DNA of 64,000 nt, taken from contig NZ_BBWH01000043.1 in assembly GCF_001463705.1 (NCBI RefSeq), forward strand, positions 1 through 64,000, read 5' to 3'. Positions 1-64,000 of the stretch are shown here, piece by piece (positions within the stretch are counted from its first letter, which is position 1; each line of letters opens with the position of its first letter). The notes under the pieces were generated by a model, which saw nothing but the letters and a program-made list of their open reading frames with translations, had not been told where the DNA came from and ran no database searches. Position numbers and translations under genes: made by a program. This stretch comes from Aureimonas sp. AU12 (GTDB lineage: Bacteria > Pseudomonadota > Alphaproteobacteria > Rhizobiales > Rhizobiaceae).

Positions 1-1
1 G

Positions 2-1585
2 CGCTACACGGTGCAGGTGCGCGAGCAGGTCGACGCTGTGGCCTTCGTGCCCGAAAGCTCGATCGACACGCCGCTCGCCGACTACCTGAAGACCCATGCC
101 AAGGGCCTGCGGATCGGCATCGATCCTTGGCTGCATACGATCGGCGAGGTCGCCTCGCTTGGCAAGGCGATGGCGGAGATCGGCGGCGAACTCGTGCCGC
201 TCAAGGCCAATCCGCTCGATCGCGTCTGGCAGGATCGCCCCTTGCCGCCGAAGGGCGCGGTGCGCGCCCATCCCGCCGCCGTCGCCGGACGGGCGGCGGC
301 CGAGAAGATCGCCGACCTGCAGGCCGGCCTGCTGGAAGCCGGCGCGGATGCCGTGGTGCTCACGGACCCCTCGTCGATCGCCTGGGTCTTCAACATCCGC
401 GGCTCCGACGTGCCGCACACGCCGCTGCCACTCTCCTTCGCAATCCTGCCGGCCGCCGCGCGTCCCCGGCTGTTCATCGATCCGGATAAGCTGGACGAAG
501 AGACGGAGGCGACCTTGCGCTCCATCGCCGATCTGGAATCGCCCGATCGCTTCGAGCCGGCGTTGGCCGGACTCGCCCGAAATGCCAGGATCATGCTCGA
601 CCCCGTGCTGGCAGCCGATCGTCTCCGCGAGATCGTGATCGAGGCGGGCGGAAGCGTCGTCGAGAAGGGCGATCCCGCCCGGCTTCCGCGCGCCCGCAAG
701 AACGAGACCGAGATCGAAGGCAGCCGCCGGGCACACTTGCGCGACGGTGCGGCGATCGCGTCGTTCCTGGCCTGGCTCGACCGGCAGGCGCCCGGCACGA
801 TCACGGAGATCGATGCGGCCGAGACGCTCGAGGCGATCCGCATTCGCGTCGGCGAAGCGGACGGCATGCCACTGCGTGATATCTCCTTCGACACGATCTC
901 CGGATCGGGGCCGAACGCGGCGCTGCCGCACTACCGGGTGAACCGCCAGTCGAACCGCACTCTCAATGGGGGCGAGTTGTTCCTCATCGACTCCGGCGGC
1001 CAGTATGAGGACGGCACCACCGACATCACCCGCACGGTCGCGATCGGCATCGCCTCGCCGGAGATGCGCCGCAAGTTCACCCTCGTGCTGAAGGGCATGA
1101 TCGCGATCTCGACGGCACGCTTCCCGAAGGGCACGCGCGGCCTCGATCTCGACCCGCTAGCCCGGATCGCGCTCTGGAAAGCAGGCTGCGACTATGCCCA
1201 CGGCACCGGGCACGGCGTCGGGTCCTTTCTCGCCGTCCATGAGGGGCCGCAGTCGATCTCGCGCCGCGGCATGGCGGTGCTGGAGAGCGGCATGATTCTG
1301 TCGAACGAGCCGGGATACTATGCCGAAGGGCGCTTCGGCATCCGTATCGAGAATCTGCTGCTGACGCTGGATGCCGTTGCGGTCGATGGCGGCAATCTGC
1401 CGATGCACGCCTTTGAGACGCTAACCTTCGCGCCGATCGATCGGCGCCTGATCGATGTCGATCTCCTCTCGCCAGAGGAGATCGAGTGGATCGACGCCTA
1501 TCACGCGTCCGTTCGCGACAAGATCGGGCCGCGTCTCGACGAGGACGACCGCGGCTGGCTCGAAGCGGCGACGGAACGCCTCTGA
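2..1585 (+). CDS. M24 family Xaa-Pro aminopeptidase, 5' end cut by window edge
   Basis: This is a metallo-aminopeptidase of family M24 that removes N-terminal residues preceding proline, presumably in the cytoplasm. The reading frame is open to the left edge, and the first visible residues (RYTVQVREQVD) match the internal RYTxQ segment of the roughly 600-residue form, so a short N-terminal part lies outside. A creatinase-like N-terminal region is followed by the pita-bread catalytic domain. Its expected metal ligands are visible: Asp in IDSGG, Asp in TTDITR, His in GTGHGVG, Glu in SNEPGYY and Glu in IRIENLL. The C-terminus carries the short extra domain of the long form. It converges on a BA14K gene. 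The family is certain; the substrate is inferred. Confidence 0.93.
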   Translation, partial: RYTVQVREQVDAVAFVPESSIDTPLADYLKTHAKGLRIGIDPWLHTIGEVASLGKAMAEIGGELVPLKANPLDRVWQDRPLPPKGAVRAHPAAVAGRAAAEKIADLQAGLLEAGADAVVLTDPSSIAWVFNIRGSDVPHTPLPLSFAILPAAARPRLFIDPDKLDEETEATLRSIADLESPDRFEPALAGLARNARIMLDPVLAADRLREIVIEAGGSVVEKGDPARLPRARKNETEIEGSRRAHLRDGAAIASFLAWLDRQAPGTITEIDAAETLEAIRIRVGEADGMPLRDISFDTISGSGPNAALPHYRVNRQSNRTLNGGELFLIDSGGQYEDGTTDITRTVAIGIASPEMRRKFTLVLKGMIAISTARFPKGTRGLDLDPLARIALWKAGCDYAHGTGHGVGSFLAVHEGPQSISRRGMAVLESGMILSNEPGYYAEGRFGIRIENLLLTLDAVAVDGGNLPMHAFETLTFAPIDRRLIDVDLLSPEEIEWIDAYHASVRDKIGPRLDEDDRGWLEAATERL

Positions 1586-1607
1586 CGGATCCAAACCCCG
1601 ATTGGGG

Positions 1608-2096
1608 CTAGCGGCAGAGCCGACGCGGTCCGTTGTTCGGCTGGAACGTGCCGCTGTCGTGGTCGAAGGACCGATAGCGGGCTGCGCAGTCGCGATACCA
1701 TTCACCCGAGAACGGGGCCGGGCGCGACCAGCCCTTGGCGATCCTATCCTCAGCCCGTTCGGCCTTGGCGAACGCGCTGTCGCTGTCGAAGGCGAGGATC
1801 GCGCCGGCGGCGACATGCGGATCGGGGCGATAGAAGCCGGAAACCGGCGGCGCGGGTTCGGCATAGTAGAGCGGACCGGCGACGCCAGGGCCGCCGAACT
1901 GCCCGACCGTACGCCGGTAGTGAGGGCCGGTGACGCGACTGGGGACGACCGGGAAGGGGCCGGGATCGGCGAAAATCGGCCGGTTGTAGGGATCGAGGCC
2001 GATATACTCACCGGCTGAGGCTGTTTGCTGGAAACCGATGGCGGTCAGGCAGAAGGCGACCGTCGCCAGCCCCAGTTTCTTCCGGCGATCGTGCAT
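1608..2096 (-). CDS. BA14K-type small secreted protein
   Basis: This is a predicted exported protein of about 162 residues. It begins MHDRRKKLG and has a hydrophobic signal segment ending near ASAG. The last 25 residues (CAARYRSFDHDSGTF then a GPRRLC ending) are the BA14K signature found in alphaproteobacteria, first described as a Brucella immunoreactive and lectin-like antigen. I chose the ATG at 2096 because it directly precedes the signal peptide and has a GAAGGGAAGG ribosome site; an upstream ATG would add 25 non-signal residues. The next gene on the same strand is a paralogue with the same C-terminal block, so the pair is probably a tandem duplication that diverged outside that block. 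The molecular function is unknown. Confidence 0.85.
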   Translation of the reverse strand: MHDRRKKLGLATVAFCLTAIGFQQTASAGEYIGLDPYNRPIFADPGPFPVVPSRVTGPHYRRTVGQFGGPGVAGPLYYAEPAPPVSGFYRPDPHVAAGAILAFDSDSAFAKAERAEDRIAKGWSRPAPFSGEWYRDCAARYRSFDHDSGTFQPNNGPRRLCR

Positions 2097-2128
2097 TGCC
2101 TTCCCCTTCGCAAATGGTTCGAAGGAGA

Positions 2129-2153
2129 AAGAGGAAATCGTTCGTTCGGTTCC
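2129..2153 (-). promoter_or_regulatory. Possible EcfG/RpoE2-type promoter of the first BA14K gene (weak)
   Basis: On the minus strand GGAAC (2153-2149) is followed after 18 bases by TTT. This fits the loose general-stress consensus GGAAC-N18/19-TT but lacks the usual CGTT at -10. The start codon lies about 30 bases further on. It is a weak match, noted because the paralogue has a similar one. Confidence 0.3.
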
Positions 2154-2207
2154 TCTCATGGCAAAGGCCACGCCGGATGGCGTGGCCTTTGCGTTAACGA
2201 GACTGGC

Positions 2208-2714
2208 TCAGCGGCAGAGCTGGCGCGGGCCGTTGTACGGCTGAAACGTTCCGGAGCCTGGATCGAACGACCGGTAGCGGGCGGCGCAGTAGCGATACCA
2301 ATCGCGGGTCCAGGGGCGGGCGGCATAAGCGGGAGCCGCATAACGCGGCGCATAGCGTGGGGCGTCGTAGTAGCGAGGCTGCGCCGCGCTGGCGATGGCG
2401 GCGCCGACGCCGAGACCGACGATCGCACCGGCCAGAGCCGACCCACCGCGGTTGCCGCGATGGCGGTAATAGTCGCGGCCACCGCCGTAGTAACGCGGGC
2501 CACCATAGTAGCGGTGCCCGCCGTAATGGCCCCGTCCATAGGAGCGTGGGCCATAGCCACCGCCGTAGTGACCACCGCCCCCCCGGTAGAACGGATCGGC
2601 CTTGGCGCTGGAGACGCCGACGAGCGGCGTGGTCGTCGGCAAGGCTGCCGGCAGCATGGTGAGCGCCAAGGCGATCACGACCAGCTTGCCGCCGATGATC
2701 TTGGGAATACGCAT
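2208..2714 (-). CDS. BA14K-type glycine/tyrosine-rich secreted protein
   Basis: This exported protein of about 168 residues begins MRIPKIIGG and has a signal segment ending near SSAKA. After it comes a low-complexity stretch rich in Gly, Tyr, Arg and His (repeats such as GHYGG and PRYYGG). A short hydrophobic glycine-zipper-like segment (GAIVGLGVGAAIASAA) follows, and then the BA14K block (YCAARYRSFDPGSGTF, then GPRQLC). The ATG at 2714 is preferred over the one at 2720 because GGAGA ends six bases before the former and abuts the latter. It lies upstream of its paralogue on the same strand. The composition suggests a cell-surface protein; the function is unknown. Confidence 0.85.
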   Translation of the reverse strand: MRIPKIIGGKLVVIALALTMLPAALPTTTPLVGVSSAKADPFYRGGGGHYGGGYGPRSYGRGHYGGHRYYGGPRYYGGGRDYYRHRGNRGGSALAGAIVGLGVGAAIASAAQPRYYDAPRYAPRYAAPAYAARPWTRDWYRYCAARYRSFDPGSGTFQPYNGPRQLCR

Positions 2715-2749
2715 CTGCATTCTCCGATGAAAACTTCTCTCGCTGCAGA

Positions 2750-2775
2750 AAGCCTTCCAGCGGATGAACGGTTCC
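2750..2775 (-). promoter_or_regulatory. Possible EcfG/RpoE2-type promoter of the second BA14K gene (weak)
   Basis: Minus-strand GGAAC (2775-2771) is followed after 19 bases by TT, about 35 bases before the chosen start. The -10 is not a clean CGTT. It is reported only because both BA14K paralogues carry GGAAC at a similar distance from their starts. Confidence 0.28.
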
Positions 2776-3024
2776 TGAACGGAAGGATAAGCAGCAAGGG
2801 AAGCTGACGAATACCGATCACGAAGCCGTGCAGACGGCGTCGCGGCTATTGATCTCGCCATGCTTTCTGGCGGCTGAGACACGCCGTTTCCGAATCAAAT
2901 CCTGTATCCGAAAAGTCGCCTTTCCGAAAACTTGGTTTAAATTGGGTAAACTGTGTTGCAGTGGTCTTCGATCGGCGGCAAGACGAGGGTCGGAGTCATT
3001 GTTTGTCGAAGGGTCGGGGCATCC

Positions 3025-4521
3025 ATGAGCTCGCCGTTGTCGTTCTTTTTCAGGCGCGAGCAGGGCCGCGTGACGCCTCCGACCGGCGAGCGCGAATTGA
3101 CGTCCGCCGTTCCGGTCGAGACGCCGGCGCAACCGAGACCGGGCCGCAACGCCCCCCTCGACGGCATCGGCCAGCGCAACGAGATGCTGCGCGTGCGCAT
3201 CACCGAGATGTCCGAGCGCCTGGGTGAGCTGCGGACCCTGACCGACGACTTCTCGATGCTGATCGATCCCATCGAGGCGATCGCCGAAGAGTTGCCGAAA
3301 GCCAAGGGGCGCATCCTCGAACTCGAAGCCATTCTAGCGCAGGAGATGGACACCGGACAGGCGCTGCGCCGCGAGGTGGACAGCCTGCTCGGACGTTACT
3401 CGGCGGCGGCGAGCGATCTTTCGACCTCGACCGCCCGGACCGCTCGCCTCGAGACCCTGATGCGCGAGCAGGAGACCGCCTTCGACGAGCAGCGCCTGAC
3501 GCTGCGCGAGAAGTCCACGCACGCCAATGCCCTCGAACGCCAGCTCTTGGCCGAAGTCGAGCAGAACCAGTCGCTCGCGCTCGAGGTGAAGACCCTGCGG
3601 GCGGAAGCGCAGATCTCCGACCAGGCGCTGAGCGAGGCCGAGCGCATGCTGGGCGAGATCGGCGAGCAGCGCCATCTGCTCGACGGCGAGAATCGCCGCC
3701 TTCAGGCGATGGCCGAGGAGCACTCGGCGGAGATCGTCGCCCTGTCGGCGCGGTCCGAGGATCTCGATCAGCAGGTGGACATCCACCTGCAGACGATCGC
3801 GACGCTGGAGGCGCAGGTCGCCCACGAGCAGTCAGCCCGCCAGAAGGCCGTGGCCCAGCACGAGATCGATCTCGGCGCCCTCAAGACCGAGCGGTCGAGT
3901 TCGGTGATGCGGGTCGAGGCGCTGACGGCGCGTCTGGCGGCGACGGACCAGATTCTCGCGCAGGTCCGCAACCAGCTTCGCGAGCGCGAGGAGACCATGC
4001 GGTCGGCCGAACGTGCGAACAAGGAAGCCATCGCGGAACGCTCGACCTTCGAACGTCGTATCGAGAGCATGAAGACGGAAACCGCGCGGCTCGCGGCGCA
4101 TCTGCAGGAATCGCAGAAGGGGCGCGGCGATCTCGAAAGCCGCTGCGACATGCTGGTCAAGGCGCTGGCCGCCAAGGATGCGTCACTGGAAAGCGTGACG
4201 ACGCGGGCCAACAACCTGTCCGACCGCGTCGAGGCGCTGACGCTGCGCTTCGAGCAGGATCGCCTGGCGCTCGAGGCGACCAACCGCCGCCTCATCGAGG
4301 AGTTGCAGAACGAGAAGGCCGAGCGCACTCTTGCTCAGGGCGCCCTCGACATCGCCCGCGAGAGCCGGGCGGCGCTGCAGCGGCAGAACGAGACGCTGAA
4401 GCGTGCGACGCGCTCGCGCCACGGAGATGCCCCCTCGCACGGCGAGGCGGATTACGAGACGGTGCGCGAAGAGCGCGCTTCCAATGTCAGGCCGTTTGCG
4501 GCTCCCGACAAGAACGACTGA
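3025..4521 (+). CDS. Large coiled-coil protein of unknown function
   Basis: The protein has about 498 residues and starts MSSPLSFFFRRE. A short basic, proline-rich N-terminus precedes almost continuous coiled coil from roughly residue 50 to 460, rich in Glu, Arg, Ala, Leu and Gln with regular heptads. The tail is disordered and acidic. It has no signal peptide and no membrane segment, so it is probably cytoplasmic. The general architecture (short basic head, long rod, short tail) resembles intermediate-filament-like proteins such as crescentin, but I see no specific sequence match. It is the first of three consecutive coiled-coil genes on this strand. The ATG at 3025 is preferred over an upstream TTG at 2953 because of the GGTCGGGGC site just before it. 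Confidence 0.75.
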   Translation: MSSPLSFFFRREQGRVTPPTGERELTSAVPVETPAQPRPGRNAPLDGIGQRNEMLRVRITEMSERLGELRTLTDDFSMLIDPIEAIAEELPKAKGRILELEAILAQEMDTGQALRREVDSLLGRYSAAASDLSTSTARTARLETLMREQETAFDEQRLTLREKSTHANALERQLLAEVEQNQSLALEVKTLRAEAQISDQALSEAERMLGEIGEQRHLLDGENRRLQAMAEEHSAEIVALSARSEDLDQQVDIHLQTIATLEAQVAHEQSARQKAVAQHEIDLGALKTERSSSVMRVEALTARLAATDQILAQVRNQLREREETMRSAERANKEAIAERSTFERRIESMKTETARLAAHLQESQKGRGDLESRCDMLVKALAAKDASLESVTTRANNLSDRVEALTLRFEQDRLALEATNRRLIEELQNEKAERTLAQGALDIARESRAALQRQNETLKRATRSRHGDAPSHGEADYETVREERASNVRPFAAPDKND

Positions 4522-4561
4522 GAGCTGCGGCGGCATGGTCTCTCGAAAGGCGGCGTAAGGA

Positions 4562-5044
4562 ATGAGCAGAATGGCGAATGGTGCGAGCGAGGAGATCGGG
4601 ATGGGTCTGCGCCAGAGCGTGGTGGATCATCCGGCCAACAGCAGCCGCGCGGAACCCGGCTTCGTGATGGTGGCGCCCGTGGAAACCGCCAAGCGGGACT
4701 GGTCTGCCGCGCTTGAACTCGTACGCGAGGCCAGCGAAGCGATCCGCATCCGCGACGAGCGCGCGACGGAGATGGAGATCGAGCACCGCCTCGACGCCGA
4801 GCGGGCCAGCGAGGACATCCGTACGCTTCAGGAACAGCTGGACGAGACCGAGCTGCGCCTGGCCGAGACCGAAGCGCGGGCACGCGCCGCCGAGTCCCGC
4901 GCGGCCGAGGCCGAAGTCTGGCTTGCCAAGATGCACGACGCAATCGTCGGCAATTTCAGCCGCGTTCTCGCCGGTGAGGACAGCGCCGAAGCCGAACTGC
5001 GTGCCGCCTTCGCCAACGGAGGACTGAGCGAGGAGCCTGCATGA
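4562..5044 (+). CDS. Small coiled-coil protein of unknown function
   Basis: The protein has 160 residues. The first 45 look disordered, and residues 45-135 form a strongly charged coiled coil (Glu/Arg/Ala-rich, with repeats such as LAETEARARAAESRAAEAE). There is no signal peptide or membrane segment. It lies 40 bases after the large coiled-coil gene, and its stop overlaps the start of the next gene by four bases (ATGA), so the three genes are probably one operon. The start could also be the ATG at 4571, which is better spaced from the AAGGA at 4557-4561. The role is unknown; a structural or scaffolding part shared with its neighbours is inferred. Confidence 0.7.
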   Translation: MSRMANGASEEIGMGLRQSVVDHPANSSRAEPGFVMVAPVETAKRDWSAALELVREASEAIRIRDERATEMEIEHRLDAERASEDIRTLQEQLDETELRLAETEARARAAESRAAEAEVWLAKMHDAIVGNFSRVLAGEDSAEAELRAAFANGGLSEEPA

Positions 5045-5628
5045 GCGCCCTGCGGCACGATCACGATCACGATCTCCAACCGACGGACGACGGCGACTCC
5101 ATGGCGCAACGCCCTTCGCTCTTCGAAGGGTCGCTCGCGGAACTCGGCGAGATGTTTCGCGGCGGCGAAAGCCTGACCTCGATGCGCAGCGTCCACGAGG
5201 ACGTCGAGATGGACGAGCAGGAGAACCGACCCGTCGCGCTCTCGCCGATGCCGGGACTGCCGGCGGAGGTCGGCAGTGCCGACTGGACCAAGACGCTGAC
5301 AATGGTCGAGCGGGCCGCCGCCACCATCAAGGCGTACGAGAAGCGCTTCGTTCAACTCGAGAAGCAGACGCGGGCGCTTTCGGATCGCGCCGGGGAAGAC
5401 CAGCAGCGGCTGCGGGCCCACATCCAGTCGCTGGAAGATCGTCTGAAGCAATCCGAAGAGCGGATCACCACGGCCGAGTCCGCGATGCGCGATGCCGAGT
5501 ATCACGAGTGGGAGGCCAACATGCGAGAGAAGCGCGCCGAACAGCGCGCGGTCGAGGCGGAAACGAAGGGCCGTCAGTTGGAGGCCTATCTGCGCCGTGT
5601 CCACGAGTTGCTCTCCACCGTCGGCTGA
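5041..5628 (+). CDS. Coiled-coil protein of unknown function
   Basis: The protein has 195 residues and starts with a His/Asp-rich segment (HDHDHDL). An acidic linker follows, then a coiled coil from about residue 80 to the end (VERAAATIKAYEKRFVQLEKQ onward). The region around SADWTKTLTMVERAA looks like a conserved short helix before the coil. It is translationally coupled (ATGA) to the preceding small coiled-coil gene and converges on the uvrD-type helicase. There is no signal peptide or membrane segment. Homologous coiled-coil genes beside a helicase could support a link with chromosome or cell-shape organisation, but that is speculation. Confidence 0.7.
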   Translation: MSALRHDHDHDLQPTDDGDSMAQRPSLFEGSLAELGEMFRGGESLTSMRSVHEDVEMDEQENRPVALSPMPGLPAEVGSADWTKTLTMVERAAATIKAYEKRFVQLEKQTRALSDRAGEDQQRLRAHIQSLEDRLKQSEERITTAESAMRDAEYHEWEANMREKRAEQRAVEAETKGRQLEAYLRRVHELLSTVG

Positions 5629-5649
5629 GCGGCCTCATCGAGGCCGCTC
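5627..5649. terminator. Hairpin between convergent coiled-coil operon and uvrD
   Basis: A perfect 9-bp inverted repeat (GAGCGGCCT, loop CATCG, AGGCCGCTC) overlaps the stop codon of the coiled-coil gene and lies 19 bases from the helicase stop. There is no T-run on either side. It is a plausible two-way transcription stop, but not a canonical intrinsic terminator. Confidence 0.4.
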
Positions 5650-5668
5650 CGTCCTTCGACCGTCGATG

Positions 5669-8335
5669 TCAGATGGCGTCGACGAACCCGTCGAGGACCC
5701 GCTTCTGACCAGCCCGGTCGAAATCGACGGTCAGCTTGTTGCCCTCGATCGAGGCGACCGTGCCGTTGCCGAATTTCAGGTGAAAGACCCGGTCCCCAAC
5801 GGAAAAGCGGCTTTCCTCCTCGGCGACCGACTTGGCGACGAGCGTTCCCTCAATGTCGCGCGGACCGCCGGCCCGGGCCGACGAGTAGAGCCCGCCGCCT
5901 TTGCGCGCCGGCGCGTTCGAGCCGCGTGAGCGATTGGCCGAGAGCGGGTCGGTCAAGCGGCCCGCAAAGCCCGAGCGATCGAACACCGCAGCCGGCTCCT
6001 CGACCCCGCCGTGATCCACGGGGGCGCCATCGCGCGATATGTACTTGTCGGCCTTCGACGCCGTGCGGGTCTTGGGATCCTCGGCGGTCGCGCCGCCCTC
6101 GCCGTAGCTGATCTTCTGCCCGCGCCCACCGGCATAGGTCGAGCCGCCGCCGCCCGCCGCCTGCGCCCGGCGCCAGCCCGGCGTCTGGTAGGACGAGGCC
6201 GAGAAGGCGTTCTGGTCCCAGCGCGACGCGCCGTATCCGCCCATGCCACCGGCGCCATAGCCGCCGTAGGAGGTCGAAGGCTCCATCACGTCGACATGGT
6301 CTTCCGGCAGCTCGTCGAGGAAACGGGACGGGATGGTCGACTGCCACATGCCGTGGATGCGGCGGTTCGAGACGAACCAGATCTTCACGCGCTTCTTGCC
6401 GCGGGTGATGCCGACATAGGCCAAGCGGCGCTCCTCCTCGAGACCGGACCGACCGCCTTCGTCGAGCGAACGCTGGTGCGGAAACAACCCTTCCTCCCAG
6501 CCCGGCAGGAACACGGTCTCGAACTCCAGACCCTTGGCCGAATGCAGCGTCATGATCGACACGGCGTCCGTCTCGGCGTTCTGTTCGGCGTCCATCACGA
6601 GGGCGATGTGCTCGAGAAAGCCGGGAAGGCTCTCGTAGTCGTCCATCGAGCGGATGAGTTCCTTGAGGTTTTCGAGACGGCCGGGCGCCTCGGCCGACCG
6701 GTCGGCCTGCCACATCTCGGTGTAGCCGGACTCGTCGAGGATCATCTCCCCGAGATCGGTATGCCGCATGGTCGCCAGAAGGCTCGACCAGCGCGCGAAG
6801 TTGCGAACGACCTCGGCCAGCGCGGCGCGCGGGCGCGGCTTCAGTTCGTCGCCTTGAACGAGATCGCCTGCGGCCTCGATCAGCGGCATCGCCTTGGCGC
6901 GGGCGTACTCGTGCAGCAGCTTCAGCGCGGCGTCGCCAAGGCCCCGCTTCGGCGTGTTGACGATGCGCTCGAAAGCGAGATCGTCGGCGGGCTGGCAGAC
7001 GCAGCGGAAATAGGCGAGGGCGTCGCGGATCTCCTGCCGCTCGTAGAAGCGAGGGCCGCCGATGACGCGGTAGTTCAGTCCGAGCGTGACGAAGCGGTCT
7101 TCGAACTCGCGCATCTGGAACGAGGCGCGCACGAGAATCGCCATGTCGTTGAGCTTGTGGCTCTTGCGCTGAAGCTGCTCGATCTCCTCGCCGATGGCGC
7201 GCGCTTCCTCCTCCGAGTCCCACCCGGCATTGACCGTGACCTTCTCGTGCTCCGGGTCGTGGAAGTCGGTGAAGAGCGTCTTGCCGAGGCGGTCCTCGTT
7301 GTGGGCGATGAGGTTGGCGGCAGCGCCCAGAATGTGGGCCGTCGAGCGGTAGTTCCGCTCCAGGCGAATGACGGTCGCGCCGGGGAAGTCCTTGTCGAAG
7401 CGCAGGATGTTGTCGACTTCGGCGCCGCGCCAGCCGTAGATCGACTGGTCGTCGTCGCCGACGCAGCAGACGTTCACCGTCTCGATGCCCTCGGCCACGC
7501 GCGCCGCCGACTTCTGCGCCAGCAGCCGCAGCCAGAGATACTGCGCGACGTTCGTGTCCTGATACTCGTCGACGAGAATGTAGCGAAACCGGCGATGGTA
7601 GTCGGCGAGGATGTCCGGGTGGTTCTGGAAGATCGCGATCGGATGCAGCAGCAGATCGCCGAAATCGGCGGCGTTGAGGCTCATGAGCCGCGCCTGATAG
7701 GCGCGGTAGAGCTCGCGACCCTTGCCGTTGGCGAAGGCGCGCGCGTCGCCCTCTGGGATGTGTTCGGGCGTCAGCCCACGGTTCTTCCATCCGTCCATCA
7801 GGTTGGCGAAGGTGCGCGCCGGCCAGCGTTTGTCGTCGAGGTTCTCGGCCTGGATCAGCTGCTTGATGAGGCGGATCTGGTCGTCGGTGTCGAGGATCGT
7901 GAAGTTCGACTTGAGGCCGACGAGTTCGGCGTGACGGCGCAGGATCTTCACGCCGATCGAATGGAACGTACCGAGCCAGGGCATGCCCTCGACCTCGCCG
8001 CCGACGAGAAGGCCGATGCGGTTGCGCATCTCGCGCGCGGCCTTGTTCGTGAAGGTCACGGCTAGGATCTGCGAGGCGTAGGCGCGACGGGTGGCGAGGA
8101 TGTGAGCGATGCGGGTGGTGAGAACCCGCGTCTTGCCGGTGCCGGCGCCCGCCAGCACGAGCACCGGGCCCTCGGTGGTCTCGACAGCGGCGCGCTGCTC
8201 GGGATTGAGACCCGACAGGTAGTCGGGATCGGCTTGCGCCACCGGCCCGCCGCGCGCCGCGAGGGCGCGCGCGGCGATGCCGGCGCCCTTCGGCCGGGGC
8301 GTTGCGGCGGGCGGCTGGTCGTTGGAATCGCTCAT
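5669..8335 (-). CDS. UvrD/PcrA-type superfamily 1 DNA helicase
   Basis: This 888-residue 3'-5' DNA helicase is involved in nucleotide-excision and mismatch repair and in clearing proteins from DNA. The SF1A motifs are in order: LNPEQRAAV (Q motif), AGAGTGKTRVL (Walker A), VDEYQDTN (Walker B), GDDDQSIYGWRGA (III), LERNYRS (IV), MTLHSAKGLEFETVF (V) and LAYVGITRGKK (VI). A glycine- and tyrosine-rich linker (about 660-700) leads to a C-terminal Tudor-like domain (FSVGDRVFHLKFGNGTV) like the PcrA RNA-polymerase-binding module. The N-terminal roughly 40-residue extension is low complexity. The start MSDSNDQPP was chosen as the first ATG. It is transcribed away from the AsmA gene and is probably monocistronic. 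Confidence 0.95.
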   Translation of the reverse strand: MSDSNDQPPAATPRPKGAGIAARALAARGGPVAQADPDYLSGLNPEQRAAVETTEGPVLVLAGAGTGKTRVLTTRIAHILATRRAYASQILAVTFTNKAAREMRNRIGLLVGGEVEGMPWLGTFHSIGVKILRRHAELVGLKSNFTILDTDDQIRLIKQLIQAENLDDKRWPARTFANLMDGWKNRGLTPEHIPEGDARAFANGKGRELYRAYQARLMSLNAADFGDLLLHPIAIFQNHPDILADYHRRFRYILVDEYQDTNVAQYLWLRLLAQKSAARVAEGIETVNVCCVGDDDQSIYGWRGAEVDNILRFDKDFPGATVIRLERNYRSTAHILGAAANLIAHNEDRLGKTLFTDFHDPEHEKVTVNAGWDSEEEARAIGEEIEQLQRKSHKLNDMAILVRASFQMREFEDRFVTLGLNYRVIGGPRFYERQEIRDALAYFRCVCQPADDLAFERIVNTPKRGLGDAALKLLHEYARAKAMPLIEAAGDLVQGDELKPRPRAALAEVVRNFARWSSLLATMRHTDLGEMILDESGYTEMWQADRSAEAPGRLENLKELIRSMDDYESLPGFLEHIALVMDAEQNAETDAVSIMTLHSAKGLEFETVFLPGWEEGLFPHQRSLDEGGRSGLEEERRLAYVGITRGKKRVKIWFVSNRRIHGMWQSTIPSRFLDELPEDHVDVMEPSTSYGGYGAGGMGGYGASRWDQNAFSASSYQTPGWRRAQAAGGGGSTYAGGRGQKISYGEGGATAEDPKTRTASKADKYISRDGAPVDHGGVEEPAAVFDRSGFAGRLTDPLSANRSRGSNAPARKGGGLYSSARAGGPRDIEGTLVAKSVAEEESRFSVGDRVFHLKFGNGTVASIEGNKLTVDFDRAGQKRVLDGFVDAI

Positions 8336-8605
8336 GAGCGTCTACTTAATGAATTCGGCGGAGAACACTAGGGGAACGCGGAGGACGGCCGAGGCGATCG
8401 GTCCGGGCTCCGCATACCGCCCGTCATGTGGCGCGGGGGCACCGGCGGACCACCCGAGCGCTAACCAATTCTCAAGACTTCGTTTCCTGCGTGCGAAACG
8501 CCCTCGACAGGGGAGGCCCGCTCCGGTCAATTCCGGGGTTGGAGGCTGGCCGCACGCTCGACGCCCGCCCGGCCCATCGAACCCGAGGAAAGGAGGCCGC
8601 AGGAC

Positions 8606-11600
8606 ATGAAGATCTTCATCGCGCTCGGCTCCCTCCTCGTGCTCGCCCTGCTGACGCTGCTCGTCGGGCCGCGTTTCGTCGACTGGACCGCCTACCGCTC
8701 GAGCTTCGAAGCCGAGGCCGGCCGCATCCTCGGCCAGAAGGTCGTGGTGAACGGGCGCGCGTCGCTTCGCCTCCTGCCGTTTCCCTCCGTCACGTTCGGC
8801 GATGTCGTGGTGGGGGACGATCCCGCCGATCCCGTCCTGACGATGCGGGGCTTTCGCATGGATGCGGAACTCGCGCCCTATCTGTCCGGCGAGATCCGCA
8901 TCTTCGACATGCAGATCGACGCACCGCGTCTCAACGTCGCCATCGCCTCGGACGGAACCGTGCGCTCGCCGCTCGGCGCTGGCGCCCAGTCGCCCGATGC
9001 CGCGGTTGTCCTGGAAAAGATCGAGGTCAGCAACGGCAGCGCGGTTCTGGAGGATCGCCGGTCGGGTCGGCGCATCACGCTCACCGACATCGATGCGGAC
9101 GTCTCGGCCAACTCGCTGCGCGGACCCTTCAATGGTGCCGGAACGCTCTTCGCCAACGGCGAGCCGTTGAGCTTCACGCTGTCCTCGGGCGTCGGCACGC
9201 CGGACGGCGCCTGGCCGGTGCGCCTCGGCCTCGAATCGGAGCGTGCCGATATCGCCGTCGCCGTCGAGGTCCTCGCGAAGGCGGGACCGGGCGGCGCGAG
9301 TCTCGACGGCAAGCTGCTGGTCACCAGCCCGCTGGAAACCGCCGCGGAGAAGAGTGATGCGCCCGGTCCTGCCCGTCTCCTGCCGCCGTTCCGGCTGGAA
9401 AGCGCGTTGCGCATCAGTTCCACGACGGTCGAGGCGAGCGACCTTCGCGCCGCGATCGGGGAGGGCACCACGCCCTATCTGGCGACGGGCGCGGCCTCGC
9501 TCGACTGGGGCACCATTCCGCATTTCGACCTGCGACTGGACGGGCAGGAAATTGATCTCGACACCGTGGCGCCCTCCGCCTCGCAGGCCGACGACAGTGC
9601 GTCCGCAACGCTGGCTGCGCGCATCGAGGGCGTTCGAACGGCGCTCGCCCGCATTCCAACGATCTACATTCCCGGCCGGGTCAGTCTCTCGCTGCCCCTG
9701 GCGACGGTGGGCGGCACGACGCTGCGCGAACTTCGCTTCGCCGGCTCGCCCTCGCAGACCGGCTGGTCGATCGAGCGGCTTTCGGCCGAGCTTCCCGGTC
9801 GCACGCTCATTGAGGCGTCGGGCATCGCCACGGTTCGCGGCGAGCCCGGCTTCAAGGGGACGCTGCTCGTGGCCGCCCGCCAGCCGGCGGCCCTCCTGCG
9901 CTGGGCAGGCGCGAGCGTCGATCCGGTGCTGGGCCGCCTCGACCGGGCGGGCTTCTCGGCCGAGGTGGAACTGAGTGCGGATACGCAGGCCTTCCGCGCG
10001 CTCGAACTCGACCTCGGCGGCCGGATCCTCAACGGCTCGGTCGTGCGGACGCTGAGGCCGGAAGACCGCGTGACGGCGGTGGACCTGCATGGCGACGCCG
10101 TGGCGCTCGATCCCTTCGTGGCGCTCGCCCATGCTTTGCTGCCGGGCTCGGCCTCCCTGCCGGAGGGGGAGCGGCTGGACGTCCAGTTCGAGGCCAATCC
10201 GTTCACCTACGACGGCTTCGAGGCCGCCCATCTGGCCACCGACTTCACTTTGGCGGACGGGCTGCTCGACATCAGCAGCCTCGATGCCGCCGGGTTTGCC
10301 GGCGCCGACATCCATCTCGAAGGCACCATTGCCGGCATCGGAGCGGTGCCGACCCCCGATCTCAGCCTCGACATCGCGGCGGAGGACCCGGAGCGCTTCA
10401 TCGACTTCCTGCAGGGCAAGCTCCCCGGCAGTCCGCTTGTCGCCTCGCTCCGGCGCACCGCCCAGACGCTGGGTCCGCTCGCGCTGCGGGGCACGGCGGC
10501 CTCCGAAACCCGGGCCGGCGTTCCCGTGCTGGCGGTCGATCTGGCGGGAACCGCGGCCGGTACCGACCTCGGCCTGCGTCTTTCCGTCGAGAACGGGCTC
10601 GCCGCCGCGTCGATCGACGGCCGCTTCGGCCTCGACGTGACGCTGGCGACCGCGACGCCTGCGGTGCTGCTCGATCAGTTCGGGCTGACCGTCCTGCCTT
10701 TCGACCTTCCGGGACCGTTGACCGTGACGCTCGCGGCCTCGGGGGCGCCGAGCGAAGCGATGTCGGTTTCGCTGCGGGCGGGAGCGCCGGGCTCCACCGC
10801 CACGGCGACCGGGCGAGCGAGTGTCGGCGCCGAGGGGCTCGGCTCCTTCGAAGGGCGTCTGGATGTCACGTCCGACGATGCCGCGCCCTGGATGACCGCC
10901 CTGTCGATCGCCGCCGGGCAGGATCTCTCGCGCCTGCCCCTTGCCGTCGCGGGCGACCTTGCATGGCGGCCGGGGCAGTGGTCGATGACGGGGCTGGCGG
11001 GCAGCGTCGCCGACGCGCGGATCCTCGCCGACCTCGCGGCGAGCACCGAGGGTCGGTTGGGCGGGACGCTGCATGTCACGGACCTCTCCTCGCGATGGCT
11101 GGAGATGCTGCTGACCGGCGTCGACAGCGAGGGCGGATCGGCGGAGACGCCGCCCGCGTTTCGCTCGGCACTGCTGCCGGACCGGCCGTTCCGTCTGGCC
11201 TTCGCCGCCGATCGGTTCGACGGCTGGGGCCTGCCGATCTCCGGTCTGCGCGCCGACCTGACCGGCGCGCCCGACAGTTTGCGGATCGACGGGTTCGAAG
11301 GGCGGCTCTCGTCCGGGCGCATCGCCGGCAGTGGCGAGTTCCGCAATGTCGCCGGCTTCGTCAGTCTCGACGCCAAGCCGACGGTCGAGGGGATCGCGGT
11401 GGCGCTCGGCGACGAGGCGGCTCCGCTCCTGGCCGGCACGGCGAACGCGACGGCGCAGCTTCGTGCCGGCGGGCAGAGCGTACCGGACCTGCTGGCCTCG
11501 CTCGACGGCACCGGAACGCTCACACTGGCGGACGGCCGGTTGCGCGGTGTGCGTCCCGATCTCCTCGCCCCGATCCTTGCGGCGTTGGATCAGGACGGCG

Positions 11601-12460
11601 CCCGGATCGATCCCGCCGATGTCGCATCGCGGGTCGCTCAGACCACTGCCGATGCGGTCGCGATCCTGCCGCCGGTCGACGCCCCCTTCACGATCGGAGC
11701 GGGAACGCTGAGGCTGGCGCCGCTTTCGCTCGACTTGCGGCTCGCCCGGCTGACGGGCGAGCCGCAGATGCGGCTGACGGACCGCACACTGTCCGGCGCG
11801 CTGCGCCTGGATCTTGCCCTTCCGGCCAATGACGACACGGTCGATCCGCCGACGCCCGCCATCGGCTACGCCCTGGAGGGGACGCTTGCGGCACCCGCGC
11901 TGGTCGCCAACACGGAGCCGCTCGCCAGCTATCTGGCGGCCCGCGCCTATCAGCGGGAACAGGCGCGGGTCGAAGCGCTGGAGGAGGATTTGCGCGAGAC
12001 CGTCCGACTGCGGCGCGAGGCACGCCTCTATCGCGAGCGCTCGCAGGTCCGCGAGACGCTGCGTTTGGAGCGAGAAGCGCGCGAAGCCGACGCGGCACGA
12101 GAGGCGGCCGCGCGCGAGACGGCTGCGCGCGAAGCGGGCGAGCGCGAACGCCTCGCCGCCATCGAGGCGGAGCGCGTTCGACTGGAGAAGGCCGCAGCCG
12201 CAGCAAAGGCTGCGGCGGAGGCCAAGGCGGCAGAAGAGGCGGCGATGGTGATCATGCAGCGGACCTTGCCTGACCCGGCTCCGTCATCGGGGACGACTGG
12301 ACCTTTGCCGGCCGTCGAAACGCCGTCCCCCATCCAGCGGCCCGCGGCGGCTGATCGCTCGCTCGACTTCGACCGTCCGGCATCTCCAAGCCCGGCCGTG
12401 CCCCCGCCGAAGGCCGGCTTCGGCGGCCTGCCGGGCGTGATCAACCCCAACGCATTCTGA
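8606..12460 (+). CDS. AsmA family protein, large
   Basis: This 1284-residue protein of the AsmA/TamB-like bridge class is probably anchored in the inner membrane by its N-terminus and periplasmic for the rest. It has a single N-terminal membrane segment (residues 5-24), then the AsmA N-terminal motif FVDWTAYRSSFEAEAGRILGQ. A long beta-rich region follows with the repetitive fold typical of lipid-transfer bridges, and the AsmA_2 region (about 900-1080) includes LDGTGTLTLADGRLRGV. The last 150 residues are unusual: a highly charged Arg/Glu/Ala coiled coil (about 1105-1220), then a Pro-rich tail ending GVINPNAF. A strong AGGAGG site at 8591 sets the start. It is divergent from the helicase; 8336-8605 holds the promoter space and nothing else I recognise. 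A role in outer-membrane lipid homeostasis is known for the family only. Confidence 0.9.
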   Translation: MKIFIALGSLLVLALLTLLVGPRFVDWTAYRSSFEAEAGRILGQKVVVNGRASLRLLPFPSVTFGDVVVGDDPADPVLTMRGFRMDAELAPYLSGEIRIFDMQIDAPRLNVAIASDGTVRSPLGAGAQSPDAAVVLEKIEVSNGSAVLEDRRSGRRITLTDIDADVSANSLRGPFNGAGTLFANGEPLSFTLSSGVGTPDGAWPVRLGLESERADIAVAVEVLAKAGPGGASLDGKLLVTSPLETAAEKSDAPGPARLLPPFRLESALRISSTTVEASDLRAAIGEGTTPYLATGAASLDWGTIPHFDLRLDGQEIDLDTVAPSASQADDSASATLAARIEGVRTALARIPTIYIPGRVSLSLPLATVGGTTLRELRFAGSPSQTGWSIERLSAELPGRTLIEASGIATVRGEPGFKGTLLVAARQPAALLRWAGASVDPVLGRLDRAGFSAEVELSADTQAFRALELDLGGRILNGSVVRTLRPEDRVTAVDLHGDAVALDPFVALAHALLPGSASLPEGERLDVQFEANPFTYDGFEAAHLATDFTLADGLLDISSLDAAGFAGADIHLEGTIAGIGAVPTPDLSLDIAAEDPERFIDFLQGKLPGSPLVASLRRTAQTLGPLALRGTAASETRAGVPVLAVDLAGTAAGTDLGLRLSVENGLAAASIDGRFGLDVTLATATPAVLLDQFGLTVLPFDLPGPLTVTLAASGAPSEAMSVSLRAGAPGSTATATGRASVGAEGLGSFEGRLDVTSDDAAPWMTALSIAAGQDLSRLPLAVAGDLAWRPGQWSMTGLAGSVADARILADLAASTEGRLGGTLHVTDLSSRWLEMLLTGVDSEGGSAETPPAFRSALLPDRPFRLAFAADRFDGWGLPISGLRADLTGAPDSLRIDGFEGRLSSGRIAGSGEFRNVAGFVSLDAKPTVEGIAVALGDEAAPLLAGTANATAQLRAGGQSVPDLLASLDGTGTLTLADGRLRGVRPDLLAPILAALDQDGARIDPADVASRVAQTTADAVAILPPVDAPFTIGAGTLRLAPLSLDLRLARLTGEPQMRLTDRTLSGALRLDLALPANDDTVDPPTPAIGYALEGTLAAPALVANTEPLASYLAARAYQREQARVEALEEDLRETVRLRREARLYRERSQVRETLRLEREAREADAAREAAARETAAREAGERERLAAIEAERVRLEKAAAAAKAAAEAKAAEEAAMVIMQRTLPDPAPSSGTTGPLPAVETPSPIQRPAAADRSLDFDRPASPSPAVPPPKAGFGGLPGVINPNAF

Positions 12461-12545
12461 GCGTTTGCCTCGGCGCCGAGCCCGGTACGGCCGATTTCTC
12501 GCGGGCAATCGATGACGCGAAGTGGATGACGGTTTCCAAGGTCGT

Positions 12546-13220
12546 TCACAACGACAGTTCGTCGGGTCGAGTTTCCGCGGGCGCGTCGTGACAGCAGACG
12601 CAGACCTTGTTGCCGTCGAGATCGCGGAAATAGGCGCCGTAGAAATGCGGATGGTAATGCGGTCGTAGTCCCGGCGGCCCCTCACAGACGCCGCCCGACG
12701 CCAGCGCCATGGCGTGGACGCGATCGACGCTCGGCCTACCGGCTGCGAGGAAGGCCACCATGACGCCGTTGCCCGCGATGGCCGGTGCCCGGTCATGGGG
12801 TCGCCCGATGAGGAAGAGCGGGCGGTCCGCGCCGACAGGCTGCCAACCCGCCCACGCCGCGTCGGCGTCGTGAAAGCGGGGCGTGTGGCCGAGGGCATCC
12901 AGGAGCGGCGACCAGAACGCGAAGGCGGCCGAAAAGTCCGATGTTCCGAGATAAACGTGCGAGAACAGGGGGGAGGCGTGGCGCGCTGTCGGCGCGAGTG
13001 CAGGTGGCTCCTGCTGCCGGCTGACATCGCGGAGCACCGCGAGGCGGATCGCCGAGGAGAGGTTTGTGTCAGCCGAACGCCCGGCGTCGATCTCGGCGAC
13101 GATGGCCGGTAAAGGCTGGTCTCGGCGCTCGGCGATCGCCTTCAGCCCCGTCCAGAACTCGTCCTCGACGCTGATCGAGGTTCGATGGCCCTGAATGGAA
13201 AGCGACCGCTTGACGGTCAT
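12546..13220 (-). CDS. Fusion of ribbon-helix-helix (RHH_4) and VOC/glyoxalase-like domains
   Basis: The protein has 224 residues and two parts in one frame. Residues 1-70 (KRSLSIQGHRTSISVEDEFW through NLSSAIRLAVLRD) match the small alphaproteobacterial RHH_4 DNA-binding protein that normally stands alone at about 80 residues. After a Pro/Ala linker, residues 85-215 form a vicinal-oxygen-chelate (glyoxalase/bleomycin-resistance-like) domain starting FSHVYLGTSDFSAAFAFW and ending YFRDLDGNKVCVCCH. The start overlaps the DUF4169 stop (ATGA). The usual DUF4169-RHH gene pair next to sspB is kept, so the fusion affects a conserved locus. The VOC part may be enzymatic or ligand-sensing. No stop or frame change separates the domains, although a CTG codon lies near the VOC boundary. 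Confidence 0.85.
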   Translation of the reverse strand: MTVKRSLSIQGHRTSISVEDEFWTGLKAIAERRDQPLPAIVAEIDAGRSADTNLSSAIRLAVLRDVSRQQEPPALAPTARHASPLFSHVYLGTSDFSAAFAFWSPLLDALGHTPRFHDADAAWAGWQPVGADRPLFLIGRPHDRAPAIAGNGVMVAFLAAGRPSVDRVHAMALASGGVCEGPPGLRPHYHPHFYGAYFRDLDGNKVCVCCHDAPAETRPDELSL

Positions 13221-13423
13221 CGCGATTGCGGATCGTCCGACAGAGGCGGTGACGACCGATACGCGCCATCGAGCAGGCGGTCCCGCTCTGCCGTCTCTGC
13301 CTTGGCGGATGCGACATCGGGCTTCGACCGACCATGCGTCACGCGGTTATTGGCTGCCTGAGCCTCGGCTTCGCTCCGACGCATGCGCTTTCGAGCCTGT
13401 CGAAGATTCACGACATCCGCCAT
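13217..13423 (-). CDS. DUF4169 family small protein
   Basis: This 68-residue, highly charged, probably helical protein has the family N-terminus MADVVNLRQARKRMRR and the conserved stretch NNRVTHGRSK. It is typical of alphaproteobacteria, where it sits between sspB and an RHH protein, as it does here. It lies 15 bases after sspB and overlaps the next gene by four bases, so sspB, this gene and the RHH-VOC gene are probably one transcript. The function is unknown; the positive charge would allow nucleic-acid or ribosome contact, but nothing proves it. Confidence 0.85.
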   Translation of the reverse strand: MADVVNLRQARKRMRRSEAEAQAANNRVTHGRSKPDVASAKAETAERDRLLDGAYRSSPPLSDDPQSR

Positions 13424-13438
13424 CGCCCGAGGCCGGCG

Positions 13439-14047
13439 TCAGGTCTTCTTGCGGAAGGCGTCGAGCGAAACGACGTCGGCCGAACTCTTCTCGGCGGTCG
13501 CCTTCTCGTCCGCCGGCTCTTCAGCGGCGACCTTGGTGTCCTTGCTTTCTTTCGCCGCCTTGGCGGCACCGGCCTTCGGCGACGCCTTGGCCACGGCAGG
13601 CTTGGTCGCCACAGGTGCGGGCACGCTGGGAACCGAGGTCAGGGCCGTCGGTGCCAGGGCATCTTCGTCCTGCGAGTTCGCGGCGTCCATGTCGCGCACG
13701 TCGAACTCCAACTCGAAATTCACAGCCGGATCGTAGAAGCCGCGGATGGCCGCGAACGGGATCAGCAACCGCTCGGGAATGTCGGAGAAGGAGAGGCCGA
13801 CCTCGAAGACCGTGTCGTTCACCGACAGGTCCCAGTACTGGTGCTGGATGACGATCGTCATCAGCTCCGGATACTTTTCGCGCAGGCGCGATGACAGGCG
13901 CACGCCGGGTGCGGAGGTCAGGAAGGTGATGAAGAAGTGGTGATCGCCAGGGAGGCCCGTCTTGACGACTTCGCTCAGAACCTTGCGGATCACCCCTCTC
14001 AGCGCATCCTGCGCCAGAACATCGTAACGGATAAGATCCTGACCCAT
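13439..14047 (-). CDS. sspB: SspB-family ClpXP adaptor
   Basis: This is the alphaproteobacterial SspB adaptor. It binds the ssrA tag on proteins from stalled ribosomes and hands them to the ClpXP protease. It has 202 residues. Residues 1-135 are the substrate-binding fold, starting MGQDLIRYDVLAQDALRGVI and including HHFFITFLTSAPGV and DLSVNDTVFEVGLSF. A long Ala/Lys/Glu/Pro-rich flexible linker follows, and the C-terminus is VVSLDAFRKKT, where ClpX-binding peptides lie. I chose the ATG at 14047 over that at 14086 because it matches the family N-terminus and has AGGA at suitable spacing. The tmRNA gene that writes the tag lies directly upstream on the same strand. Confidence 0.93.
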   Translation of the reverse strand: MGQDLIRYDVLAQDALRGVIRKVLSEVVKTGLPGDHHFFITFLTSAPGVRLSSRLREKYPELMTIVIQHQYWDLSVNDTVFEVGLSFSDIPERLLIPFAAIRGFYDPAVNFELEFDVRDMDAANSQDEDALAPTALTSVPSVPAPVATKPAVAKASPKAGAAKAAKESKDTKVAAEEPADEKATAEKSSADVVSLDAFRKKT

Positions 14048-14091
14048 CGGGTGTCCTGAATTCGCGGCGACTGCGGCGGGCGTCATGCCCG

Positions 14092-14129
14092 AACAAAACT
14101 GGTGGAGGCTTCTGTTGCCAGGCGCCTCC
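14092..14129 (-). terminator. Intrinsic terminator after ssrA
   Basis: Read on the minus strand, a GGAGGC...GCCTCC stem (arms 14129-14124 and 14109-14104) is followed by ACCAGTTTTGTT. It lies just beyond the tag-encoding part of the tmRNA and before sspB, so the two genes are probably separate transcripts unless readthrough occurs. Confidence 0.6.
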
Positions 14130-14446
14130 GGGCCCCGCCTAAGAGTGCGAACCCTCAGGGCTTGATTCGAAGTTATCGCACCGCTTACGCGGCGAGACGG
14201 ACTTCCGCATAGTTGTCGTTTGCAACTACTTTAACAGCCCGATGACGGTGGTACCATGCCGAGCAAAAGTCCGATCTTTACGCCCTCGTCGATCCTATTT
14301 CGCCCCCGCCTCAACCCATCGACGGTGGGCTCAGGTGGAGGCGCCGGGTACCGCCCCCGGGTCCGAAAGGTTTATTGCACCGGCAGTTTATTGCCATAGT
14401 CGAGGCGAACCCCGACATGCGGAATATAGGCACTTGGGTTCGCCGG
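14130..14446 (-). ncRNA. ssrA: Circularly permuted (two-piece) alphaproteobacterial tmRNA
   Basis: tmRNA rescues stalled ribosomes and adds a degradation tag. On the minus strand the order is permuted. First comes a hairpin with arms GGCGAACCC and GGGTTCGCC (14444-14404). The acceptor piece with the T-arm-like CCCGGGGGCGGTACCCGG follows, ending in GCGCCTCCACC. A short joining loop (near 14330) comes next, and then the coding piece begins GGGGGCGAAATAGGATCGAC. The tag frame (14223-14185) encodes [12 protein letters not shown] then TAA. Two-piece tmRNAs of this kind are known in alphaproteobacteria; the joining loop is removed by processing. The outer ends are approximate, set by the first hairpin and the terminator. 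A +strand reading of this region gives no convincing protein. Confidence 0.93.
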
Positions 14447-14610
14447 GGAAAGGCCGAATCGCTCGTCTTTTCCGGCTCCTGCCAGCTTGGCGAAAGGGGA
14501 GCACCCGTTCGGGACTCGACAGCGCCATCCGCGTCAGGAATCTATCGCGCCGGTTCGACGCCGCCTCGTGCTGCGAATGCCCTGCCACCCGTTGCCGACC
14601 CGGAGCCGTC

Positions 14611-15405
14611 ATGCGTCCCTATCTCGACCTTCTCGAACGGGTCCTCGACCATGGTACCGACCGGGGTGACCGGACCGGTACGGGCACCCGCTCCATCTTC
14701 GGCCATCAGATGCGGTTCGACCTGCGCGAGGGTTTTCCCCTGCTGACCACCAAGCGGCTGTTCACGCGGGCGATCGTCCACGAACTTCTGTGGTTCCTGC
14801 GCGGCGACACCAACATCGCCTACCTGAAGATGAACGGCGTGCGGATCTGGGACGAGTGGGCCGATGCGAACGGCGATCTGGGGCCGGTCTACGGGTCGCA
14901 GTGGCGCTCCTGGCCCGACTATGTGGGCGGGCACATCGACCAGATCGCCAACGTGGTCGACGCCATCCGCACCAATCCCAACTCGCGCCGTCTCGTCGTC
15001 TCGGCATGGAACCCCGCGCTCGTGGACGAGATGGCGCTGCCGCCGTGCCACTGCCTCTTCCAGTTCTACGTCGCGAACGGGCGGCTCTCTTGCCAGCTCT
15101 ACCAGCGCTCCGGCGACATCTTCCTCGGCGTTCCCTTCAACATCGCGTCCTACGCGCTGCTCACAGTGATGGTGGCGCAGGCGACGGGGCTGGAGCCCGG
15201 CGATTTCGTCCATACGCTCGGCGATGCCCATCTCTACGCCAACCATTTCGAGCAGGCGCGCCTGCAGTTGACGCGCGAGCCGCTGTCGCTGCCGAGGCTG
15301 AAACTGAATCCGGCCGTGACCGACCTCTTTGCCTTCACCTACGACGACATCGCGATCGAGGGTTACGAGGCACACGAGCATATCAAGGCGCAGGTGGCAG
15401 TTTGA
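14611..15405 (+). CDS. thyA: Thymidylate synthase
   Basis: It methylates dUMP to dTMP using methylene-tetrahydrofolate, in the cytoplasm. It is 264 residues long, the standard size of the short bacterial form. The start [15 protein letters not shown] is followed by [16 protein letters not shown] (phosphate and folate region), the catalytic Cys in [33 protein letters not shown], and the C-terminal [16 protein letters not shown]. Longer upstream frames are not used because they run into the oppositely oriented tmRNA gene. It lies two bases before folA, which regenerates the folate that ThyA oxidises, so the pair is clearly an operon. Confidence 0.98.
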
Positions 15406-15407
15406 GC

Positions 15408-15929
15408 ATGGAGATCGGGCTTCCCGTCGTCGCGGTGGTCGCGGCGGCCCGCAACCGGGTGATCGGACTGGACGGTGCGATGCCCTGGCATCTGCCGTCG
15501 GACCTCAAGCGCTATCGCCAGCTGACGATGGGCCGGCCGATGATCATGGGGCGCAAGACACTGGAGGCGATCGGCCGCGTGCTCGACGGCCGCGATACGA
15601 TCGTCCTGACCCGCGCCGCCTCGTTGCCCTTCGACGGGGCGATTCTGGCGGGCAGCGTCGAGGAAGCGCTCCAACTCGCTGCGGAAGCGGCGAAAGCTCG
15701 CGGTTCGAACGAAATCGTGATTGCCGGCGGCGCCGAGATCTACCGGCAGTTTTTGGCGGTTACCGACCGGATCGCGATGACAGTCGTCGAGGCCGAACCG
15801 CTGGGGGATACACTGTTTCCCGAGATCGCCGGCTCGGGTTTTTCGTGCGTTTCCAGTGCTCCCGTGCCCAAAGGCCCGTCCGACAGTGCCGATTGCCGCT
15901 TCGAGATGTGGGAGCGCCACGGCGGCTGA
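15408..15929 (+). CDS. folA: Dihydrofolate reductase
   Basis: It reduces dihydrofolate to tetrahydrofolate with NADPH, completing the thymidylate cycle with the upstream thyA. It has 173 residues. The visible motifs are VAAARNRVIGLDGAMPWHLPSDLK (catalytic Asp in PSDLK), GRPMIMGRKTLEAIG (NADPH contact), and VIAGGAEIYRQFL. The start ATG is two bases after the thyA stop, showing translational coupling. The 190 bases that follow, before hflK, hold no recognisable gene. Confidence 0.97.
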   Translation: MEIGLPVVAVVAAARNRVIGLDGAMPWHLPSDLKRYRQLTMGRPMIMGRKTLEAIGRVLDGRDTIVLTRAASLPFDGAILAGSVEEALQLAAEAAKARGSNEIVIAGGAEIYRQFLAVTDRIAMTVVEAEPLGDTLFPEIAGSGFSCVSSAPVPKGPSDSADCRFEMWERHGG

Positions 15930-16119
15930 CGCTTCGTGCCGGTGCAGGCGGGGTCGGCAGGCCGACAGTCCCATCCCGTTCACCATGGGTCCAAAGCCCC
16001 AGGCCGAAAAGGCCGCAGGCGCGTTGAAACGCATTTTTCGAGTTCCTATAAGGTGTTTGACAGCGAATTGCGGGCGGCGCGCCTTCTCGGCGGCAGGCTC
16101 TCTCACCGGAAGGACATTC

Positions 16120-17331
16120 ATGCCCTGGAGCAATCAGACGGGAAAGGGCGGCGGAAGCGGCGGCCCTTGGGGACAGGGTCCGCAGGGACCACGCCCCGGC
16201 GGGAACAACAATTCCCCTGATCTCGAGGACATCCTCCGGCGCGGCCAGGATCGCCTGCGCCGCGCCATTCCCGGCGGCGGCGGTGGTGGTCGCGGCGGCG
16301 GAGGGGCGGCCGGCGGGCTGGCACTCGGCGGCATCGCGATCGCGGGTCTCGCCGTCGTCTGGTTGCTGAACGCCGTCTACACCGTCCAGCCGGACGAGGT
16401 CGGCGTCGAGATGCTGTTCGGCAAGCCGCGCGAAGAGCTGTCGCAGCCCGGCCTTCACTTCGTCATGTGGCCCTTCGAGACGGTCGAGACCGTGCCGGTG
16501 GTGGAAAACCAGGTGACGATCGGCAGCGGCCAGCGCGGCGACGGATCCGGCCTGATGCTGTCGGGCGACCAGAACATCGTCGACGTGCAGTTCGCCGTCC
16601 TCTATTCGGTCGAGGATCCCAAGGCCTTCCTCTTCAACGTCCAGGACCCGCCGGCGCTGCTGCGGCAGGTCGCCGAGAGCGCCGTGCGCGAGGTGGTCGG
16701 GCGCCGTCCGGTCGAGGACGTGTTCCGCAACGACCGCGCCGGCATCGCCGAGGCGGTTCGGCAGATCACGCAGGACACGCTGAACAGCTACAACGCAGGG
16801 CTGGTGGTCAACGCCATCACGATCGAGGACGCCGCCCCCCCGCCGGAGGTGGCCGACGCGTTCGAGGAGGTGCAGCGCGCCGAGCAGAACGAGTCGCAGT
16901 TCATCGAAGAGGCTCGCCTCTACCAGAACGAGCAGCTCGGCCGCTCGCAGGGCGAGGCCGTGCAGATCCGCCAGGACGCCGCAGCCTACAAGAACCGGGT
17001 CGTGCAGGAGGCGCAGGGCGAGTCGCAGCGTTTCACCGCAATTCTGAACGAGTACGACAAGGCGCCCGAGATCACACGCCAGCGGCTGTATCTCGAGACG
17101 ATGGAGCAGGTGCTGCGCGGATCGAACAAGGTCATCATGGATCCCGCCGCGGCCGGCGGACAGGGCGTCGTGCCCTATCTGCCGCTGAACGAACTCGGTC
17201 GGACCGGCACGAACGTGCCGACGTCGGCGCCCGCCGTCTCGTCGCGTAGCATCATGCCGTCGAGCGGAACCTCGAACGGCGCCGCGCCCGGACAGAGCGC
17301 CTCGACCACGATCGGCGGGGGAGCGAACTGA
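16120..17331 (+). CDS. hflK: HflK, SPFH/band 7 membrane protease regulator
   Basis: With HflC it forms the large periplasmic-side cage around the FtsH protease in the inner membrane. It has 403 residues. The N-terminus is Gly/Pro/Asn-rich (MPWSNQTGKGGGSGGPWG, then GGGGGGRGGGG), a feature of HflK. One membrane segment follows (about 68-86), then the SPFH domain beginning VQPDEVGVEMLFGKP. A long helical region with ARLYQNEQLGRSQGEAVQI comes next, and then the Ser/Thr/Pro-rich tail. GGAAGGA upstream and the family N-terminus fix the start at 16120. The stop overlaps the hflC start by one base. Confidence 0.96.
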   Translation: MPWSNQTGKGGGSGGPWGQGPQGPRPGGNNNSPDLEDILRRGQDRLRRAIPGGGGGGRGGGGAAGGLALGGIAIAGLAVVWLLNAVYTVQPDEVGVEMLFGKPREELSQPGLHFVMWPFETVETVPVVENQVTIGSGQRGDGSGLMLSGDQNIVDVQFAVLYSVEDPKAFLFNVQDPPALLRQVAESAVREVVGRRPVEDVFRNDRAGIAEAVRQITQDTLNSYNAGLVVNAITIEDAAPPPEVADAFEEVQRAEQNESQFIEEARLYQNEQLGRSQGEAVQIRQDAAAYKNRVVQEAQGESQRFTAILNEYDKAPEITRQRLYLETMEQVLRGSNKVIMDPAAAGGQGVVPYLPLNELGRTGTNVPTSAPAVSSRSIMPSSGTSNGAAPGQSASTTIGGGAN

Positions 17332-18359
17332 TGGGCAACCGCATCTATGGCGCGCTCGTCGTCGTCGCACTCGCGCTCTTCGTTCTCTGGAACTCACTGT
17401 TCATCGTGCGCGAGGGCGACCAGGCCGTCGTGACCCGCTTCGGCGAAATCCAGCGCGTGGTGAACGAGCCCGGGCTCTACTTCAAGCTTCCCTTCAACTT
17501 CGCAGGGGCCGACAACATCCAGACGCTGCCCGATCGCCTGCTGCGGCTCGATCTCGACAACATCCGCGTCCAGGTTTCGGGCGGTGCGTTCTATGAGGTC
17601 GACGCGTTCCTCGTCTATCGCATCACCGATGCGGCCCGCTTCCGGCAGACGGTTTCGGGCTCGGTGACGCAGGCAGAGCAGCGCCTGCGCACGCGCTTCG
17701 ACGCGGCGATCCGCCGAGTCTACGGCCTGCGCAACTTCGAGTCGGCGCTGTCTGAAGAGCGCGGGCAGATGATGGTCGAGGTTCGCGACCAGATCCGTCC
17801 CGACGCGGCGTCCCTCGGCCTGTCGCTCGAAGACGTGCGTATCCGCCGCACCGACCTGACGCAGGAGGTTTCCCAGCAGACCTATGCCCGCATGCGGGCC
17901 GAGCGTCTCGCCGAAGCCGAACGCGTTCGGGCTCGCGGCCGGGTGTCGGCGCGCGAGATCCGCGCCGCTGCCGATCGCGAGGTGTCGGAGACGGTGGCGG
18001 GGGCACGGCGCGATTCCGAGATCCTGCAGGGCGAGGGCGAGGCCGAGCGCAACGCGATCTTCGCCACGGCCTACCAGCAGGATCCGGAGTTCTTCGAGTT
18101 CTATCGCTCCATGCAGGCCTACCGGACCTCGATGGAGAACGGCGGCACCACGATGCTGCTCTCGCCGAACTCGGAGTTCTTCCGCTACTTCGAGGGCGAC
18201 CGCAGCAGGACGCCGCTGCCCGCGGCGGCAGGTCCGGCAGCGTCTCCGGCGACGGCAGCGCAGGCTCCGGCGGCCGGTGTCCCGGCTCCGCCCCAAGCGC
18301 CGGCCGCTCCGCCGGCTGCCAACCCGGCGCCGGTGGCACAGCCCGCTCCCGCAAACTGA
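17331..18359 (+). CDS. hflC: HflC, SPFH/band 7 membrane protease regulator
   Basis: It is the partner of HflK in the FtsH-regulating complex. It has 342 residues. An N-terminal membrane anchor (residues 6-24) is followed by the HflC motif FIVREGDQAVVTRFGEI, the SPFH domain, a helical stretch (ARMRAERLAEAERVRARGR), and a conserved QDPEFFEFYRSMQAYR segment. The last 45 residues are an Ala/Pro-rich low-complexity tail, longer than in enterobacteria. The TGATG overlap with hflK indicates coupled translation. A clear terminator follows. Confidence 0.96.
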   Translation: MGNRIYGALVVVALALFVLWNSLFIVREGDQAVVTRFGEIQRVVNEPGLYFKLPFNFAGADNIQTLPDRLLRLDLDNIRVQVSGGAFYEVDAFLVYRITDAARFRQTVSGSVTQAEQRLRTRFDAAIRRVYGLRNFESALSEERGQMMVEVRDQIRPDAASLGLSLEDVRIRRTDLTQEVSQQTYARMRAERLAEAERVRARGRVSAREIRAAADREVSETVAGARRDSEILQGEGEAERNAIFATAYQQDPEFFEFYRSMQAYRTSMENGGTTMLLSPNSEFFRYFEGDRSRTPLPAAAGPAASPATAAQAPAAGVPAPPQAPAAPPAANPAPVAQPAPAN

Positions 18360-18380
18360 TCGGCATCGCCTGATCTTCGA

Positions 18381-18417
18381 GCCCGCCCCGACCCCGACAG
18401 GTCCGGGCGGGCTTTTT
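18381..18417 (+). terminator. Rho-independent terminator after hflC
   Basis: An 8-bp stem (GCCCGCCC at 18381-18388 with GGGCGGGC at 18405-18412) is followed by TTTTT. It ends the hflK-hflC unit, so degP must have its own promoter in 18418-18594. Confidence 0.85.
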
Positions 18418-18594
18418 CGTGGGCACGACATAAGGCCGCGCTGCGATCACCCTTCCGCGCGCGGCTCCACGGGCCTCTTGATTCGGTCGCTTTTATCGGA
18501 TTGCGTCGCAGGGTCGGCCTCCATCGAGGGCGCGAGTCGTGCCGGATCGGCCGCTTGCAAGGCGACCGCGCAACAGGACCGATCAGGAGTGCCG

Positions 18595-20232
18595 ATGACC
18601 GAGACCCGCCGAACCCGTTCGTCGCGACCGCTGCGCCGCGTCCTCGCGGCATCGCTCCTTCTCGCGGCGACCCCCGCCCTTGCGCAGGGCGTCATCGCGC
18701 CGCCCACTGGCAACCAGCCCATCGCGCCTCAGCCCCCGATGACCGACACGATCAACCCGAACGCGGCCGGCGTTCCCGCGCCGGCGCCGGGTTCGGCCCA
18801 GCCGCGCATGGAAGGGCCCGCCTCCGTCGCCGATCTCGCCGACCGCCTGCTCGGCGCCGTCGTCAATATCTCGACGTCGCAGAAGGTCGAAGGCGGCGAG
18901 GGCGAGGCGACGCCCGATCCCGATCCGGTCGTGCCCAAGCTCGACGCTCCCGACGGCTCGCCGCTTCAGGAGTTCTTCGACGGGCTGCTGAACGGCGACG
19001 AGGACGATGGCTCCAAGCGCGTGCAGTCGCTGGGCTCGGGCTTCGTCATCGACCCATCGGGCATCGTGGTGACGAACAACCACGTGATCGCCGACGCCGA
19101 CGAGATCACCATCAACTTCGCCGACGGCACACAGCTCGATGCCACCGTCGTCGGCATCGACCCCAAGACCGATCTGGCGGTGCTCAAAGTCGAGCCGAAG
19201 TCGCCGCTCGTCGCGGTGCGCTTCGGCGACAGCGAGCAGGTGCGCATCGGCGACTGGGTGATGGCGATCGGCAACCCGTTCGGCCTCGGCGGCTCGGTCA
19301 CGGTCGGCATCGTCTCGGCGCGCGGGCGCAACATCAATGCCGGCCCCTACGACAACTTCATCCAGACCGATGCCGCCATCAATCGCGGTAATTCCGGTGG
19401 TCCGCTCTTCGACATGTACGGCAACGTTATCGGCATCAACACGGCGATCATCTCGCCGACCGGCGGCTCGATCGGCCTCGGCTTCTCGATCCCCTCGCTT
19501 CTGGCCGAAAATGTCGTCGGCCAGCTCCGCGAGTTCGGCGAGATGCGTCGCGGCTGGCTCGGCATCCGCCTGCAGGAGGTGACAGACGAAATCGCCGAGG
19601 GCCTCGGCCTGCCGAATGCCCGGGGCGCGATCGTGATGGGCGTCGTGCCGAACGGCCCGTCCGACACCGGACAGATCGAGATCGGCGACGTCATCACCCG
19701 CTTCGACGGACGCGAGGTCGCGACCTCGCGCGATCTGCCCCGGATCGTCGCCGAGACGCCAGTCGGCAAGAGCGTCACGCTGAGCATCCTGCGCAAGGAC
19801 GCGGTGGATGCGGCGCCCAGGCCTGTGGAGGTGCAGATCACCCTCGGGCGGCTGGAGGACGGCGAGGAGCAGATGGCCGAGGTCAACGCCGCCAAGGGCG
19901 AGGCCGACAAGCCGAAGGCCGAAGCCGCCACGCCCAGCCCGGTGCTCGGCCTTCAGATGTCGGACATGAGCGACGAGTTGAAAACCCGCTACGATCTCGC
20001 CGCCGATCTCGACGGCGTCGTGGTGACCGAGGTCACGCCGAACTCGGCGGCGGCCGAAAAGGGCATCGAGGCCGGTGCGGTCATCAAGGAGATCGCGCAG
20101 GAGAAGGTGAAGGACGCCGCCGACGCGCGTACCAAGCTCGCCAAGCTGCAGAGCGACGGGCGCAAGAACGCGCTGCTGCTCGTGGCCGAAAAGAACGGCG
20201 ACCTGCGCTTCGTCGTGGTGCCGATAGACTGA
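18595..20232 (+). CDS. degP: DegP/HtrA-type periplasmic serine protease
   Basis: This 545-residue periplasmic protease and chaperone handles misfolded envelope proteins. It has a signal peptide (residues 1-30, Arg-rich start, cleaved near ALAQG). A Pro-rich linker follows, then the trypsin-like domain with the triad His in TNNHVIADAD, Asp in DPKTDLAVLKV and Ser in NRGNSGGPLFD. Two PDZ domains follow (about 285-375 and 440-540). AGGAG at 18585-18589 sets the start. It follows the hflKC operon and converges on an acetyltransferase gene with only four bases between the stops. The assignment to DegP rather than DegQ/MucD is by position and length and is not certain. Confidence 0.95.
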   Translation: MTETRRTRSSRPLRRVLAASLLLAATPALAQGVIAPPTGNQPIAPQPPMTDTINPNAAGVPAPAPGSAQPRMEGPASVADLADRLLGAVVNISTSQKVEGGEGEATPDPDPVVPKLDAPDGSPLQEFFDGLLNGDEDDGSKRVQSLGSGFVIDPSGIVVTNNHVIADADEITINFADGTQLDATVVGIDPKTDLAVLKVEPKSPLVAVRFGDSEQVRIGDWVMAIGNPFGLGGSVTVGIVSARGRNINAGPYDNFIQTDAAINRGNSGGPLFDMYGNVIGINTAIISPTGGSIGLGFSIPSLLAENVVGQLREFGEMRRGWLGIRLQEVTDEIAEGLGLPNARGAIVMGVVPNGPSDTGQIEIGDVITRFDGREVATSRDLPRIVAETPVGKSVTLSILRKDAVDAAPRPVEVQITLGRLEDGEEQMAEVNAAKGEADKPKAEAATPSPVLGLQMSDMSDELKTRYDLAADLDGVVVTEVTPNSAAAEKGIEAGAVIKEIAQEKVKDAADARTKLAKLQSDGRKNALLLVAEKNGDLRFVVVPID

Positions 20233-20236
20233 AGGA

Positions 20237-20794
20237 TCAGGCGCCGCCCGCGCGGCGCCAGTCTTCGCGGGCCAGTCGGTGGAGCCGGTGCCGCACGAGG
20301 TGAGGGTGGGTCGCGGCATCGACCATAGGATGGTGGAACTCGACGTCTCGGCGAAAGCCCAGCCGCTTGATCACTGCCTCGGAGGCGGCGTTGGTCGCGA
20401 CGCAATAGGCTGCGATTTCGGGGTGATCGAGGACCTCGAAGCCGTGGCGAAGGCTCGCGCGTCCGATCTCGGTCGCGTAGCCGAAACCCTGGGCTTCGCT
20501 CAACAGCGACCACAGAACCTGGGCCGGAGCCGAGAAGGGCATTCCGGCCGGCAAGCCCGCGAGACCAGCGAGGCCGAGGAAACGCCCGTCCGCGTTATGC
20601 ACCAGCGCCTCTGGCGCCACCCCGTCCCGTATGCGCCGTTCGGCGAAGCCGCGAAGGATCGTCGCCGTTTCCTCCGGGCTCCGCGCCGCAAAGAAACGGA
20701 GTACGGCGGGGTCGTCGTGCAGCGCCTGGAGGTTTGCGAGATCGTCCGGCGCGAAGGGGCGAAGTCGCAGGCGCTCGGAAGCGATCGCGCTCAG
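20237..20794 (-). CDS. GNAT family N-acetyltransferase without a standard start codon
   Basis: This is a ribosomal-protein-acetyltransferase (RimJ/RimL)-like GNAT protein; the substrate is unknown. The full domain, from SERLRLRPFAPDDLANLQ through ILRGFAERR and HPEIAAYCVATNAASEAVIKRLGF to the C-terminus, is open in one frame. Between the in-frame stop at 20813-20815 and the domain there is no ATG, GTG or TTG. The frame contains a CTG (20794-20792) that overlaps the serB stop as CTGA, placed like the common ATGA coupling, so I take it as the start (185 residues). The first standard start, a GTG at 20620, would lose about a third of the domain. Coupling to serB seems likely. Confidence 0.75.
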   Translation of the reverse strand: MSAIASERLRLRPFAPDDLANLQALHDDPAVLRFFAARSPEETATILRGFAERRIRDGVAPEALVHNADGRFLGLAGLAGLPAGMPFSAPAQVLWSLLSEAQGFGYATEIGRASLRHGFEVLDHPEIAAYCVATNAASEAVIKRLGFRRDVEFHHPMVDAATHPHLVRHRLHRLAREDWRRAGGA

Positions 20795-21672
20795 GATGCG
20801 AACTCGCTGGCCTTATAGCCCTGGAGGAAGAGAAGTGCGGTCAGGTCGCCGTGGTCGATCCGGTGCGGAGCCCGAGCGGCAACGGTCGGCTTGGCGTGGA
20901 TCGCGACGCCGGTGCCCGCTTCCAGGATCATCGGCAGGTCGTTCGCACCGTCGCCGACGGCGATGACGTCGGCCGACGAGAGGTGGTGCAGGGCGGCGAT
21001 CTCGCGCAGCGCCGCGAGCTTGGCCTCGGCGCCGAGGATCGGCTCGGTCACGGTCCCGGCCAGCTGATCGCCGTCGACGTCGAGAATGTTGGCGCGGTTC
21101 TCGGTGAAGCCGAGGCGTGCGCCGATGACCGAGGTGAAGGCCGTGAACCCGCCGGACACGAGGGCGGTGTGCGCGCCGGCGCGGTTCATCGTGCGAACCA
21201 GCTCGGGACCGCCTTCAGCCAATGTGATGTGACCGGCGATGACGTCGGCGATCACCGTGACCTTCAGGCCCTTTAGAAGCGCGACGCGCTCGCGCAGCGC
21301 AGGCTCGAAGGCGATCTCGCCGTTCATCGCCCGGGCGGTGATCGAGGCCACGGCGTCCTTGATGCCGACCGCTGCGGCGAGCTCGTCGATGCATTCCTGC
21401 GCGATCATCGTGGAGTCCATGTCGGCGAGGAGAATCCGCTTGCGCCGTCCGTGAAGCTCCTGCACCACGCAGTCTACCGCCTCGGCCGAGGCGAGCCGGC
21501 GCAGGCGTCCCATCGTCTCGCCGTCGGGCTTCGTGCTCGTGACGAGGTCGCAGGCGACACCCTGTTCCAGCCAGAGGGTCTCGGCCTCGCCGATCTCGCC
21601 GGCGGCCTCCTCGGCAAGGGTGCGGGTGACGCGTGGATCCCGGCGGGCCGACAGGAGAGTGACGACGAACAT
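20791..21672 (-). CDS. serB: Phosphoserine phosphatase
   Basis: It removes phosphate from O-phosphoserine in the last step of serine synthesis; it is an HAD-family cytoplasmic enzyme. It has 293 residues. An ACT-like N-terminal region (residues 1-80) is followed by the HAD motifs LLADMDSTMIAQECIDE (nucleophile Asp), LVSGGFTAF (motif II), AKLAALRE (Lys) and AVGDGANDLPMI (motif III). Its ATG is 18 bases from the ATG of miaA on the other strand. Its stop overlaps the GNAT frame. Confidence 0.97.
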   Translation of the reverse strand: MFVVTLLSARRDPRVTRTLAEEAAGEIGEAETLWLEQGVACDLVTSTKPDGETMGRLRRLASAEAVDCVVQELHGRRKRILLADMDSTMIAQECIDELAAAVGIKDAVASITARAMNGEIAFEPALRERVALLKGLKVTVIADVIAGHITLAEGGPELVRTMNRAGAHTALVSGGFTAFTSVIGARLGFTENRANILDVDGDQLAGTVTEPILGAEAKLAALREIAALHHLSSADVIAVGDGANDLPMILEAGTGVAIHAKPTVAARAPHRIDHGDLTALLFLQGYKASEFAS

Positions 21673-21690
21673 GGTCTGGGCGGCCTGACG

Positions 21691-22599
21691 ATGGAGAAAC
21701 CGGAGGCGATCCTGATAGCGGGGCCGACCGCGAGCGGCAAGTCGGCGCTGGCGGTGCGACTGGCCGAGCGGTTCGGCGGCGTCGTCGTGAATGCCGACTC
21801 GATGCAGGTCTATGTGGACCTGCGCATCCTCAGCGCTCGCCCGGCCGAGGACGAGATGGGTGGCATCGAGCATCGGCTCTACGGACACGTGCCGGGAGAC
21901 CGGGTCTATTCCGCCGGCGAGTGGCAGCGCGACATGGTCCCGCTTCTGGCGGAGCTTCGCGAGCGGGGCCGGGTGCCCGTGATCTGCGGCGGCACCGGCC
22001 TCTACTTCAAGGCGCTGCTCGGCGGGTTCGATGCGTTGCCGGATGTGCCCATGCCGATCCGCGAGCGCTGGCGGGCGCGGATGGCGGAGGAGGGACCCGC
22101 CGCGCTGCATGCCGTCCTTGCGATGAGCGACCCTGCGGCGGCCGCGCGCATCCGGCCGAGCGATTCGCAGCGGATCCTGCGCGCCCTCGAACTCGGCGAG
22201 GCGACGGCCGGACCGCTCGATGCGCTCCAGCGCGGATCGGGCGACGGTCTGGTCACGCCTGGCCGCACAAGACGGATCGTGCTTGCGCCGCCTCGACCGC
22301 AACTGCGCGACTGGATCGGGATCCGCTTCAACCGGATGCTGGACGCCGGCGCGATGGCGGAGGCGAGCGCGTTTCGCCGCCGGTTCGGTCCGTTGCGCAC
22401 GGCGGCCGGTCAGGCGATCGGGCTGACCGAACTCTGGCAGGTGGAAGACGGCGCGTTGGCGATCGACGCGGCGAAGATGCTGGCGGTGACGCGCACGCGG
22501 CAATACGCCAAGCGGCAGGAGACGTGGTTCCGCAACCAGTTCGACAACGGCTGGCACCGCTTCGAGAGCGCGGACGACGCCCTCGCGGCCTTCGATTGA
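21691..22599 (+). CDS. miaA: tRNA dimethylallyltransferase
   Basis: It transfers a dimethylallyl group to A37 of tRNAs that read codons starting with U. It has 302 residues. The P-loop is IAGPTASGKSAL, followed by NADSMQVYVDLRILSARP (tRNA and substrate contacts) and GGTGLYFKALLGG. The C-terminal half has RTRQYAKRQETWFRNQ. The ATG at 21691 directly precedes the P-loop strand, as in the family. It lies head to head with serB with 18 bases between start codons, so each promoter must lie inside the other gene or the leaders overlap. Confidence 0.97.
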   Translation: MEKPEAILIAGPTASGKSALAVRLAERFGGVVVNADSMQVYVDLRILSARPAEDEMGGIEHRLYGHVPGDRVYSAGEWQRDMVPLLAELRERGRVPVICGGTGLYFKALLGGFDALPDVPMPIRERWRARMAEEGPAALHAVLAMSDPAAAARIRPSDSQRILRALELGEATAGPLDALQRGSGDGLVTPGRTRRIVLAPPRPQLRDWIGIRFNRMLDAGAMAEASAFRRRFGPLRTAAGQAIGLTELWQVEDGALAIDAAKMLAVTRTRQYAKRQETWFRNQFDNGWHRFESADDALAAFD

Positions 22600-22612
22600 T
22601 ATGCTGGGCTTC

Positions 22613-22638
22613 GGAACCGATGTCGCGGCGGTCCCGTT
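22613..22638 (+). promoter_or_regulatory. Candidate EcfG/RpoE2 general-stress promoter of the DUF1206 gene
   Basis: GGAAC (22613-22617) is separated by 17 bases from CGTT (22635-22638). This exactly fits the alphaproteobacterial general stress consensus GGAAC-N16/17-CGTT. The DUF1206 start is 24 bases downstream, and GAGGGGAG precedes it. Confidence 0.65.
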
Positions 22639-22661
22639 GAGCCGCGGTTGAGGGGAGCGAC

Positions 22662-23504
22662 ATGACCACCAGCCCGATCGGGATCGACGACCATCGCGAC
22701 GCCATCGAGAAGGGCGCACGGCTTGGCTATCTTGCCCGCGCCGCGGTGTTCATCGTCATCGGCTACTTCGCCTTCAAGACGGCCTACACATCGGGTCAGA
22801 CCCTCAGCGAGAAGGAAGCCATCGCGGAGATCGTGGGATCGCCGGTCGGCAGCCTCATGCTGGTGCTTCTCGTCGTCGCCCTGCCGGCCTTTTCGCTCTG
22901 GCGCTTCGTCCAGGCGATCTTCGACGCCGACGGTTACGGCACCGGCGCCAAGGGCATCGCGACGCGCATCGGACGGTTCGTCTCCGGGCTCGCCTACCTC
23001 TTCCTGGCCGTCTATGCGGGCTCTCTTCTCTTCGGCGTCTCGACGGGCGGCGGCGAGGGCGGGGCGACCATGCTGGATAAATGGGCGCCGGCTTTCGGAC
23101 CTTGGTTCACGGTTCCCGCCGGCATCGTCATGGCAGGCGTCGCGGTCTCACAGGCCAAGAAGTCCTACAGTGGCGACTTCCTGCGGTTCCTCGCGCTGCC
23201 GCCGGCCCATGCGCGCTGGATGACCGCCGTCTGCCGCTTCGGCATCGCGGCCCGCGGCGTCGTCTTCGCGGCCATCTCCGTCCTGTTCTTCACCAGCGCC
23301 TCGCGCTGGGACATCCAGCATATGCCGGGCCTTGAGGATGCCTTGTCGGAGATCGGATCGTGGCCCTACGGCTGGATTCTTCTTTCGGCGACAGGGGCAG
23401 GCCTGATCGCGTTCGGCGCCTATGCGCTGATTCTCGCCCGCTATGGCCACATCCGCTCGCCTGATCTCGATCCGACGGACGCCCTGAAGGAGATGAAGGC
23501 TTGA
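22662..23504 (+). CDS. DUF1206 membrane protein
   Basis: This 280-residue integral membrane protein has six predicted membrane segments arranged as three two-helix repeats, the DUF1206 pattern. The repeats begin ARLGYLARAAVFIVIGYFAF, TRIGRFVSGLAYLFLAVYAG and CRFGIAARGVVFAAISVLFF, each with a G-x-x-A/R-G-x-V-like core. The function of the family is unknown. It sits alone between miaA and the ilvB leader. A stress-type promoter element directly upstream suggests induction under general stress. Confidence 0.88.
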   Translation: MTTSPIGIDDHRDAIEKGARLGYLARAAVFIVIGYFAFKTAYTSGQTLSEKEAIAEIVGSPVGSLMLVLLVVALPAFSLWRFVQAIFDADGYGTGAKGIATRIGRFVSGLAYLFLAVYAGSLLFGVSTGGGEGGATMLDKWAPAFGPWFTVPAGIVMAGVAVSQAKKSYSGDFLRFLALPPAHARWMTAVCRFGIAARGVVFAAISVLFFTSASRWDIQHMPGLEDALSEIGSWPYGWILLSATGAGLIAFGAYALILARYGHIRSPDLDPTDALKEMKA

Positions 23505-23574
23505 CGTTTGACAGATCCGATCTCTGCCGAATGGTGATTGACGGGCTGCGGGGCGAAGACTAGTGTTCGATCCC

Positions 23575-23628
23575 ATGTACACGAAGAAGCTTATTCTCGT
23601 AGGAAGGCGCACACGCGAGACGGTCTGA
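23575..23628 (+). CDS. Branched-chain amino acid leader peptide of ilvB (attenuator)
   Basis: This short frame of 17 codons encodes MYTKKLILVGRRTRETV. It contains Leu-Ile-Leu-Val in a row, which are exactly the products whose supply acetolactate synthase controls. It lies 128 bases before the ilvB start and is followed by RNA hairpins and a clear terminator. The start is an ATG with only a weak upstream purine stretch (GTTCGATCCC), so translation strength is uncertain. I infer ribosome-mediated attenuation: stalling at the LILV codons when these amino acids are scarce would alter folding downstream. This type of control is known for ilv and leu operons in proteobacteria. Confidence 0.75.
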   Translation: MYTKKLILVGRRTRETV

Positions 23629-23687
23629 CGACCGTCCGGCTGATGCCACGTGTGCGCAAGACAAAGGCCCCTCGAAGGGCCTTTTTT
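23607..23687 (+). promoter_or_regulatory. Transcription attenuator before ilvB with terminator hairpin
   Basis: GCGCACACG (23607-23615, inside the leader peptide just after the LILV codons) is perfectly complementary to CGTGTGCGC (23649-23657). Nested inside is GACGGTC-TGAC-GACCGTC (23619-23636), which spans the leader stop codon. A terminator follows: AAAGGCCC (23663-23670), loop CTCGAA, GGGCCTTT (23677-23684) and six T. A ribosome stalled on LILV would mask the 5' arm at 23607. I did not find a strong alternative antiterminator pairing by eye, so the exact switch is open. Confidence 0.7.
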
Positions 23688-23755
23688 ATTGCCGAAATTT
23701 CTGGAAACGAACGAGCCGACAGCAAGACCGGCGCACCAACTCGACAGGCCGAACG

Positions 23756-25549
23756 ATGAACGAGATGACGATCGACACCGGGATCCGCAAGATGACGGGC
23801 GCCCAGATGGTGGTTCAGGCCATGAAGGATCATGGCGTCGAGCACCTGTTCGGCTATCCCGGCGGCGCCGTTCTTCCGATCTACGACGCGCTGTTCCAGC
23901 AGAGCGATGTCAAGCACATCCTCGTCCGCCACGAACAGGGCGCCGGCCACGCGGCGGAGGGCTACGCGCGCTCGACCAACAAGGTCGGCGTCATGCTCGT
24001 CACCTCCGGCCCCGGCGCGACCAACGCGGTGACGCCGCTGCAGGACGCGCTGATGGACTCGATCCCGCTCGTCTGCATCACCGGGCAGGTCCCGACCACG
24101 CTGATCGGCTCGGACGCCTTCCAGGAATGTGACACGGTCGGCATCACGCGCCCCTGCACGAAGCACAACTGGCTGGTGAAGAGCGTCGAGGATCTCGCCG
24201 AGATCCTGCACGAGGCCTTTCACGTCGCGACTTCGGGGCGGCCCGGCCCGGTCGTCGTCGACATTCCGAAGGACGTTCAGTTCGCCACCGGCACCTACAC
24301 GCCGCCGGCGCTCTCGCGCGCCACGCAGCGCTACCAGCCCCGGCTCGATGCCGACCGGGGTCGTATCGCCGCGGCGGTCGAACTGATCAAGTCGGCCAAG
24401 AAGCCGATCCTCTATACCGGCGGCGGGGTCATCAATTCCGGCCCGGAGGCCTCGCGCCTGCTGCGTGAGTTCGTCGCGATGACCGGTTTCCCGATCACCT
24501 CGACGCTGATGGGCCTCGGCGCCTATCCGGCGTCCGGCGAGAACTGGCTCGGCATGCTCGGCATGCACGGGACCTACGAGGCCAACCTCGCGATGCATGA
24601 CTGCGACGTCATGATTTGCGTCGGCGCGCGCTTCGACGACCGGATCACCGGGCGGCTCGACGCCTTCTCGCCGAACTCGAAGAAGATCCACATCGACATC
24701 GACCCCTCGTCGATCAACAAGAACGTGCGCGTCGACCTGCCGATCATCGGCGACGTCGCTCATGTCCTCGAGGCGATGATCGCGTGCTGGCGCGAGACGG
24801 GCGCCTCGGTCGACGCCACGGCGCTCGCCGAGTGGAAGGGTCGCATCGCCCATTGGCAGGCGCGCAACTGCCTGGCCTACAAGCAGGAAGGCGATATCAT
24901 CATGCCGCAGCATGCGGTGAAGCGCCTCTACGAGCTGACGAAGCACCGCAAGACCTACATCACGACGGAAGTCGGCCAGCATCAGATGTGGGCGGCGCAG
25001 TTCTACGGCTTCGAGGAGCCCAACCGCTGGATGACCTCCGGTGGCCTCGGCACCATGGGCTACGGCCTGCCGGCGGCGGTCGGCGTCCAGATCGCGCATC
25101 CCGACGCGCTCGTCATCGACATTGCCGGCGACGCCTCGATCCAGATGATGACGCAGGAAATGTCCACCGCCGTCCAGCATGGCGCGCCGGTGAAGGTCTT
25201 CATCCTCAACAACCAGTACATGGGCATGGTCCGCCAGTGGCAGCAGCTCCTGCACGGCAATCGGCTGTCCAACTCCTATTCCGAGGCGCTGCCCGACTTC
25301 GTCAAGCTCGCCGAGGCCTATGGCGGCGCGGGCATCCGCATCGAGAAGGCCGGCGATCTCGATGCCGGCATCGAAGAGATGATCGCGATCGATCGTCCGG
25401 TGATCGTCGATTGCTGCGTCGCCAACCTCGCCAACTGCTTCCCGATGATCCCGTCCGGCAAGGCGCATAACGAGATCCTGCTGCCCGACGAGGCCAGCGA
25501 CGACGCGGTCGCCAACGCCATCGACGCCAAGGGCAAGGCGCTGGTGTAG
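23756..25549 (+). CDS. ilvB: Acetolactate synthase, large (catalytic) subunit
   Basis: This is the thiamine-diphosphate enzyme that condenses pyruvate with pyruvate or 2-oxobutyrate, the first common step to valine, leucine and isoleucine. It has 597 residues. The N-terminal PYR domain has FGYPGGAVLPIYDAL and the catalytic Glu in RHEQGAGHAAEGYAR. A central FAD/DHS-like domain follows, and then the PP domain with TSGGLGTMGYGLPAAVG and the metal motif GDASIQMM...NNQYMG. The small subunit follows after 122 bases. The long leader (from about 23560) carries an attenuator. The gene is called ilvI or ilvB in related genomes. Confidence 0.98.
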   Translation: MNEMTIDTGIRKMTGAQMVVQAMKDHGVEHLFGYPGGAVLPIYDALFQQSDVKHILVRHEQGAGHAAEGYARSTNKVGVMLVTSGPGATNAVTPLQDALMDSIPLVCITGQVPTTLIGSDAFQECDTVGITRPCTKHNWLVKSVEDLAEILHEAFHVATSGRPGPVVVDIPKDVQFATGTYTPPALSRATQRYQPRLDADRGRIAAAVELIKSAKKPILYTGGGVINSGPEASRLLREFVAMTGFPITSTLMGLGAYPASGENWLGMLGMHGTYEANLAMHDCDVMICVGARFDDRITGRLDAFSPNSKKIHIDIDPSSINKNVRVDLPIIGDVAHVLEAMIACWRETGASVDATALAEWKGRIAHWQARNCLAYKQEGDIIMPQHAVKRLYELTKHRKTYITTEVGQHQMWAAQFYGFEEPNRWMTSGGLGTMGYGLPAAVGVQIAHPDALVIDIAGDASIQMMTQEMSTAVQHGAPVKVFILNNQYMGMVRQWQQLLHGNRLSNSYSEALPDFVKLAEAYGGAGIRIEKAGDLDAGIEEMIAIDRPVIVDCCVANLANCFPMIPSGKAHNEILLPDEASDDAVANAIDAKGKALV

Positions 25550-25569
25550 CACCGGCCATCCGACACGGC

Positions 25570-25591
25570 GGGGGCGGTGCGAGCCGTCCCC
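25570..25591 (+). terminator. GC-rich hairpin between ilvB and ilvH
   Basis: GGGGGCGG pairs with CCGTCCCC (one G-T pair) around a six-base loop, followed only by GTTTCG. It is too weak in T to be a confident terminator, but it could lower transcription of the small-subunit gene relative to ilvB. Confidence 0.3.
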
Positions 25592-25671
25592 GTTTCGTCC
25601 GCCCGGTCGGCCCGCAAGGTCGCCGGCGCGGGATCCCGACCGTCTTCGCTCAAACCCTGCCGAGTGTCCTC

Positions 25672-26253
25672 ATGAACCGCGCCATTCAGCCGCCCGCCTC
25701 CGCCTATTTCATCACCGACGAAAAGCCTTCGATCGAGTCTCGCACGCTGTCGATCGTGGTCGACAACGAGCCGGGCGTCCTGGCGCGCGTGATCGGCCTG
25801 TTCTCGGGGCGCGGCTACAATATCGAGAGCCTGACGGTTTCCGAGACCGACCACACCAAGCACCTGTCGCGCATCACCATCGTCACGAAGGGCGCCAAGC
25901 CTGTCATCGAGCAGCTGAAGAGCCAGCTCGACCGGATCGTGCCGGTGCACCGCGTCGTCGATCTGACGCAGACGGCCGTGGGCCTCGGCGAGGACGGCCC
26001 GATCGAACGGGAGCTGGCGCTCGTCAAGGTGGCGGGGCAGGGCGACGACCGCGTCGAGGCGCTGCGCCTCGCCGACGTGTTCCGCGCCAAGGTGGTGGAT
26101 TCGACCACCGATCACTTCGTCTTCGAGATCACCGGCAAGACCTCGAAGATCGAGAAGTTCATCCAGATCGTCGCGCCGCTCGGGCTGGTCGAGGTGTGCC
26201 GCACCGGCGTCGCCGCGATGAGCCGCGGCAAGGATCCGATGTTCGAGGGCTGA
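25672..26253 (+). CDS. ilvH: Acetolactate synthase, small (regulatory) subunit
   Basis: This is the valine-sensing regulatory partner of the large subunit. It has 193 residues. The ACT domain starts TLSIVVDNEPGVLARVIGLF and continues GRGYNIESLTVSETD. The C-terminal ALS_ss domain contains ELALVKV, FRAKVVDSTTDHFVFEITG and IQIVAPLGLVEVCRTGVAAMSRG. The N-terminal 20 residues before the ACT domain are slightly longer than in enterobacteria. It is co-directional with ilvB and probably cotranscribed. Confidence 0.97.
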   Translation: MNRAIQPPASAYFITDEKPSIESRTLSIVVDNEPGVLARVIGLFSGRGYNIESLTVSETDHTKHLSRITIVTKGAKPVIEQLKSQLDRIVPVHRVVDLTQTAVGLGEDGPIERELALVKVAGQGDDRVEALRLADVFRAKVVDSTTDHFVFEITGKTSKIEKFIQIVAPLGLVEVCRTGVAAMSRGKDPMFEG

Positions 26254-26352
26254 CCGCCTCGGTCGTCGCCGTCCCGTCTTCCGTATCGTCTCGCCCGGAG
26301 CAGCATCGGCCGGGCGAGCTTCAACCCTTTTCGTTGCACCCGGTGCCCGACG

Positions 26353-26949
26353 ATGACCGCCGATCTTCTCCTCGCGCTGATGATCTTCGCCTTCGTGTCG
26401 TCGGTGACGCCGGGACCCAACAACATCATGCTGATGACGTCGGGGGTGAATTTCGGTTTCCGTCGCACCATCCCCCATATGCTCGGCATCGAGCTGGGCT
26501 TCGGCATGCTGCTTCTGGCGGTCGGCGTGGGGCTGGGTGCTCTGGTCCATGCCGTCCCTGGGCTGCAACTCGCCATGAAGGTGGCGAGCGCCGCCTATCT
26601 CCTCTGGCTGGCCTGGAAGATCGCTTTCTCGAAGGCGGCCGGCGGAGCTGCGTCGGCTGGCGAAAGGCCCATCACCTTTTTGCAGGCGGCGCTGTTTCAG
26701 TGGGTCAACCCCAAGGCATGGGCGATGGCGTTGGTCGCCATGGGGGCCTATGTCAGCGCCGAGGCGCCGACCCTTTCCATCCTCGCCGTGACCGCCGCGT
26801 TTCTCGCGGTCGGCATTCCCACCGCGACGCTCTGGACGGGCTTCGGCATCGGCCTTCGCCAATTCCTCTCCGACCCCAGGCGACTTCGCATCTTCAACGT
26901 CGCGATGGGCCTCGCCCTCGTCGCGACGCTCTGGCCCATGCTGCGCTGA
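26353..26949 (+). CDS. LysE/RhtB family amino-acid exporter
   Basis: This 198-residue inner-membrane protein has about six membrane segments. The family signature SSVTPGPNNIMLMTSGVNFGFRRTIPHMLGIELGFG is at residues 15-50, and FQWVNPKAWAMAL is in the middle. It would export a neutral or basic amino acid, or homoserine lactone-like compounds; the substrate cannot be read from the sequence. Its position after ilvBH makes a branched-chain or threonine-related substrate attractive, but that is inference. Confidence 0.9.
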   Translation: MTADLLLALMIFAFVSSVTPGPNNIMLMTSGVNFGFRRTIPHMLGIELGFGMLLLAVGVGLGALVHAVPGLQLAMKVASAAYLLWLAWKIAFSKAAGGAASAGERPITFLQAALFQWVNPKAWAMALVAMGAYVSAEAPTLSILAVTAAFLAVGIPTATLWTGFGIGLRQFLSDPRRLRIFNVAMGLALVATLWPMLR

Positions 26950-26989
26950 CGGGCTTGCCGCACGGGGCGATTTCTGCGACGCGAGGGGC

Positions 26990-28117
26990 ATGAAGTTCTC
27001 CCCCCAGCAGGACGAGGCGCTGACGCGAGTCGCCGAATGGCTCGCGCGCGCCGACCAGCCGATCTTCCGCCTGTTCGGTTATGCCGGCACCGGCAAGACG
27101 ACGCTCGCGCGTCACTTCGCCGAAGGGGTGGAGGGCGGTGTCCAGTTCGCGGCCTTCACCGGCAAGGCCGCGCAAGTGCTACGGACGAAGGGCGCCAAGT
27201 CCGCCAAGACGCTGCATTCGCTGATCTATCGCCCGCGCGGCGAGGAGACCGCCGAGGACGACAGCACCGGCACCGCGCGGGTCTCGCCGACCTTTTCGCT
27301 CAACCGGCAGAGCCCGGTCGCCAAGGCCAAGCTGATCGTGGTCGACGAATGCTCGATGGTGGACGAAGCGCTCGGGCGCGACCTCATGAGCTTCGGCACG
27401 CCGATCCTGGTGCTCGGCGATCCCGGCCAGCTGCCGCCGATCTCGGGCGGCGGCTTCTTTACTGAGGCCGAGCCGGACTTTCTCCTCACCGAAATCCACC
27501 GGCAGGCTCGCGACAACCCGATCCTGGCGCTGGCGCTCGACGCGCGCGAGGGCCGCGAGATCAAGCTTGGCGACCACGGGTCGGCCAAGGTCATCTCGAA
27601 GCGCGACGTCGATCGCGACGAGGTGCTGGCGGCCGATCAGGTTCTCGTCGGCACCAACCGGACGCGGCGACTCTATAACAATCGCCTGCGCGAGTTGAAG
27701 GGCTTCACCGGTGCCCTGCCGCAGTCGGGCGACAAGCTCGTCTGCCTGCGCAACGATCCCGCCAAGGGCCTTCTCAACGGGTCGCTCTGGCAGGTGATGA
27801 CCGCTTCGCCCGAGACGGTGAAGCCGGGCACGAACCTGATCGTGAAGCCGGACGACGATGACATCGATAAGGGCATGGCCAAGATCAAACTGCTCAAGGC
27901 GGCCTTCGAGGATCCCGGCGCCGAGATCGCCTGGGCCGTGAAGAAGCGCTACGACGATTTCGACTACGGTTATGCGCTGACGGTCCACAAGGCGCAGGGT
28001 TCGCAGTGGAACAACGTGATGCTGTTCGACGAAAGCTGGGCCTTCAAGGACACCCGCGAGCGCTGGCTCTACACGGCCATCACCCGCGCCGCCGAGACCC
28101 TGACCATCGTCAAGTGA
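26990..28117 (+). CDS. Small RecD-like ATP-dependent helicase/AAA protein
   Basis: This 375-residue SF1B helicase-like ATPase is of the short form common in alphaproteobacteria and phages. Walker A is FGYAGTGKTTLA, Walker B is LIVVDECSMVDE, and motif III is VLGDPGQLPPISGGG. After LTEIHRQARDNPI comes a compact second domain and the UvrD_C_2-type ending YALTVHKAQGSQWNNVMLFDE and WLYTAITRAAETL. It lacks the N-terminal region of RecD/RecD2, so it is probably not part of RecBCD. It begins 40 bases after the LysE gene. A DNA repair or replication-associated role is inferred from the family. Confidence 0.9.
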   Translation: MKFSPQQDEALTRVAEWLARADQPIFRLFGYAGTGKTTLARHFAEGVEGGVQFAAFTGKAAQVLRTKGAKSAKTLHSLIYRPRGEETAEDDSTGTARVSPTFSLNRQSPVAKAKLIVVDECSMVDEALGRDLMSFGTPILVLGDPGQLPPISGGGFFTEAEPDFLLTEIHRQARDNPILALALDAREGREIKLGDHGSAKVISKRDVDRDEVLAADQVLVGTNRTRRLYNNRLRELKGFTGALPQSGDKLVCLRNDPAKGLLNGSLWQVMTASPETVKPGTNLIVKPDDDDIDKGMAKIKLLKAAFEDPGAEIAWAVKKRYDDFDYGYALTVHKAQGSQWNNVMLFDESWAFKDTRERWLYTAITRAAETLTIVK

Positions 28118-28230
28118 GGTGCGCATAGTCCACCCACCGGGGCCGCATCGCGTGCGGGTGGCTGCCGCGTAACAACGGTGGGGAAGGGCGCTTTTCCCTT
28201 GCCAAGCTGCCGCGTGCTCTGTAGATGCCA

Positions 28231-28251
28231 CGTACCGTAACGTACGGTACG
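28231..28251. promoter_or_regulatory. Palindromic operator candidate upstream of the TetR gene
   Basis: A perfect inverted repeat, CGTACCGT-AACGT-ACGGTACG (8-base arms, 5-base spacer), lies 53-73 bases before the TTG start of the TetR-family gene. Its size and symmetry fit a TetR dimer site, and autoregulation is common in the family. Direct binding is inferred. Confidence 0.6.
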
Positions 28252-28303
28252 CAATCGGCCGGTCGGCCTCGGCGTATCGTCAGGGCCAGGGGAGCGGCGG
28301 GCG

Positions 28304-28957
28304 TTGGAGGCAGCAGCGGAGATCGACGGCGTGACGCCGACGGACCGCCAGCGCGAGGTGCTCGACGCCGCGCTGTCGCTGCTCGTGGCGACGGACGAGA
28401 CCTTGACCATGACGGCCGTCGCCCGGCGCGCGAGCTGCTCGAAGGAAACCCTCTACAAGTGGTTCGGCGACCGCGACGGGCTGCTCACCGCCACCGTTCA
28501 GTGGCAGGCGGCCAAGGTTCGCGCCGCGCCGGTGGACCCCGAGACGCTGGATCGCGAGCGACTGGCGCATGCTCTGGAAGAGTTCGCTGTGGACTGGCTG
28601 ACGGTTCTGTCTGGCGAAACGTCGGTTGCGCTCAACCGGCTGGCGGTCGGCCATGCCGGGTCTGAGAAGCGCGACCTCGGCGCCATCGTCCTGGAGAATG
28701 GCCCGTTCGCCATGCGTCGGCGGCTCGGCGCGATGCTCGAGGCGGGTCGGACCGCGGGGCTGCTGCGCTTCGAGGAGACCGGCGCCGTCTTCGGCACGTT
28801 CTTCGGCCTCGTCGTGCGCGACGTACAGATCCGCCTGCTGCTCGGCGAGAGGACCGCGCCGACCCCTACCGAAATCGACCGCGACGCCAGGGAAGCGACG
28901 CGGCAGTTCTTCGTCCTGTTCGGGACGAGCGAGATGGCGGCCGACACAAGCCGCTGA
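28304..28957 (+). CDS. TetR/AcrR family transcriptional regulator
   Basis: The protein has 217 residues. The N-terminal helix-turn-helix (about 15-60) has REVLDAALSLL, MTAVARRASCSKETLYKWFGDRDGLL. The C-terminal ligand-binding domain is of the type with FGTFFGLVVRDVQIRLLLG near the end. It starts with TTG at 28304, preceded by GGGGAGCGG; there is no better ATG. It ends 45 bases before ilvC on the same strand. The palindrome upstream is a likely operator. Targets are unknown; its position before ilvC could be chance or could mean control of that gene. Confidence 0.88.
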   Translation: MEAAAEIDGVTPTDRQREVLDAALSLLVATDETLTMTAVARRASCSKETLYKWFGDRDGLLTATVQWQAAKVRAAPVDPETLDRERLAHALEEFAVDWLTVLSGETSVALNRLAVGHAGSEKRDLGAIVLENGPFAMRRRLGAMLEAGRTAGLLRFEETGAVFGTFFGLVVRDVQIRLLLGERTAPTPTEIDRDAREATRQFFVLFGTSEMAADTSR

Positions 28958-30022
<1,065 letters not shown>

Positions 30023-30047
30023 GGCGAGCAAGTATACGCGAGAAAAG

Positions 30048-30076
30048 AGAAGGGCGGGCGCCAAGCCCGCCCTTCT
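30048..30076 (+). terminator. Strong hairpin after ilvC
   Basis: A perfect 12-bp stem, AGAAGGGCGGGC (30048-30059) with GCCCGCCCTTCT (30065-30076), is closed by a 5-base loop and followed by CCGTTTCG. The stem is strong but the T-run is poor. It probably ends ilvC transcription. Confidence 0.65.
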
Positions 30077-30173
30077 CCGTTTCGAACATCTCCTCGCTCC
30101 GGAGGATTCAGGTCTTTGAAACCTTCCGGGTGCAGTCTGGTCGGTGAAGATCGACTGAAGAGAGGGTTGGCCC

Positions 30174-30593
30174 ATGGCTGCCGTGAACCAGCCCGCGACC
30201 ACCGACGACGAGCGCCGCGTCGCACCGCGCACGCGCACCCTGAAGCGCGCCAAGATCCTGTTCAACAACCGCTTCTCGACGTTCGACTGCATCGTGCGCA
30301 ACATCTCCGCGACCGGCGCACTCCTCACCATCGATCCCGCAGCGCCGCTGCCGAAGGTCTTCGAGATCAAGATCGGCGACGATGAGGCGCTTCGGCCGGC
30401 GAAACTCGTCTATCGCCGCGAACTCTTCGCCGGCATCCACTTCCTCGACGTTCCGCAGGAGAGTGAGCCATCCCCTTCGCGCGAGGAGGAGCGGCAGGTG
30501 GCACTCGGCGAGACGTCGGCTGCCGCGACGCTGCGCATCGTGGCGCGCGAGCTGCCGCACGGCCTCGTGTCGCGCTTTCCCTGGATCGCCTGA
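30174..30593 (+). CDS. PilZ domain protein, putative c-di-GMP receptor
   Basis: The protein has 139 residues. The c-di-GMP motifs are present: RRVAPRTRTLKRAKILF (the RxxxR box in the N-terminal part) and the D/NxSxxG-type element IVRNISATGALL. A beta-barrel follows, then a roughly 40-residue C-terminal extension (EEERQVALGETSAAATL) with no recognised domain. There is no signal peptide. It lies alone between ilvC and tRNA-Lys. The output is unknown. The GGDEF/EAL protein at 43.5-45.5 kb could feed the same second messenger. Confidence 0.88.
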   Translation: MAAVNQPATTDDERRVAPRTRTLKRAKILFNNRFSTFDCIVRNISATGALLTIDPAAPLPKVFEIKIGDDEALRPAKLVYRRELFAGIHFLDVPQESEPSPSREEERQVALGETSAAATLRIVARELPHGLVSRFPWIA

Positions 30594-30707
30594 CGACGGC
30601 AAGTTTTTTGCACAGGGGCACCCAATCGGTGCTGGACAGCCAGAAAGGCTTTGGCTATACACCGCTTCGCAGACGACGAGTGCTTCTGCAGCGCCGCAAA
30701 GCGCATC

Positions 30708-30783
<76 letters not shown>

Positions 30784-30898
30784 CTCTTCTTTCGGCTTAC
30801 TGCTTCGGATCGATCTGATCTCCACCACGGCACGATAAGTCTGGACTCGCTCCACCTTGGCTTCGACCCTTCCATCCGCTTCAACAGTCGTCGCGACG

Positions 30899-31189
30899 AT
30901 GCCCGAGTCGTTCGACTGCCAGAGCTGCGGCGCCTGTTGCTCGACCTCCGCGGATTGGCCGCGATTCTCGACCGAGCCCGACGAGGCGCTCGATCTGATC
31001 CCGGAAGCGCTCGTCTCCCTCGATCTCAGCGGCATGCGCTGCGAGAACGATCGTTGCCTGGCGCTTGCGGGCACGGTGGGGCAGGGGACCGCCTGCACGA
31101 TCTACGCCATCCGTCCCGTCGTCTGTCGCGAATGCCAACCGGGTGATCCCGAATGCCTGATCGCGCGGGACCTTCACGGCATCGTCTGA
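30899..31189 (+). CDS. YkgJ family cysteine-cluster protein
   Basis: This 96-residue cytoplasmic protein has the YkgJ metal-cluster pattern. FDCQSCGACCSTSADWPRF (CxxCGxCC) is followed by MRCENDRCLAL and the C-terminal CTIYAIRPVVCRECQPGDPEC. These cysteines probably bind zinc or an iron-sulfur cluster; the function of the family is not established. The ATG at 30899 starts directly before the first motif, while a TTG at 30857 would add 14 unlikely residues. No good ribosome site is seen for either. Confidence 0.85.
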   Translation: MPESFDCQSCGACCSTSADWPRFSTEPDEALDLIPEALVSLDLSGMRCENDRCLALAGTVGQGTACTIYAIRPVVCRECQPGDPECLIARDLHGIV

Positions 31190-31361
31190 CGGACCGATCG
31201 CGGCCCCGATCGGCGCTCGTCCTCCGGTTGCGTCGATCTTCGTTCTTGACCCCCAGTTGTCGGGCTGTCACGATTCGACTCCTGCCTGTGCCGCGTGAAC
31301 CTGTCCGCGTAGAGGACGACCGTCAGACGAGCGTGCCTGAATGCGGGCCGGAGGTTTTCCG

Positions 31362-31886
31362 ATGTCTTTCTCCCTCAGTTCCTTCCTCACACATCCCGTA
31401 TCGCCCGACCCGGTCCGGCCCGGGCAGGAAAGCGTCTGGTCCTATCCGCGCCCGGCTGTGGCCGAGCGCACCGATCGACACCTGAAGATCGTCCATCGCG
31501 GTTTCACGCTGGCCGAGACGCGTTCGGGGTTCCGAACGCTCGAGACCAGCCATCCGCCGTCCTACTATTTTCCGCCCGAGCACGTCGCCACGATGCTGCT
31601 CGGCGAGTCGCACCAGCGGACGCAATGCGAATGGAAAGGGCAAGCGCGCTATTTCGACGTCGACATCGACGACGAGGTGCTGCGGGATGCCGCCTGGTGC
31701 TATCCGAATCCCGATCCGGCTTTCGCCATGCTGACCGGATGCTTCGCCTTCTATGCCGGCGTCTTCGACACCTGCACGGTGGACGGCGAAAACGTCGTGC
31801 CGCAGGGCGGAGGCTTCTACGGCGGCTGGATCACCGGAGATCTCGCCGGTCCGTTCAAGGGGGTGCCGGGCAGCCGGGGCTGGTAA
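31362..31886 (+). CDS. DUF427 domain protein
   Basis: The protein has 174 residues. The DUF427 beta-fold occupies about residues 30-140 with typical elements: IVHRGFTLAETRSGFRTLET, PPSYYFPPEHV, QCEWKGQARYFDV and CFAFYAGVFDTCTVDGENVVPQ. The family occurs widely in actinobacteria and alphaproteobacteria with unknown function. The ATG at 31362 is preceded by GGAGG and preferred over the GTG/ATG seven codons earlier. It has no operon partner; 31887-32061 holds nothing I recognise. Confidence 0.88.
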   Translation: MSFSLSSFLTHPVSPDPVRPGQESVWSYPRPAVAERTDRHLKIVHRGFTLAETRSGFRTLETSHPPSYYFPPEHVATMLLGESHQRTQCEWKGQARYFDVDIDDEVLRDAAWCYPNPDPAFAMLTGCFAFYAGVFDTCTVDGENVVPQGGGFYGGWITGDLAGPFKGVPGSRGW

Positions 31887-32061
31887 GGTCGCCTTCGCAC
31901 TCGCAAGTCATTGATGAAGATAAGCCGAACTTCGTTCGTGGTGCGTTCATCATGTCTCCCGGTATTCACGCGATCACGGCCGTCTTTACCCAGCGGAAAG
32001 GCGCGCGCACCCCAATATCCCTTCTCATGAAACGGCCGGAACGGCGAATGGGAAGCGGCGC

Positions 32062-33504
32062 ATGGATACGCTCATCGCAAGAACGGAACGTCCCCTCTAC
32101 GTCGATCTCGACGGGACGCTGATCCGAAGCGACATCCTGTGGGAAAGCCTCTTCCTGTTCGCACGGGCCCATCCGCTGCAGTTCTGGCGAGTGTTCGGCT
32201 GGGCGCTGTCGGGTAAGTCCGTGCTGAAGGCGGAACTCGCCGCGCGCACCGAGATCGACGTCGCGACGCTGCCCTACCGAGAAGAGGTGGTCGCGAGCCT
32301 CCAGGCGGAGCGCGAGGCCGGACGGCACATCGTTCTCGCCACCGCTTCCAACGAACGCACGGCGCAGGCCGTCGCACGGCATCTCGGCCTCTTCGACGAC
32401 GTCATCGCAAGTGATCGCGAGACCAATCTGTCGGCCGACCGCAAGCTCGAGCGCATCCGCTCGCAGTGCTTCGGCAGGGGTTTCGACTATGTCGGCAACT
32501 CGCGCGACGACATCTGCCTCTTCGACGCCGCCGACACCGTGACGGTGGTCCAGCCCGACCGGTCCGCCCGCGCCTGGCACCGCGCCTCCGATCGCGGCTC
32601 GCGGTTGATCGCCGATCGAGGACATCTCGCCCGCAGCATCCTCAAGGCGATGCGGCCGCACCAGTGGACGAAGAACCTCCTCGTCTTCGTGCCGCTGGCG
32701 CTCAACCAGGACTTCTTCGACACCGCCCTGGTCCTCTCGGGGATCGTCGGCTTCCTGGCCTTTTCGCTCGCGGCCTCGTCGGTCTACCTCCTCAACGATC
32801 TGCTCGATCTGCCGGCCGACCGGCGCCACAAGACCAAGCGCAACCGGCCCTTCGCCAGCGGCGCGGTGCCCATCCCGCTGGGGCTAGCCCTGGCCGGCCT
32901 GCTCCTCGTCACCTCGTTCCTGCTCTCGGCCTTGCTGCCGATCGAGTTCACCGCCGTTCTTGCGGTCTACATGGTGGCGACCACGGCCTATTCGTTCGTC
33001 CTCAAGCGCATGCTTCTCATCGACGTCCTCACGCTGGCGGGGCTCTACACGCTGCGTATCATCGCGGGGGCCGCGGCGGCGCATTCGATGGAATCCTTCT
33101 GGCTGCTGGCCTTCTCGATCTTCTTCTTCCTGTCCCTGGCGTTGGTGAAGCGCTTCGTCGAGGTGGCGGATTTCGGCGAGGGCGTCACGCGCTCGTCTTC
33201 GGGGCGCGGTTATGTCGGGCTCGATCTGGAGACGATCGGGCAGGCGGGCATGGCGTCCGGCTTCGCCTCGGTCCTCGTCCTCGCGCTCTATGTCGACAGC
33301 GCCGAGGTCCGCCAGCTTTACGACCATCCCTACCTGATGTGGCCGCTCTGCCCGCTCGTCCTCTACATCGTCGTACGGATCTGGGTGCTCGCCCGGCGTA
33401 ACCAGATGAACGAGGACCCCGTCGTCTTCATCCTCAACGACTGGCGCTCGCAGATCATGATCGGCCTCGGCGGCCTCCTCTTCCTGGGGGCGGCTTATGT
33501 CTAA
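32062..33504 (+). CDS. HAD-UbiA fusion: putative polyprenyl-phosphate phosphoribosyltransferase with phosphatase domain
   Basis: The protein has 480 residues. Residues 1-190 are an HAD domain: YVDLDGTLIRSD (nucleophile), LATASNERTAQ and GNSRDDICLF. Residues 195-480 are a UbiA-type integral membrane prenyltransferase with about eight to nine segments. Its Asp-rich motifs are NDLLDLPADRRHKTKRNRPFASGAV and a second one of the form DVLTLAGLYTLRI. This matches the DPPR-synthase type (mycobacterial Rv3806c, rhizobial NoeC group), which links polyprenyl phosphate to PRPP. I infer that the HAD part could remove the 5'-phosphate, a step done by a separate enzyme in mycobacteria. It overlaps the oxidase gene by eight bases. 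Confidence 0.88.
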   Translation: MDTLIARTERPLYVDLDGTLIRSDILWESLFLFARAHPLQFWRVFGWALSGKSVLKAELAARTEIDVATLPYREEVVASLQAEREAGRHIVLATASNERTAQAVARHLGLFDDVIASDRETNLSADRKLERIRSQCFGRGFDYVGNSRDDICLFDAADTVTVVQPDRSARAWHRASDRGSRLIADRGHLARSILKAMRPHQWTKNLLVFVPLALNQDFFDTALVLSGIVGFLAFSLAASSVYLLNDLLDLPADRRHKTKRNRPFASGAVPIPLGLALAGLLLVTSFLLSALLPIEFTAVLAVYMVATTAYSFVLKRMLLIDVLTLAGLYTLRIIAGAAAAHSMESFWLLAFSIFFFLSLALVKRFVEVADFGEGVTRSSSGRGYVGLDLETIGQAGMASGFASVLVLALYVDSAEVRQLYDHPYLMWPLCPLVLYIVVRIWVLARRNQMNEDPVVFILNDWRSQIMIGLGGLLFLGAAYV

Positions 33505-34849
33505 CTCCGACGCCAGCTGGGGCCGGACGGCGCCCACCAACGTCACCCGCGCGACCCTTCGAACCGAGGCAGGCGACGGTTTTGCGGCGGTGCGCAGCCC
33601 GAACGGCCTTTTGCCGCGCGGAAATGGCCGCTCCTACGGCGACAGTGGCCTGAACGACGCCGGGCTCCTGATCGATCGGCGCGCCGGAGCCGCCATCCAT
33701 CGCTTCGATCCTCTGACCGGCCTTGTCGAGGTCGATGCCGGCGTTCTCCTGCCGGAGATCGTCCGCATTGCCGCGCCGCAGGGCTGGTTCCTGCCGGTCA
33801 CGCCAGGGACGCAGTTCGTCACGATGGGCGGCGCACTGGCCAACGACGTCCACGGCAAGAATCACCATCGCCGTGGCACACTTGGACGCGCGATCGAGAG
33901 TTTCACCCTGCATCGCTCGGACCGGGCGGAACCGCTTCGCTGCTCGCGGACGACGAACGCCGACTTCTTTGCGGCGACGATCGGCGGCCTCGGACTGACC
34001 GGTCTCGTCGGTCGGATCACGTTGCGTCTGATGCCGGTCTCGTCGCTGACGATCCGCGAGACCACGCTTCGCTTCGACCGCCTGGCCGACTATTTCGATG
34101 CCGCGGAAGAAGCCGATTCACGCCATGAGTATGCGGTCGCCTGGATCGACTCCCTTGCAAGTGGCGATGCTTTCGGCCGGGGGCATCTCATCGCCGGCGA
34201 TCATGCGCCGGACGGAGACCGGAGCGGCATTGCCCGGCCCGCGCTGGCGAGCGTCCCGTTCACGCCGCCGATCAGCCCGCTCAAGGGGCTGGCTCTTCGT
34301 GCCTTTAACGAAATGTACTTTCGCAAGGCACGAGCAGGAACGACCCGGCGCGACGTGCCGTTCGACGGTTTCTTCTACCCGCTTGATCGTATCGGCGCGT
34401 GGAACCGGCTCTACGGGCCGAGCGGGCTTCACCAGCACCAGAGCGTGGTGCCGGCCGAGGTCGCGCCGCAGGCGGTGCGGGCTCTCATGGAATGCGCCCG
34501 CTCCCATAAGCAGGGCTCGTTCCTGACGGTGCTCAAGCGCTTCGGCGCGCTGGAAAGCCCGGGTCTCCTCAGTTTTCCCAGGCCTGGCTACACGCTGACG
34601 CTCGACTTTCCCCATCGCGGCGAGCGCACGTTGCGGCTTCTCGCCGAACTCGACCGCATCACCGTGGCCGCGGGCGGGGCGGTGAACCCCTACAAGGACG
34701 CCCGGATGTCGCCCGAGACCTTCGCGGCCTCGTTCCCGAACTGGGAGCGGCTGGAGCGGCTGCGCGATCCCGCCCTCATGTCCGACTTCTGGCGCCGCAC
34801 CGCCGGGCAGCTCCGGCCGTCGAAAAGCGTGACCTCGGCGGCGGCCTGA
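33497..34849 (+). CDS. DprE1-like FAD-dependent polyprenylphosphoryl-ribose oxidase
   Basis: The protein has 450 residues of the vanillyl-alcohol-oxidase FAD fold. In mycobacteria DprE1 oxidises the 2'-OH of decaprenylphosphoryl-ribose on the way to the arabinose donor. FAD motifs are LPRGNGRSYGDSGLN, PVTPGTQFVTMGGALANDVHGKNHHRRGTLG and GGLGLTGLVGRITLRL. HGKNHH is the segment around the conserved His of DprE1. The equivalent of the active-site Lys (K418) is present in VNPYKDARM. The position corresponding to Cys387, the target of benzothiazinones, appears to be Thr (PGYTLTLDFP). That alignment is from memory. It is translationally coupled to the HAD-UbiA gene. Confidence 0.88.
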   Translation: MSNSDASWGRTAPTNVTRATLRTEAGDGFAAVRSPNGLLPRGNGRSYGDSGLNDAGLLIDRRAGAAIHRFDPLTGLVEVDAGVLLPEIVRIAAPQGWFLPVTPGTQFVTMGGALANDVHGKNHHRRGTLGRAIESFTLHRSDRAEPLRCSRTTNADFFAATIGGLGLTGLVGRITLRLMPVSSLTIRETTLRFDRLADYFDAAEEADSRHEYAVAWIDSLASGDAFGRGHLIAGDHAPDGDRSGIARPALASVPFTPPISPLKGLALRAFNEMYFRKARAGTTRRDVPFDGFFYPLDRIGAWNRLYGPSGLHQHQSVVPAEVAPQAVRALMECARSHKQGSFLTVLKRFGALESPGLLSFPRPGYTLTLDFPHRGERTLRLLAELDRITVAAGGAVNPYKDARMSPETFAASFPNWERLERLRDPALMSDFWRRTAGQLRPSKSVTSAAA

Positions 34850-34989
34850 CGACCTCGGCCGCAAGGCTTTGTTGACGCTGCGGAAGGAAAGAGCCGCGCG
34901 CCCGCCTGCAAGCCCGCCGCCTTAACTCGATGTCGGCGCGCACGCACTATCGTCGCGGGCCAGACGCACCCCTCGATACGGAGCGGCCG

Positions 34990-35424
34990 ATGAGCCGGTA
35001 CATACCCTTCATCCTCTTCACGGTGTTCACCAACGCCGCGGCGCAGATGATGCTGAAATACGGAATGATGCAGCTCGGGCCGCTGTCGTTCGCCGGGGTC
35101 AACCCGGTGGTGAAGATCCTGCAGATCGTCTTCAGCCCCTTCGTCTTCCTCGGGCTCGCGACCTTCGTGATCTCGATGGCTTCGCACCTCTTCGTGCTGT
35201 CGAAGGTCGAGTTGTCATACGCCTATCCCTTCCTCTCGCTCGCCTATGTCGCGGTGGCCGTGGCCGCGTGGGCCCTGTTCGGCGAGGAACTGAACCCCTC
35301 GCGCATCGGCGGCATCGCGCTGATCTGCCTCGGCACGTTCTTCATCGCCAAGGGCGGATCGACGATCCACGGCGAGGAGACGCCGGTCGCCGCCATCCAG
35401 ACCTCTGAAGGAGCCACCCGATGA
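34990..35424 (+). CDS. Four-helix EamA/SMR-type membrane protein, putative lipid-linked sugar flippase subunit
   Basis: The protein has 144 residues and four predicted membrane helices, with N-terminal MSRYIPFILFTVFTNAAAQMMLKYG and a C-terminal LNPSRIGGIALICLGTFFIAKGG. It resembles ArnE/ArnF and GtrA-context SMR proteins, which are proposed to flip undecaprenyl-phosphate-linked sugars. It lacks the membrane Glu14 pattern of EmrE drug exporters in the first helix. The stop overlaps the SDR start (ATGA). Its place after the DprE1-like gene supports transport of a polyprenyl-phosphate pentose across the inner membrane; this is inference. Confidence 0.8.
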   Translation: MSRYIPFILFTVFTNAAAQMMLKYGMMQLGPLSFAGVNPVVKILQIVFSPFVFLGLATFVISMASHLFVLSKVELSYAYPFLSLAYVAVAVAAWALFGEELNPSRIGGIALICLGTFFIAKGGSTIHGEETPVAAIQTSEGATR

Positions 35425-36434
35425 AGCATGTCCTCTTCGGCGGCGACGGTTTCGTCGGCCGCCATCTCGCGCAGAAGCTCGTTGCCGATGGCGAGGAGGT
35501 TGTGGTCGCCGACATCGCCCGCAGCGAATTGCCGCATTATGCGCGTGCCGCCCATATGAGCGTCGACGTGACCGACCCCGCGGCTGTGCGCCGCGTGCCG
35601 ATCGCCGCCGGCGACATGGTCTACAACCTGTCGGCCAAGATGCTCTCGCCGCTGCAGGTGCGGGCCAAGCGGCACGAGTTCTTCTTCCCGGTGAACTATC
35701 ACGGCACGGTCAACATCATCGAGGCGATGGACCGGGCGGGGGCCAAGGACCTCGTCCACTTCACCACCGACATGATCTACGGCCACACGGTCAAGACGCC
35801 GATGACGGAGGACCATCCGGTCGCGCCACTCGGCGAATACGGGCGGTCGAAGCTGAAGACCGAGGAACTCGCCGGCGATTGGCGCCGACGCGGCATGAAC
35901 ATCTCGCTTTTCCGCCCGCGGCTCATCATCGGCCCCGGCCGGCTCGGCATCCTGGAGAAGCTGTTCAAGCTGATCGACGCCAACCTGCCGGTGCCGATGA
36001 TCGGATCGGGTCGCAACCCCTACCAGTTCATCTCGGTCTTCGACTGTGCCGAGGCCGCGCGACTGGCGTGGAAGGCGGGCGTGCCGAACGAGGCCTACAA
36101 TCTCGGCTCGCTCAACCCGCCGCCGGTGCGCAAGCTCCTCGGCGACCTCGTCAAGCATGCGGGCTCGAAGTCGATCCTCGTGCCGACGCCGGGCTGGGCG
36201 GTGAAGAAGACCCTCGACCTCCTCGACGCGATGAACCGGCCGCTCATGGATCCCGAGCAGTATCTCATCGCCGACGAGGAATGCGTGCTGGATGTGTCGA
36301 AGGGCAAGCGCCAGCTCGGCTGGGTGCCGCAGTACCGCGACGAGGACATGCTGATCGCCGCCTATTCCGAATACCGGGCGAAGAAGGAAGGCCGCGCCGC
36401 GTCCTCCGCCGCCTTCGCCCAACCCGCCGAGTGA
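35421..36434 (+). CDS. Extended SDR, NAD(P)-dependent epimerase/dehydratase family
   Basis: The protein has 337 residues and a Rossmann fold with FGGDGFVGRHLAQKL (GxxGxxG form) and MTEDHPVAPLGEYGRSKLKTEEL, whose Tyr-x-x-x-Lys is catalytic. MKHVLF starts after a good GAAGGAG site. Long C-terminal part (LDVSKGKRQLGWVPQYRDEDMLIAAYSEYR) is typical of sugar-nucleotide epimerases. In the context of DprE1-like and UbiA genes it may reduce or epimerise the keto-sugar intermediate, taking the place of DprE2, which is a classical SDR and is not seen here. A nucleotide-sugar substrate is equally possible. It is in operon with the flippase candidate and the aminotransferase. Confidence 0.85.
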   Translation: MKHVLFGGDGFVGRHLAQKLVADGEEVVVADIARSELPHYARAAHMSVDVTDPAAVRRVPIAAGDMVYNLSAKMLSPLQVRAKRHEFFFPVNYHGTVNIIEAMDRAGAKDLVHFTTDMIYGHTVKTPMTEDHPVAPLGEYGRSKLKTEELAGDWRRRGMNISLFRPRLIIGPGRLGILEKLFKLIDANLPVPMIGSGRNPYQFISVFDCAEAARLAWKAGVPNEAYNLGSLNPPPVRKLLGDLVKHAGSKSILVPTPGWAVKKTLDLLDAMNRPLMDPEQYLIADEECVLDVSKGKRQLGWVPQYRDEDMLIAAYSEYRAKKEGRAASSAAFAQPAE

Positions 36435-36445
36435 GGACCGCCGAC

Positions 36446-37900
36446 ATGCTGGATCGCCCGATCACCGCCGCCCCCTCGCTCGACGCGCCGCTCCGCCAGG
36501 GGCCGCCGAAGCCGAACATGCTGACGCTCGAACAGGCCAAGGCCATGGACGTCGGCACCATGGCGGACGTGTTCAAGGAGCACATCAACCCCGGCCAGTT
36601 CCATTTCATGAAGCTGCTCGGCTTTCACAAGGTCAAGGTCGAGCGCGCCGAGGGCATGTTCTACATCGACCAGAACGGCCGCAAGATCCTCGACTTCTTC
36701 GGCGGCTTCGGCTCGCTTGCCTTCGGCCATAACCATCCGCGCATCCTGAACGCCCGCAAGCAGTTCCAGGACGAGAAGCGCCACGAGATCGCGATCGCCT
36801 TCCTGTCTCAATATGCGGCAGCGCTGGCCAAGAACGTCGCGGCCTGTTCGCCGGGCGATCTCGACATGGTGTTCCTCGGCTCGTCGGGCTCGGAAGCGAT
36901 GGAGGCCGCAATCAAGGTGGCCGAGCGTGCCTCGGGCCGCAAGAACTGCAAGATCGTGCATGCCGAAAACTCCTTCCACGGCAAGACGAAGGGCGTTCTT
37001 TCGATCACGGACTCGACGCTCTATCAGGGCGAGTTCAAGCTGGTCGAGAACACCTACAAGGTGCCTTTCGGCGATCTCGCCGCGCTGACGGCCGTGGTCC
37101 GCTCGGATCCCGATGTGGGCGTCGTCGTGCTCGAGACGATCCAGGGCGGCGGCGGCATCATCGAGGCTCCGACGGAATACTGGCAGGGCGTGCGCGCGCT
37201 GTGCGACCAGCACAAGGTGATCTGGGTCGCCGACGAGGTTCAGTGCGGCTACGGCCGGTCCGGCAAGTTCTACGCGTTCGAACACCACGGCGTGGTGCCC
37301 GACGTGACGGCGCTGGCCAAGAGCTTCGGCGGCGGCAAGGCGGCGATGGCGGCGATGGTCGCGCGGCGCGACGTCTACATGAAGGCCTACGGCACGCCGA
37401 AGACCGCGATGATCCACGCCCATGCCACGTTCGGCGGCATCGGCGAGGGCTGCGCAACCTCGATCGAGGCGCTGAACACGCTTTATGACGAGGACCTGAT
37501 CGGCAATGCCGCGGTGGTCGGCGAGTATCTGCTGGAGCGCCTGCGGACGATCCAAGAGAAGTACCCCTCGATCGTCAAGGACGTGCGCGGACGCGGCCTG
37601 ATGGTCGGGCTCGAGTTCCATGACTTCTCGAAGACGCTGCCCTTCGCGGTGCGTCCGATGGTGGCGCTGCTCGACGAAAAGCTGAAGGGCTCGCTGTCGG
37701 GTTTCGTCGGGGCGCTGCTCCTGAAGGACTATGACTGCCTCGTCGCCTTCACCGAGTACAATCGCAACGTCATTCGCCTCGAGCCGCCGCTCATCTGCTC
37801 GCACGACAACGTGGACCAGTTCTGCGACGCGCTGGACGAACTGCTCGGCCGCGGCATCGTCTCGATCGTCACCAGCTTCGTGCGCTCGCAGGTCGGCTGA
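36446..37900 (+). CDS. Class III PLP-dependent aminotransferase
   Basis: The protein has 484 residues with the class III fold: FFGGFGSLAFGHNHPRI, FLGSSGSEAMEAAIKVAERAS, NSFHGKTKGVLSITDS, WVADEVQCGYGRSGKFYAFE (PLP Asp), and the catalytic Lys in TALAKSFGGGKAAMAAMVA. An N-terminal extension (about 50 residues) and the tail after RLEPPLICS are typical of the ornithine/acetylornithine-like subgroup. The acceptor is unknown. It lies 11 bases after the SDR gene. It could aminate a keto intermediate made there, giving an amino sugar or aminated polyol, or it could act on a separate amine. It is the last gene of the operon. Confidence 0.88.
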   Translation: MLDRPITAAPSLDAPLRQGPPKPNMLTLEQAKAMDVGTMADVFKEHINPGQFHFMKLLGFHKVKVERAEGMFYIDQNGRKILDFFGGFGSLAFGHNHPRILNARKQFQDEKRHEIAIAFLSQYAAALAKNVAACSPGDLDMVFLGSSGSEAMEAAIKVAERASGRKNCKIVHAENSFHGKTKGVLSITDSTLYQGEFKLVENTYKVPFGDLAALTAVVRSDPDVGVVVLETIQGGGGIIEAPTEYWQGVRALCDQHKVIWVADEVQCGYGRSGKFYAFEHHGVVPDVTALAKSFGGGKAAMAAMVARRDVYMKAYGTPKTAMIHAHATFGGIGEGCATSIEALNTLYDEDLIGNAAVVGEYLLERLRTIQEKYPSIVKDVRGRGLMVGLEFHDFSKTLPFAVRPMVALLDEKLKGSLSGFVGALLLKDYDCLVAFTEYNRNVIRLEPPLICSHDNVDQFCDALDELLGRGIVSIVTSFVRSQVG

Positions 37901-37926
37901 GCGCTCGTCGTCCTGCGATCGTGGTT

Positions 37927-37954
37927 GAGGGCCGGGTGGCGACGCCCGGCCCTT
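37927..37954. terminator. Bidirectional terminator between convergent genes
   Basis: An AGGGCCGGG...CCCGGCCCT stem with an 8-base loop lies between the stops of the aminotransferase and the GT-C-like gene. CTTCTTC follows on the plus strand. It probably serves both directions. Confidence 0.6.
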
Positions 37955-37980
37955 CTTCATGCCGGCGCCTGCGAGCCTCC

Positions 37981-39714
37981 TCAGGAAGCGGGCTGCCGCA
38001 GCAGGCCGATCCAGCAGGGGGAAAGCCGGACCTCCCGGTGCCCGGTAAGCGCTGGCGCGTAGATTTCGCGCAGCCGGACATTGGCGGCGGTCACCGGGCA
38101 GGTCGGGTAGAGGACGAGATCGGTCGCCGCCACGGTGGCCAGCGTCTCGGCATCCGGCGGCGGTACGGCGCGGAACGGATCGGCGCCGATGGCGATGCGG
38201 CGCGGTGCCTGCCGATCCAGGAGATAGGGATACGGATTGACGAAGTTCAGGCTCATGATCGTTTGGAAGCGTTCGCCGGTTCGCGCCTCGTAGGCGAGGA
38301 TCGACGAAACCGCATCTTCCGTCGCCAAGAGCCAGGCGACCTGGAACTCGACGTCGGAATACATGAAATAGCTGGGCAACTGCCGCGCATCGGCAAAGGC
38401 CTGATAAGCCTCTGGGAAGCGCTGGTAGTTGGCGATGAGATTGCGCGCGCTCGCGACGATCTCGGGCTTTTGCGTGACGGCGCCGAGGCTCTTCAGGTGC
38501 GGGCCGGGGATCGCCACCGTCTTGGCCTCGCCGCCGATGGCGCGGATCGTGCGGTGGACGACATCAACGAGCGGCGGGAGATAGGTCGCGGCCGTCAGCG
38601 TCAGCACCGCGATCATCGGCACCGTGGCCAACCGGGGCGCGGCCACGACGATGGCGAGAAGGATCGGCCAGAGGAAAATGAAGGCTTGCCCGCCGGTGTT
38701 CTGCGTCTCGAAGAACAGCCCGGTGAAGAGGGCGGCCGCGACCCATGCCGCGTCGCGATCGAACAGTGCCGCACAGCGCCCCGGCGAAGGATGCCGGAGC
38801 AGGGCGCCGGCCGCCGAAGCAATCGAGCGTCTGTCGATCGCGACAAGGGCGACGAGGAGCAGGACGCCGGATCCGAAGATGCCGAAGTGGACCGACCCCG
38901 CCTGCAGGAAGCGCGATAGCAGCACGCCCTCGTTCATCGACACGAGAAGCAGGATGTCGCCGAGATAGGCGCGAACGAGACCGGTGCCGGCATCGAGCGC
39001 CACAAGCGCCAGCCCGAACGCGGCGAGGGAGGCCAAGGCCGTGCGCAGCGACACGCGGCCGGCGAGGAAGGCGAAGGCACACAGCATGCCGCCCGCCGCG
39101 AACCCGGTGATCTTCGACAGGAACAGCGCGATGCAGCACCAGGCGATGACGAAGAGCATCACCCTCTGCCGCCGCTCGAAAACGAGCGCGGCGGTGAGGA
39201 CGAAGAGAAGCTCGGTGGCCTGCCGGTTGTAGATCCCGTATCCGTCGACGCCCGGGAAGCTCGAATACTGCTCGACGTTCATCGGCGCGAGCTGGAAGAC
39301 GAGGAAGGGCACGAAGAGCGCGAGGGCGCGCAGCCTCGATTGGCGCTCGACGCCCGCCAGCACCGGCAGGAGGGGCGGCAGCGTGATGGCGAGGAAGGTC
39401 CACTGCACCAGCAGCAGCGGCTGCGCGCGCGGGAACAGGGTTTCGCCCGCGGCGAAGAGCCAGTAGCCGAGCGGGCCGACGGGGGCGAAGAAATCGACTG
39501 ACGGGATCTGGCCGGAGAGGACCCGCTGCGCGCCGTCCAGATAGACGACGAGATCCCAGTACATCGGCCCGACCGGAAGCTTGAGCGGCAGGCAGAGAAG
39601 CAGGATGCAGACGGCGACCACGGCAGCGGCCAGCGCGCCGGTTCCCAGGCGCTGCGTCGGCGAGAGTGGCCCTGATGCGTCGACTGCGCGTCCGCGCTGC
39701 ACGATCTCGCTCAT
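37981..39714 (-). CDS. GT-C-like polytopic membrane protein, putative polyprenyl-phosphate sugar glycosyltransferase
   Basis: The protein has 577 residues. About 11 membrane segments occupy residues 15-400, and a soluble, probably periplasmic, C-terminal domain covers roughly 410-577. After the first membrane segment a loop holds MYWDLVVYLDGAQRVLSGQ and VDFFAPVGPLGYW. This is the place where GT-C enzymes that use polyprenyl-phosphate sugars carry their acidic catalytic residues. I see no strict match to a named family. It faces the pentose operon tail to tail, so it is a good candidate for the transferase that uses the donor. The ATG at 39714 was chosen over a TTG five codons earlier; the ribosome site is poor for both. 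Confidence 0.7.
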   Translation of the reverse strand: MSEIVQRGRAVDASGPLSPTQRLGTGALAAAVVAVCILLLCLPLKLPVGPMYWDLVVYLDGAQRVLSGQIPSVDFFAPVGPLGYWLFAAGETLFPRAQPLLLVQWTFLAITLPPLLPVLAGVERQSRLRALALFVPFLVFQLAPMNVEQYSSFPGVDGYGIYNRQATELLFVLTAALVFERRQRVMLFVIAWCCIALFLSKITGFAAGGMLCAFAFLAGRVSLRTALASLAAFGLALVALDAGTGLVRAYLGDILLLVSMNEGVLLSRFLQAGSVHFGIFGSGVLLLVALVAIDRRSIASAAGALLRHPSPGRCAALFDRDAAWVAAALFTGLFFETQNTGGQAFIFLWPILLAIVVAAPRLATVPMIAVLTLTAATYLPPLVDVVHRTIRAIGGEAKTVAIPGPHLKSLGAVTQKPEIVASARNLIANYQRFPEAYQAFADARQLPSYFMYSDVEFQVAWLLATEDAVSSILAYEARTGERFQTIMSLNFVNPYPYLLDRQAPRRIAIGADPFRAVPPPDAETLATVAATDLVLYPTCPVTAANVRLREIYAPALTGHREVRLSPCWIGLLRQPAS

Positions 39715-39845
39715 TCCCCGGTATCCCAACTCCCGCGCGACCGCTCCGTCCTACAGATCGGAGGTTGAACGGGGCTGGCGAGCCGCCAAGCTTCGTTACG
39801 ATTTTGTGTCTTGCGCATCGCCGCGGCGAGGCGGACCATCCGACC

Positions 39846-40685
39846 ATGCGGATCGCCCTTGCATTGCTCGCAGCATGTCTGGCCTCGACGACGCTTCCGG
39901 TGCGGGCCCAGCCGGCTGCCGTCGCAGACCTTCCGGTCGATGTCGAACTCGTTCTCGCCGTAGACGTGTCCTGGTCGATGGACCGGGCCGAGCAGGAGAT
40001 CCAGCGCGACGGCTATATCGCGGCCCTGCGCAGCGCCGAGGTGCAGGAGGCCATCCTGCACGGGGCCTACGGGCGCGTCGCGATCTCCTATGTCGAGTGG
40101 GCGGGCGAGCTTTCGCAGTCGGTGGTGATCCCCTGGACGCTGGTGGACTCGAAGGCCGCCGCGGAGAGCTTCGCCTATCGGCTGGCCGCCGCCGAGCCCG
40201 ATCGGCTCCGCCGCACCTCGATCGCCGCCGCCATCGACTTCGTCGCGCCGATGTTCGATGGCAACGGCTTTGCCGGAGATCGCCGCGTCATCGACGTCTC
40301 CGGCGACGGGCCGAACAACCAGGGCCGGTCCGTCGCCGACGCGCGAAATGCCGCCATCGCGCGAGGCATCACCATCAACGGCCTGCCTTTGATGACGACG
40401 GGCGGCGAGGTGGGAAGCTGGGGCTCCATCGCCGACCTCGACCGGTACTATGCCGACTGCGTCATAGGCGGCCCCGGCGCCTTCATGATTCCCGTCAACG
40501 AATGGGCCCAATTCCCGGAGGCGGTGCGCCGAAAGCTCGTCCTCGAACTGGCCGGGCTCTGGCCGAAGCGCGCGCCGGTCGGCCAGCCGCCGGTCGCATT
40601 GCTTGCCGCTACGGCGACGCGAGCGGATTGCCTCGCGGGCGAGCGCATGTGGCAGCAACGGCAGGATCGCTGGGCACCGAACTGA
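39846..40685 (+). CDS. DUF1194 family secreted von Willebrand type A protein
   Basis: The protein has 279 residues. A signal peptide (residues 1-22, cleaved near VRAQP) is followed by a VWA-like domain with the metal-ion site DVSWS in LVLAVDVSWSMDRAEQEIQRDGY. GYGRVAISYVEWAG-type and VIDVSGDGPNNQGRSVADARNAA elements are DUF1194 hallmarks. The tail (LAGERMWQQRQDRW) is Arg/Gln-rich. The role is unknown; the family is common in alphaproteobacteria. It is divergent from the GT-C-like gene, and the 131 bases between hold both promoters. Confidence 0.88.
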   Translation: MRIALALLAACLASTTLPVRAQPAAVADLPVDVELVLAVDVSWSMDRAEQEIQRDGYIAALRSAEVQEAILHGAYGRVAISYVEWAGELSQSVVIPWTLVDSKAAAESFAYRLAAAEPDRLRRTSIAAAIDFVAPMFDGNGFAGDRRVIDVSGDGPNNQGRSVADARNAAIARGITINGLPLMTTGGEVGSWGSIADLDRYYADCVIGGPGAFMIPVNEWAQFPEAVRRKLVLELAGLWPKRAPVGQPPVALLAATATRADCLAGERMWQQRQDRWAPN

Positions 40686-40722
40686 ACGGGCCAGCGCCGC
40701 GACGGTCCATCGAACCTGCGCT

Positions 40723-41679
40723 TCAACTCGACTTGCGCGAACCGGGGTCGAGTTCGCGCCGCTTCCACATCGCGCTTTGCTCGAACAGCAGGACGAAGAC
40801 GATCGCCACGGCGAAGGGCAGCAGAAGATAGAGGATGCGGAAGACGAGGAGAGCGGCGAGGACGTCCGTCTCCGGCACATCCGACAGGCCCGCGAGAAAC
40901 GTCACCTCGAGGACGCCGAGCCCTCCCGGTGCATGGGAGACGAGCGCCAGCGAGAAGGACACCACGAAGATCGCGAGCACCACGACGAAGCCGGGATTGC
41001 TGGCCTCCGGCAGCGCGAAATAGATGATTCCGGCGGCCGCGATGATTTCCAGCGGCGCCGCGATCAGCTGCCGCACCACGACGTCGCGGCGCGGATACTG
41101 CAGGAGGAAGCTGCCGATCTTCATCGGCTTCAGGCCCTTGAGGCTTCCGAAGACGTAGAGCGCGATCCCCGCCAGAATGACGAGCGAGATCACCACGGGA
41201 ATGATGGGATCGATGTCGAAATAGCGTTGCACGGTCGTCGGGTGCAGAAGCAGCGTCACCGCGCTCACAAGGAGCACGCCGAGCCCGAACGTGAACGAGC
41301 AGAAGGCGATGAGAAGCGCGATCTCCGGCCCCGTCAGCCCCCGCGAGCTGTAGGCCCGGTAGCGCACGACCGCGCCGGAAAACACCGAGGCGCCGATATT
41401 GTGCGAGAGGGCGTAGGTGGCGAAGGACGTGGCGGCGACGAACGGAAACGACACGTGACGCCCGACATGGCGCAGGGCGAGACGATCGTAGTAGGCCAGC
41501 ATGACGTAGGCGAGGATCGCGGATGCGATCGAGCCCGTCCATTGCGGCGCGCTGATCGCCGTAAAGCTCGCCCATATGTCGTCCAGCGACAGCCCCTGGA
41601 CCTCCCGATATAGCAGCCAGCAGGAGAAGATCACGGCCACGAGACCGATCGCCGGCCAGACGGCGTCTTTCAGCTTCAT
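40723..41679 (-). CDS. UPF0104/LPG synthase TM-domain membrane protein
   Basis: The protein has 318 residues and about eight membrane segments. It has the pattern of the flippase or lysyl-phosphatidylglycerol synthase transmembrane domain, with ALSHNIGASVFSGAVVRYRAYSSRGLTGPEIA and the C-terminal HAPGGLGVLEVTFLAGL. It lacks the cytosolic aminoacyltransferase domain of MprF, so it cannot by itself make lysyl-PG. YbhN-type proteins of this group have been proposed to move lipids between membranes. It converges with the DUF1194 gene, with 37 bases between stops. Confidence 0.88.
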   Translation of the reverse strand: MKLKDAVWPAIGLVAVIFSCWLLYREVQGLSLDDIWASFTAISAPQWTGSIASAILAYVMLAYYDRLALRHVGRHVSFPFVAATSFATYALSHNIGASVFSGAVVRYRAYSSRGLTGPEIALLIAFCSFTFGLGVLLVSAVTLLLHPTTVQRYFDIDPIIPVVISLVILAGIALYVFGSLKGLKPMKIGSFLLQYPRRDVVVRQLIAAPLEIIAAAGIIYFALPEASNPGFVVVLAIFVVSFSLALVSHAPGGLGVLEVTFLAGLSDVPETDVLAALLVFRILYLLLPFAVAIVFVLLFEQSAMWKRRELDPGSRKSS

Positions 41680-41917
41680 TCAACGTCCTTCCCGGCCCGA
41701 ATGCCTTGGCAGCCGATCTCTAGCCCCTGCACGCAAAGCCTGTGTCCGACGTGTCGAGACATAGGCTTTGTCGATAACAAGGGGAAGAAAGCGCCGTGCA
41801 AAAGCCTCGCCGAATCGGTCGATTGTGCGTGAGCGGGCGAATGCCGGCGTGCGATCGGCAACTCGACGCCATCGCGGCGGCAGGTGCGCCCGTCGTATCC
41901 GCCGCGTCGGCCGGTCC

Positions 41918-42256
41918 TCAGCGAGAGAGCCGCTTGCGGTTGGCGCGCACGCGGCTGGAGAACGGCATGAGTCCCGCCGAGACGATCGCATCGAGATCGT
42001 TAACGGCCCTCGGTGAACCGGTGGCGAGCGCCAGCGTCGCCGACGTCATTGCCGTCGCCATCGCGACGTTCATGGCGATGAAGCTCTCACCGACGGCCTG
42101 CAACTTCTCGGTGACCATGCGATCCATCTCGCGCCGATCACCGGCCGTCGGATGCGCGCTGCTCATCCACATCTGGCCGAGCCGTGCTCCGATCACCCAG
42201 GGCGACAAGGTCATCAGGCTCGCGATCTCGGTCGCCGTCTTGTTGTCGCTCATCAT
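41918..42256 (-). CDS. Small phasin-like helical protein of unknown function
   Basis: The protein has about 112 residues and starts MMSDNKTATEIASLMTLSPWV. It is predominantly helical, Ala/Met-rich and amphipathic (EKLQAVGESFIAMNVAMATAMTSATLALATG), with a basic C-terminus (RVRANRKRLSR). This resembles small phasin or granule-associated proteins, but no clear signature is present. The double ATG after GAAAGACAG was chosen; a longer frame to 42397 has no better ribosome site. 41680-41917 holds no recognisable gene. Confidence 0.6.
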   Translation of the reverse strand: MMSDNKTATEIASLMTLSPWVIGARLGQMWMSSAHPTAGDRREMDRMVTEKLQAVGESFIAMNVAMATAMTSATLALATGSPRAVNDLDAIVSAGLMPFSSRVRANRKRLSR

Positions 42257-42434
42257 CTGTCTTTCGAAAGGCAGGGCGATAGGATCGCCCGCGCTCTTAA
42301 GATGGGAGCCGATCCCGGCAAAAGTACAGGGCATGATCGATGGGCGTGACCATACGGAGCCAACCGCGACGAAATGGTCACGGGTCCCCGACTTCATCGC
42401 GTCATAAAAAATATGAGGGAGACACCGGTGCGGC

Positions 42435-42459
42435 GGAACCGCGCGGCAAATGCGCCGTT
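42435..42459 (+). promoter_or_regulatory. Candidate EcfG/RpoE2 general-stress promoter of the entericidin gene
   Basis: GGAAC (42435-42439), 16 bases, CGTT (42456-42459) is an exact match to the general-stress consensus. The lipoprotein start is 33 bases further on and has GAGGAATTGG before it. Confidence 0.72.
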
Positions 42460-42492
42460 AAGTCGCCATAGTCTCTGCTTGAGGAATTGGTC

Positions 42493-42639
42493 ATGACGCG
42501 TCGTATCTCTGCTGTAACCGTTGCGCTCGCCGCCGTGATGGCGCTTTCGGGTTGTGCCAACACCGTCCGAGGCGTCGGACGTGACGTCGGAAACACCGTG
42601 GACGCAACGGGCGCCGCTGTGAACGACGTCGCTCGCTGA
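42493..42639 (+). CDS. Entericidin A/B-type small lipoprotein
   Basis: The protein has 48 residues: a short signal MTRRISAVTVALAAVMALSGC with lipobox LSGC, and a mature part ANTVRGVGRDVGNTVDATG ending DVAR. This is the entericidin pattern of small antidote/toxin-like envelope lipoproteins. After cleavage the Cys would be lipidated and carried to a membrane. A perfect stress promoter element precedes it, and an intrinsic terminator follows. In enterobacteria entericidin B is RpoS-dependent; general-stress control here would be the alphaproteobacterial equivalent (inference). Confidence 0.88.
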   Translation: MTRRISAVTVALAAVMALSGCANTVRGVGRDVGNTVDATGAAVNDVAR

Positions 42640-42663
42640 ACTCGAATTTCTTCCGCTTGAACG

Positions 42664-42690
42664 AGGCCGGGTTCGTCCCGGCCTTTTTTT
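42664..42690 (+). terminator. Rho-independent terminator after the entericidin gene
   Basis: AGGCCGGG, loop TTCGT, CCCGGCCT and a run of seven T: a canonical intrinsic terminator. Confidence 0.92.
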
Positions 42691-42847
42691 GTTTGTCACG
42701 TCAACCGCAAGGGGGGGTCCGTTCTGCGCTACACAATCGGAGTTTTCCCATCACAGTATGCTCATGCACCGGCTGCATCCGACAATGCGAACGCGTTGTC
42801 GCACCATCGCTTAGGACGGTCTCGTGCCGGCACAAGACGGCAACCGT

Positions 42848-43270
42848 TCAGAGCGACATGCCCCGCTCCGTCAGGGCCACGCGGTCGAAGCATCGACCAT
42901 CGAGGATGACGGCCCGCTGGGGACCGACGGAAGTTGTCCGCCAAAATCGGGGCAGAAGCGCTCGGATCTGGTCCGAGTGAAAGGGTTTGGCGATGCAGGG
43001 GACGGATCGAAACCGCGTCGGCAGATCGGCCAAGCTGCCGGATACGAAGCAGAACGGGATGCGACGCTCGGTCAGTCGTTCGGCGACGGGGATCGACGTG
43101 TGGCCGTTGAGATCGACGTCGAGTAGAGCGAAGTCGACCTCTGCACCGGCCTTGGCCAGCCCATCCGCAAGCGTTCTCGCCCAGAGGCATTCCGCGGCCA
43201 TGCTGTCGGTCACGATGTCTTCGAGATCCATGGCGATGAGAGCCTCATCCTCGACGATCAGAACCCGCAT
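42848..43270 (-). CDS. Single-domain response regulator
   Basis: The protein has 140 residues and consists of a receiver domain alone. MRVLIVEDEALIAMDLEDIV holds the acidic pocket, the phosphoacceptor Asp is in FALLDVDLNGH, the switch Ser is in FCFVSGS and the Lys in CIAKPF. There is no output domain. A 30-residue tail (SVGPQRAVILDGRCFDRVAL) follows the receiver. GGAGG overlapping an earlier ATG places the start at 43270. No kinase gene is adjacent, so it is an orphan. The upstream 43300-43385 is clearly AT-richer than its surroundings and probably contains its promoter. The type resembles receivers in stress or motility phosphorelays, but no pathway can be assigned. Confidence 0.9.
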   Translation of the reverse strand: MRVLIVEDEALIAMDLEDIVTDSMAAECLWARTLADGLAKAGAEVDFALLDVDLNGHTSIPVAERLTERRIPFCFVSGSLADLPTRFRSVPCIAKPFHSDQIRALLPRFWRTTSVGPQRAVILDGRCFDRVALTERGMSL

Positions 43271-43463
43271 CGCATCCTCCATTCGCCGCCTCTCCTACAA
43301 CGGCAGAACGCCTAAATTGTTCGCTTCCTCTTGAAGTATATTTTGCTCGTTTTATTTACGAAGTATTAGTTATAAGGTTGGCGGCGAAACGTGATGTTGG
43401 CGATGCCATTCGATGGACCGGTAACGCATCGATCCATTGACGCCCATGCGCTCTGACCCTGGT

Positions 43464-45458
43464 TCAGGCGACCGCGACGGCCTCTTCGAGGATAACGGGT
43501 GCAGCGTGGAATGCCGCGCCGCGTGCGCTGGTCTGTTTCAGCATCTCGGATGCGATGCGGTCGACCGGCTGGGGCCGGCCGAAGTGGTAGCCCTGCAACT
43601 GGTCGCAGCCCATCGCGGAGAGAGCGGCGACCTGATCGGCGGTTTCGACGCCCTCGGTCGTTACCTTCATGCCCATGTGATGGCCGAGCGACACGATCGT
43701 CTCGATGATCTGCGAGACGTTGGCCTCGCCCTCACCGAAGGCGAGCATGAAGGACTGGTCGATCTTCAGCTTGTCGAAGGGGAACCGCCAGAGATAGCCG
43801 AGCGAGGAATAGCCGGTGCCGAAATCGTCCATGGCGATCGAGACGCCGAGGCGCTTGAGCGCCGACAACTGGTCGAGGATCAGGTCGGAGCGATCGAGAA
43901 GCAACGACTCCACGACTTCGATCTCGAGACGATGTCCGGCGATCCCGGAGTCGCGAAGCGCCTGCGCGACGATGTCGACGAGATCGCCGTCGCGGAACTG
44001 AACGGCCGACAGATTGACCGAGATGAAGAGATGGTCCGGCCAGAGCGCGAGCTGACGCGTCGCCTGCCGGATGACCCAGCTACCGATTTCCTTGATGTAG
44101 CCTCGCGCTTCCGCGATCGGGATGAAGTCGGCGGGCGAGATGAACTGGCCGTCGCCGGTCGGCAGTCGAATCAACGCCTCGAAGCCGAGCGGCTCGTGCG
44201 TCGAGCCGCAGACGATCGGCTGATAGAACAGCTCGAACCCGTCCGACGTGATGGCCTCGCGCACACGCGCTTCGATCGAGCGACGACGCACGGCCTCCTC
44301 GTCCATCGACGGATCGTAGGCGATGAAGTCGCCGAGCTTGCTGCTCTTGTGCACGAGGAGCGCAAGGTCGGCGTGACGGGCGACCTCGTTATAGACGCGC
44401 CCGTGATCGGGAATCATCGCGACGCCGATGCACAGGCGCGGCACGATCGTGTGGCCCTCGACCTCCATCGGCGTCTCGACGCTGCGGCGGATCCGTTTGG
44501 CAAGGGCCTCGACCGCGTCGATGCTCAACGCGTTGCGTTGCAGGAGCACGAAGTCGTCGGCGCCGAGGCGTCCCACGAGGTCGTTCTTGTCGAGCGCGAT
44601 CGAGAGCCGTTTGGCGACGGTCCGAAGCACTTCGTCGCCGACGGCCTGTCCGAAGCCGTTGGTGATGTCGCCCATGCGCTCGATATCGAGGCTCCAGAAG
44701 GCGAGGCGTTCGCGTGTGGCGCGCGACGTCGCCAGGATGCGCTCGCACTCGTCCTGCATCCGGCGGCGATTGTAGAGATGCGTCAACGTGTCGAAATTGG
44801 CGAGGAACTGGATGTGTTCGTCGGCCTGCTCGATCCGCCGCTTGCGCCGCAGGTAGATGAGGCCGGGAATGCCGGTGGCCAGGATGGTGACGAAGACGAA
44901 GAGGCTGGCCGAATGGGTTAGCACCTGTGTGAACGTCGCGCGGATCGCCGTGCCGTTGCTGAGGCTGGTGAGGAAGCCGACGCGCCGCCCTTCGCGTTCG
45001 AGAGGCACGACAACCGCCGGCGTGTCGGTCGAGAGGCCTTCGACCTCGATCCAGGGCCCGGTCCGCCGAACGTAGGTCTCCGACAGCCGGTCGCCCGTGA
45101 CCGTGCCGCCCGGACGCTCCCGCATGAGCCAGGAGTGCCGCTGCGAGCTCAGCGTGAAGACCTCGCGGCCCTCGACATCGAAGATCGAGAAACTGTCGAT
45201 GCCCGACGCCGTCGCGATCGAGCGCACCTTGGCCTCGGCGTCCGTGTCGCGGGAGATCCCGGTCAGCATCGGATAGAGCGCGCTGTCGTTCTCGACGAGG
45301 AAGCGGGCAAACGATTCTCCCCGGCGCTTCATGCTGATCGAGACGAGCTGGTCGATCGTCCGGGCGCCGAGATACGCGCCCGCACTCGCGATCGTCGCCA
45401 CCACGATCGTGGCGCCGATGGCGGTGAGCATGTATTTTCGGACCAGTCTCAAGATCAT
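43464..45458 (-). CDS. Membrane GGDEF-EAL protein with degenerate GGDEF
   Basis: The protein has 664 residues. A first membrane segment (about 8-30), a periplasmic sensor of about 150 residues and a second segment (about 182-204) anchor it in the inner membrane. The GGDEF domain (about 225-375) has GRLGADDFVLL in place of GGDEF, so cyclase activity is doubtful. The EAL domain (about 390-640) keeps its catalytic signatures: GFEALIRL, FISVNLSAVQF, EIEVVES, MDDFGTGYSSLGYL, LKIDQSF, VTTEGVET and GYHFGRP. It is therefore probably a c-di-GMP phosphodiesterase regulated by an external signal, with the GGDEF part as a possible GTP sensor. Confidence 0.93.
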   Translation of the reverse strand: MILRLVRKYMLTAIGATIVVATIASAGAYLGARTIDQLVSISMKRRGESFARFLVENDSALYPMLTGISRDTDAEAKVRSIATASGIDSFSIFDVEGREVFTLSSQRHSWLMRERPGGTVTGDRLSETYVRRTGPWIEVEGLSTDTPAVVVPLEREGRRVGFLTSLSNGTAIRATFTQVLTHSASLFVFVTILATGIPGLIYLRRKRRIEQADEHIQFLANFDTLTHLYNRRRMQDECERILATSRATRERLAFWSLDIERMGDITNGFGQAVGDEVLRTVAKRLSIALDKNDLVGRLGADDFVLLQRNALSIDAVEALAKRIRRSVETPMEVEGHTIVPRLCIGVAMIPDHGRVYNEVARHADLALLVHKSSKLGDFIAYDPSMDEEAVRRRSIEARVREAITSDGFELFYQPIVCGSTHEPLGFEALIRLPTGDGQFISPADFIPIAEARGYIKEIGSWVIRQATRQLALWPDHLFISVNLSAVQFRDGDLVDIVAQALRDSGIAGHRLEIEVVESLLLDRSDLILDQLSALKRLGVSIAMDDFGTGYSSLGYLWRFPFDKLKIDQSFMLAFGEGEANVSQIIETIVSLGHHMGMKVTTEGVETADQVAALSAMGCDQLQGYHFGRPQPVDRIASEMLKQTSARGAAFHAAPVILEEAVAVA

Positions 45459-45576
45459 CGTCGCGGTTCCCTTGGCGCGACGATAGGCGCGAGAACCTTA
45501 AAAATGCATGCTTTGCACGGAACCCGTGTCCTGCGGCGTGTAGGGCCGAGCGCACCTCACGACGGCGACGCCAGCC

Positions 45577-46497
45577 TCAGACTTGCCAGCGCCGGTGGAA
45601 CCACATCCACTGTTCGGGATGTTCGCGAACCCAACGCTCCACGACGTCGTTGAGGGCCTGACAGCTGGCCTTCACGTCGATCTCGCCGGTGGCCGTGCGC
45701 GGCAGATCGAGCCTCGGCTCCAGCACGAGACGGTACCGCCCGCCGGGCAGGCGGATCGACCGCGCCGGGTAGATCTCGGCGTCGAACTGGCGCGCCAGTT
45801 TCGGCAGCAGCGGATTGGTACGGCAGGGGCGGCCGAAGAAGGTCGTCGTCTCGCCTTTGCCGAATTTCTGGTCGACGAGCATGCCGACATTGCCGCCGCT
45901 CTGCAGCTTCCCAGCCAAGGCCCAGGCCGCGCCGGCCTTCGAGGGCACGAGATGGCCGCCGCGGGTGCGGCGCGCCGCCAGAACCTCGCGCGCGACGTAG
46001 CGGTTGTTGGGCTGGCGGAAGAGGGCGGTGACCTCCAGCCCGAACGTCGCGGCGCAGATCGGCAGGAGTTCGAAACTGCCGAGATGCCCGGTGAAGAAGA
46101 TCACCGGACGCGGATTGTCGCGCAGCTCGACGAAACGCTCCAGCCCGTCCACCTCGATCAGGCCCTCGCCGGCCGGGCGCTCGGGGTCGAAGTCGAAGAT
46201 CTCGTCGAGGAATACGTATTCCGCGGCGATGCGGCCCATCTGGCCCCAGTTGGCACGCGCGATCGCCTCGACCCAGGCGGCATCCTTCTCGGGATAGGCG
46301 AGCTGCAGGTTCTCGATCGCCAGCCGGTGCCGGGGCGTCCAGGGTCCGATGGCGCGCGACAGCGCATCCGCGATCCGCAGGCCCCGGTCGGCCGGGAAGC
46401 GGCGAAGCACGCGCAGGATCGCGAAGAGCGCCTTTGCGGCGACGAAGTCGCGAAGCTTCTTTTGGATCTTCCAGGCCTTGGCAATCTGCGGGTTCAT
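45577..46497 (-). CDS. lpxXL: Lipid A biosynthesis acyltransferase, LpxXL type
   Basis: The protein has 306 residues and one N-terminal hydrophobic region. The LpxL/HtrB family catalytic motif HxxxxE is in FFTGHLGSFELLP, followed by LFRQPNNRYVAREVL, GMLVDQKFGKGETTTFFGRP and the C-terminal WMWFHRRW. At the end of the acpXL cluster it is expected to move the very-long-chain acyl group (27-hydroxyoctacosanoate in rhizobia) from AcpXL to lipid A, at the cytoplasmic face of the inner membrane. The start overlaps the stop of the dehydrogenase gene (ATGA). The assignment rests on family and position. Confidence 0.9.
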   Translation of the reverse strand: MNPQIAKAWKIQKKLRDFVAAKALFAILRVLRRFPADRGLRIADALSRAIGPWTPRHRLAIENLQLAYPEKDAAWVEAIARANWGQMGRIAAEYVFLDEIFDFDPERPAGEGLIEVDGLERFVELRDNPRPVIFFTGHLGSFELLPICAATFGLEVTALFRQPNNRYVAREVLAARRTRGGHLVPSKAGAAWALAGKLQSGGNVGMLVDQKFGKGETTTFFGRPCRTNPLLPKLARQFDAEIYPARSIRLPGGRYRLVLEPRLDLPRTATGEIDVKASCQALNDVVERWVREHPEQWMWFHRRWQV

Positions 46498-47546
46498 GCG
46501 GCGGCGGACATCGTCTCGCGGTCCATGTGCAGCACGATCTTGCCGAAGACTTTGCGGCCTTCCATGCGCTCCAGGGCGACGGCGATGTCGTCCATGCCGA
46601 TCTCGGTGTCGATCACCGGCTTCACCAGCCCGCGCGCCATCTTCTGCATGGCGTCGGCCATGTTCTCCATCCGGCAGCCGAAGGAACCGATGAGGCGAAG
46701 CTGCTGCTGGAAAAGCATCATGAGATTGATCTCGGCCGAGACGCCCGAGGTCGAGCCGCAGGTGACGAGCCGGCCGCCGCGCTTGAGGCAGAACATCGAG
46801 GCCGCCATCGTGTCCTTGCCGACATGCTCGAAGACGACGTCGACGCCCTTCTTCTTCGTCAGCTTGCGCACAACGCCCTCGAACCGGTCGGACCGGTAGT
46901 TGATGACATGATCGGCTCCGAGGGCCTTGGCGCCCTCGATCTTGTCGTCTGAGCCGACCGTCGTGATGACGGTCGCGCCGTGACGCTTGGCAAGCTGGAT
47001 CGCGGCCGTGCCGATGCCGGAGCCGCCGGCATGGATCAGGATGGTTTCGCCCGGTTCCAGCTTGGCATTGTCGAACAGCATGTGCTCGACCGTGCCGAAG
47101 GTGACCGGCGCCAGCGCCGCACCCACGGCGTCGCAGCCGGGAGGAGCGGGCACGAGGAGGCGCGCCGGCAGGTTGATGCGCTCCTGCGCGAACCCGTCGA
47201 GATGGAAACCGTGGACGCCCCCGACGTGTTCGCAAAGATTGTCGCGCTTCTCGCGGCAATGCCGGCAGAGGCCGCAGGTGCGCGCGCCGTAGATCGAGAC
47301 GAGTTGCCCCGGCACGAGACCGGCGGTGCCGGGGCCGATCGCCTCGACGATGCCCGAGGCTTCCGCGCCAATCGTCAGCGGCAGCTTGCGCTTGGCGAAG
47401 GCCATGCCGCGCCAGCCCCAGACGTCGATATGGTTGAGCGCCACGACCTGGATGCGGAGCGTGACCTCGCCGGGGCCGGGAGCGCCGGGTTCGGCGACGT
47501 CGACGCGGCGAAGGTCACGGTCGCCGACGAGCTGCAATGCGCGCAT
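46494..47546 (-). CDS. Zinc-type alcohol dehydrogenase of the acpXL cluster
   Basis: This 350-residue MDR-family oxidoreductase is the partner gene called adh or adhXL in rhizobial very-long-chain fatty acid clusters. GEASGIVEAIGPG is in the catalytic domain. The structural zinc cysteines are in YGARTCGLCRHCREKRDNLCEHVGG, and the NAD(P) site is ILIHAGGSGIGTAAIQLAKRHGATVITTVGS. The catalytic zinc ligand usually found at Cys46 is replaced (WGWRGMAFAKRKLPL), which is common in enoyl reductase-like MDRs. It may therefore act as an enoyl-ACP reductase in the elongation cycle; this is inference. It lies between fabF and lpxXL in a tight operon. Confidence 0.88.
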   Translation of the reverse strand: MRALQLVGDRDLRRVDVAEPGAPGPGEVTLRIQVVALNHIDVWGWRGMAFAKRKLPLTIGAEASGIVEAIGPGTAGLVPGQLVSIYGARTCGLCRHCREKRDNLCEHVGGVHGFHLDGFAQERINLPARLLVPAPPGCDAVGAALAPVTFGTVEHMLFDNAKLEPGETILIHAGGSGIGTAAIQLAKRHGATVITTVGSDDKIEGAKALGADHVINYRSDRFEGVVRKLTKKKGVDVVFEHVGKDTMAASMFCLKRGGRLVTCGSTSGVSAEINLMMLFQQQLRLIGSFGCRMENMADAMQKMARGLVKPVIDTEIGMDDIAVALERMEGRKVFGKIVLHMDRETMSAAA

Positions 47547-47571
47547 GAATGAATCGTCTCTCGAAGGGAGC

Positions 47572-48864
47572 TCAGGCGCGCGGTTCGCGGCCGAGGACCA
47601 GCGACACGTTCTGGCCGCCGAAGCCGAAGGAATTGGACAGGACCGCCGAAACGTCGGCCGACCGCGCGACGTTGGGAATGAGGTCGAGCGGAATGGCCGG
47701 GTCGGGATGGTGATGGTTGATCGTCGGGGGCAGGGTGCCCTCGCGCATGGCCAGGATCGAGAACACCGCCTCGATGGCGCCGGCCGCCGTCAGCGTGTGG
47801 CCGATCATCGACTTGTTCGAGGAGATCGGTGTCGCCGCAATGTGTTCGCCGAAGACGGCCGTGAGGCCCGTCGCCTCCATCCGGTCGTTCTCGGGCGTCG
47901 AGGTGCCGTGAGCGTTGATGTAGCCGATGTCGGCCGGCGTGATGCCGGCATCGTCGAGCCCGGCGCGGATCGTGGCAATGATCGGTGAGCCATCCGGCTT
48001 GGACCGCGTGCGGTGGAAGTCGTCGGCGCGCTCGCCGACGCCGAGAAGGACGCCGAGGATCTCGGCGCCGCGCGCACGCGCCGCCTCCAGCGATTCGAGC
48101 ACCAGCGCGCCGGCACCTTCCGCCATGACGAAGCCGTCGCGGTCCTTGGAGAAGGGCTTGGAGGCCTGTTCGGGGCGCTCGTTCTGCGTCGAGAGGGCGG
48201 AGAGAAGCGAGAAGCGGATCAGCGCCTCGGCACCGACCGAACCGTCCGTGCCGATGGCGATGCAGCGGTCGGCGTCGCCGCGCCGGATGGCCTCGACACC
48301 GAGCTGGATGGCGCTGGCGCCCGAGGCGCAGGCCGTCGACAGCGTCACGGGCAGGCCGCGCGTGCCCAGCCGGTCCGCCAGCCGCTCCGAGATGCCGCCG
48401 AACAGCGTGAGGTCGTAGATGCGGCGTGAGCGGTTGGTGCGCGCCAGTTCCAGAAGCCGGTCGTAGCCGGCCTCCTCGCGGGCGTCACCGCTCAGCTTGT
48501 CGAGCGCCAGGCGCTGCGACCATTCGAGCTCGATCGGCGGCGCAGCGAGGAAAAGCGGCGCGTCGAAGGCCGTCGGATCGAGCCCGGCGCGCTCGATCGC
48601 CTCGGTCCCGGCCGCTTCCGCGAGAGCGTAGGAGAGGTCGATCCCGCTCCATGGCGAGACGTCCATGAAATCGACGGTCCCGGCCATCGTCGTGCGCAGG
48701 TTCTCGGTCGAGAAGCGGGTGATCGTGTGAATGCCCGAGCGGCCGGCAGCCAGCGCCGCCCAGTTTTCATCCACGCCGCGGCCGAGCGACGAGACGACGC
48801 CGATGCCGGTGATCGCCACGACCGGCCGGCCCAGAAAATCGCGATCGCTTGCAGCCATGCTCAT
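47572..48864 (-). CDS. fabF1XL: Beta-ketoacyl-ACP synthase II-like condensing enzyme (active)
   Basis: The protein has 430 residues and performs the condensation that elongates the AcpXL-bound chain. The Cys-His-His triad is complete: Cys in TLSTACASGASAIQLG, His in YINAHGTSTPENDRMEATG and His in SMIGHTLTAAGAIEAV. The FabF-type start VAITGIGVVSSLGRG and ending GFGGQNVSLVLG are present. The name follows the rhizobial cluster (fabF1XL), where it pairs with an adjacent partner. Three possible starts lie within eight residues; the first is used. Confidence 0.88.
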   Translation of the reverse strand: MSMAASDRDFLGRPVVAITGIGVVSSLGRGVDENWAALAAGRSGIHTITRFSTENLRTTMAGTVDFMDVSPWSGIDLSYALAEAAGTEAIERAGLDPTAFDAPLFLAAPPIELEWSQRLALDKLSGDAREEAGYDRLLELARTNRSRRIYDLTLFGGISERLADRLGTRGLPVTLSTACASGASAIQLGVEAIRRGDADRCIAIGTDGSVGAEALIRFSLLSALSTQNERPEQASKPFSKDRDGFVMAEGAGALVLESLEAARARGAEILGVLLGVGERADDFHRTRSKPDGSPIIATIRAGLDDAGITPADIGYINAHGTSTPENDRMEATGLTAVFGEHIAATPISSNKSMIGHTLTAAGAIEAVFSILAMREGTLPPTINHHHPDPAIPLDLIPNVARSADVSAVLSNSFGFGGQNVSLVLGREPRA

Positions 48865-48942
48865 TCATACCCGTGCTGCGGCTCGGGTCAAACCCCCGCG
48901 CCAGTCCGTTCCCGCCCGGCCGATGCCGGAACCATGCGGGGT

Positions 48943-50157
48943 CTATTGCGGCCGCGTCGCCTCGATGAGGCAGACGCCTTCGCCGCGCATGTGGCCGACG
49001 CCGGTGACGAGCACCTGCCGGGGCGCAAAATCGGCGGGCCGCTCCTCGCCGCCGCCGGTCGATGCCGGCAGGACACCCGCGGAGAGGAGGGCCGCGCCCA
49101 GCGCCACGCCGGCTGGGAACTGCGCCTCGAATGCATGGCCCGTCATCGTGCCGTAGGCGCGCTGCGCCGCATGCGGAAAACGCCGGGAGACGACATCGTG
49201 CTCGACGCGGGTCTCTCGGTCGAGGCCGGTCGCACCCGACAGGACCAGCAGGTCCTCGTCCACCGCGCCGCTCTCCGTCAGCAGCCGGTCGAACCGACCG
49301 GCGAAGCGCTCGTCGTCGCGCCCGCCGCGGTCGGCGGCCACGAAGGAGAGCCGGCCATAGCCCGTCGCGCCCCGGGCGCTCGCATGCTCGGCATCTTCCA
49401 GGACGAGGAAGGCCCCGAGGCTACCGGGAACGAGGCCCGCGTGCTCGCCGCCGCGCGCTGGAATTGGCCGCCATTCGTCGCGCAGCAGGAAGCCGCCGAG
49501 TTCGTAGTTCAGGAGGAGGTCCTTGCGCTCGGCCGAGAACGCACCGCCGACGAGACAGATACGGCTTTGGCCGGAGCGGATGCGCGCCGAAGCGATCTGA
49601 ACGGCGGACATGCCGGCGCTTTCCTCGCCCATGAAGGTGCGCGACGATCCCGTCACCTTGTGGACGATGGAGATATTGCCGGCCATCAGGTTCGAAAGCT
49701 GGGCGAGAAAGAGCGTCGGGCGCAGTTCGCTCGACAGAAGCTCGTTCATGAGCGGTTGCGGATCTTCGACCCCGCGCGCACGCGCCATCACCAGAGCATC
49801 GACCTCCGGGTCGCGTTCGCCGCCGCCGGCCGACACGATCATGTCGATCCCGGCGCGGGTCTGTTCGTCGGCCGCGACGCCGGCATCCTCCAGTGCGAGG
49901 CCGGCGGCATAGACGCCGAGCTTCTGCCAGGTTTCCATCTGCCGCTGATCACCCTTCTTGGGGATCTGGCGCGACCATTCGATCGCGGGAAGCGGGTGGA
50001 CGAAATAGGGCGCCAGACGCTCGGCCTCGATCGTCGGCTGCGAGCCCGGCGTCGTCAGGCGCGAGAGATGCGCGTCGACGCCTTCGCCCAGCGACGAGAC
50101 GAGGCCGAGGCCGGTGATGAGCACATCGCGCGGCTCTCGGTTCATCATGCGTTCCAT
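48943..50157 (-). CDS. fabF2XL: Beta-ketoacyl synthase-like protein lacking the active-site cysteine
   Basis: This 404-residue protein has the ketosynthase fold (DVLITGLGLVSSLGEGVDAHL start, GVGHMRGEGVCLIEA end). The region that carries the Cys nucleophile in its neighbour reads RTFMGEESAGMSAVQIA, so the Cys is replaced. The first catalytic His is also absent (LVLSGATGLDRE). Only the second GH survives (TMTGHAFEAQFP). It resembles a chain-length factor that pairs with an active KS. I infer a heterodimer with the adjacent complete FabF. Starts at 50157, 50148 and 50145 are all possible. 50158-50269, between this gene and acpXL, holds no frame for the fabZ gene present in rhizobia. Confidence 0.85.
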   Translation of the reverse strand: MERMMNREPRDVLITGLGLVSSLGEGVDAHLSRLTTPGSQPTIEAERLAPYFVHPLPAIEWSRQIPKKGDQRQMETWQKLGVYAAGLALEDAGVAADEQTRAGIDMIVSAGGGERDPEVDALVMARARGVEDPQPLMNELLSSELRPTLFLAQLSNLMAGNISIVHKVTGSSRTFMGEESAGMSAVQIASARIRSGQSRICLVGGAFSAERKDLLLNYELGGFLLRDEWRPIPARGGEHAGLVPGSLGAFLVLEDAEHASARGATGYGRLSFVAADRGGRDDERFAGRFDRLLTESGAVDEDLLVLSGATGLDRETRVEHDVVSRRFPHAAQRAYGTMTGHAFEAQFPAGVALGAALLSAGVLPASTGGGEERPADFAPRQVLVTGVGHMRGEGVCLIEATRPQ

Positions 50158-50269
50158 GTTCGAAGCCGGATCCCCCGCGCGTATCAGGCGATCCTGCTGT
50201 TGTTCGGTCGGCGGCGCGCTCGGCTTTGGCCTCTTGATCCGTATGGGATCGTCCGCGCGCCGGCGTCGA

Positions 50270-50551
50270 TCAGGCGGCCTTGGCGGCGCGCAGCTCGTCG
50301 ATGCGGGCGCAGAGGTTCTTCATGACGAAGTATTCCTCGGTGTTCGCCTCGCCCTCGTTGACCCGCTGGGTCCACTTCTCGAGCGGGATCTTGATGCCGA
50401 ACTCCTTATCGATCGCGAACACGATATCGAGGAAGTCGAGCGAGTCGATGCCGAGATCATCGATCGTGTGGCTTTCGGGCGTGATCTGGGACCGATCGAT
50501 CTCGCTCGTCTCGGCGATGATGTCGGCGACTCGGTCGAAAGTGGAAGACAA
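50270..50551 (-). CDS. acpXL: Acyl carrier protein AcpXL for very-long-chain fatty acids
   Basis: The protein has 93 residues. [20 protein letters not shown], followed by the phosphopantetheine site [15 protein letters not shown] and [14 protein letters not shown], is characteristic of AcpXL and distinguishes it from the housekeeping AcpP. Phosphopantetheine attaches to Ser in GIDSLD. Translation starts at TTG (50551), with GAGGGA at suitable distance; this matches the family N-terminus, and no ATG is available nearby. It opens the cluster, and its promoter must lie in 50552-50866. It supplies the chain that LpxXL transfers to lipid A. Confidence 0.93.
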
Positions 50552-50866
50552 GGCAGGTCCCTCGCAAGGCGCGTCATGGCGTTCAAGCCGCGAACCTATA
50601 GGCAATCCAGGGGAGTTTGCAAAGCGTCGCGGGGGAGGGCGGAACGCTCGAACGCCCGACGCCGCGCCGGCGGGCCGAAGCGGATCGCGCGCCCGGAACA
50701 GGGTTCGTCGCACTGCCCTTGCGCCGGATCATCGCCGGAAGGAGCTGCCAGGACGTCGGCATATGTCGGGACGGAGGCGCATCGCCCGCCGCGCGACCGG
50801 CGCCGCCATCGTTCTGGTGACCGTGGCCAAGTCGAAATCAGCCGAGGCCGATGCGTCCTGTGCACG
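50552..50866. other. Gene-free region upstream of acpXL
   Basis: This 315-base stretch has no convincing coding frame on either strand. It should hold the acpXL promoter and the end of the small two-gene unit to the right. I see no strong terminator. Confidence 0.5.
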
Positions 50867-51058
50867 TCAGGGCGCGGTCCCCTCGGCGCTCTCCACGGCC
50901 AGATCGATCGAGCGCTGCTCGATCTGCTGCTCCGTCCAGCCAGTGACCCATTCCACCTTCCGGCTGGAGCCGTCGGCATAGCCGCAGGAGGCCGTCGGAT
51001 GACCGTGCCGGAAGGCGTCTCCGCCTTCGCTCCGGGGGGTGGTGGGGGCGTCGCTCAT
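50867..51058 (-). CDS. Small protein of unknown function
   Basis: The protein has 63 residues: MSDAPTTPRSEGGDAFRHGH, then TASCGYADGSSRKVEWVTGW and TEQQIEQRSIDLAVESAEG. It has no signal or membrane segment. The start overlaps the previous gene by four bases (ATGA), so the two are expressed together. I do not recognise a family. Reality is supported mainly by the overlap and the coherent amphipathic ending. Confidence 0.5.
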   Translation of the reverse strand: MSDAPTTPRSEGGDAFRHGHPTASCGYADGSSRKVEWVTGWTEQQIEQRSIDLAVESAEGTAP

Positions 51059-51354
51059 GCTCTTGGCTCCGCCGTTTGCAGGGCCAGCAGGGCGAGCGCT
51101 GAGCGTTCGTCGCGGATCTTGCGTCCTGCAGCGCCCTTCGCAAGCGCCTTCGACAGGATCGTCGCCGACATCTCGTGGTAGGACGAGCCGGTGCGATAGG
51201 AGACATAGCCCCGCCCGATCAGCGCCGCATCGATCGGGAGCCCCGCGTCTTCCTGCATGAAGGTGTCGTAGACGCCGTAGACCGGGACCGTCACGTCTTC
51301 GACGATGACGGGAGCTGCCGGGATGACGAGACCGGCGGAGGGCTTGCGGGACAT
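51055..51354 (-). CDS. Small protein of unknown function
   Basis: The protein has 99 residues starting MSRKPSAGLVIPAAPVIV, with TVPVYGVYDTFMQEDAG and HEMSATILSKALAKGAAGRK in the middle. A longer form starting at 51429 is possible, but there is no ribosome site there; GAAAGCAAAG precedes 51354. It has no signal peptide, membrane segment or recognised domain. It forms a coupled pair with the 63-residue frame downstream. The pair stands between the acpXL cluster and dusA, in a patch where gene density drops. Confidence 0.5.
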   Translation of the reverse strand: MSRKPSAGLVIPAAPVIVEDVTVPVYGVYDTFMQEDAGLPIDAALIGRGYVSYRTGSSYHEMSATILSKALAKGAAGRKIRDERSALALLALQTAEPRA

Positions 51355-51932
51355 GATCTTTGCTTTCGAAGGAGGAGGGGCGATGTCGGGCGTTGGATCT
51401 CGAAAAGTCTCCATGTCGTTCGAGGCCATTGCGAAACGCCGCAGTCGTCACGGGCAGACGACATACGGCATGCGAACGTCTCGTCAGTCGGCCGCAGCCG
51501 TGTCCGCCGTGCCCGGTCGAATAAGGCGGCGGGTTCTGCACAGTTGACGGACGATATGATCTTGCGAGACAGCCAATAAGGCGCTCGTCAATATCCTGAA
51601 GATGCGCGGGATGGCGAGGCTTTACAATACGAGGCCAAATAATATTCGAAACGACATGAGAATTGCCGCGCTAACCCGCCGGATGGATTGCGCAGGCGTG
51701 ACACACGCTGTCTTCTGCGTCGCGTTTTCGATCATCGCGCCGGCGAGTTCGGGTCTGTTGCGAGCCGAGCGCTGCTGGCCGGGTCGCGTCGCTGACGCGA
51801 GCGATGGACAATCGGAGCCGAGCGTTTCAAAACCCGTGCGAGATGGGCCGACAAACCAGAGCGACCCGATAGTCCGCCGACCGAACGAAGTCCGACGGTC
51901 GGCCGGGCCGATCAGCGCGAAGACGAGACGAG
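51355..51932. other. Gene-poor spacer before dusA
   Basis: About 580 bases without a supported gene. 51540-51670 is noticeably richer in A and T than the window average (stretches such as AATAATATTC), and the rest returns to normal GC. The dusA promoter should lie in the right half. Frames present here have no domain and shadow-like composition. Confidence 0.5.
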
Positions 51933-53006
51933 ATGACGAAGCCTGTGATTCAAGGTTCGAACGGAGCGGACGGCGGGGCTCCTGCGAAGTGCGACCCCGC
52001 GGCTCGCCGCCTCTACGGGGCGGGGCCCATCTTCGCCGTCGCGCCGATGATCGACTGGACCGATCGCCATTGCCGGACGTTCCACCGGCTGCTGGCGCCC
52101 GACGCTCTTCTCTATACGGAGATGGTGGTCGCCGACGCGATCCTTCATGGGGACCGCGAACGTCTGCTGGGGTTCTCCCCGGCCGAGCATCCCGTCGCCC
52201 TGCAGATCGGCGGCTCGGACCCGGCCAAGCTGGCCGAAGCGGCGCGCATCGGCGCGCAGTTCGGCTATCGCGAGATCAACCTCAACGTCGGCTGCCCGTC
52301 CGACCGCGTCCAGTCCGGCGCGTTCGGCGCCTGCCTCATGCGTGAACCCGACCTCGTCTCGCGATGCCTGCGCGCCATGCGGGAAGCCATCGACGTTCCC
52401 GTCACCGTCAAATGCCGGATCGGCGTCGACGAGCAGGATCCCGATCCGGCGCTCGACGCGCTGGCCGACTGTGCAGCCGAGGCCGGGGTCTCCGCCATCT
52501 GGGTCCATGCCCGCAAGGCCTGGCTGCAGGGCCTGAGCCCCAAGGAGAACCGCGACATCCCGCCGCTCGACTACGAGCGCGTCTATCGACTGAAGCAGCG
52601 GATGCCGACGATGTTCGTCGGCCTTAACGGCGGGCTCGCGACGGTCGGCGACGCCGCCCGCCATCTCGGCGCGGTCGACGGGGTGATGATGGGGCGTGGC
52701 GCCTACGGCACGCCCGACCAGCTGGCGCTCGTTGGTTCGGCGATTCACGGACGGCCGCCCGCGCCCCTCGACCATGCCGCCTTGATTGCTGCGATGACCG
52801 ACTACGCTCGCGCCCACGTCGCCAGCGGTGGACGGCTGTCGCAGGTGACGCGTCACATGGTCGGCCTGTTCACCGGCCTGCCCGGCGCCCGGCGCTGGCG
52901 GCAGGTCCTGTCGGAGGGCGCCGTGAAGCCCGGCGCGGGCGCGGACCTGATCGCCGAGGCCTTTGCCGAGGTCCAGCTTCCGCAGACGGAAGCCGCTGCG
53001 GCCTGA
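51933..53006 (+). CDS. dusA: tRNA-dihydrouridine synthase A
   Basis: This FMN enzyme reduces U20/U20a in the D-loop of tRNA. It has 357 residues in a TIM barrel: FAVAPMIDWTDRHCRTFHRLL (FMN phosphate region), VALQIGGSDPAKLAEAARI, REINLNVGCPSDRVQSGAFGACLM (catalytic Cys), WVHARKAWLQGLSPKENRDIPPL and VDGVMMGRGAYGTP. The helical C-terminal domain includes QVTRHMVGLFTGLPGARRWR. The DusA-type AWLQGLSPKENR segment separates it from DusB and DusC. The first 28 residues before the barrel are an unusual extension, so the true start could be later. Confidence 0.95.
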   Translation: MTKPVIQGSNGADGGAPAKCDPAARRLYGAGPIFAVAPMIDWTDRHCRTFHRLLAPDALLYTEMVVADAILHGDRERLLGFSPAEHPVALQIGGSDPAKLAEAARIGAQFGYREINLNVGCPSDRVQSGAFGACLMREPDLVSRCLRAMREAIDVPVTVKCRIGVDEQDPDPALDALADCAAEAGVSAIWVHARKAWLQGLSPKENRDIPPLDYERVYRLKQRMPTMFVGLNGGLATVGDAARHLGAVDGVMMGRGAYGTPDQLALVGSAIHGRPPAPLDHAALIAAMTDYARAHVASGGRLSQVTRHMVGLFTGLPGARRWRQVLSEGAVKPGAGADLIAEAFAEVQLPQTEAAAA

Positions 53007-53021
53007 CAGAGACGGCAGGCG

Positions 53022-53726
53022 TCAGTCCGTCAGCACCAGCCGGTCGCCGCGAAATTCGAACGACGAGAGGCTTCCGAGAAAGCTCATGCCGAGAAGGCTG
53101 ACGCCGAGGGTGGAGCCGTCGGTCACGACGCCCCGCACGTTGCGCCGTTCGATGCCGCCGACGCGGATGCGATCGATCGTGACGGGCGCGGCGCGGGCGA
53201 TGCCGTTGGCGGTCTGGATCCGGGCCCCGTAGACGAGATTGCCGACGTCGAGGCCGATGCGTTCGGCCACCGTGCGGTCAATGGCGATGATGCTGGCGCC
53301 GGTATCGACGAGGAAGGGGACGCGGGTGCCATTGACCTCGGTATCGATGTGGAAGTGGTCGTCGCCAGCCCGCGCCACCATGACCTGACCGCCCTCCGAC
53401 CCGCCAAGCGTCACCGCATGGCCTGGCAGCAGCACGGCCAGCATGCGGTCGCCGACACCGCGCAGATCGGATCCGTAAGCGTAGACGCCGATCAGCACCG
53501 CGAAGGCCGCAATCCAGATCGCCGCGCTGCGCATAGCCTCACCCCAGCGGCCGCGAAACGCGACGAGGAGGCCGCTTGCCAGCACCGTGCCCCAGATGCC
53601 GGCATAGGCGAGCGAGGCGAATTGGTCGGCATCGAGGCCGGCGACCGGGGTGTCGCCGCCGAACACGAGAAGGGCGACGGTCAAGGCGATCGCGATCAGG
53701 ATCGCGGGGAGGAGCGCGCGGCCCAC
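53022..53726 (-). CDS. Membrane-bound retropepsin-like aspartic protease (TIGR02281 family)
   Basis: The protein has 234 residues. Three hydrophobic segments (about 3-24, 34-52, 62-80) are followed by a soluble clan AA domain with VPFLVDTGASIIAID as the Asp-Thr-Gly active site and GVSLLGMSFLGSLSSFEF as the second conserved part. A retroviral-type protease acts as a dimer with one such motif each. The start is GTG (53726), two bases past the stop of the DUF1289 gene, in the operon order often seen in alphaproteobacteria. The substrate is unknown. Confidence 0.88.
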   Translation of the reverse strand: MGRALLPAILIAIALTVALLVFGGDTPVAGLDADQFASLAYAGIWGTVLASGLLVAFRGRWGEAMRSAAIWIAAFAVLIGVYAYGSDLRGVGDRMLAVLLPGHAVTLGGSEGGQVMVARAGDDHFHIDTEVNGTRVPFLVDTGASIIAIDRTVAERIGLDVGNLVYGARIQTANGIARAAPVTIDRIRVGGIERRNVRGVVTDGSTLGVSLLGMSFLGSLSSFEFRGDRLVLTD

Positions 53727-53728
53727 CG

Positions 53729-53959
53729 TCAGGCGTCGCCGCGTTCGGCCGCCGGCTGGCGCAGGGATTGCAGCCGTTCCGGCAGGCGTTCGAGGACGAT
53801 CCGCCGCTCGGCTGCGGCGGCGCTGCCCCATGCCATGATCTCGTCGATGCTGCGGCCGCAGCCAAGACACCACTGCGTCGCCGGATCGAGCACGCAGAGC
53901 GAGATGCAGGGCGAGGGAACGGCTGCTTGTGGAAGGATCAGGGCGGGATCGATCGTCAT
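53729..53959 (-). CDS. DUF1289 small cysteine-rich protein
   Basis: The protein has 76 residues. PSPCISLCVLDPATQWCLGCGRSIDEI supplies the four conserved cysteines, probably a zinc or iron-sulfur site, followed by the family helix AWGSAAAAERRIVLERLPERL. The function is unknown. It is coupled to the aspartic protease gene (stop and GTG start separated by two bases). Confidence 0.9.
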   Translation of the reverse strand: MTIDPALILPQAAVPSPCISLCVLDPATQWCLGCGRSIDEIMAWGSAAAAERRIVLERLPERLQSLRQPAAERGDA

Positions 53960-54011
53960 GCTGGCGAGATAGGCGGGAACGGTGCCGGCCGCAACGGCGC
54001 CGAGGCGGCGA

Positions 54012-55520
54012 TCAGCCGAACTCGGTCAGCGCCGGCATCACTTCGAGGACACGCGAATGTGGGAATATGGCGAGGACTTCCGTGCCTTCGCGCAGCTTCG
54101 AATGCAGCTCGAACTCCCCGTCGTGCAGCTTGACCAGCGCCTGCACGATCGGCAGCCCCAGTCCCGTGCCCTGCTCGGCGCTCTTGATCGCGCTCGATCC
54201 CTGGCCGAAGGACGAGAGAACGGTGGGGATTTCTTCGGCGGGAATGCCCGGGCCGTTGTCGCGGATCGAGACGTATTGGCCGCCGCCCGCGGTCCAACCG
54301 ACCCGCAGGACGACGCGACCCCCGTTCGGCGTGAACTTCACGGCGTTCGACAGGAGGTTCAGCACCACCTGCCGCAGCGAGCGCGGGTCGCCCCACAGCT
54401 GCGGCAGGCCGTGTTCGAACTGTTCGACGATGGTGACGGACTTGGCGTCGGCCTTCATCTGGACATAGGCGATGCAGCCGCTGGCCACCCCGACGAGATC
54501 CACGGCCTCTTCGTTCAGCGTGTAGCGGCCGGCTTCGACGCGCGAGAGGTCGAGGATCTCGTTGATGAGATCGAGGAGGTGCTGGCCGGAGGAGTGGATG
54601 TCCTGGACGTATTCCTTGTAGGTGGGATTGCCGACGGGCCCGAGGATCTCGTTGGTGATGACTTCGGAAAAGCCCAGGATCGCGTTGAGCGGCGTGCGCA
54701 ACTCGTGGCTCATCGTCGCCAGGAACCGCGACTTGGCGAGGCTCGCCTCTTCGGCGCGGCGGCGGGCATCGTCGGAATAGATGCGGGCGGTCTCGATCTC
54801 GGACACGAGCTGGTCGCGCTCGGTGCGGTGGCGGCAGCGTTCCACCAGCGCCCCCCGCAGGCGCCCGGCCACCACCGCAAAGAACGGCACGGCTGCGAGC
54901 AGGATGCCGTCGGTGGTCAGCGCCAGCGGATCGTCGCCGTCGATCGTCAGCCGGTAGACGAGCGCGCCGCACAGGGGCAAGAACGTCAGCGGGATGGCAT
55001 GGCCGAGCGCGAAGCCGCCGAGCGCCGTCAGCGCCATGGCGCCGAGGACGGGTGCAAGGCGGGCGAGATAGGAGGCGCCGGGGCCGCAGCTCTCGCAGGC
55101 CGGCCAGAGCACGAGCACCGCCCAGGGCATGCCGATCGCGACCTGCGCTGCCGCGAAGGTGCGCGTCCAGCGCACGACCTCGAAGACGCGACGCTGCGCG
55201 CGCTCGAATCGATCGAACACGAAGACGGAGAGGGCGCAGCAGACCAGCGTGACGGTTGCGAAGATCGCCGCCTCGTCCACCGAGCCGAGCGCCAGCAGGC
55301 CGCTGGCAGCGACGAAGGGCAGGATGGAGAAGGGCAGCCACCGCGTCTGCAGTTCGACGTGACGATCCAGAAGCTCGAGCTCGATGCGCGGCGGCAGGCC
55401 GCTCGACGAGGTCAGCCGGTCGCGGGCCGAGCGCACCGTGCGGGCGAGTTCGACGTCGCGCGAGGCACGTCGGCCGCGCGCGGCGGACTTGTCGAAGGAG
55501 GGCGGGGCGGCAACCGACAT
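54012..55520 (-). CDS. Membrane histidine kinase of the PleC/DivJ/PdhS-like HisKA type
   Basis: The protein has 502 residues. The first about 60 are disordered. Six membrane segments span about 62-215, then comes a short coiled linker. The HisKA domain has the phospho-His in FLATMSHELRTPLNAILGFSEVI and continues YVQDIHSSGQHLLDLINEILDLSRVEAGR, the pattern of cell-cycle kinases that act on DivK and related receivers. The HATPase domain has QVVLNLLSNAVKFT (N box), IRDNGPGIP and GTGLGLPIVQALVKLH (G boxes). No response regulator is adjacent. A role in developmental or stress signalling is inferred from the HisKA type only. Confidence 0.9.
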   Translation of the reverse strand: MSVAAPPSFDKSAARGRRASRDVELARTVRSARDRLTSSSGLPPRIELELLDRHVELQTRWLPFSILPFVAASGLLALGSVDEAAIFATVTLVCCALSVFVFDRFERAQRRVFEVVRWTRTFAAAQVAIGMPWAVLVLWPACESCGPGASYLARLAPVLGAMALTALGGFALGHAIPLTFLPLCGALVYRLTIDGDDPLALTTDGILLAAVPFFAVVAGRLRGALVERCRHRTERDQLVSEIETARIYSDDARRRAEEASLAKSRFLATMSHELRTPLNAILGFSEVITNEILGPVGNPTYKEYVQDIHSSGQHLLDLINEILDLSRVEAGRYTLNEEAVDLVGVASGCIAYVQMKADAKSVTIVEQFEHGLPQLWGDPRSLRQVVLNLLSNAVKFTPNGGRVVLRVGWTAGGGQYVSIRDNGPGIPAEEIPTVLSSFGQGSSAIKSAEQGTGLGLPIVQALVKLHDGEFELHSKLREGTEVLAIFPHSRVLEVMPALTEFG

Positions 55521-55743
55521 GAACTCTGCACAAACGCCTGACGATCGGGTCCTGTGAACAGGGGCATCATGTTGCGGAAAGCTTAAGGAATTGGCTTAAG
55601 GAAACGAGAACCCGAGGCATCGTCCTACTCTTTTCCGAACGGCGCGGAGGTTGCGCTGCGCTGGGGATGGCGGCCATTGGACGGGACGCCGGTCGCAAGC
55701 TTGCTGTAGAAGGAAGGTCTGTGGACGAAGGAAGGCTCGAGCG

Positions 55744-56229
55744 ATGGACCGTTTGGACAAGAAGATCCTGAAGCTGCTTCAGGAGGACTCGACCCTCGCC
55801 GTCGCGGATGTCGCCAAGCGGGTCGGCCTGTCCACCACGCCGTGCTGGCGCCGGATCCAGAAGCTGGAGGAAGAGGGCGTCATCCAGCGCCGGGTGGCGG
55901 TTCTTGATCCTGCGAAGGTGAACACGCGCGTCACGGTCTTCGTCTCGGTGAGAACCAACTCCCATACGACGGAATGGTTGAAGCGCTTCTCGGAAGTCGT
56001 CAACGAGTTCCCGGAAGTCGTTGAGTTTTATCGCATGAGCGGCGACGTCGACTATCTCCTGCGGGTCGTGGTGCCCGACATCGCCGCCTATGACGGTTTC
56101 TACAAGCGGCTCATCGCGCGCATCGAGATCCGCGACGTCTCCTCGGCCTTCGCGATGGAGCGCATCAAGTACACGACCGAACTGCCGCTCGACTATATGC
56201 TGCTCGAGAAGGACCAGCGTGAAAGCTGA
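55744..56229 (+). CDS. Lrp/AsnC family transcriptional regulator
   Basis: The protein has 161 residues. The helix-turn-helix is MDRLDKKILKLLQEDSTLAVADVAKRVGLSTTPCWRRIQKLEEEGVI. The C-terminal RAM (ACT-like) domain, VRTNSHTTEWLKRFSEVV through LPLDYMLLEKD, binds an amino-acid effector. The ligand is unknown. Divergent from the histidine kinase, it converges with the dehydrogenase gene. The length and HTH are typical. Confidence 0.93.
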   Translation: MDRLDKKILKLLQEDSTLAVADVAKRVGLSTTPCWRRIQKLEEEGVIQRRVAVLDPAKVNTRVTVFVSVRTNSHTTEWLKRFSEVVNEFPEVVEFYRMSGDVDYLLRVVVPDIAAYDGFYKRLIARIEIRDVSSAFAMERIKYTTELPLDYMLLEKDQRES

Positions 56230-56246
56230 TCCTTCCCGAGCGGTGT

Positions 56247-57113
56247 TCAGCGTTTGAGGCGTGCGAGCAGCGACGACGTGTCCCAGCGTTTGCCGCCCAT
56301 CGCCTCGACATCGGCGTAGAACTGGTCGACGAGCGCGGTGACGGGCAGCGTTGCACCGTTGCGGCGGGCCTCGGCGAGGCAGATCGACAGGTCCTTGCGC
56401 ATCCATTCGACAGCGAAGCCGAAGTCGTAGCGTCCTTCCGCCATTGTCTTGTGCCGGTTCTCCATCTGCCAGGACCCTGCGGCACCCTTCGAGATCACGT
56501 CCACGACCTTCACGATGTCGAGACCGGCCTTCTCGCCGAAGTGGATGGCCTCCGACAGGCCTTCGACAAGGCCCGCGATGCAGATCTGGTTCATCATCTT
56601 GGTCAACTGGCCCGCCCCGGCCGGCCCCATCAGGCCGACCATCCGCGCGTAGCTGTCGATCACCGGCTTCGCCTGCGCGAAGTCAGCCTCGTCGCCGCCG
56701 ACCATGACCGTCAACGCCCCGTTCTCGGCGCCGGCCTGCCCGCCCGAAACGGGAGCATCGAGGAAGCGTTTGCCGGCCGCCTTCGCGGCATCGTCCAGCT
56801 CGCGCGCAAGTTGCGCGGATGCGGTCGTGTGATCCACGAGCAGGGCCCCGGGGCGCAGGCCGGCGAAGATCCCATCATCGCCATAGACGACCGATCGGAC
56901 GTCGTCGTCATTGCCGACGCACATGAACACGATATCGGCCTCGGCCGCCGCAGCCGCAGGGGTTGTGCAGGCGGTTCCCCCAAAGCGATCGGCCCACCGA
57001 CGTGCCTTGTCCTGCGTCCGGTTGTAGACCGAGACGTCATGGCCACCCTTCTCGCGAAGATGTCCGGCCATTGGGAAGCCCATAACCCCAAGTCCTACGA
57101 ATGCTGTCTTCAT
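56247..57113 (-). CDS. NAD(P)-dependent beta-hydroxyacid dehydrogenase (3-hydroxyisobutyrate dehydrogenase family)
   Basis: The protein has 288 residues. AFVGLGVMGFPMAGHLREKG is the dinucleotide site. FMCVGNDDDVRSV, VDHTTASAQLARELDDAA and DAPVSGGQAGAENGALTVMVGG (substrate loop) follow. The catalytic Lys is in AGQLTKMMNQICIAGLVEGLSEA. The substrate may be 3-hydroxyisobutyrate, tartronate semialdehyde or a related acid; the sequence alone does not decide. It lies tail to tail with the Lrp gene (17 bases between stops). Confidence 0.9.
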   Translation of the reverse strand: MKTAFVGLGVMGFPMAGHLREKGGHDVSVYNRTQDKARRWADRFGGTACTTPAAAAAEADIVFMCVGNDDDVRSVVYGDDGIFAGLRPGALLVDHTTASAQLARELDDAAKAAGKRFLDAPVSGGQAGAENGALTVMVGGDEADFAQAKPVIDSYARMVGLMGPAGAGQLTKMMNQICIAGLVEGLSEAIHFGEKAGLDIVKVVDVISKGAAGSWQMENRHKTMAEGRYDFGFAVEWMRKDLSICLAEARRNGATLPVTALVDQFYADVEAMGGKRWDTSSLLARLKR

Positions 57114-57320
57114 CGATTGTATGCCTTTTGTCTGCGCATCGAATTCGGTGGATGCTGGACTTGCTGACGGAATTCTTGACGGTGAAACATTTTTGACTGA
57201 TCTGCATTATGAGAAACAGCACTGCCACCTTTGTTTGGCGTAATTTGAAAATACCTTGATGGGCCTTACCATTTCCACCGGGAAGTCATAAGGGCCGCTT
57301 CGATTTCGAGGAGTGAGCGA

Positions 57321-58085
57321 GTGTCGGTGGACGGAAAAGAAAGGGCAAGGCGTCCGGACGCCACCGACAAGAATCAACCACTTTCGTCAACCATCGCCCG
57401 TCGGCGGGGTCGTCCGCAGAAGGGGCAGTCCGAAAGCCTGACGCAGGCGATTGTCGACGTCGCCGCCGACTTGTTCATGAGCAACGGGTTCCGCGCCACC
57501 AGCATGGACGCGATCGCCGCCCGCACCGGCAGTTCGAAGCGGACGCTCTACGCGCGCTTTCCCTCGAAGCTTCATCTGTTCGAAGAGGTGATGCAGCGTT
57601 TTGCGCAGGCGCGTCTGGCGATCTTCGGACAACGCGACCCCGGCTCCGAGACGTTCGACGCCTTTCTGACCCGTATCGCGCACGACATGCTGGCGCAAGC
57701 GGTGGATGCCGAGGGCATCGCCATGTTCCGGCTTCTCGTCGCGGAGGGCTACCGCTTTCCCGAACTGAAGGTGATCGGCCATGAGCGACTGGTGGAGCCG
57801 ATGACGCGGGCTCTGACGGAAGCTCTGACGGGCGCCATCGCTCGCGGCGACATCGTCGACCGCGATCCGGCCTTCCTGGCCGAGCAGTTCATCGAGGCCG
57901 TCTGCGGCCGGGAGGTCCGGCGAATCGCCTTCGGCTACGAGGAGGCGGGGATGACGGAGCAGCGGCTTGCGCGCGTCGACCTTGCCGTCGACCTTTATCT
58001 TCAGGGCATCCGCGTGCGCGCTGCGGAAGAGGGCCGACACGAGGTCAGGGACACGAAGCGGGTCAGCGCACGAGGTGGCGCGTAA
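57321..58085 (+). CDS. TetR/AcrR family transcriptional regulator
   Basis: The protein has 254 residues. After a roughly 45-residue basic, disordered start, the HTH reads IVDVAADLFMSNGFRATSMDAIAARTGSSKRTLYARFPSKLHLF. The C-terminal domain is of the AefR/TetR_C type (FLAEQFIEAVCGREVRRIAFG). It begins with GTG (57321) after GAGGAG. The last 23 bases overlap the 3' end of the ABC permease gene on the other strand. Possible targets are the transporter and the dehydrogenase gene, the latter divergent from it across 57114-57320; this is inference. That 207-base spacer holds no gene. Confidence 0.9.
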   Translation: MSVDGKERARRPDATDKNQPLSSTIARRRGRPQKGQSESLTQAIVDVAADLFMSNGFRATSMDAIAARTGSSKRTLYARFPSKLHLFEEVMQRFAQARLAIFGQRDPGSETFDAFLTRIAHDMLAQAVDAEGIAMFRLLVAEGYRFPELKVIGHERLVEPMTRALTEALTGAIARGDIVDRDPAFLAEQFIEAVCGREVRRIAFGYEEAGMTEQRLARVDLAVDLYLQGIRVRAAEEGRHEVRDTKRVSARGGA

Positions 58086-58854
58086 GCCGCCGTTCGGCTG
58101 CTGCGGTCAGGATCCGGACGACCTCGACGATGACGAGGTAGAAGATCGCCGCCCAGACATAGGTCTGAAAATCGAACGTCTTCGAAAAGGCGCGCCGGGT
58201 CTCGCCGAAGAGATCGAACACGGTGATGATCGCGACGATGGCCGAGGCCTTCACCATCAGGATCAACTCGTTCGCGTAGGGGCGTAGCGCCACCATCAGG
58301 GCCTGCGGCGTGATGATCTTCGAGACGATCACGTAGCGGCTGAGGCCGAGGGAGCGCCCTCCCTCCCACTGGCCGCGACCGACGCTCTCAATGGCGCCGC
58401 GCAGGATCTCGGTCTGGTAGGCGGCGGTGTTGAGCGCCAGCGCAAAGATCGCGCAGTACCAGGCTTCACGGAAGAACCACCAGAGACCAACGCTCTCGAA
58501 GGCACCGCGGAAGCTGCCGAAGCCGTAATAGACGAGGAAGATCTGCGCGATTGCCGGCGTGCCGCGGAAGAACGACACGTAGGCGAACGTCGCCCCGCGC
58601 GCCCATCGATTGTCCGACATGCGCCCGGCCGCGAGCGGGATCGAGAGCAGGGCACCGATCGAATAGGACAGGCCGACCAGCGACAATGTCGTCCACAGGC
58701 CTTCGAGATAGGAGGGGCCGTATCGCGCCACGAGGTCGAAATCCCAGACCCGCACGAGATAGAGCGCCAGCGAGACCGCGCCGACGGCCCAGAAGGCTAG
58801 CGTGATCAGGCCGACCCATCCGATGCCGCGCTGGGCCATGAGGGATTTGCTCAT
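58063..58854 (-). CDS. Polar amino-acid ABC transporter permease (HisM-like)
   Basis: The protein has 263 residues and about five to six membrane helices. The His/Glu/Gln-family permease signature is present: LEGLWTTLSLVGLSYSIG, FFRGTPAIAQIFLVYYGFG and the ATPase-contact EAA loop ILRGAIESVGRGQWEGGRSLGLS. It is translationally coupled to the second permease (ATGA, 58851-58854). No ATP-binding subunit follows; the next gene is the convergent TetR. Confidence 0.93.
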   Translation of the reverse strand: MSKSLMAQRGIGWVGLITLAFWAVGAVSLALYLVRVWDFDLVARYGPSYLEGLWTTLSLVGLSYSIGALLSIPLAAGRMSDNRWARGATFAYVSFFRGTPAIAQIFLVYYGFGSFRGAFESVGLWWFFREAWYCAIFALALNTAAYQTEILRGAIESVGRGQWEGGRSLGLSRYVIVSKIITPQALMVALRPYANELILMVKASAIVAIITVFDLFGETRRAFSKTFDFQTYVWAAIFYLVIVEVVRILTAAAERRLTRHLVR

Positions 58855-59561
58855 CGCACAACCTCGCCGCGCCGGGTCCAGGTTTCGATCCGGCCGATCA
58901 CGATGGACGACAGGAGGGTGAGGCCGAGATAGAGGACGCAGGCCAGCCCGAAGAAGAAGAACTGCTCACGCGTCACCCGCGCGGCCACGCCGGTCTGTCG
59001 AAGAATGTCCGCCAACCCGATCACGGAGACGAGCGCCGTGTCCTTCAAGAGATTGAGCCAGACGTTCGAAAGCCCGGGTAGGCTGATGCGGATGAGCTGG
59101 GGAAAGATCACCAGGCCCATGATACGCCGCGGCGAAAGCCCCACGGCTCGTCCGGCTTCCCACTGGCCCACGGGAATGGCCTTGAAGGCTGAGAGGAAGA
59201 CCTCGCTCGAATAGGCGGAGAAGACGAAGCCGAGCGCCACCATGCCGGAGACGAAGCTCGACAGTTCCTGCGGCCCGCCACCGAACGCAGCGCTCACCGA
59301 ATTGATGACGTTCTGCCCGCCGTAGTAGACGAGGAACAGGGTCAGAAGCTCGGGAAGCCCCCGGAAGATCGTCGTGTAGATGTTGGCCGACAGGCGAAGC
59401 GCGGGGTCAGCGCCTCGCTTGGCCAAGGCCAGGGCCAAGCCGAACACGACGCCGAAGGGCAGGGTGGACAGCGCCAGCGTCACGGTGACCACGACGCCCC
59501 AGGCGATTTCGTCGCCCCAGCCCGTCGAGCCGAATTGGAGCAGTGCGAGGTAGGGACTCAC
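58851..59561 (-). CDS. Polar amino-acid ABC transporter permease (HisQ-like)
   Basis: The protein has 236 residues and about five membrane helices. Family signatures: GVVVTVTLALSTLPFGVVFG, IFRGLPELLTLFLVYYG and the EAA loop AFKAIPVGQWEAGRAVGLSP. It pairs with the HisM-like permease to form the membrane channel. It lies about 200 bases downstream of the binding-protein gene, which suggests differential expression from one transcript. No clear terminator is present in 59562-59762. Confidence 0.93.
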   Translation of the reverse strand: MSPYLALLQFGSTGWGDEIAWGVVVTVTLALSTLPFGVVFGLALALAKRGADPALRLSANIYTTIFRGLPELLTLFLVYYGGQNVINSVSAAFGGGPQELSSFVSGMVALGFVFSAYSSEVFLSAFKAIPVGQWEAGRAVGLSPRRIMGLVIFPQLIRISLPGLSNVWLNLLKDTALVSVIGLADILRQTGVAARVTREQFFFFGLACVLYLGLTLLSSIVIGRIETWTRRGEVVR

Positions 59562-59762
59562 GCGTCCGTACCGATGCAGCCGTGGTCTCCATCCTCAACG
59601 CCCCTCCCATCCGATCCGCCCGATGCGGATGCGAATCTGTCTGCGGAAGGGGCGTCTTGCATGGGCGCGGAGCCTGATTTGCGGTCCGACCACACGAATC
59701 GGCGGCCGGACGGGAAGGTGCCGCGTCGCAGGAGCGATCGCAAGGCGAACGGTTGCGAGGGA

Positions 59763-60560
59763 TTACTTCCCGTAGACGTCGAACTTGAAATACTTGTCCT
59801 GAACCGTCTTGTAGACCCCGTTGGCGCGGATCGCGACGATCGCCTCGTTGAACATCGTCTTCAACTTTTCGTTGCCCTGACGCAGCGCGATGCCGGCACC
59901 CTTGCCGTAGATCGCCTCGTCCGGCTTCATCGTGCCGAGCAGCTTGCAGCAGGCGCCGTCCGGGCTCTCCAGCCACTGTGACAGGACGACGATGTCGTCC
60001 ATCACGGCATCGAGGCGACCGTTGGCGACGTCGAGCTTGTACTCTTCCGCGGTCGGATAGATCTTCACGTCCGCATCGGGATAGAAGGTCTCGGCGGCCT
60101 GCGCGTGCGTCGTCGAACCCTGCGCGCCGATCGTCTTGCCCTTCAGCGAGGCATCGCTGACATCGGTCAGCGGGCTGTCCTTCGGTACCGCCATGGCGCC
60201 GGCGGTGTTGTAGTACTTGTTGGTGAACAGCACCTGCTTCTCACGCTCGGGCGTGATCGACATCGAGGCGATGATCGCGTCGAAGCGCTCGTTCTGCAGC
60301 GCCGGGATGATGCCGTCCCAGTCCTGCGCCACGAAGGTGCAGGTCACCTTCATCTGGTCGCAGAGCGCCTGCGCGATGTCGACGTCGAAACCCGAAAGCT
60401 TGCCCGAGGCGTCGAGGAAGTTGAAGGGCGGGTAGGCGCCCTCGGTGCCGATACGAACCTCGGTCCAGGTCTTGTCGGCATCGCTCTGCTGCGCCTGCGC
60501 CAGTCCCGACATCGCGGCAAGAGCGGTGGCGGCCAGAATCATCGTCTTGATCGAAGGCAT
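59763..60560 (-). CDS. Periplasmic amino-acid binding protein of an ABC importer
   Basis: The protein has 265 residues. A signal peptide (MPSIKTMILAATALAAMSGL, cleaved near AQAQQ) is followed by the family 3 solute-binding fold: RIGTEGAYPPFNFLDASGKLSGFDVDIAQALC, WDGIIPALQNERFDAIIASMSITPERE and GKTIGAQGSTTHAQ. The lysine/arginine/ornithine or histidine subgroup fits best. An unusual segment, SPDGACCKLLG, carries paired cysteines. Upstream, on the minus strand, a TTGTCA and TATCGC-like pair (60610-60655) may be the promoter. Confidence 0.92.
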   Translation of the reverse strand: MPSIKTMILAATALAAMSGLAQAQQSDADKTWTEVRIGTEGAYPPFNFLDASGKLSGFDVDIAQALCDQMKVTCTFVAQDWDGIIPALQNERFDAIIASMSITPEREKQVLFTNKYYNTAGAMAVPKDSPLTDVSDASLKGKTIGAQGSTTHAQAAETFYPDADVKIYPTAEEYKLDVANGRLDAVMDDIVVLSQWLESPDGACCKLLGTMKPDEAIYGKGAGIALRQGNEKLKTMFNEAIVAIRANGVYKTVQDKYFKFDVYGK

Positions 60561-60683
60561 GAAGGTCCTTGGGACGGAGGGGTCGACGGCGGCCGGCTCG
60601 CTTGGGAAATGAGCATGCCTATAAAGATAGCGATACTGACGGTTTCCGTTGGTTTGACAAGGCGGCGCGCACCCGCTCGTGCT

Positions 60684-61349
60684 CTATCCCGCGCTTTTTA
60701 CCACCGTCCGGGCGGTCGCCAGGTCCTCCGGCGTGTTGATGTTGAAGAACGGATCGACGAGCGATCCCTCTGTGGGCAGCTCGAACGGCGCGACCCGCCG
60801 ACCCTCGCGATCCATCACCGCGGCCAGCGACCGCGACCGGTTGGGCAGCAGGGGATCGAGCGGAAGGTCGTCCAGGGACTCGCACGGCCAGAGCGCGATG
60901 GTCGGATGCAGCCGCCCGCCGGACGAGGCGACGGCGACGCGCCCCTTGCCAGGCGCGCATGCCAACCGGGCGACGAGGTCGTGCGGCAGGAACGGCGTGT
61001 CGCCGGCGACGCAGACGAGGTCGAACCGATGACCCAGCGCCGCCGTGAAATGACGCCCGGCGGCATCGAGACCGGCGAGCGGTCCCGGGAACCCGGCATC
61101 GGCATCTTCGACGCAGGGCAAATCGAAGTCCCGATACAGCGCCGGCTCGTTCGTCGAGATCGCGATCGCCTCGGCTTGTAGGCGCAGCCGCTCGATCGCG
61201 TGGGCGAGAAGTGGACGACCGCCGAGATCGAGCAGCATTTTCGGGACCGTGCCACCCATGCGCGAGCCTCGCCCGCCGGCCAGGATCACGGCAACGGTCG
61301 CCCTGGCCGACATGCGCGCGTCGCTCGTCGTCCGCTTGTGGGCCACCAT
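60684..61349 (-). CDS. mobA: Molybdenum cofactor guanylyltransferase
   Basis: The protein has 221 residues and links GTP to molybdopterin to make the MGD cofactor. Nucleotidyltransferase motif VAVILAGGRGSRMGGTVPKMLLDLGGRPLL, then FDLVCVAGDTPFLPHDLV and FFNINTPEDLATA. ATG at 61349 lies two bases after the EamA stop; a second ATG 12 codons later (MSARATVAV) is equally likely. The same cofactor pathway has moaA at the right edge of the window, also on the minus strand. Confidence 0.93.
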   Translation of the reverse strand: MVAHKRTTSDARMSARATVAVILAGGRGSRMGGTVPKMLLDLGGRPLLAHAIERLRLQAEAIAISTNEPALYRDFDLPCVEDADAGFPGPLAGLDAAGRHFTAALGHRFDLVCVAGDTPFLPHDLVARLACAPGKGRVAVASSGGRLHPTIALWPCESLDDLPLDPLLPNRSRSLAAVMDREGRRVAPFELPTEGSLVDPFFNINTPEDLATARTVVKSAG

Positions 61350-61351
61350 GC

Positions 61352-62269
61352 TCAATGAACCTGCGCTTTGGGCGCCTGCAGGATCCCGCGACGCGACTCG
61401 CGATGGATCATGTAGGCGCCGCTTCCCACGACGATCGCCGATCCCAGAAGCTCGGCTGCGTCCGGCCGCTCGCCGAGGAAGGCGATTCCGAAGACGAAGG
61501 CGAAGAGCAGCACCGTGTAGCGAAACGGCGCCACGAAGCCCATGTCGCCGGTGCGCATCGAGGCGACGATCATCACGTATCCAAGGCCAACGGCGACAGA
61601 AGCCACCGACAGGATCAGCCAGAGCCAACCCGTCATCGGCTCCCACCCGACCACGGGCAGCAGGCCGAACCCCACCGCCGAGACCGCGATCGAGGTCACG
61701 CTGGCAACGAAGAGCGAGGGCAGCGTGGCGGGCATCCGACGGGTCACGAGGTCGCGCATCGCCGCGAAGCCGACGGAGATCAGCACCCAGACCGCATAGA
61801 TGTTGAAGCCGTCCGAGGTCGGTCGAAGGATCACGAGGACGCCGATGAAGCCGACGAGAATAGCCAGCCAGCGGCGCCAGCCCACCCGTTCCCCCAGGAA
61901 CAGGGCGGCGGCCAGCGTGATCGTCAGCGGCAAGGCCTGGAAGATCGCCGAGGCGTTGGCCAGCGGCAGGTGCTGGAGCGCCGAGATGTAGGCGAGGGTG
62001 GTGCCGATATCCGCGCCGGTTCGCAGGAGAACGGTCGGTGCCAGAACGGCGCGGGGCGGCCGCAGGGCGCCCCGCCACCGGGCGACCAGAAGCAGGAGGA
62101 TCGCGGTCAACCCGCTGCGCAGAGCCATGACCTGCGCCGGTTCGATCGACGCCGTCGCCAGTTTCACCAGCATGTCGTTGACCGCAAACGACGCCATGGC
62201 CCCGGACATCAGCAAGGCGGCGCGAACGTTGTCGGACAAGGTGGAAAAGCGAAGCGAAAGGGCGGACAC
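61352..62269 (-). CDS. EamA/DMT family transporter
   Basis: The protein has 305 residues, ten predicted membrane helices and two EamA repeats (about 15-145 and 160-290). Elements include SFAVNDMLVKLA, LPLANASAIFQALPLTITLAAALFLGERVGWRRW and FRYTVLLFAFVFGIAFLGERPD. It resembles the group of S-adenosylmethionine or riboflavin-type importers, but the substrate is unknown. It is in a close pair with mobA. Confidence 0.9.
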   Translation of the reverse strand: MSALSLRFSTLSDNVRAALLMSGAMASFAVNDMLVKLATASIEPAQVMALRSGLTAILLLLVARWRGALRPPRAVLAPTVLLRTGADIGTTLAYISALQHLPLANASAIFQALPLTITLAAALFLGERVGWRRWLAILVGFIGVLVILRPTSDGFNIYAVWVLISVGFAAMRDLVTRRMPATLPSLFVASVTSIAVSAVGFGLLPVVGWEPMTGWLWLILSVASVAVGLGYVMIVASMRTGDMGFVAPFRYTVLLFAFVFGIAFLGERPDAAELLGSAIVVGSGAYMIHRESRRGILQAPKAQVH

Positions 62270-62456
62270 GGCGTGGGACTTCAGCGACGGGAGTGGGCGG
62301 GGTCAGGCCCCTTCCTACGGTTCCCTGATCGATCGGGCTAGGGTTTCCACCCCAAAATCGTGGTCGTGAGAATTTGAGCATTTTGGGAAAGAGTTGCGCA
62401 ATCGGCACGCCGCTAGACATGTTGATGGAAGAGCGCCCACGGAAAGGCGGCACCTC

Positions 62457-62729
62457 ATGTCGACCGACTATCAAACGATCTCGCAGGACGCCAAGCGGCA
62501 GTCCGACCTCTCCGCATGGCGCAAGAACTGGTCGCCCGTAATCGCCCGGTCGACCACCAGCGTTGAGGGCCGGACATCGGCTTTCGACGTGACACCGGCG
62601 CAGGCTGCCGATGCGGCGCGGACCGTGTCCTTCAGCATGCCGCTTTTTCTCGTGCGTTCGATCGAAACGTCCACCGGTTCCACGAACCGGGTGGCCGCCG
62701 CTGCGGCCTATGCCGAAATGGGGGAGTAA
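62457..62729 (+). CDS. Small protein of unknown function
   Basis: The protein has 90 residues: MSTDYQTISQDAKRQSDLSA, then WRKNWSPVIARSTTSVEGRT, FDVTPAQAADAARTVSFSMP and a tail AAAAAYAEMGE. It has no signal or membrane segment. The GGAAAGGCGG site precedes the ATG. A very strong hairpin terminator follows 26 bases after the stop, which supports an expressed gene. I recognise no family. 62270-62456, upstream, holds no other gene. Confidence 0.6.
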   Translation: MSTDYQTISQDAKRQSDLSAWRKNWSPVIARSTTSVEGRTSAFDVTPAQAADAARTVSFSMPLFLVRSIETSTGSTNRVAAAAAYAEMGE

Positions 62730-62754
62730 CCGCTCTTCGCCACATCGTTCAGAC

Positions 62755-62797
62755 CAGAAAGGGGTGGCCGGCGCCCAACGCCGACCACCCCTTTCTG
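62755..62797. terminator. Very strong bidirectional terminator
   Basis: A 19-base inverted repeat with one mismatch (CAGAAAGGGGTGG-C-CGGCG, loop CCCAA, CGCCG-A-CCACCCCTTTCTG) separates the 90-residue gene from the convergent Gly-zipper lipoprotein gene. The AAA/TTT at the stem base serves both directions. Confidence 0.8.
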
Positions 62798-62820
62798 CGT
62801 GCCCCAGACGTGTCCGCGGA

Positions 62821-63048
62821 TCAGTAGTAGCCGCGACGACCGGACTGGTTGCCGATGACGGCGCCTGCCGTTCCACCTGCCAGGCCGCCGATCAGCGCAC
62901 CGCCGGAGCCGCCGACAGCATTGCCGACCACCGCGCCACCGACGCCGCCGATCGCGGCGCCGCCGACCGTGCGCTCCGACGTCGTGCAACCAGCCGTGGC
63001 GAGAAGAACGGCACCGAGTGCCAATGAAGATTTGATAAGCGGCGTCAT
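62821..63048 (-). CDS. Glycine-zipper lipoprotein
   Basis: The protein has 75 residues. A lipoprotein signal, MTPLIKSSLALGAVLLATAGC, is followed by TTSERTVGGAAIGGVGGAVVG and similar glycine-zipper repeats that resemble SlyB/YmgG-type envelope proteins (GGSGGALIGGLAGGTAGAVIG). A small tail, NQSGRRGYY, ends it. The ATG at 63048 was chosen because AAGG precedes it and the signal starts there. A perfect stress promoter lies upstream. An outer-membrane or envelope-stability role is inferred. Confidence 0.9.
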   Translation of the reverse strand: MTPLIKSSLALGAVLLATAGCTTSERTVGGAAIGGVGGAVVGNAVGGSGGALIGGLAGGTAGAVIGNQSGRRGYY

Positions 63049-63085
63049 CGTGGACCTTTCCATACGCGTCCCATTCTCGCCATCT

Positions 63086-63110
63086 AACGTTGTGGGCACG
63101 GGGCGGTTCC
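63086..63110 (-). promoter_or_regulatory. Candidate EcfG/RpoE2 general-stress promoter of the Gly-zipper lipoprotein
   Basis: On the minus strand GGAAC (63110-63106), 16 bases, CGTT (63089-63086) is an exact match. The start codon is 37 bases downstream. The element lies between the moaA stop and this gene. Confidence 0.72.
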
Positions 63111-63115
63111 CGGCG

Positions 63116-64000
63116 CTACCCGCCGGTGACGCTCATGTGACGGGCCACGGCCGGTCGCCGGGTTGCGCGATCGATGATGAAGTCGTGCCCCTTGGGCTTG
63201 CGGCGGATGGCCTCGTCGATCGCGGCGTGCAACAGGCCGTCGCTCTCCGACGCCCGCATCACGCTGCGCAGGTCCGCCGCATCCTCCTGCCCAAGGCACA
63301 TGTAGAGCGTGCCGGTACAGGTGACGCGCACCCGGTTGCAGCTTTCGCAGAAATTGTGCGTCATCGGCGTGATGAAGCCGAGGCGACCGCCCGTCTCGGC
63401 GACCTCGACATAGCGGGCGGGGCCACCGGTCTTGTAGGGAATGTCGCGGAGCGTGAATTCGTCCGCCAGCCGGGCCCGGACCGTCGAGAGCGGCAGGTAG
63501 CGATCGGTCCGGTCCTCCTCGATCTCGCCGAGCGGCATCGTCTCGATGAAGGTCATGTCCATGCCCTCGCCATGGGCCCAGCGCAGCATGTCCGAGAGCT
63601 CGGCCTCGTTGAAGCTCTTCAGCGCGACGGCGTTGATCTTGATCTTGATCCCCGCCGCCTGCGCCGCGCGAATGCCTTCGAGGACGCGGGCAAGATCGCC
63701 CCAGCGCGTGATCTCGCGAAACTTGTCGCCATCCAGCGTGTCGAGCGAGACGTTCAGCCGGCGCACGCCGCAATCGGCGAGTTCGGCCGCGTGGCGGGCC
63801 AGTTGCGAGCCGTTCGTCGTCAGCGTCAGCTCCTCCAGCGCGCCGGTCTTCAGATGCCGCGAGAGCGAGCGAACGAGATGCATGATGTTCTTGCGGACCA
63901 GCGGCTCGCCGCCGGTCAGCCGAAGACGCCGCACGCCGCGATCGATGAAGGCGCTCGCCAGCCGGTCGAGTTCCTCGAGCGTCAGCAGGTCGCGCTTAGG
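63116..64000 (-). CDS. moaA: GTP 3',8-cyclase (MoaA), 5' part outside the window
   Basis: This radical-SAM enzyme converts GTP to the first intermediate of the molybdenum cofactor. The frame is open to the right edge. The visible 294 residues begin before [15 protein letters not shown], so the N-terminal CxxxCxxC iron-sulfur motif is outside. The second cluster site is visible in [18 protein letters not shown]. The MoaA-typical C-terminus, ARHMSVTGG, ends in the essential double glycine. It is on the same strand as mobA but separated from it by several genes. Confidence 0.96.

Follow-up and report, generated by a model that had tools for sequence, protein, structure and literature searches.

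The question raised by this locus is which product is made by a cassette that places an aminotransferase beside homologues of the mycobacterial arabinose enzymes. The locus lies within the window, i.e. the whole analyzed stretch of 64,000 nucleotides from Aureimonas sp. AU12. The cassette resembles an offshoot of the mycobacterial-type route to arabinose, with an aminotransferase apparently taking the place of the final reduction. We slightly favour the reading that it makes a polyprenyl-phosphate-linked aminopentofuranose, which would be exported and then passed on to a glycan or lipid of the surface, and we infer the reactions, the product and the acceptor alike.

Organization of the locus

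Five genes are located on the forward strand. The gene of the HAD-UbiA protein (32062..33504, 480 aa), a HAD phosphatase domain fused to a UbiA-type polyprenyl-phosphate phosphoribosyltransferase, overlaps by eight bases with that of a DprE1-like FAD oxidase (33497..34849, 450 aa). The third gene (34990..35424) codes for a small SMR/EamA-type membrane protein, a candidate flippase resembling ArnE/ArnF. Its start was picked from relatives, many of whose alignments begin at residue 21 of the longer open reading frame; if the protein begins at the conserved ATG near 34990, about 140 bases separate it from the DprE1-like gene. It overlaps by four bases with the gene of an extended SDR of the NAD-dependent epimerase/dehydratase type (35421..36434, 337 aa), a candidate epimerase or oxidoreductase of a lipid-linked pentose. 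After a gap of 11 bases, the class III PLP aminotransferase (AT3; 36446..37900, 484 aa) starts from the ATG at 36446. The convergent gene on the reverse strand (37981..39714), read from an internal ATG at 39714 of the open reading frame 37981-39729, encodes a polytopic protein, a candidate GT-C-type transferase. Overlaps, gap and orientation agree with the original prediction, and the domain identities proposed there hold as well: Pfam returned HAD (46.6 bits) and UbiA (72 bits) for the fusion, FAD_binding_4 for the oxidase, EamA (31.3 bits, with Multi_Drug_Res below the cut-off) for the SMR protein, Epimerase for the SDR and Aminotran_3 (279 bits) for AT3. A scan for promoters and terminators gave no signal above shuffles.

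Assignment of the cassette proteins

The fusion protein matched the NCBIfam model PRK08238 with 616 bits (cut-off 351) and the UbiA-type phosphoribosyltransferase (DPPR synthase) of M. tuberculosis in the PDB (E 5e-30) and kept the motif N-D-x-x-D-x-x-x-D-R-x-H in all 44 aligned rows. Judged by its sequence, it is a UbiA-type PPPRS for the synthesis of polyprenyl-P-ribose-5-P and carries a HAD-family PRP phosphatase domain, both in the sense of the three-component pentofuranose system. Contrary to the original prediction, the fusion itself is not new, since it fits PRK08238 and has a precedent in Citrobacter, where according to the accessible parts of the study a HAD-UbiA-type fusion leads to polyprenyl-P-ribofuranose (PMC11127046). 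At the loci L149, L180 and L186, UbiA occurs without the HAD domain.

For the oxidase, the PDB match was DprE1 of M. tuberculosis (E 7e-68), while the NCBIfam equivalog model of DprE1 was matched with 316 bits, below its cut-off of 500 bits. The lysine aligned with K418 of the M. tuberculosis enzyme is kept. In the tree, the AT3-linked DprE1 proteins form a clade of their own to which this oxidase belongs (support 100/99), and most of them, including this one, have the motifs QHQ, TLTLDF and NPYK in common, which are positioned at or beside the sites aligned with Q334-Q336, C387 and Y415-K418 of the M. tuberculosis protein.

The small membrane protein reached 54 bits with the NCBIfam model of ArnF (cut-off 99) and 40 bits with that of ArnE (cut-off 92). 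The SDR resembles GalE-type structures in the PDB distantly, with Y140-x-x-x-K144 and T115-T-D invariant across 20 rows. AT3, in which K292 is invariant, is the most conserved member of the cassette: of the 15 further members of the genus that have it, 13 show 90-94% identity; its closest structures are PigE and a putrescine aminotransferase, again with distant resemblance. Class III aminotransferases of these two types act on terminal aldehydes or amines. Since SDR and AT3 are only distantly similar to known enzymes, position and substrate cannot be deduced from the similarity. A role of AT3 like that of the hopanoid aminotransferase HpnO was considered as well, and the tie between AT3 and DprE1 speaks against it.

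Conservation of the cassette and co-occurrence of AT3 with DprE1

The order HAD-UbiA, DprE1, SMR, SDR, AT3 was identical in all 20 genomes compared first, which indicates an arrangement beyond chance. Apart from DprE1, the same order was found in 80 named loci from Aureimonas, Jiella, Roseibium, Mesorhizobium and others, 11 of which are contigs of genomes already in the first set and one of which ends at a contig edge before UbiA. Many of the named carriers are Mesorhizobium, and in general many soil, sea and plant bacteria carry the cassette. One Roseibium cassette sits among glycan genes.

Within the family, AT3 was present in 126 of 247 genomes and 62 of 109 genera, while the cassette was absent from the other 121 genomes and, at the level of the genus, from 5 of 21 members. 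DprE1 accompanied AT3 in 126/126 genomes, compared to 9/121 genomes without AT3, whereby Fisher values overstate the independence of these genomes, which are akin to each other. By the standard of the original prediction, homologues always occurring apart would have spoken against it; the opposite was found, namely kept order, proximity and co-occurrence. Kept order and co-occurrence rule out a chance neighbourhood, and the assumption of a single functional unit around a phosphoribosyltransferase of the UbiA type and an oxidase of the DprE1 type is supported.

In other families the cassette genes are rearranged, although mostly close to each other, and HAD, SDR or SMR, or UbiA together with DprE1, are sometimes absent at the locus. 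All five genes were also found, differently arranged, in a genome of another order (G265). Here, the DprE1 belongs to the other side of the tree and its gene overlaps with its 3' end the start of AT3 by four bases.

At six of the 80 named loci DprE1 is not in place. Each of these six genomes holds another DprE1 elsewhere (40-48% identity), while in all three comparison genomes the cassette copy was the single DprE1 match. Since the tree places the six replacements opposite the AT3-linked clade, DprE1 activity rather than one lineage seems to be required. Two of the six adjoin DprE2-like and UbiA-like genes and may have a task of their own.

A DprE2 of the classical cluster type, including a distant copy elsewhere in the genome, was found in none of 20 cassette genomes (E 1e-15, query DprE2 of genome G004); overall it was present in 3 of 61 genomes, which are the three with the classical cluster. 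A strongly diverged or unrelated reductase in the place of DprE2 could have gone unnoticed. The earlier suggestion that an extended SDR and an aminotransferase stand where classical DprE2 would be expected is supported. The co-occurrence, the missing DprE2 of the classical type and the proximity kept despite rearrangement make it probable that AT3 and DprE1 work in the same pathway.

Proposed pathway and alternative explanations

In view of the strong homology, UbiA would very probably transfer phosphoribose from PRPP to polyprenyl phosphate. The HAD domain would then, with good confidence, remove the 5-phosphate, and the DprE1-like oxidase would quite probably convert the resulting polyprenyl-P-ribofuranose to the 2-ketone. 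Instead of a reduction of this ketone to arabinose by DprE2, an amination of the pentose by AT3 appears reasonably likely. The simplest site is C2, resulting in 2-amino-2-deoxy-arabino- or ribofuranose, which we propose with some hesitation. The SDR, which can be absent at the locus, might adjust a second carbon, for example as an epimerase, but this assignment is tentative. Flipping of the donor by the SMR protein is a plausible next step, and external transfer by the polytopic GT-C-like enzyme is favoured by a narrow margin. The lipid-linked pentose or aminopentose of the original prediction stands as the likely product.

Not all observations point to C2. Based on the aldehyde and amine substrates of the nearest characterized relatives of AT3, C5 would fit better than a ring ketone. 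The SDR could accordingly oxidize the polyprenyl-P-pentose at C5 or C3 for amination by AT3, while DprE1 and an unrecognized reductase act on C2. The SDR gene is indeed located directly 5' of AT3 in the 20 genomes and the 80 named loci. Furthermore, at three of 18 loci in other families (L183, L191, L192) SMR, SDR and AT3 are kept together without UbiA and DprE1 nearby, which shows that these three can be a module of their own and would fit SDR and AT3 as a pair. On the other hand, at three of these 18 loci (L181, L187, L190) the SDR is absent while AT3 and DprE1 remain together; since the 18 loci were found via AT3, this count leans towards AT3. In addition, DprE1 directly precedes AT3 in G265 and L181, and AT3 is never without DprE1 among the 126 family genomes. 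Altogether, amination at C5 or C3 is considered unlikely, although it is the best of the alternatives.

Less probable still is a plain pentose, with the SDR replacing DprE2 as 2-keto reductase (or epimerizing), so that polyprenyl-P-arabinofuranose or -xylofuranose results and AT3 serves another step, for example the synthesis of an amine for later attachment. Besides a reductase, an arabinose donor needs just UbiA, DprE1 and a flippase, and in Citrobacter genetics assign to an SDR the choice between xylose and ribose on such a donor, according to the accessible parts of the study (PMC11127046). However, AT3 and not the SDR is the most conserved member, and the SDR is the one missing at three of the 18 loci, again with the lean of that count towards AT3. 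A merely historical linkage of two adjoining systems, UbiA-DprE1 and SMR-SDR-AT3, with different products would match the divergent, convergent or separate halves in other families, but is very improbable given that AT3 and DprE1 go together in the family even when not adjacent and that proximity is kept despite reshuffled order in several families and in G265.

Returning to amination at C2, the DprE1-type oxidase might, in a pathway widespread among alphaproteobacteria, no longer serve as one half of an epimerase, namely the first, but supply the ketone for a transaminase. A lipid-linked donor of 2-amino-2-deoxy-pentofuranose, possibly the first of its kind, would result, together with a new envelope glycan bearing aminopentose in Mesorhizobium, Aureimonas, Roseibium and kin.

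Comparison with known systems

The mycobacterial decaprenyl-P-arabinose pathway (Rv3806c, Rv3807c, DprE1, DprE2, Rv3789) shares a UbiA-type DPPR synthase, a DprE1 homologue and an SMR-type flippase (a candidate in the cassette) with the cassette genes. In contrast, no DprE2 but an aminotransferase was found here, and the phosphatase is a HAD domain instead of the unrelated mycobacterial enzyme. UbiA and DprE1 homologues of rhizobia and kin are also present in the noeCHOP/noeCNHOP operon for Nod-factor arabinosylation, as described in the accessible parts of PMC5080398, and in alphaproteobacterial UbiA-DprE1-DprE2-SDR-FAD clusters. The latter differ by the presence of DprE2, by no aminotransferase gene being seen and by DprE1 proteins that fall opposite the AT3-linked clade in the tree.

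The three-component pentofuranose addition systems of Citrobacter youngae O1/O2, as far as the available text of PMC11127046 covers them, resemble the cassette in the fusion of HAD (PRP) with a UbiA-type PPPRS, the origin from PRPP, the donor of polyprenyl-P-pentofuranose type and a pentose-changing SDR, and also in a flippase and a polytopic transferase (there a GT-C of family GT136), for which the cassette offers candidates. They differ in that the cassette usually adds a DprE1-type oxidase and an aminotransferase and comprises an SMR/EamA-type candidate flippase compared to MATE in the prototype; the word "aminotransferase" does not occur in the main text of that source as available. In the literature searched, neither an amination branch nor a named product of an AT3 cassette was found.

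If the aminopentofuranose reading is right, the Arn (L-Ara4N) system would be similar in its lipid-linked aminopentose, a flippase of ArnE/ArnF-like type and its GT-C-like transferase. The origin from PRPP instead of UDP-glucuronate, the other enzymes and the ArnE/ArnF matches below cut-off set the cassette apart, and Pfam and NCBIfam identified no ArnA, ArnB or ArnC among the cassette genes. An amine-bearing pentose would then join the lipid-linked donors, a redirection of the DprE1 reaction would be shown, and an unrecognized envelope sugar, within reach of glycan analysis in harmless and easily grown bacteria, would be predicted. About half of the family genomes (126 of 247) have AT3. The backbone of M. 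loti lipid A is reportedly diaminoglucose. An unidentified amino sugar of this lipid A is mentioned in the accessible part of PMC4103559 and is given no weight here.

The facing polytopic protein

The original prediction called the facing protein GT-C-like. Its gene was present in 79 of the 126 family genomes with AT3, i.e. absent from 47 of them, compared to 4 of 121 without AT3. This co-occurrence and the predicted structure speak for the assignment, while support from sequence families is lacking: the protein matched no Pfam or NCBIfam family and no PDB sequence, and its homologues, 20 of which were scanned with Pfam, had no relevant match either. When profiles were compared with those of four polytopic cassette neighbours in other families, the probability was below 1% each time, as did the control, the MprF-like protein of the window. 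Based on these results, a GT-C identity by sequence was rejected. Among the five polytopic proteins beside the cassette at L149, L179, L181 and L190, two reach the cut-off of Pfam PMT_2, a third has matches to GT-C families that stay under the cut-off, and the other two have no match. The structure model of the facing protein showed a pLDDT of 86 and a pTM of 0.88, and two aspartates after the first helix, D38 and D44, are invariant.

Composition and conservation of the cassette

The six genes of the original prediction were found in the window as described, including the overlaps of eight and four bases and the 11-base gap; a gap of about 140 bases upstream of the SMR gene had not been listed there. 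Family searches assigned HAD plus UbiA (UbiA-HAD), FAD-linked oxidase (DprE1), EamA/SMR, extended SDR and class III aminotransferase (AT3) domains to the five genes of the cassette (32062..37900, plus strand). For the facing polytopic protein (37981..39714, minus strand), the domain searches yielded no family. Next to the cassette (39849-41679) lie two further genes, one for a DUF1194 protein and one with an MprF-like flippase domain, and both are kept there in many loci of the genus. DUF1194 was present within the flanks of 57 of the 82 loci examined, many of them from Mesorhizobium, and its retention probably reflects shared ancestry. At 14094-14428, the window also contains a tmRNA gene marked as permuted by ARAGORN, as is usual in alphaproteobacteria.

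Conservation was determined in 61 genomes, comprising the strain itself, 20 genomes of the genus, 16 of the family and 24 of the order. With limits of E 1e-40 for the SDR and E 1e-5 for the polytopic gene, both were found in an identical set of 20 genomes, which also contained AT3, UbiA-HAD and DprE1 with identities of at least 73%, 50% and 56%, respectively, and the SMR gene in 20 of 20 loci as read there. Among the 21 genus members, 16 carry the cassette and five do not. The order UbiA-HAD, DprE1, SMR, SDR, AT3 was identical in all 20 cases (the loci of 19 relatives and the window), and the polytopic gene adjoins the cassette in 17, lying about 300 kb off in G023, G029 and G033. Weaker matches were obtained for UbiA-HAD (37-44%) in eight genomes beyond the 20 and for DprE1 (41-46%) in G004, G046 and G055, besides short DprE1 matches at E 4e-13 or weaker.

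Throughout the family, AT3 (E 1e-120) was found in 126 of 247 genomes, always with at least 62% identity. Since the other class III aminotransferases of the relatives (G002, G003, G005, G007, G029 and G058) reached 34-38%, AT3 looks like a discrete family. DprE1 (E 1e-50) occurred in 135 genomes, comprising 126 of 126 AT3-positive versus 9 of 121 AT3-negative ones, and the polytopic gene (E 1e-30) in 83, comprising 79 of 126 versus 4 of 121. In 51 of the 79 genomes having both, the polytopic gene lies within 6 kb of AT3. Fisher tests, in which related genomes count as independent, gave 3e-60 for DprE1 with AT3 and 6e-26 for the polytopic gene with AT3. The observation is confirmed, and the cassette is probably part of a conserved pathway. 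Two matches each to the polytopic gene family were observed in G033, G552, G627, G483 and G575; this doubling may correspond to two acceptors.

Relation to known pentose pathways

In Citrobacter, polyprenyl-P-ribofuranose is made by a HAD-UbiA fusion, one SDR decides between xylose and ribose, and the sugar is added outside by a GT-C enzyme, while DprE1/E2 homologues are present in arabinose systems (PMC11127046). The word "aminotransferase" does not occur in the main text of that paper. A noeCNHOP operon is described for rhizobia (PMC5080398). Literature searches of open papers yielded no title or abstract describing the cassette.

The cassette is predicted to work like DprE1 and three-component pentofuranose systems. 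A search for DprE2 found none with it, and for this reason it is kept apart from the DprE1/DprE2 arabinose pathway: the DprE2 of G004 as query matched 3 of the 61 genomes (G004, G046 and G055) and none of the 20 cassette genomes. In these three, UbiA-HAD and DprE1 are accompanied by the classical short SDR (DprE2) and, as read by eye, by a further extended SDR plus an FAD protein, and the AT3 search of the 61 genomes found no AT3 in them. Rhizobium tumorigenes carries a matching gene set on a plasmid, plus a GtrA-family gene, with no AT3 annotated in this stretch. It is proposed that AT3 aminates the pentose, a prediction well supported by context; the aminated position may be C2, in which case the 2-ketone formed by DprE1 from polyprenyl-P-ribose would be aminated in place of its reduction by DprE2.

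The Asp-rich motif of UbiA was kept in 44 of 44 rows, and Y-x-x-x-K and T-T-D of the SDR across 20 rows. The nearest structures of the SDR are GalE-type, a likeness that fits an epimerase or an oxidoreductase alike, and those of AT3 are PigE and putrescine aminotransferase. The polytopic protein, with eight strong membrane segments in a plain hydropathy scan, was modelled with confidence (pLDDT 86, pTM 0.88). The model comprises about 18 helices before residue 385, two conserved Asp (D38 and D44) in the helix following the first, and a C-terminal part in which helices and strands are mixed. GT-C enzymes have a many-helix N-terminal part with an Asp after the first helix and a mixed C-terminal part, and the polytopic protein is predicted to share this plan. 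At L052:6599-7990 (G003:C18), another class III aminotransferase, with about 37% identity to AT3, directly precedes a 536-aa frame that by eye resembles a polytopic transferase; this is possibly a further aminotransferase-transferase pair.

Rearranged and named loci

A search of 397 genomes from across the order (E 1e-110) yielded AT3 in 21, of which 15 belong to other families; among 385 genomes of the class (E 1e-100), it was present in the strain itself and G265. The 15 loci from other families and three from the family, picked for divergence, contained AT3 in 18, SMR in 17, and SDR, DprE1 and UbiA in 15 cases each. The gene arrangement varies (L179, L180, L182, L186, L188, L189), the HAD part of UbiA is missing in L180 and L186, and the SDR is missing from L187 and L190. 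G265 shows the order SMR, SDR, UbiA without HAD, DprE1, AT3, the last two overlapping by 4 bases. L181 comprises UbiA-HAD, DprE1 and AT3 only, while L183, L191 and L192 comprise SMR-SDR-AT3 with neither UbiA nor DprE1 nearby; in G531 (L191) and G518 (L192), DprE1 is located on a separate contig. Based on these contents, the smallest co-located set is thus UbiA, DprE1 and AT3, and a second set is SMR-SDR-AT3. The latter is compatible with a pairing of SDR and AT3, whereas the former favours amination of the DprE1 ketone and was given more weight because AT3 is always accompanied by DprE1 in the 126 family genomes. L181, the shortest cassette, has two GT-C-like transferase candidates in its flanks, along with two proteins (335 and 353 aa) that are similar to each other.

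An AT3-alignment scan of species genomes retained the best 80 of 435 relatives, so that the full range lies out of view; 11 of the 80 (L053-L063) are contigs from the 61-genome set. Among these best 80, the closest named matches were Aureimonas species, and the carriers comprise Aureimonas, Aurantimonas, Antarcticirhabdus, Consotaella, Fulvimarina, Mangrovicella, Jiella, Roseibium/Labrenzia, Mesorhizobium, Tianweitania, Aquibium and several MAGs or uncultured isolates. With score limits applied, SMR and SDR were found in 80 of 80 loci, UbiA-HAD in 79 and DprE1 in 74, in a single order. The UbiA-HAD gap concerns L121, which ends at a contig end. DprE1 was not in place in L064, L065, L072, L076, L081 and L083, and each of these six genomes contains one DprE1 elsewhere (40-48% identity); in three comparison genomes the single DprE1 match was the cassette copy. 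The near-identical replacement DprE1s of G445 and G446 have UbiA-like and DprE2-like genes nearby. Around the other four, this pair was not observed; of these, L151 stops just past DprE1 and L154 gave a single match to DprE2, at 39 bits. The Roseibium cassette at L093 is bordered by genes for a group 1 glycosyltransferase, a Wzx-like flippase, a GumK-like transferase and a cellulase, a setting that suggests a surface polysaccharide in this case.

DprE1 lineages

In a tree of 46 DprE1s, including 35 AT3-linked ones taken from the loci at hand, a branch with 100/99 support separates 34 of the 35, together with a single Sinorhizobium meliloti orphan, from six rows beside DprE2, four rows without DprE2 and the AT3-linked copy of G265. 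All six replacement DprE1s fall opposite the main AT3-linked side. AT3 is thus accompanied by DprE1s from either side of the branch.

When the rows were aligned with Mtb DprE1, the lysine at the K418 position was kept in 35 of 35 AT3-linked ones. N-P-Y-K was found in 33 of these, with T at Mtb C387, while L149 and L181 showed Y-x-A-K and A, as did the six DprE2-adjacent rows. QHQ was found in 31 of 35, and L149, L180, L181 and L186 showed QYQ or QFQ like the DprE2-adjacent rows. The altered pocket suggested by these residues would fit a new hand-over partner in the AT3-linked lineage; in L149 and L181, the old form also pairs with AT3.

The K418-equivalent lysine is no longer present in the S. 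meliloti orphan. This DprE1 is located on L135 (CP090106.1), a 3.7 Mb record labelled pSymB, which looks like the chromosome because it holds eno, kdsA, parE and CTP synthase.
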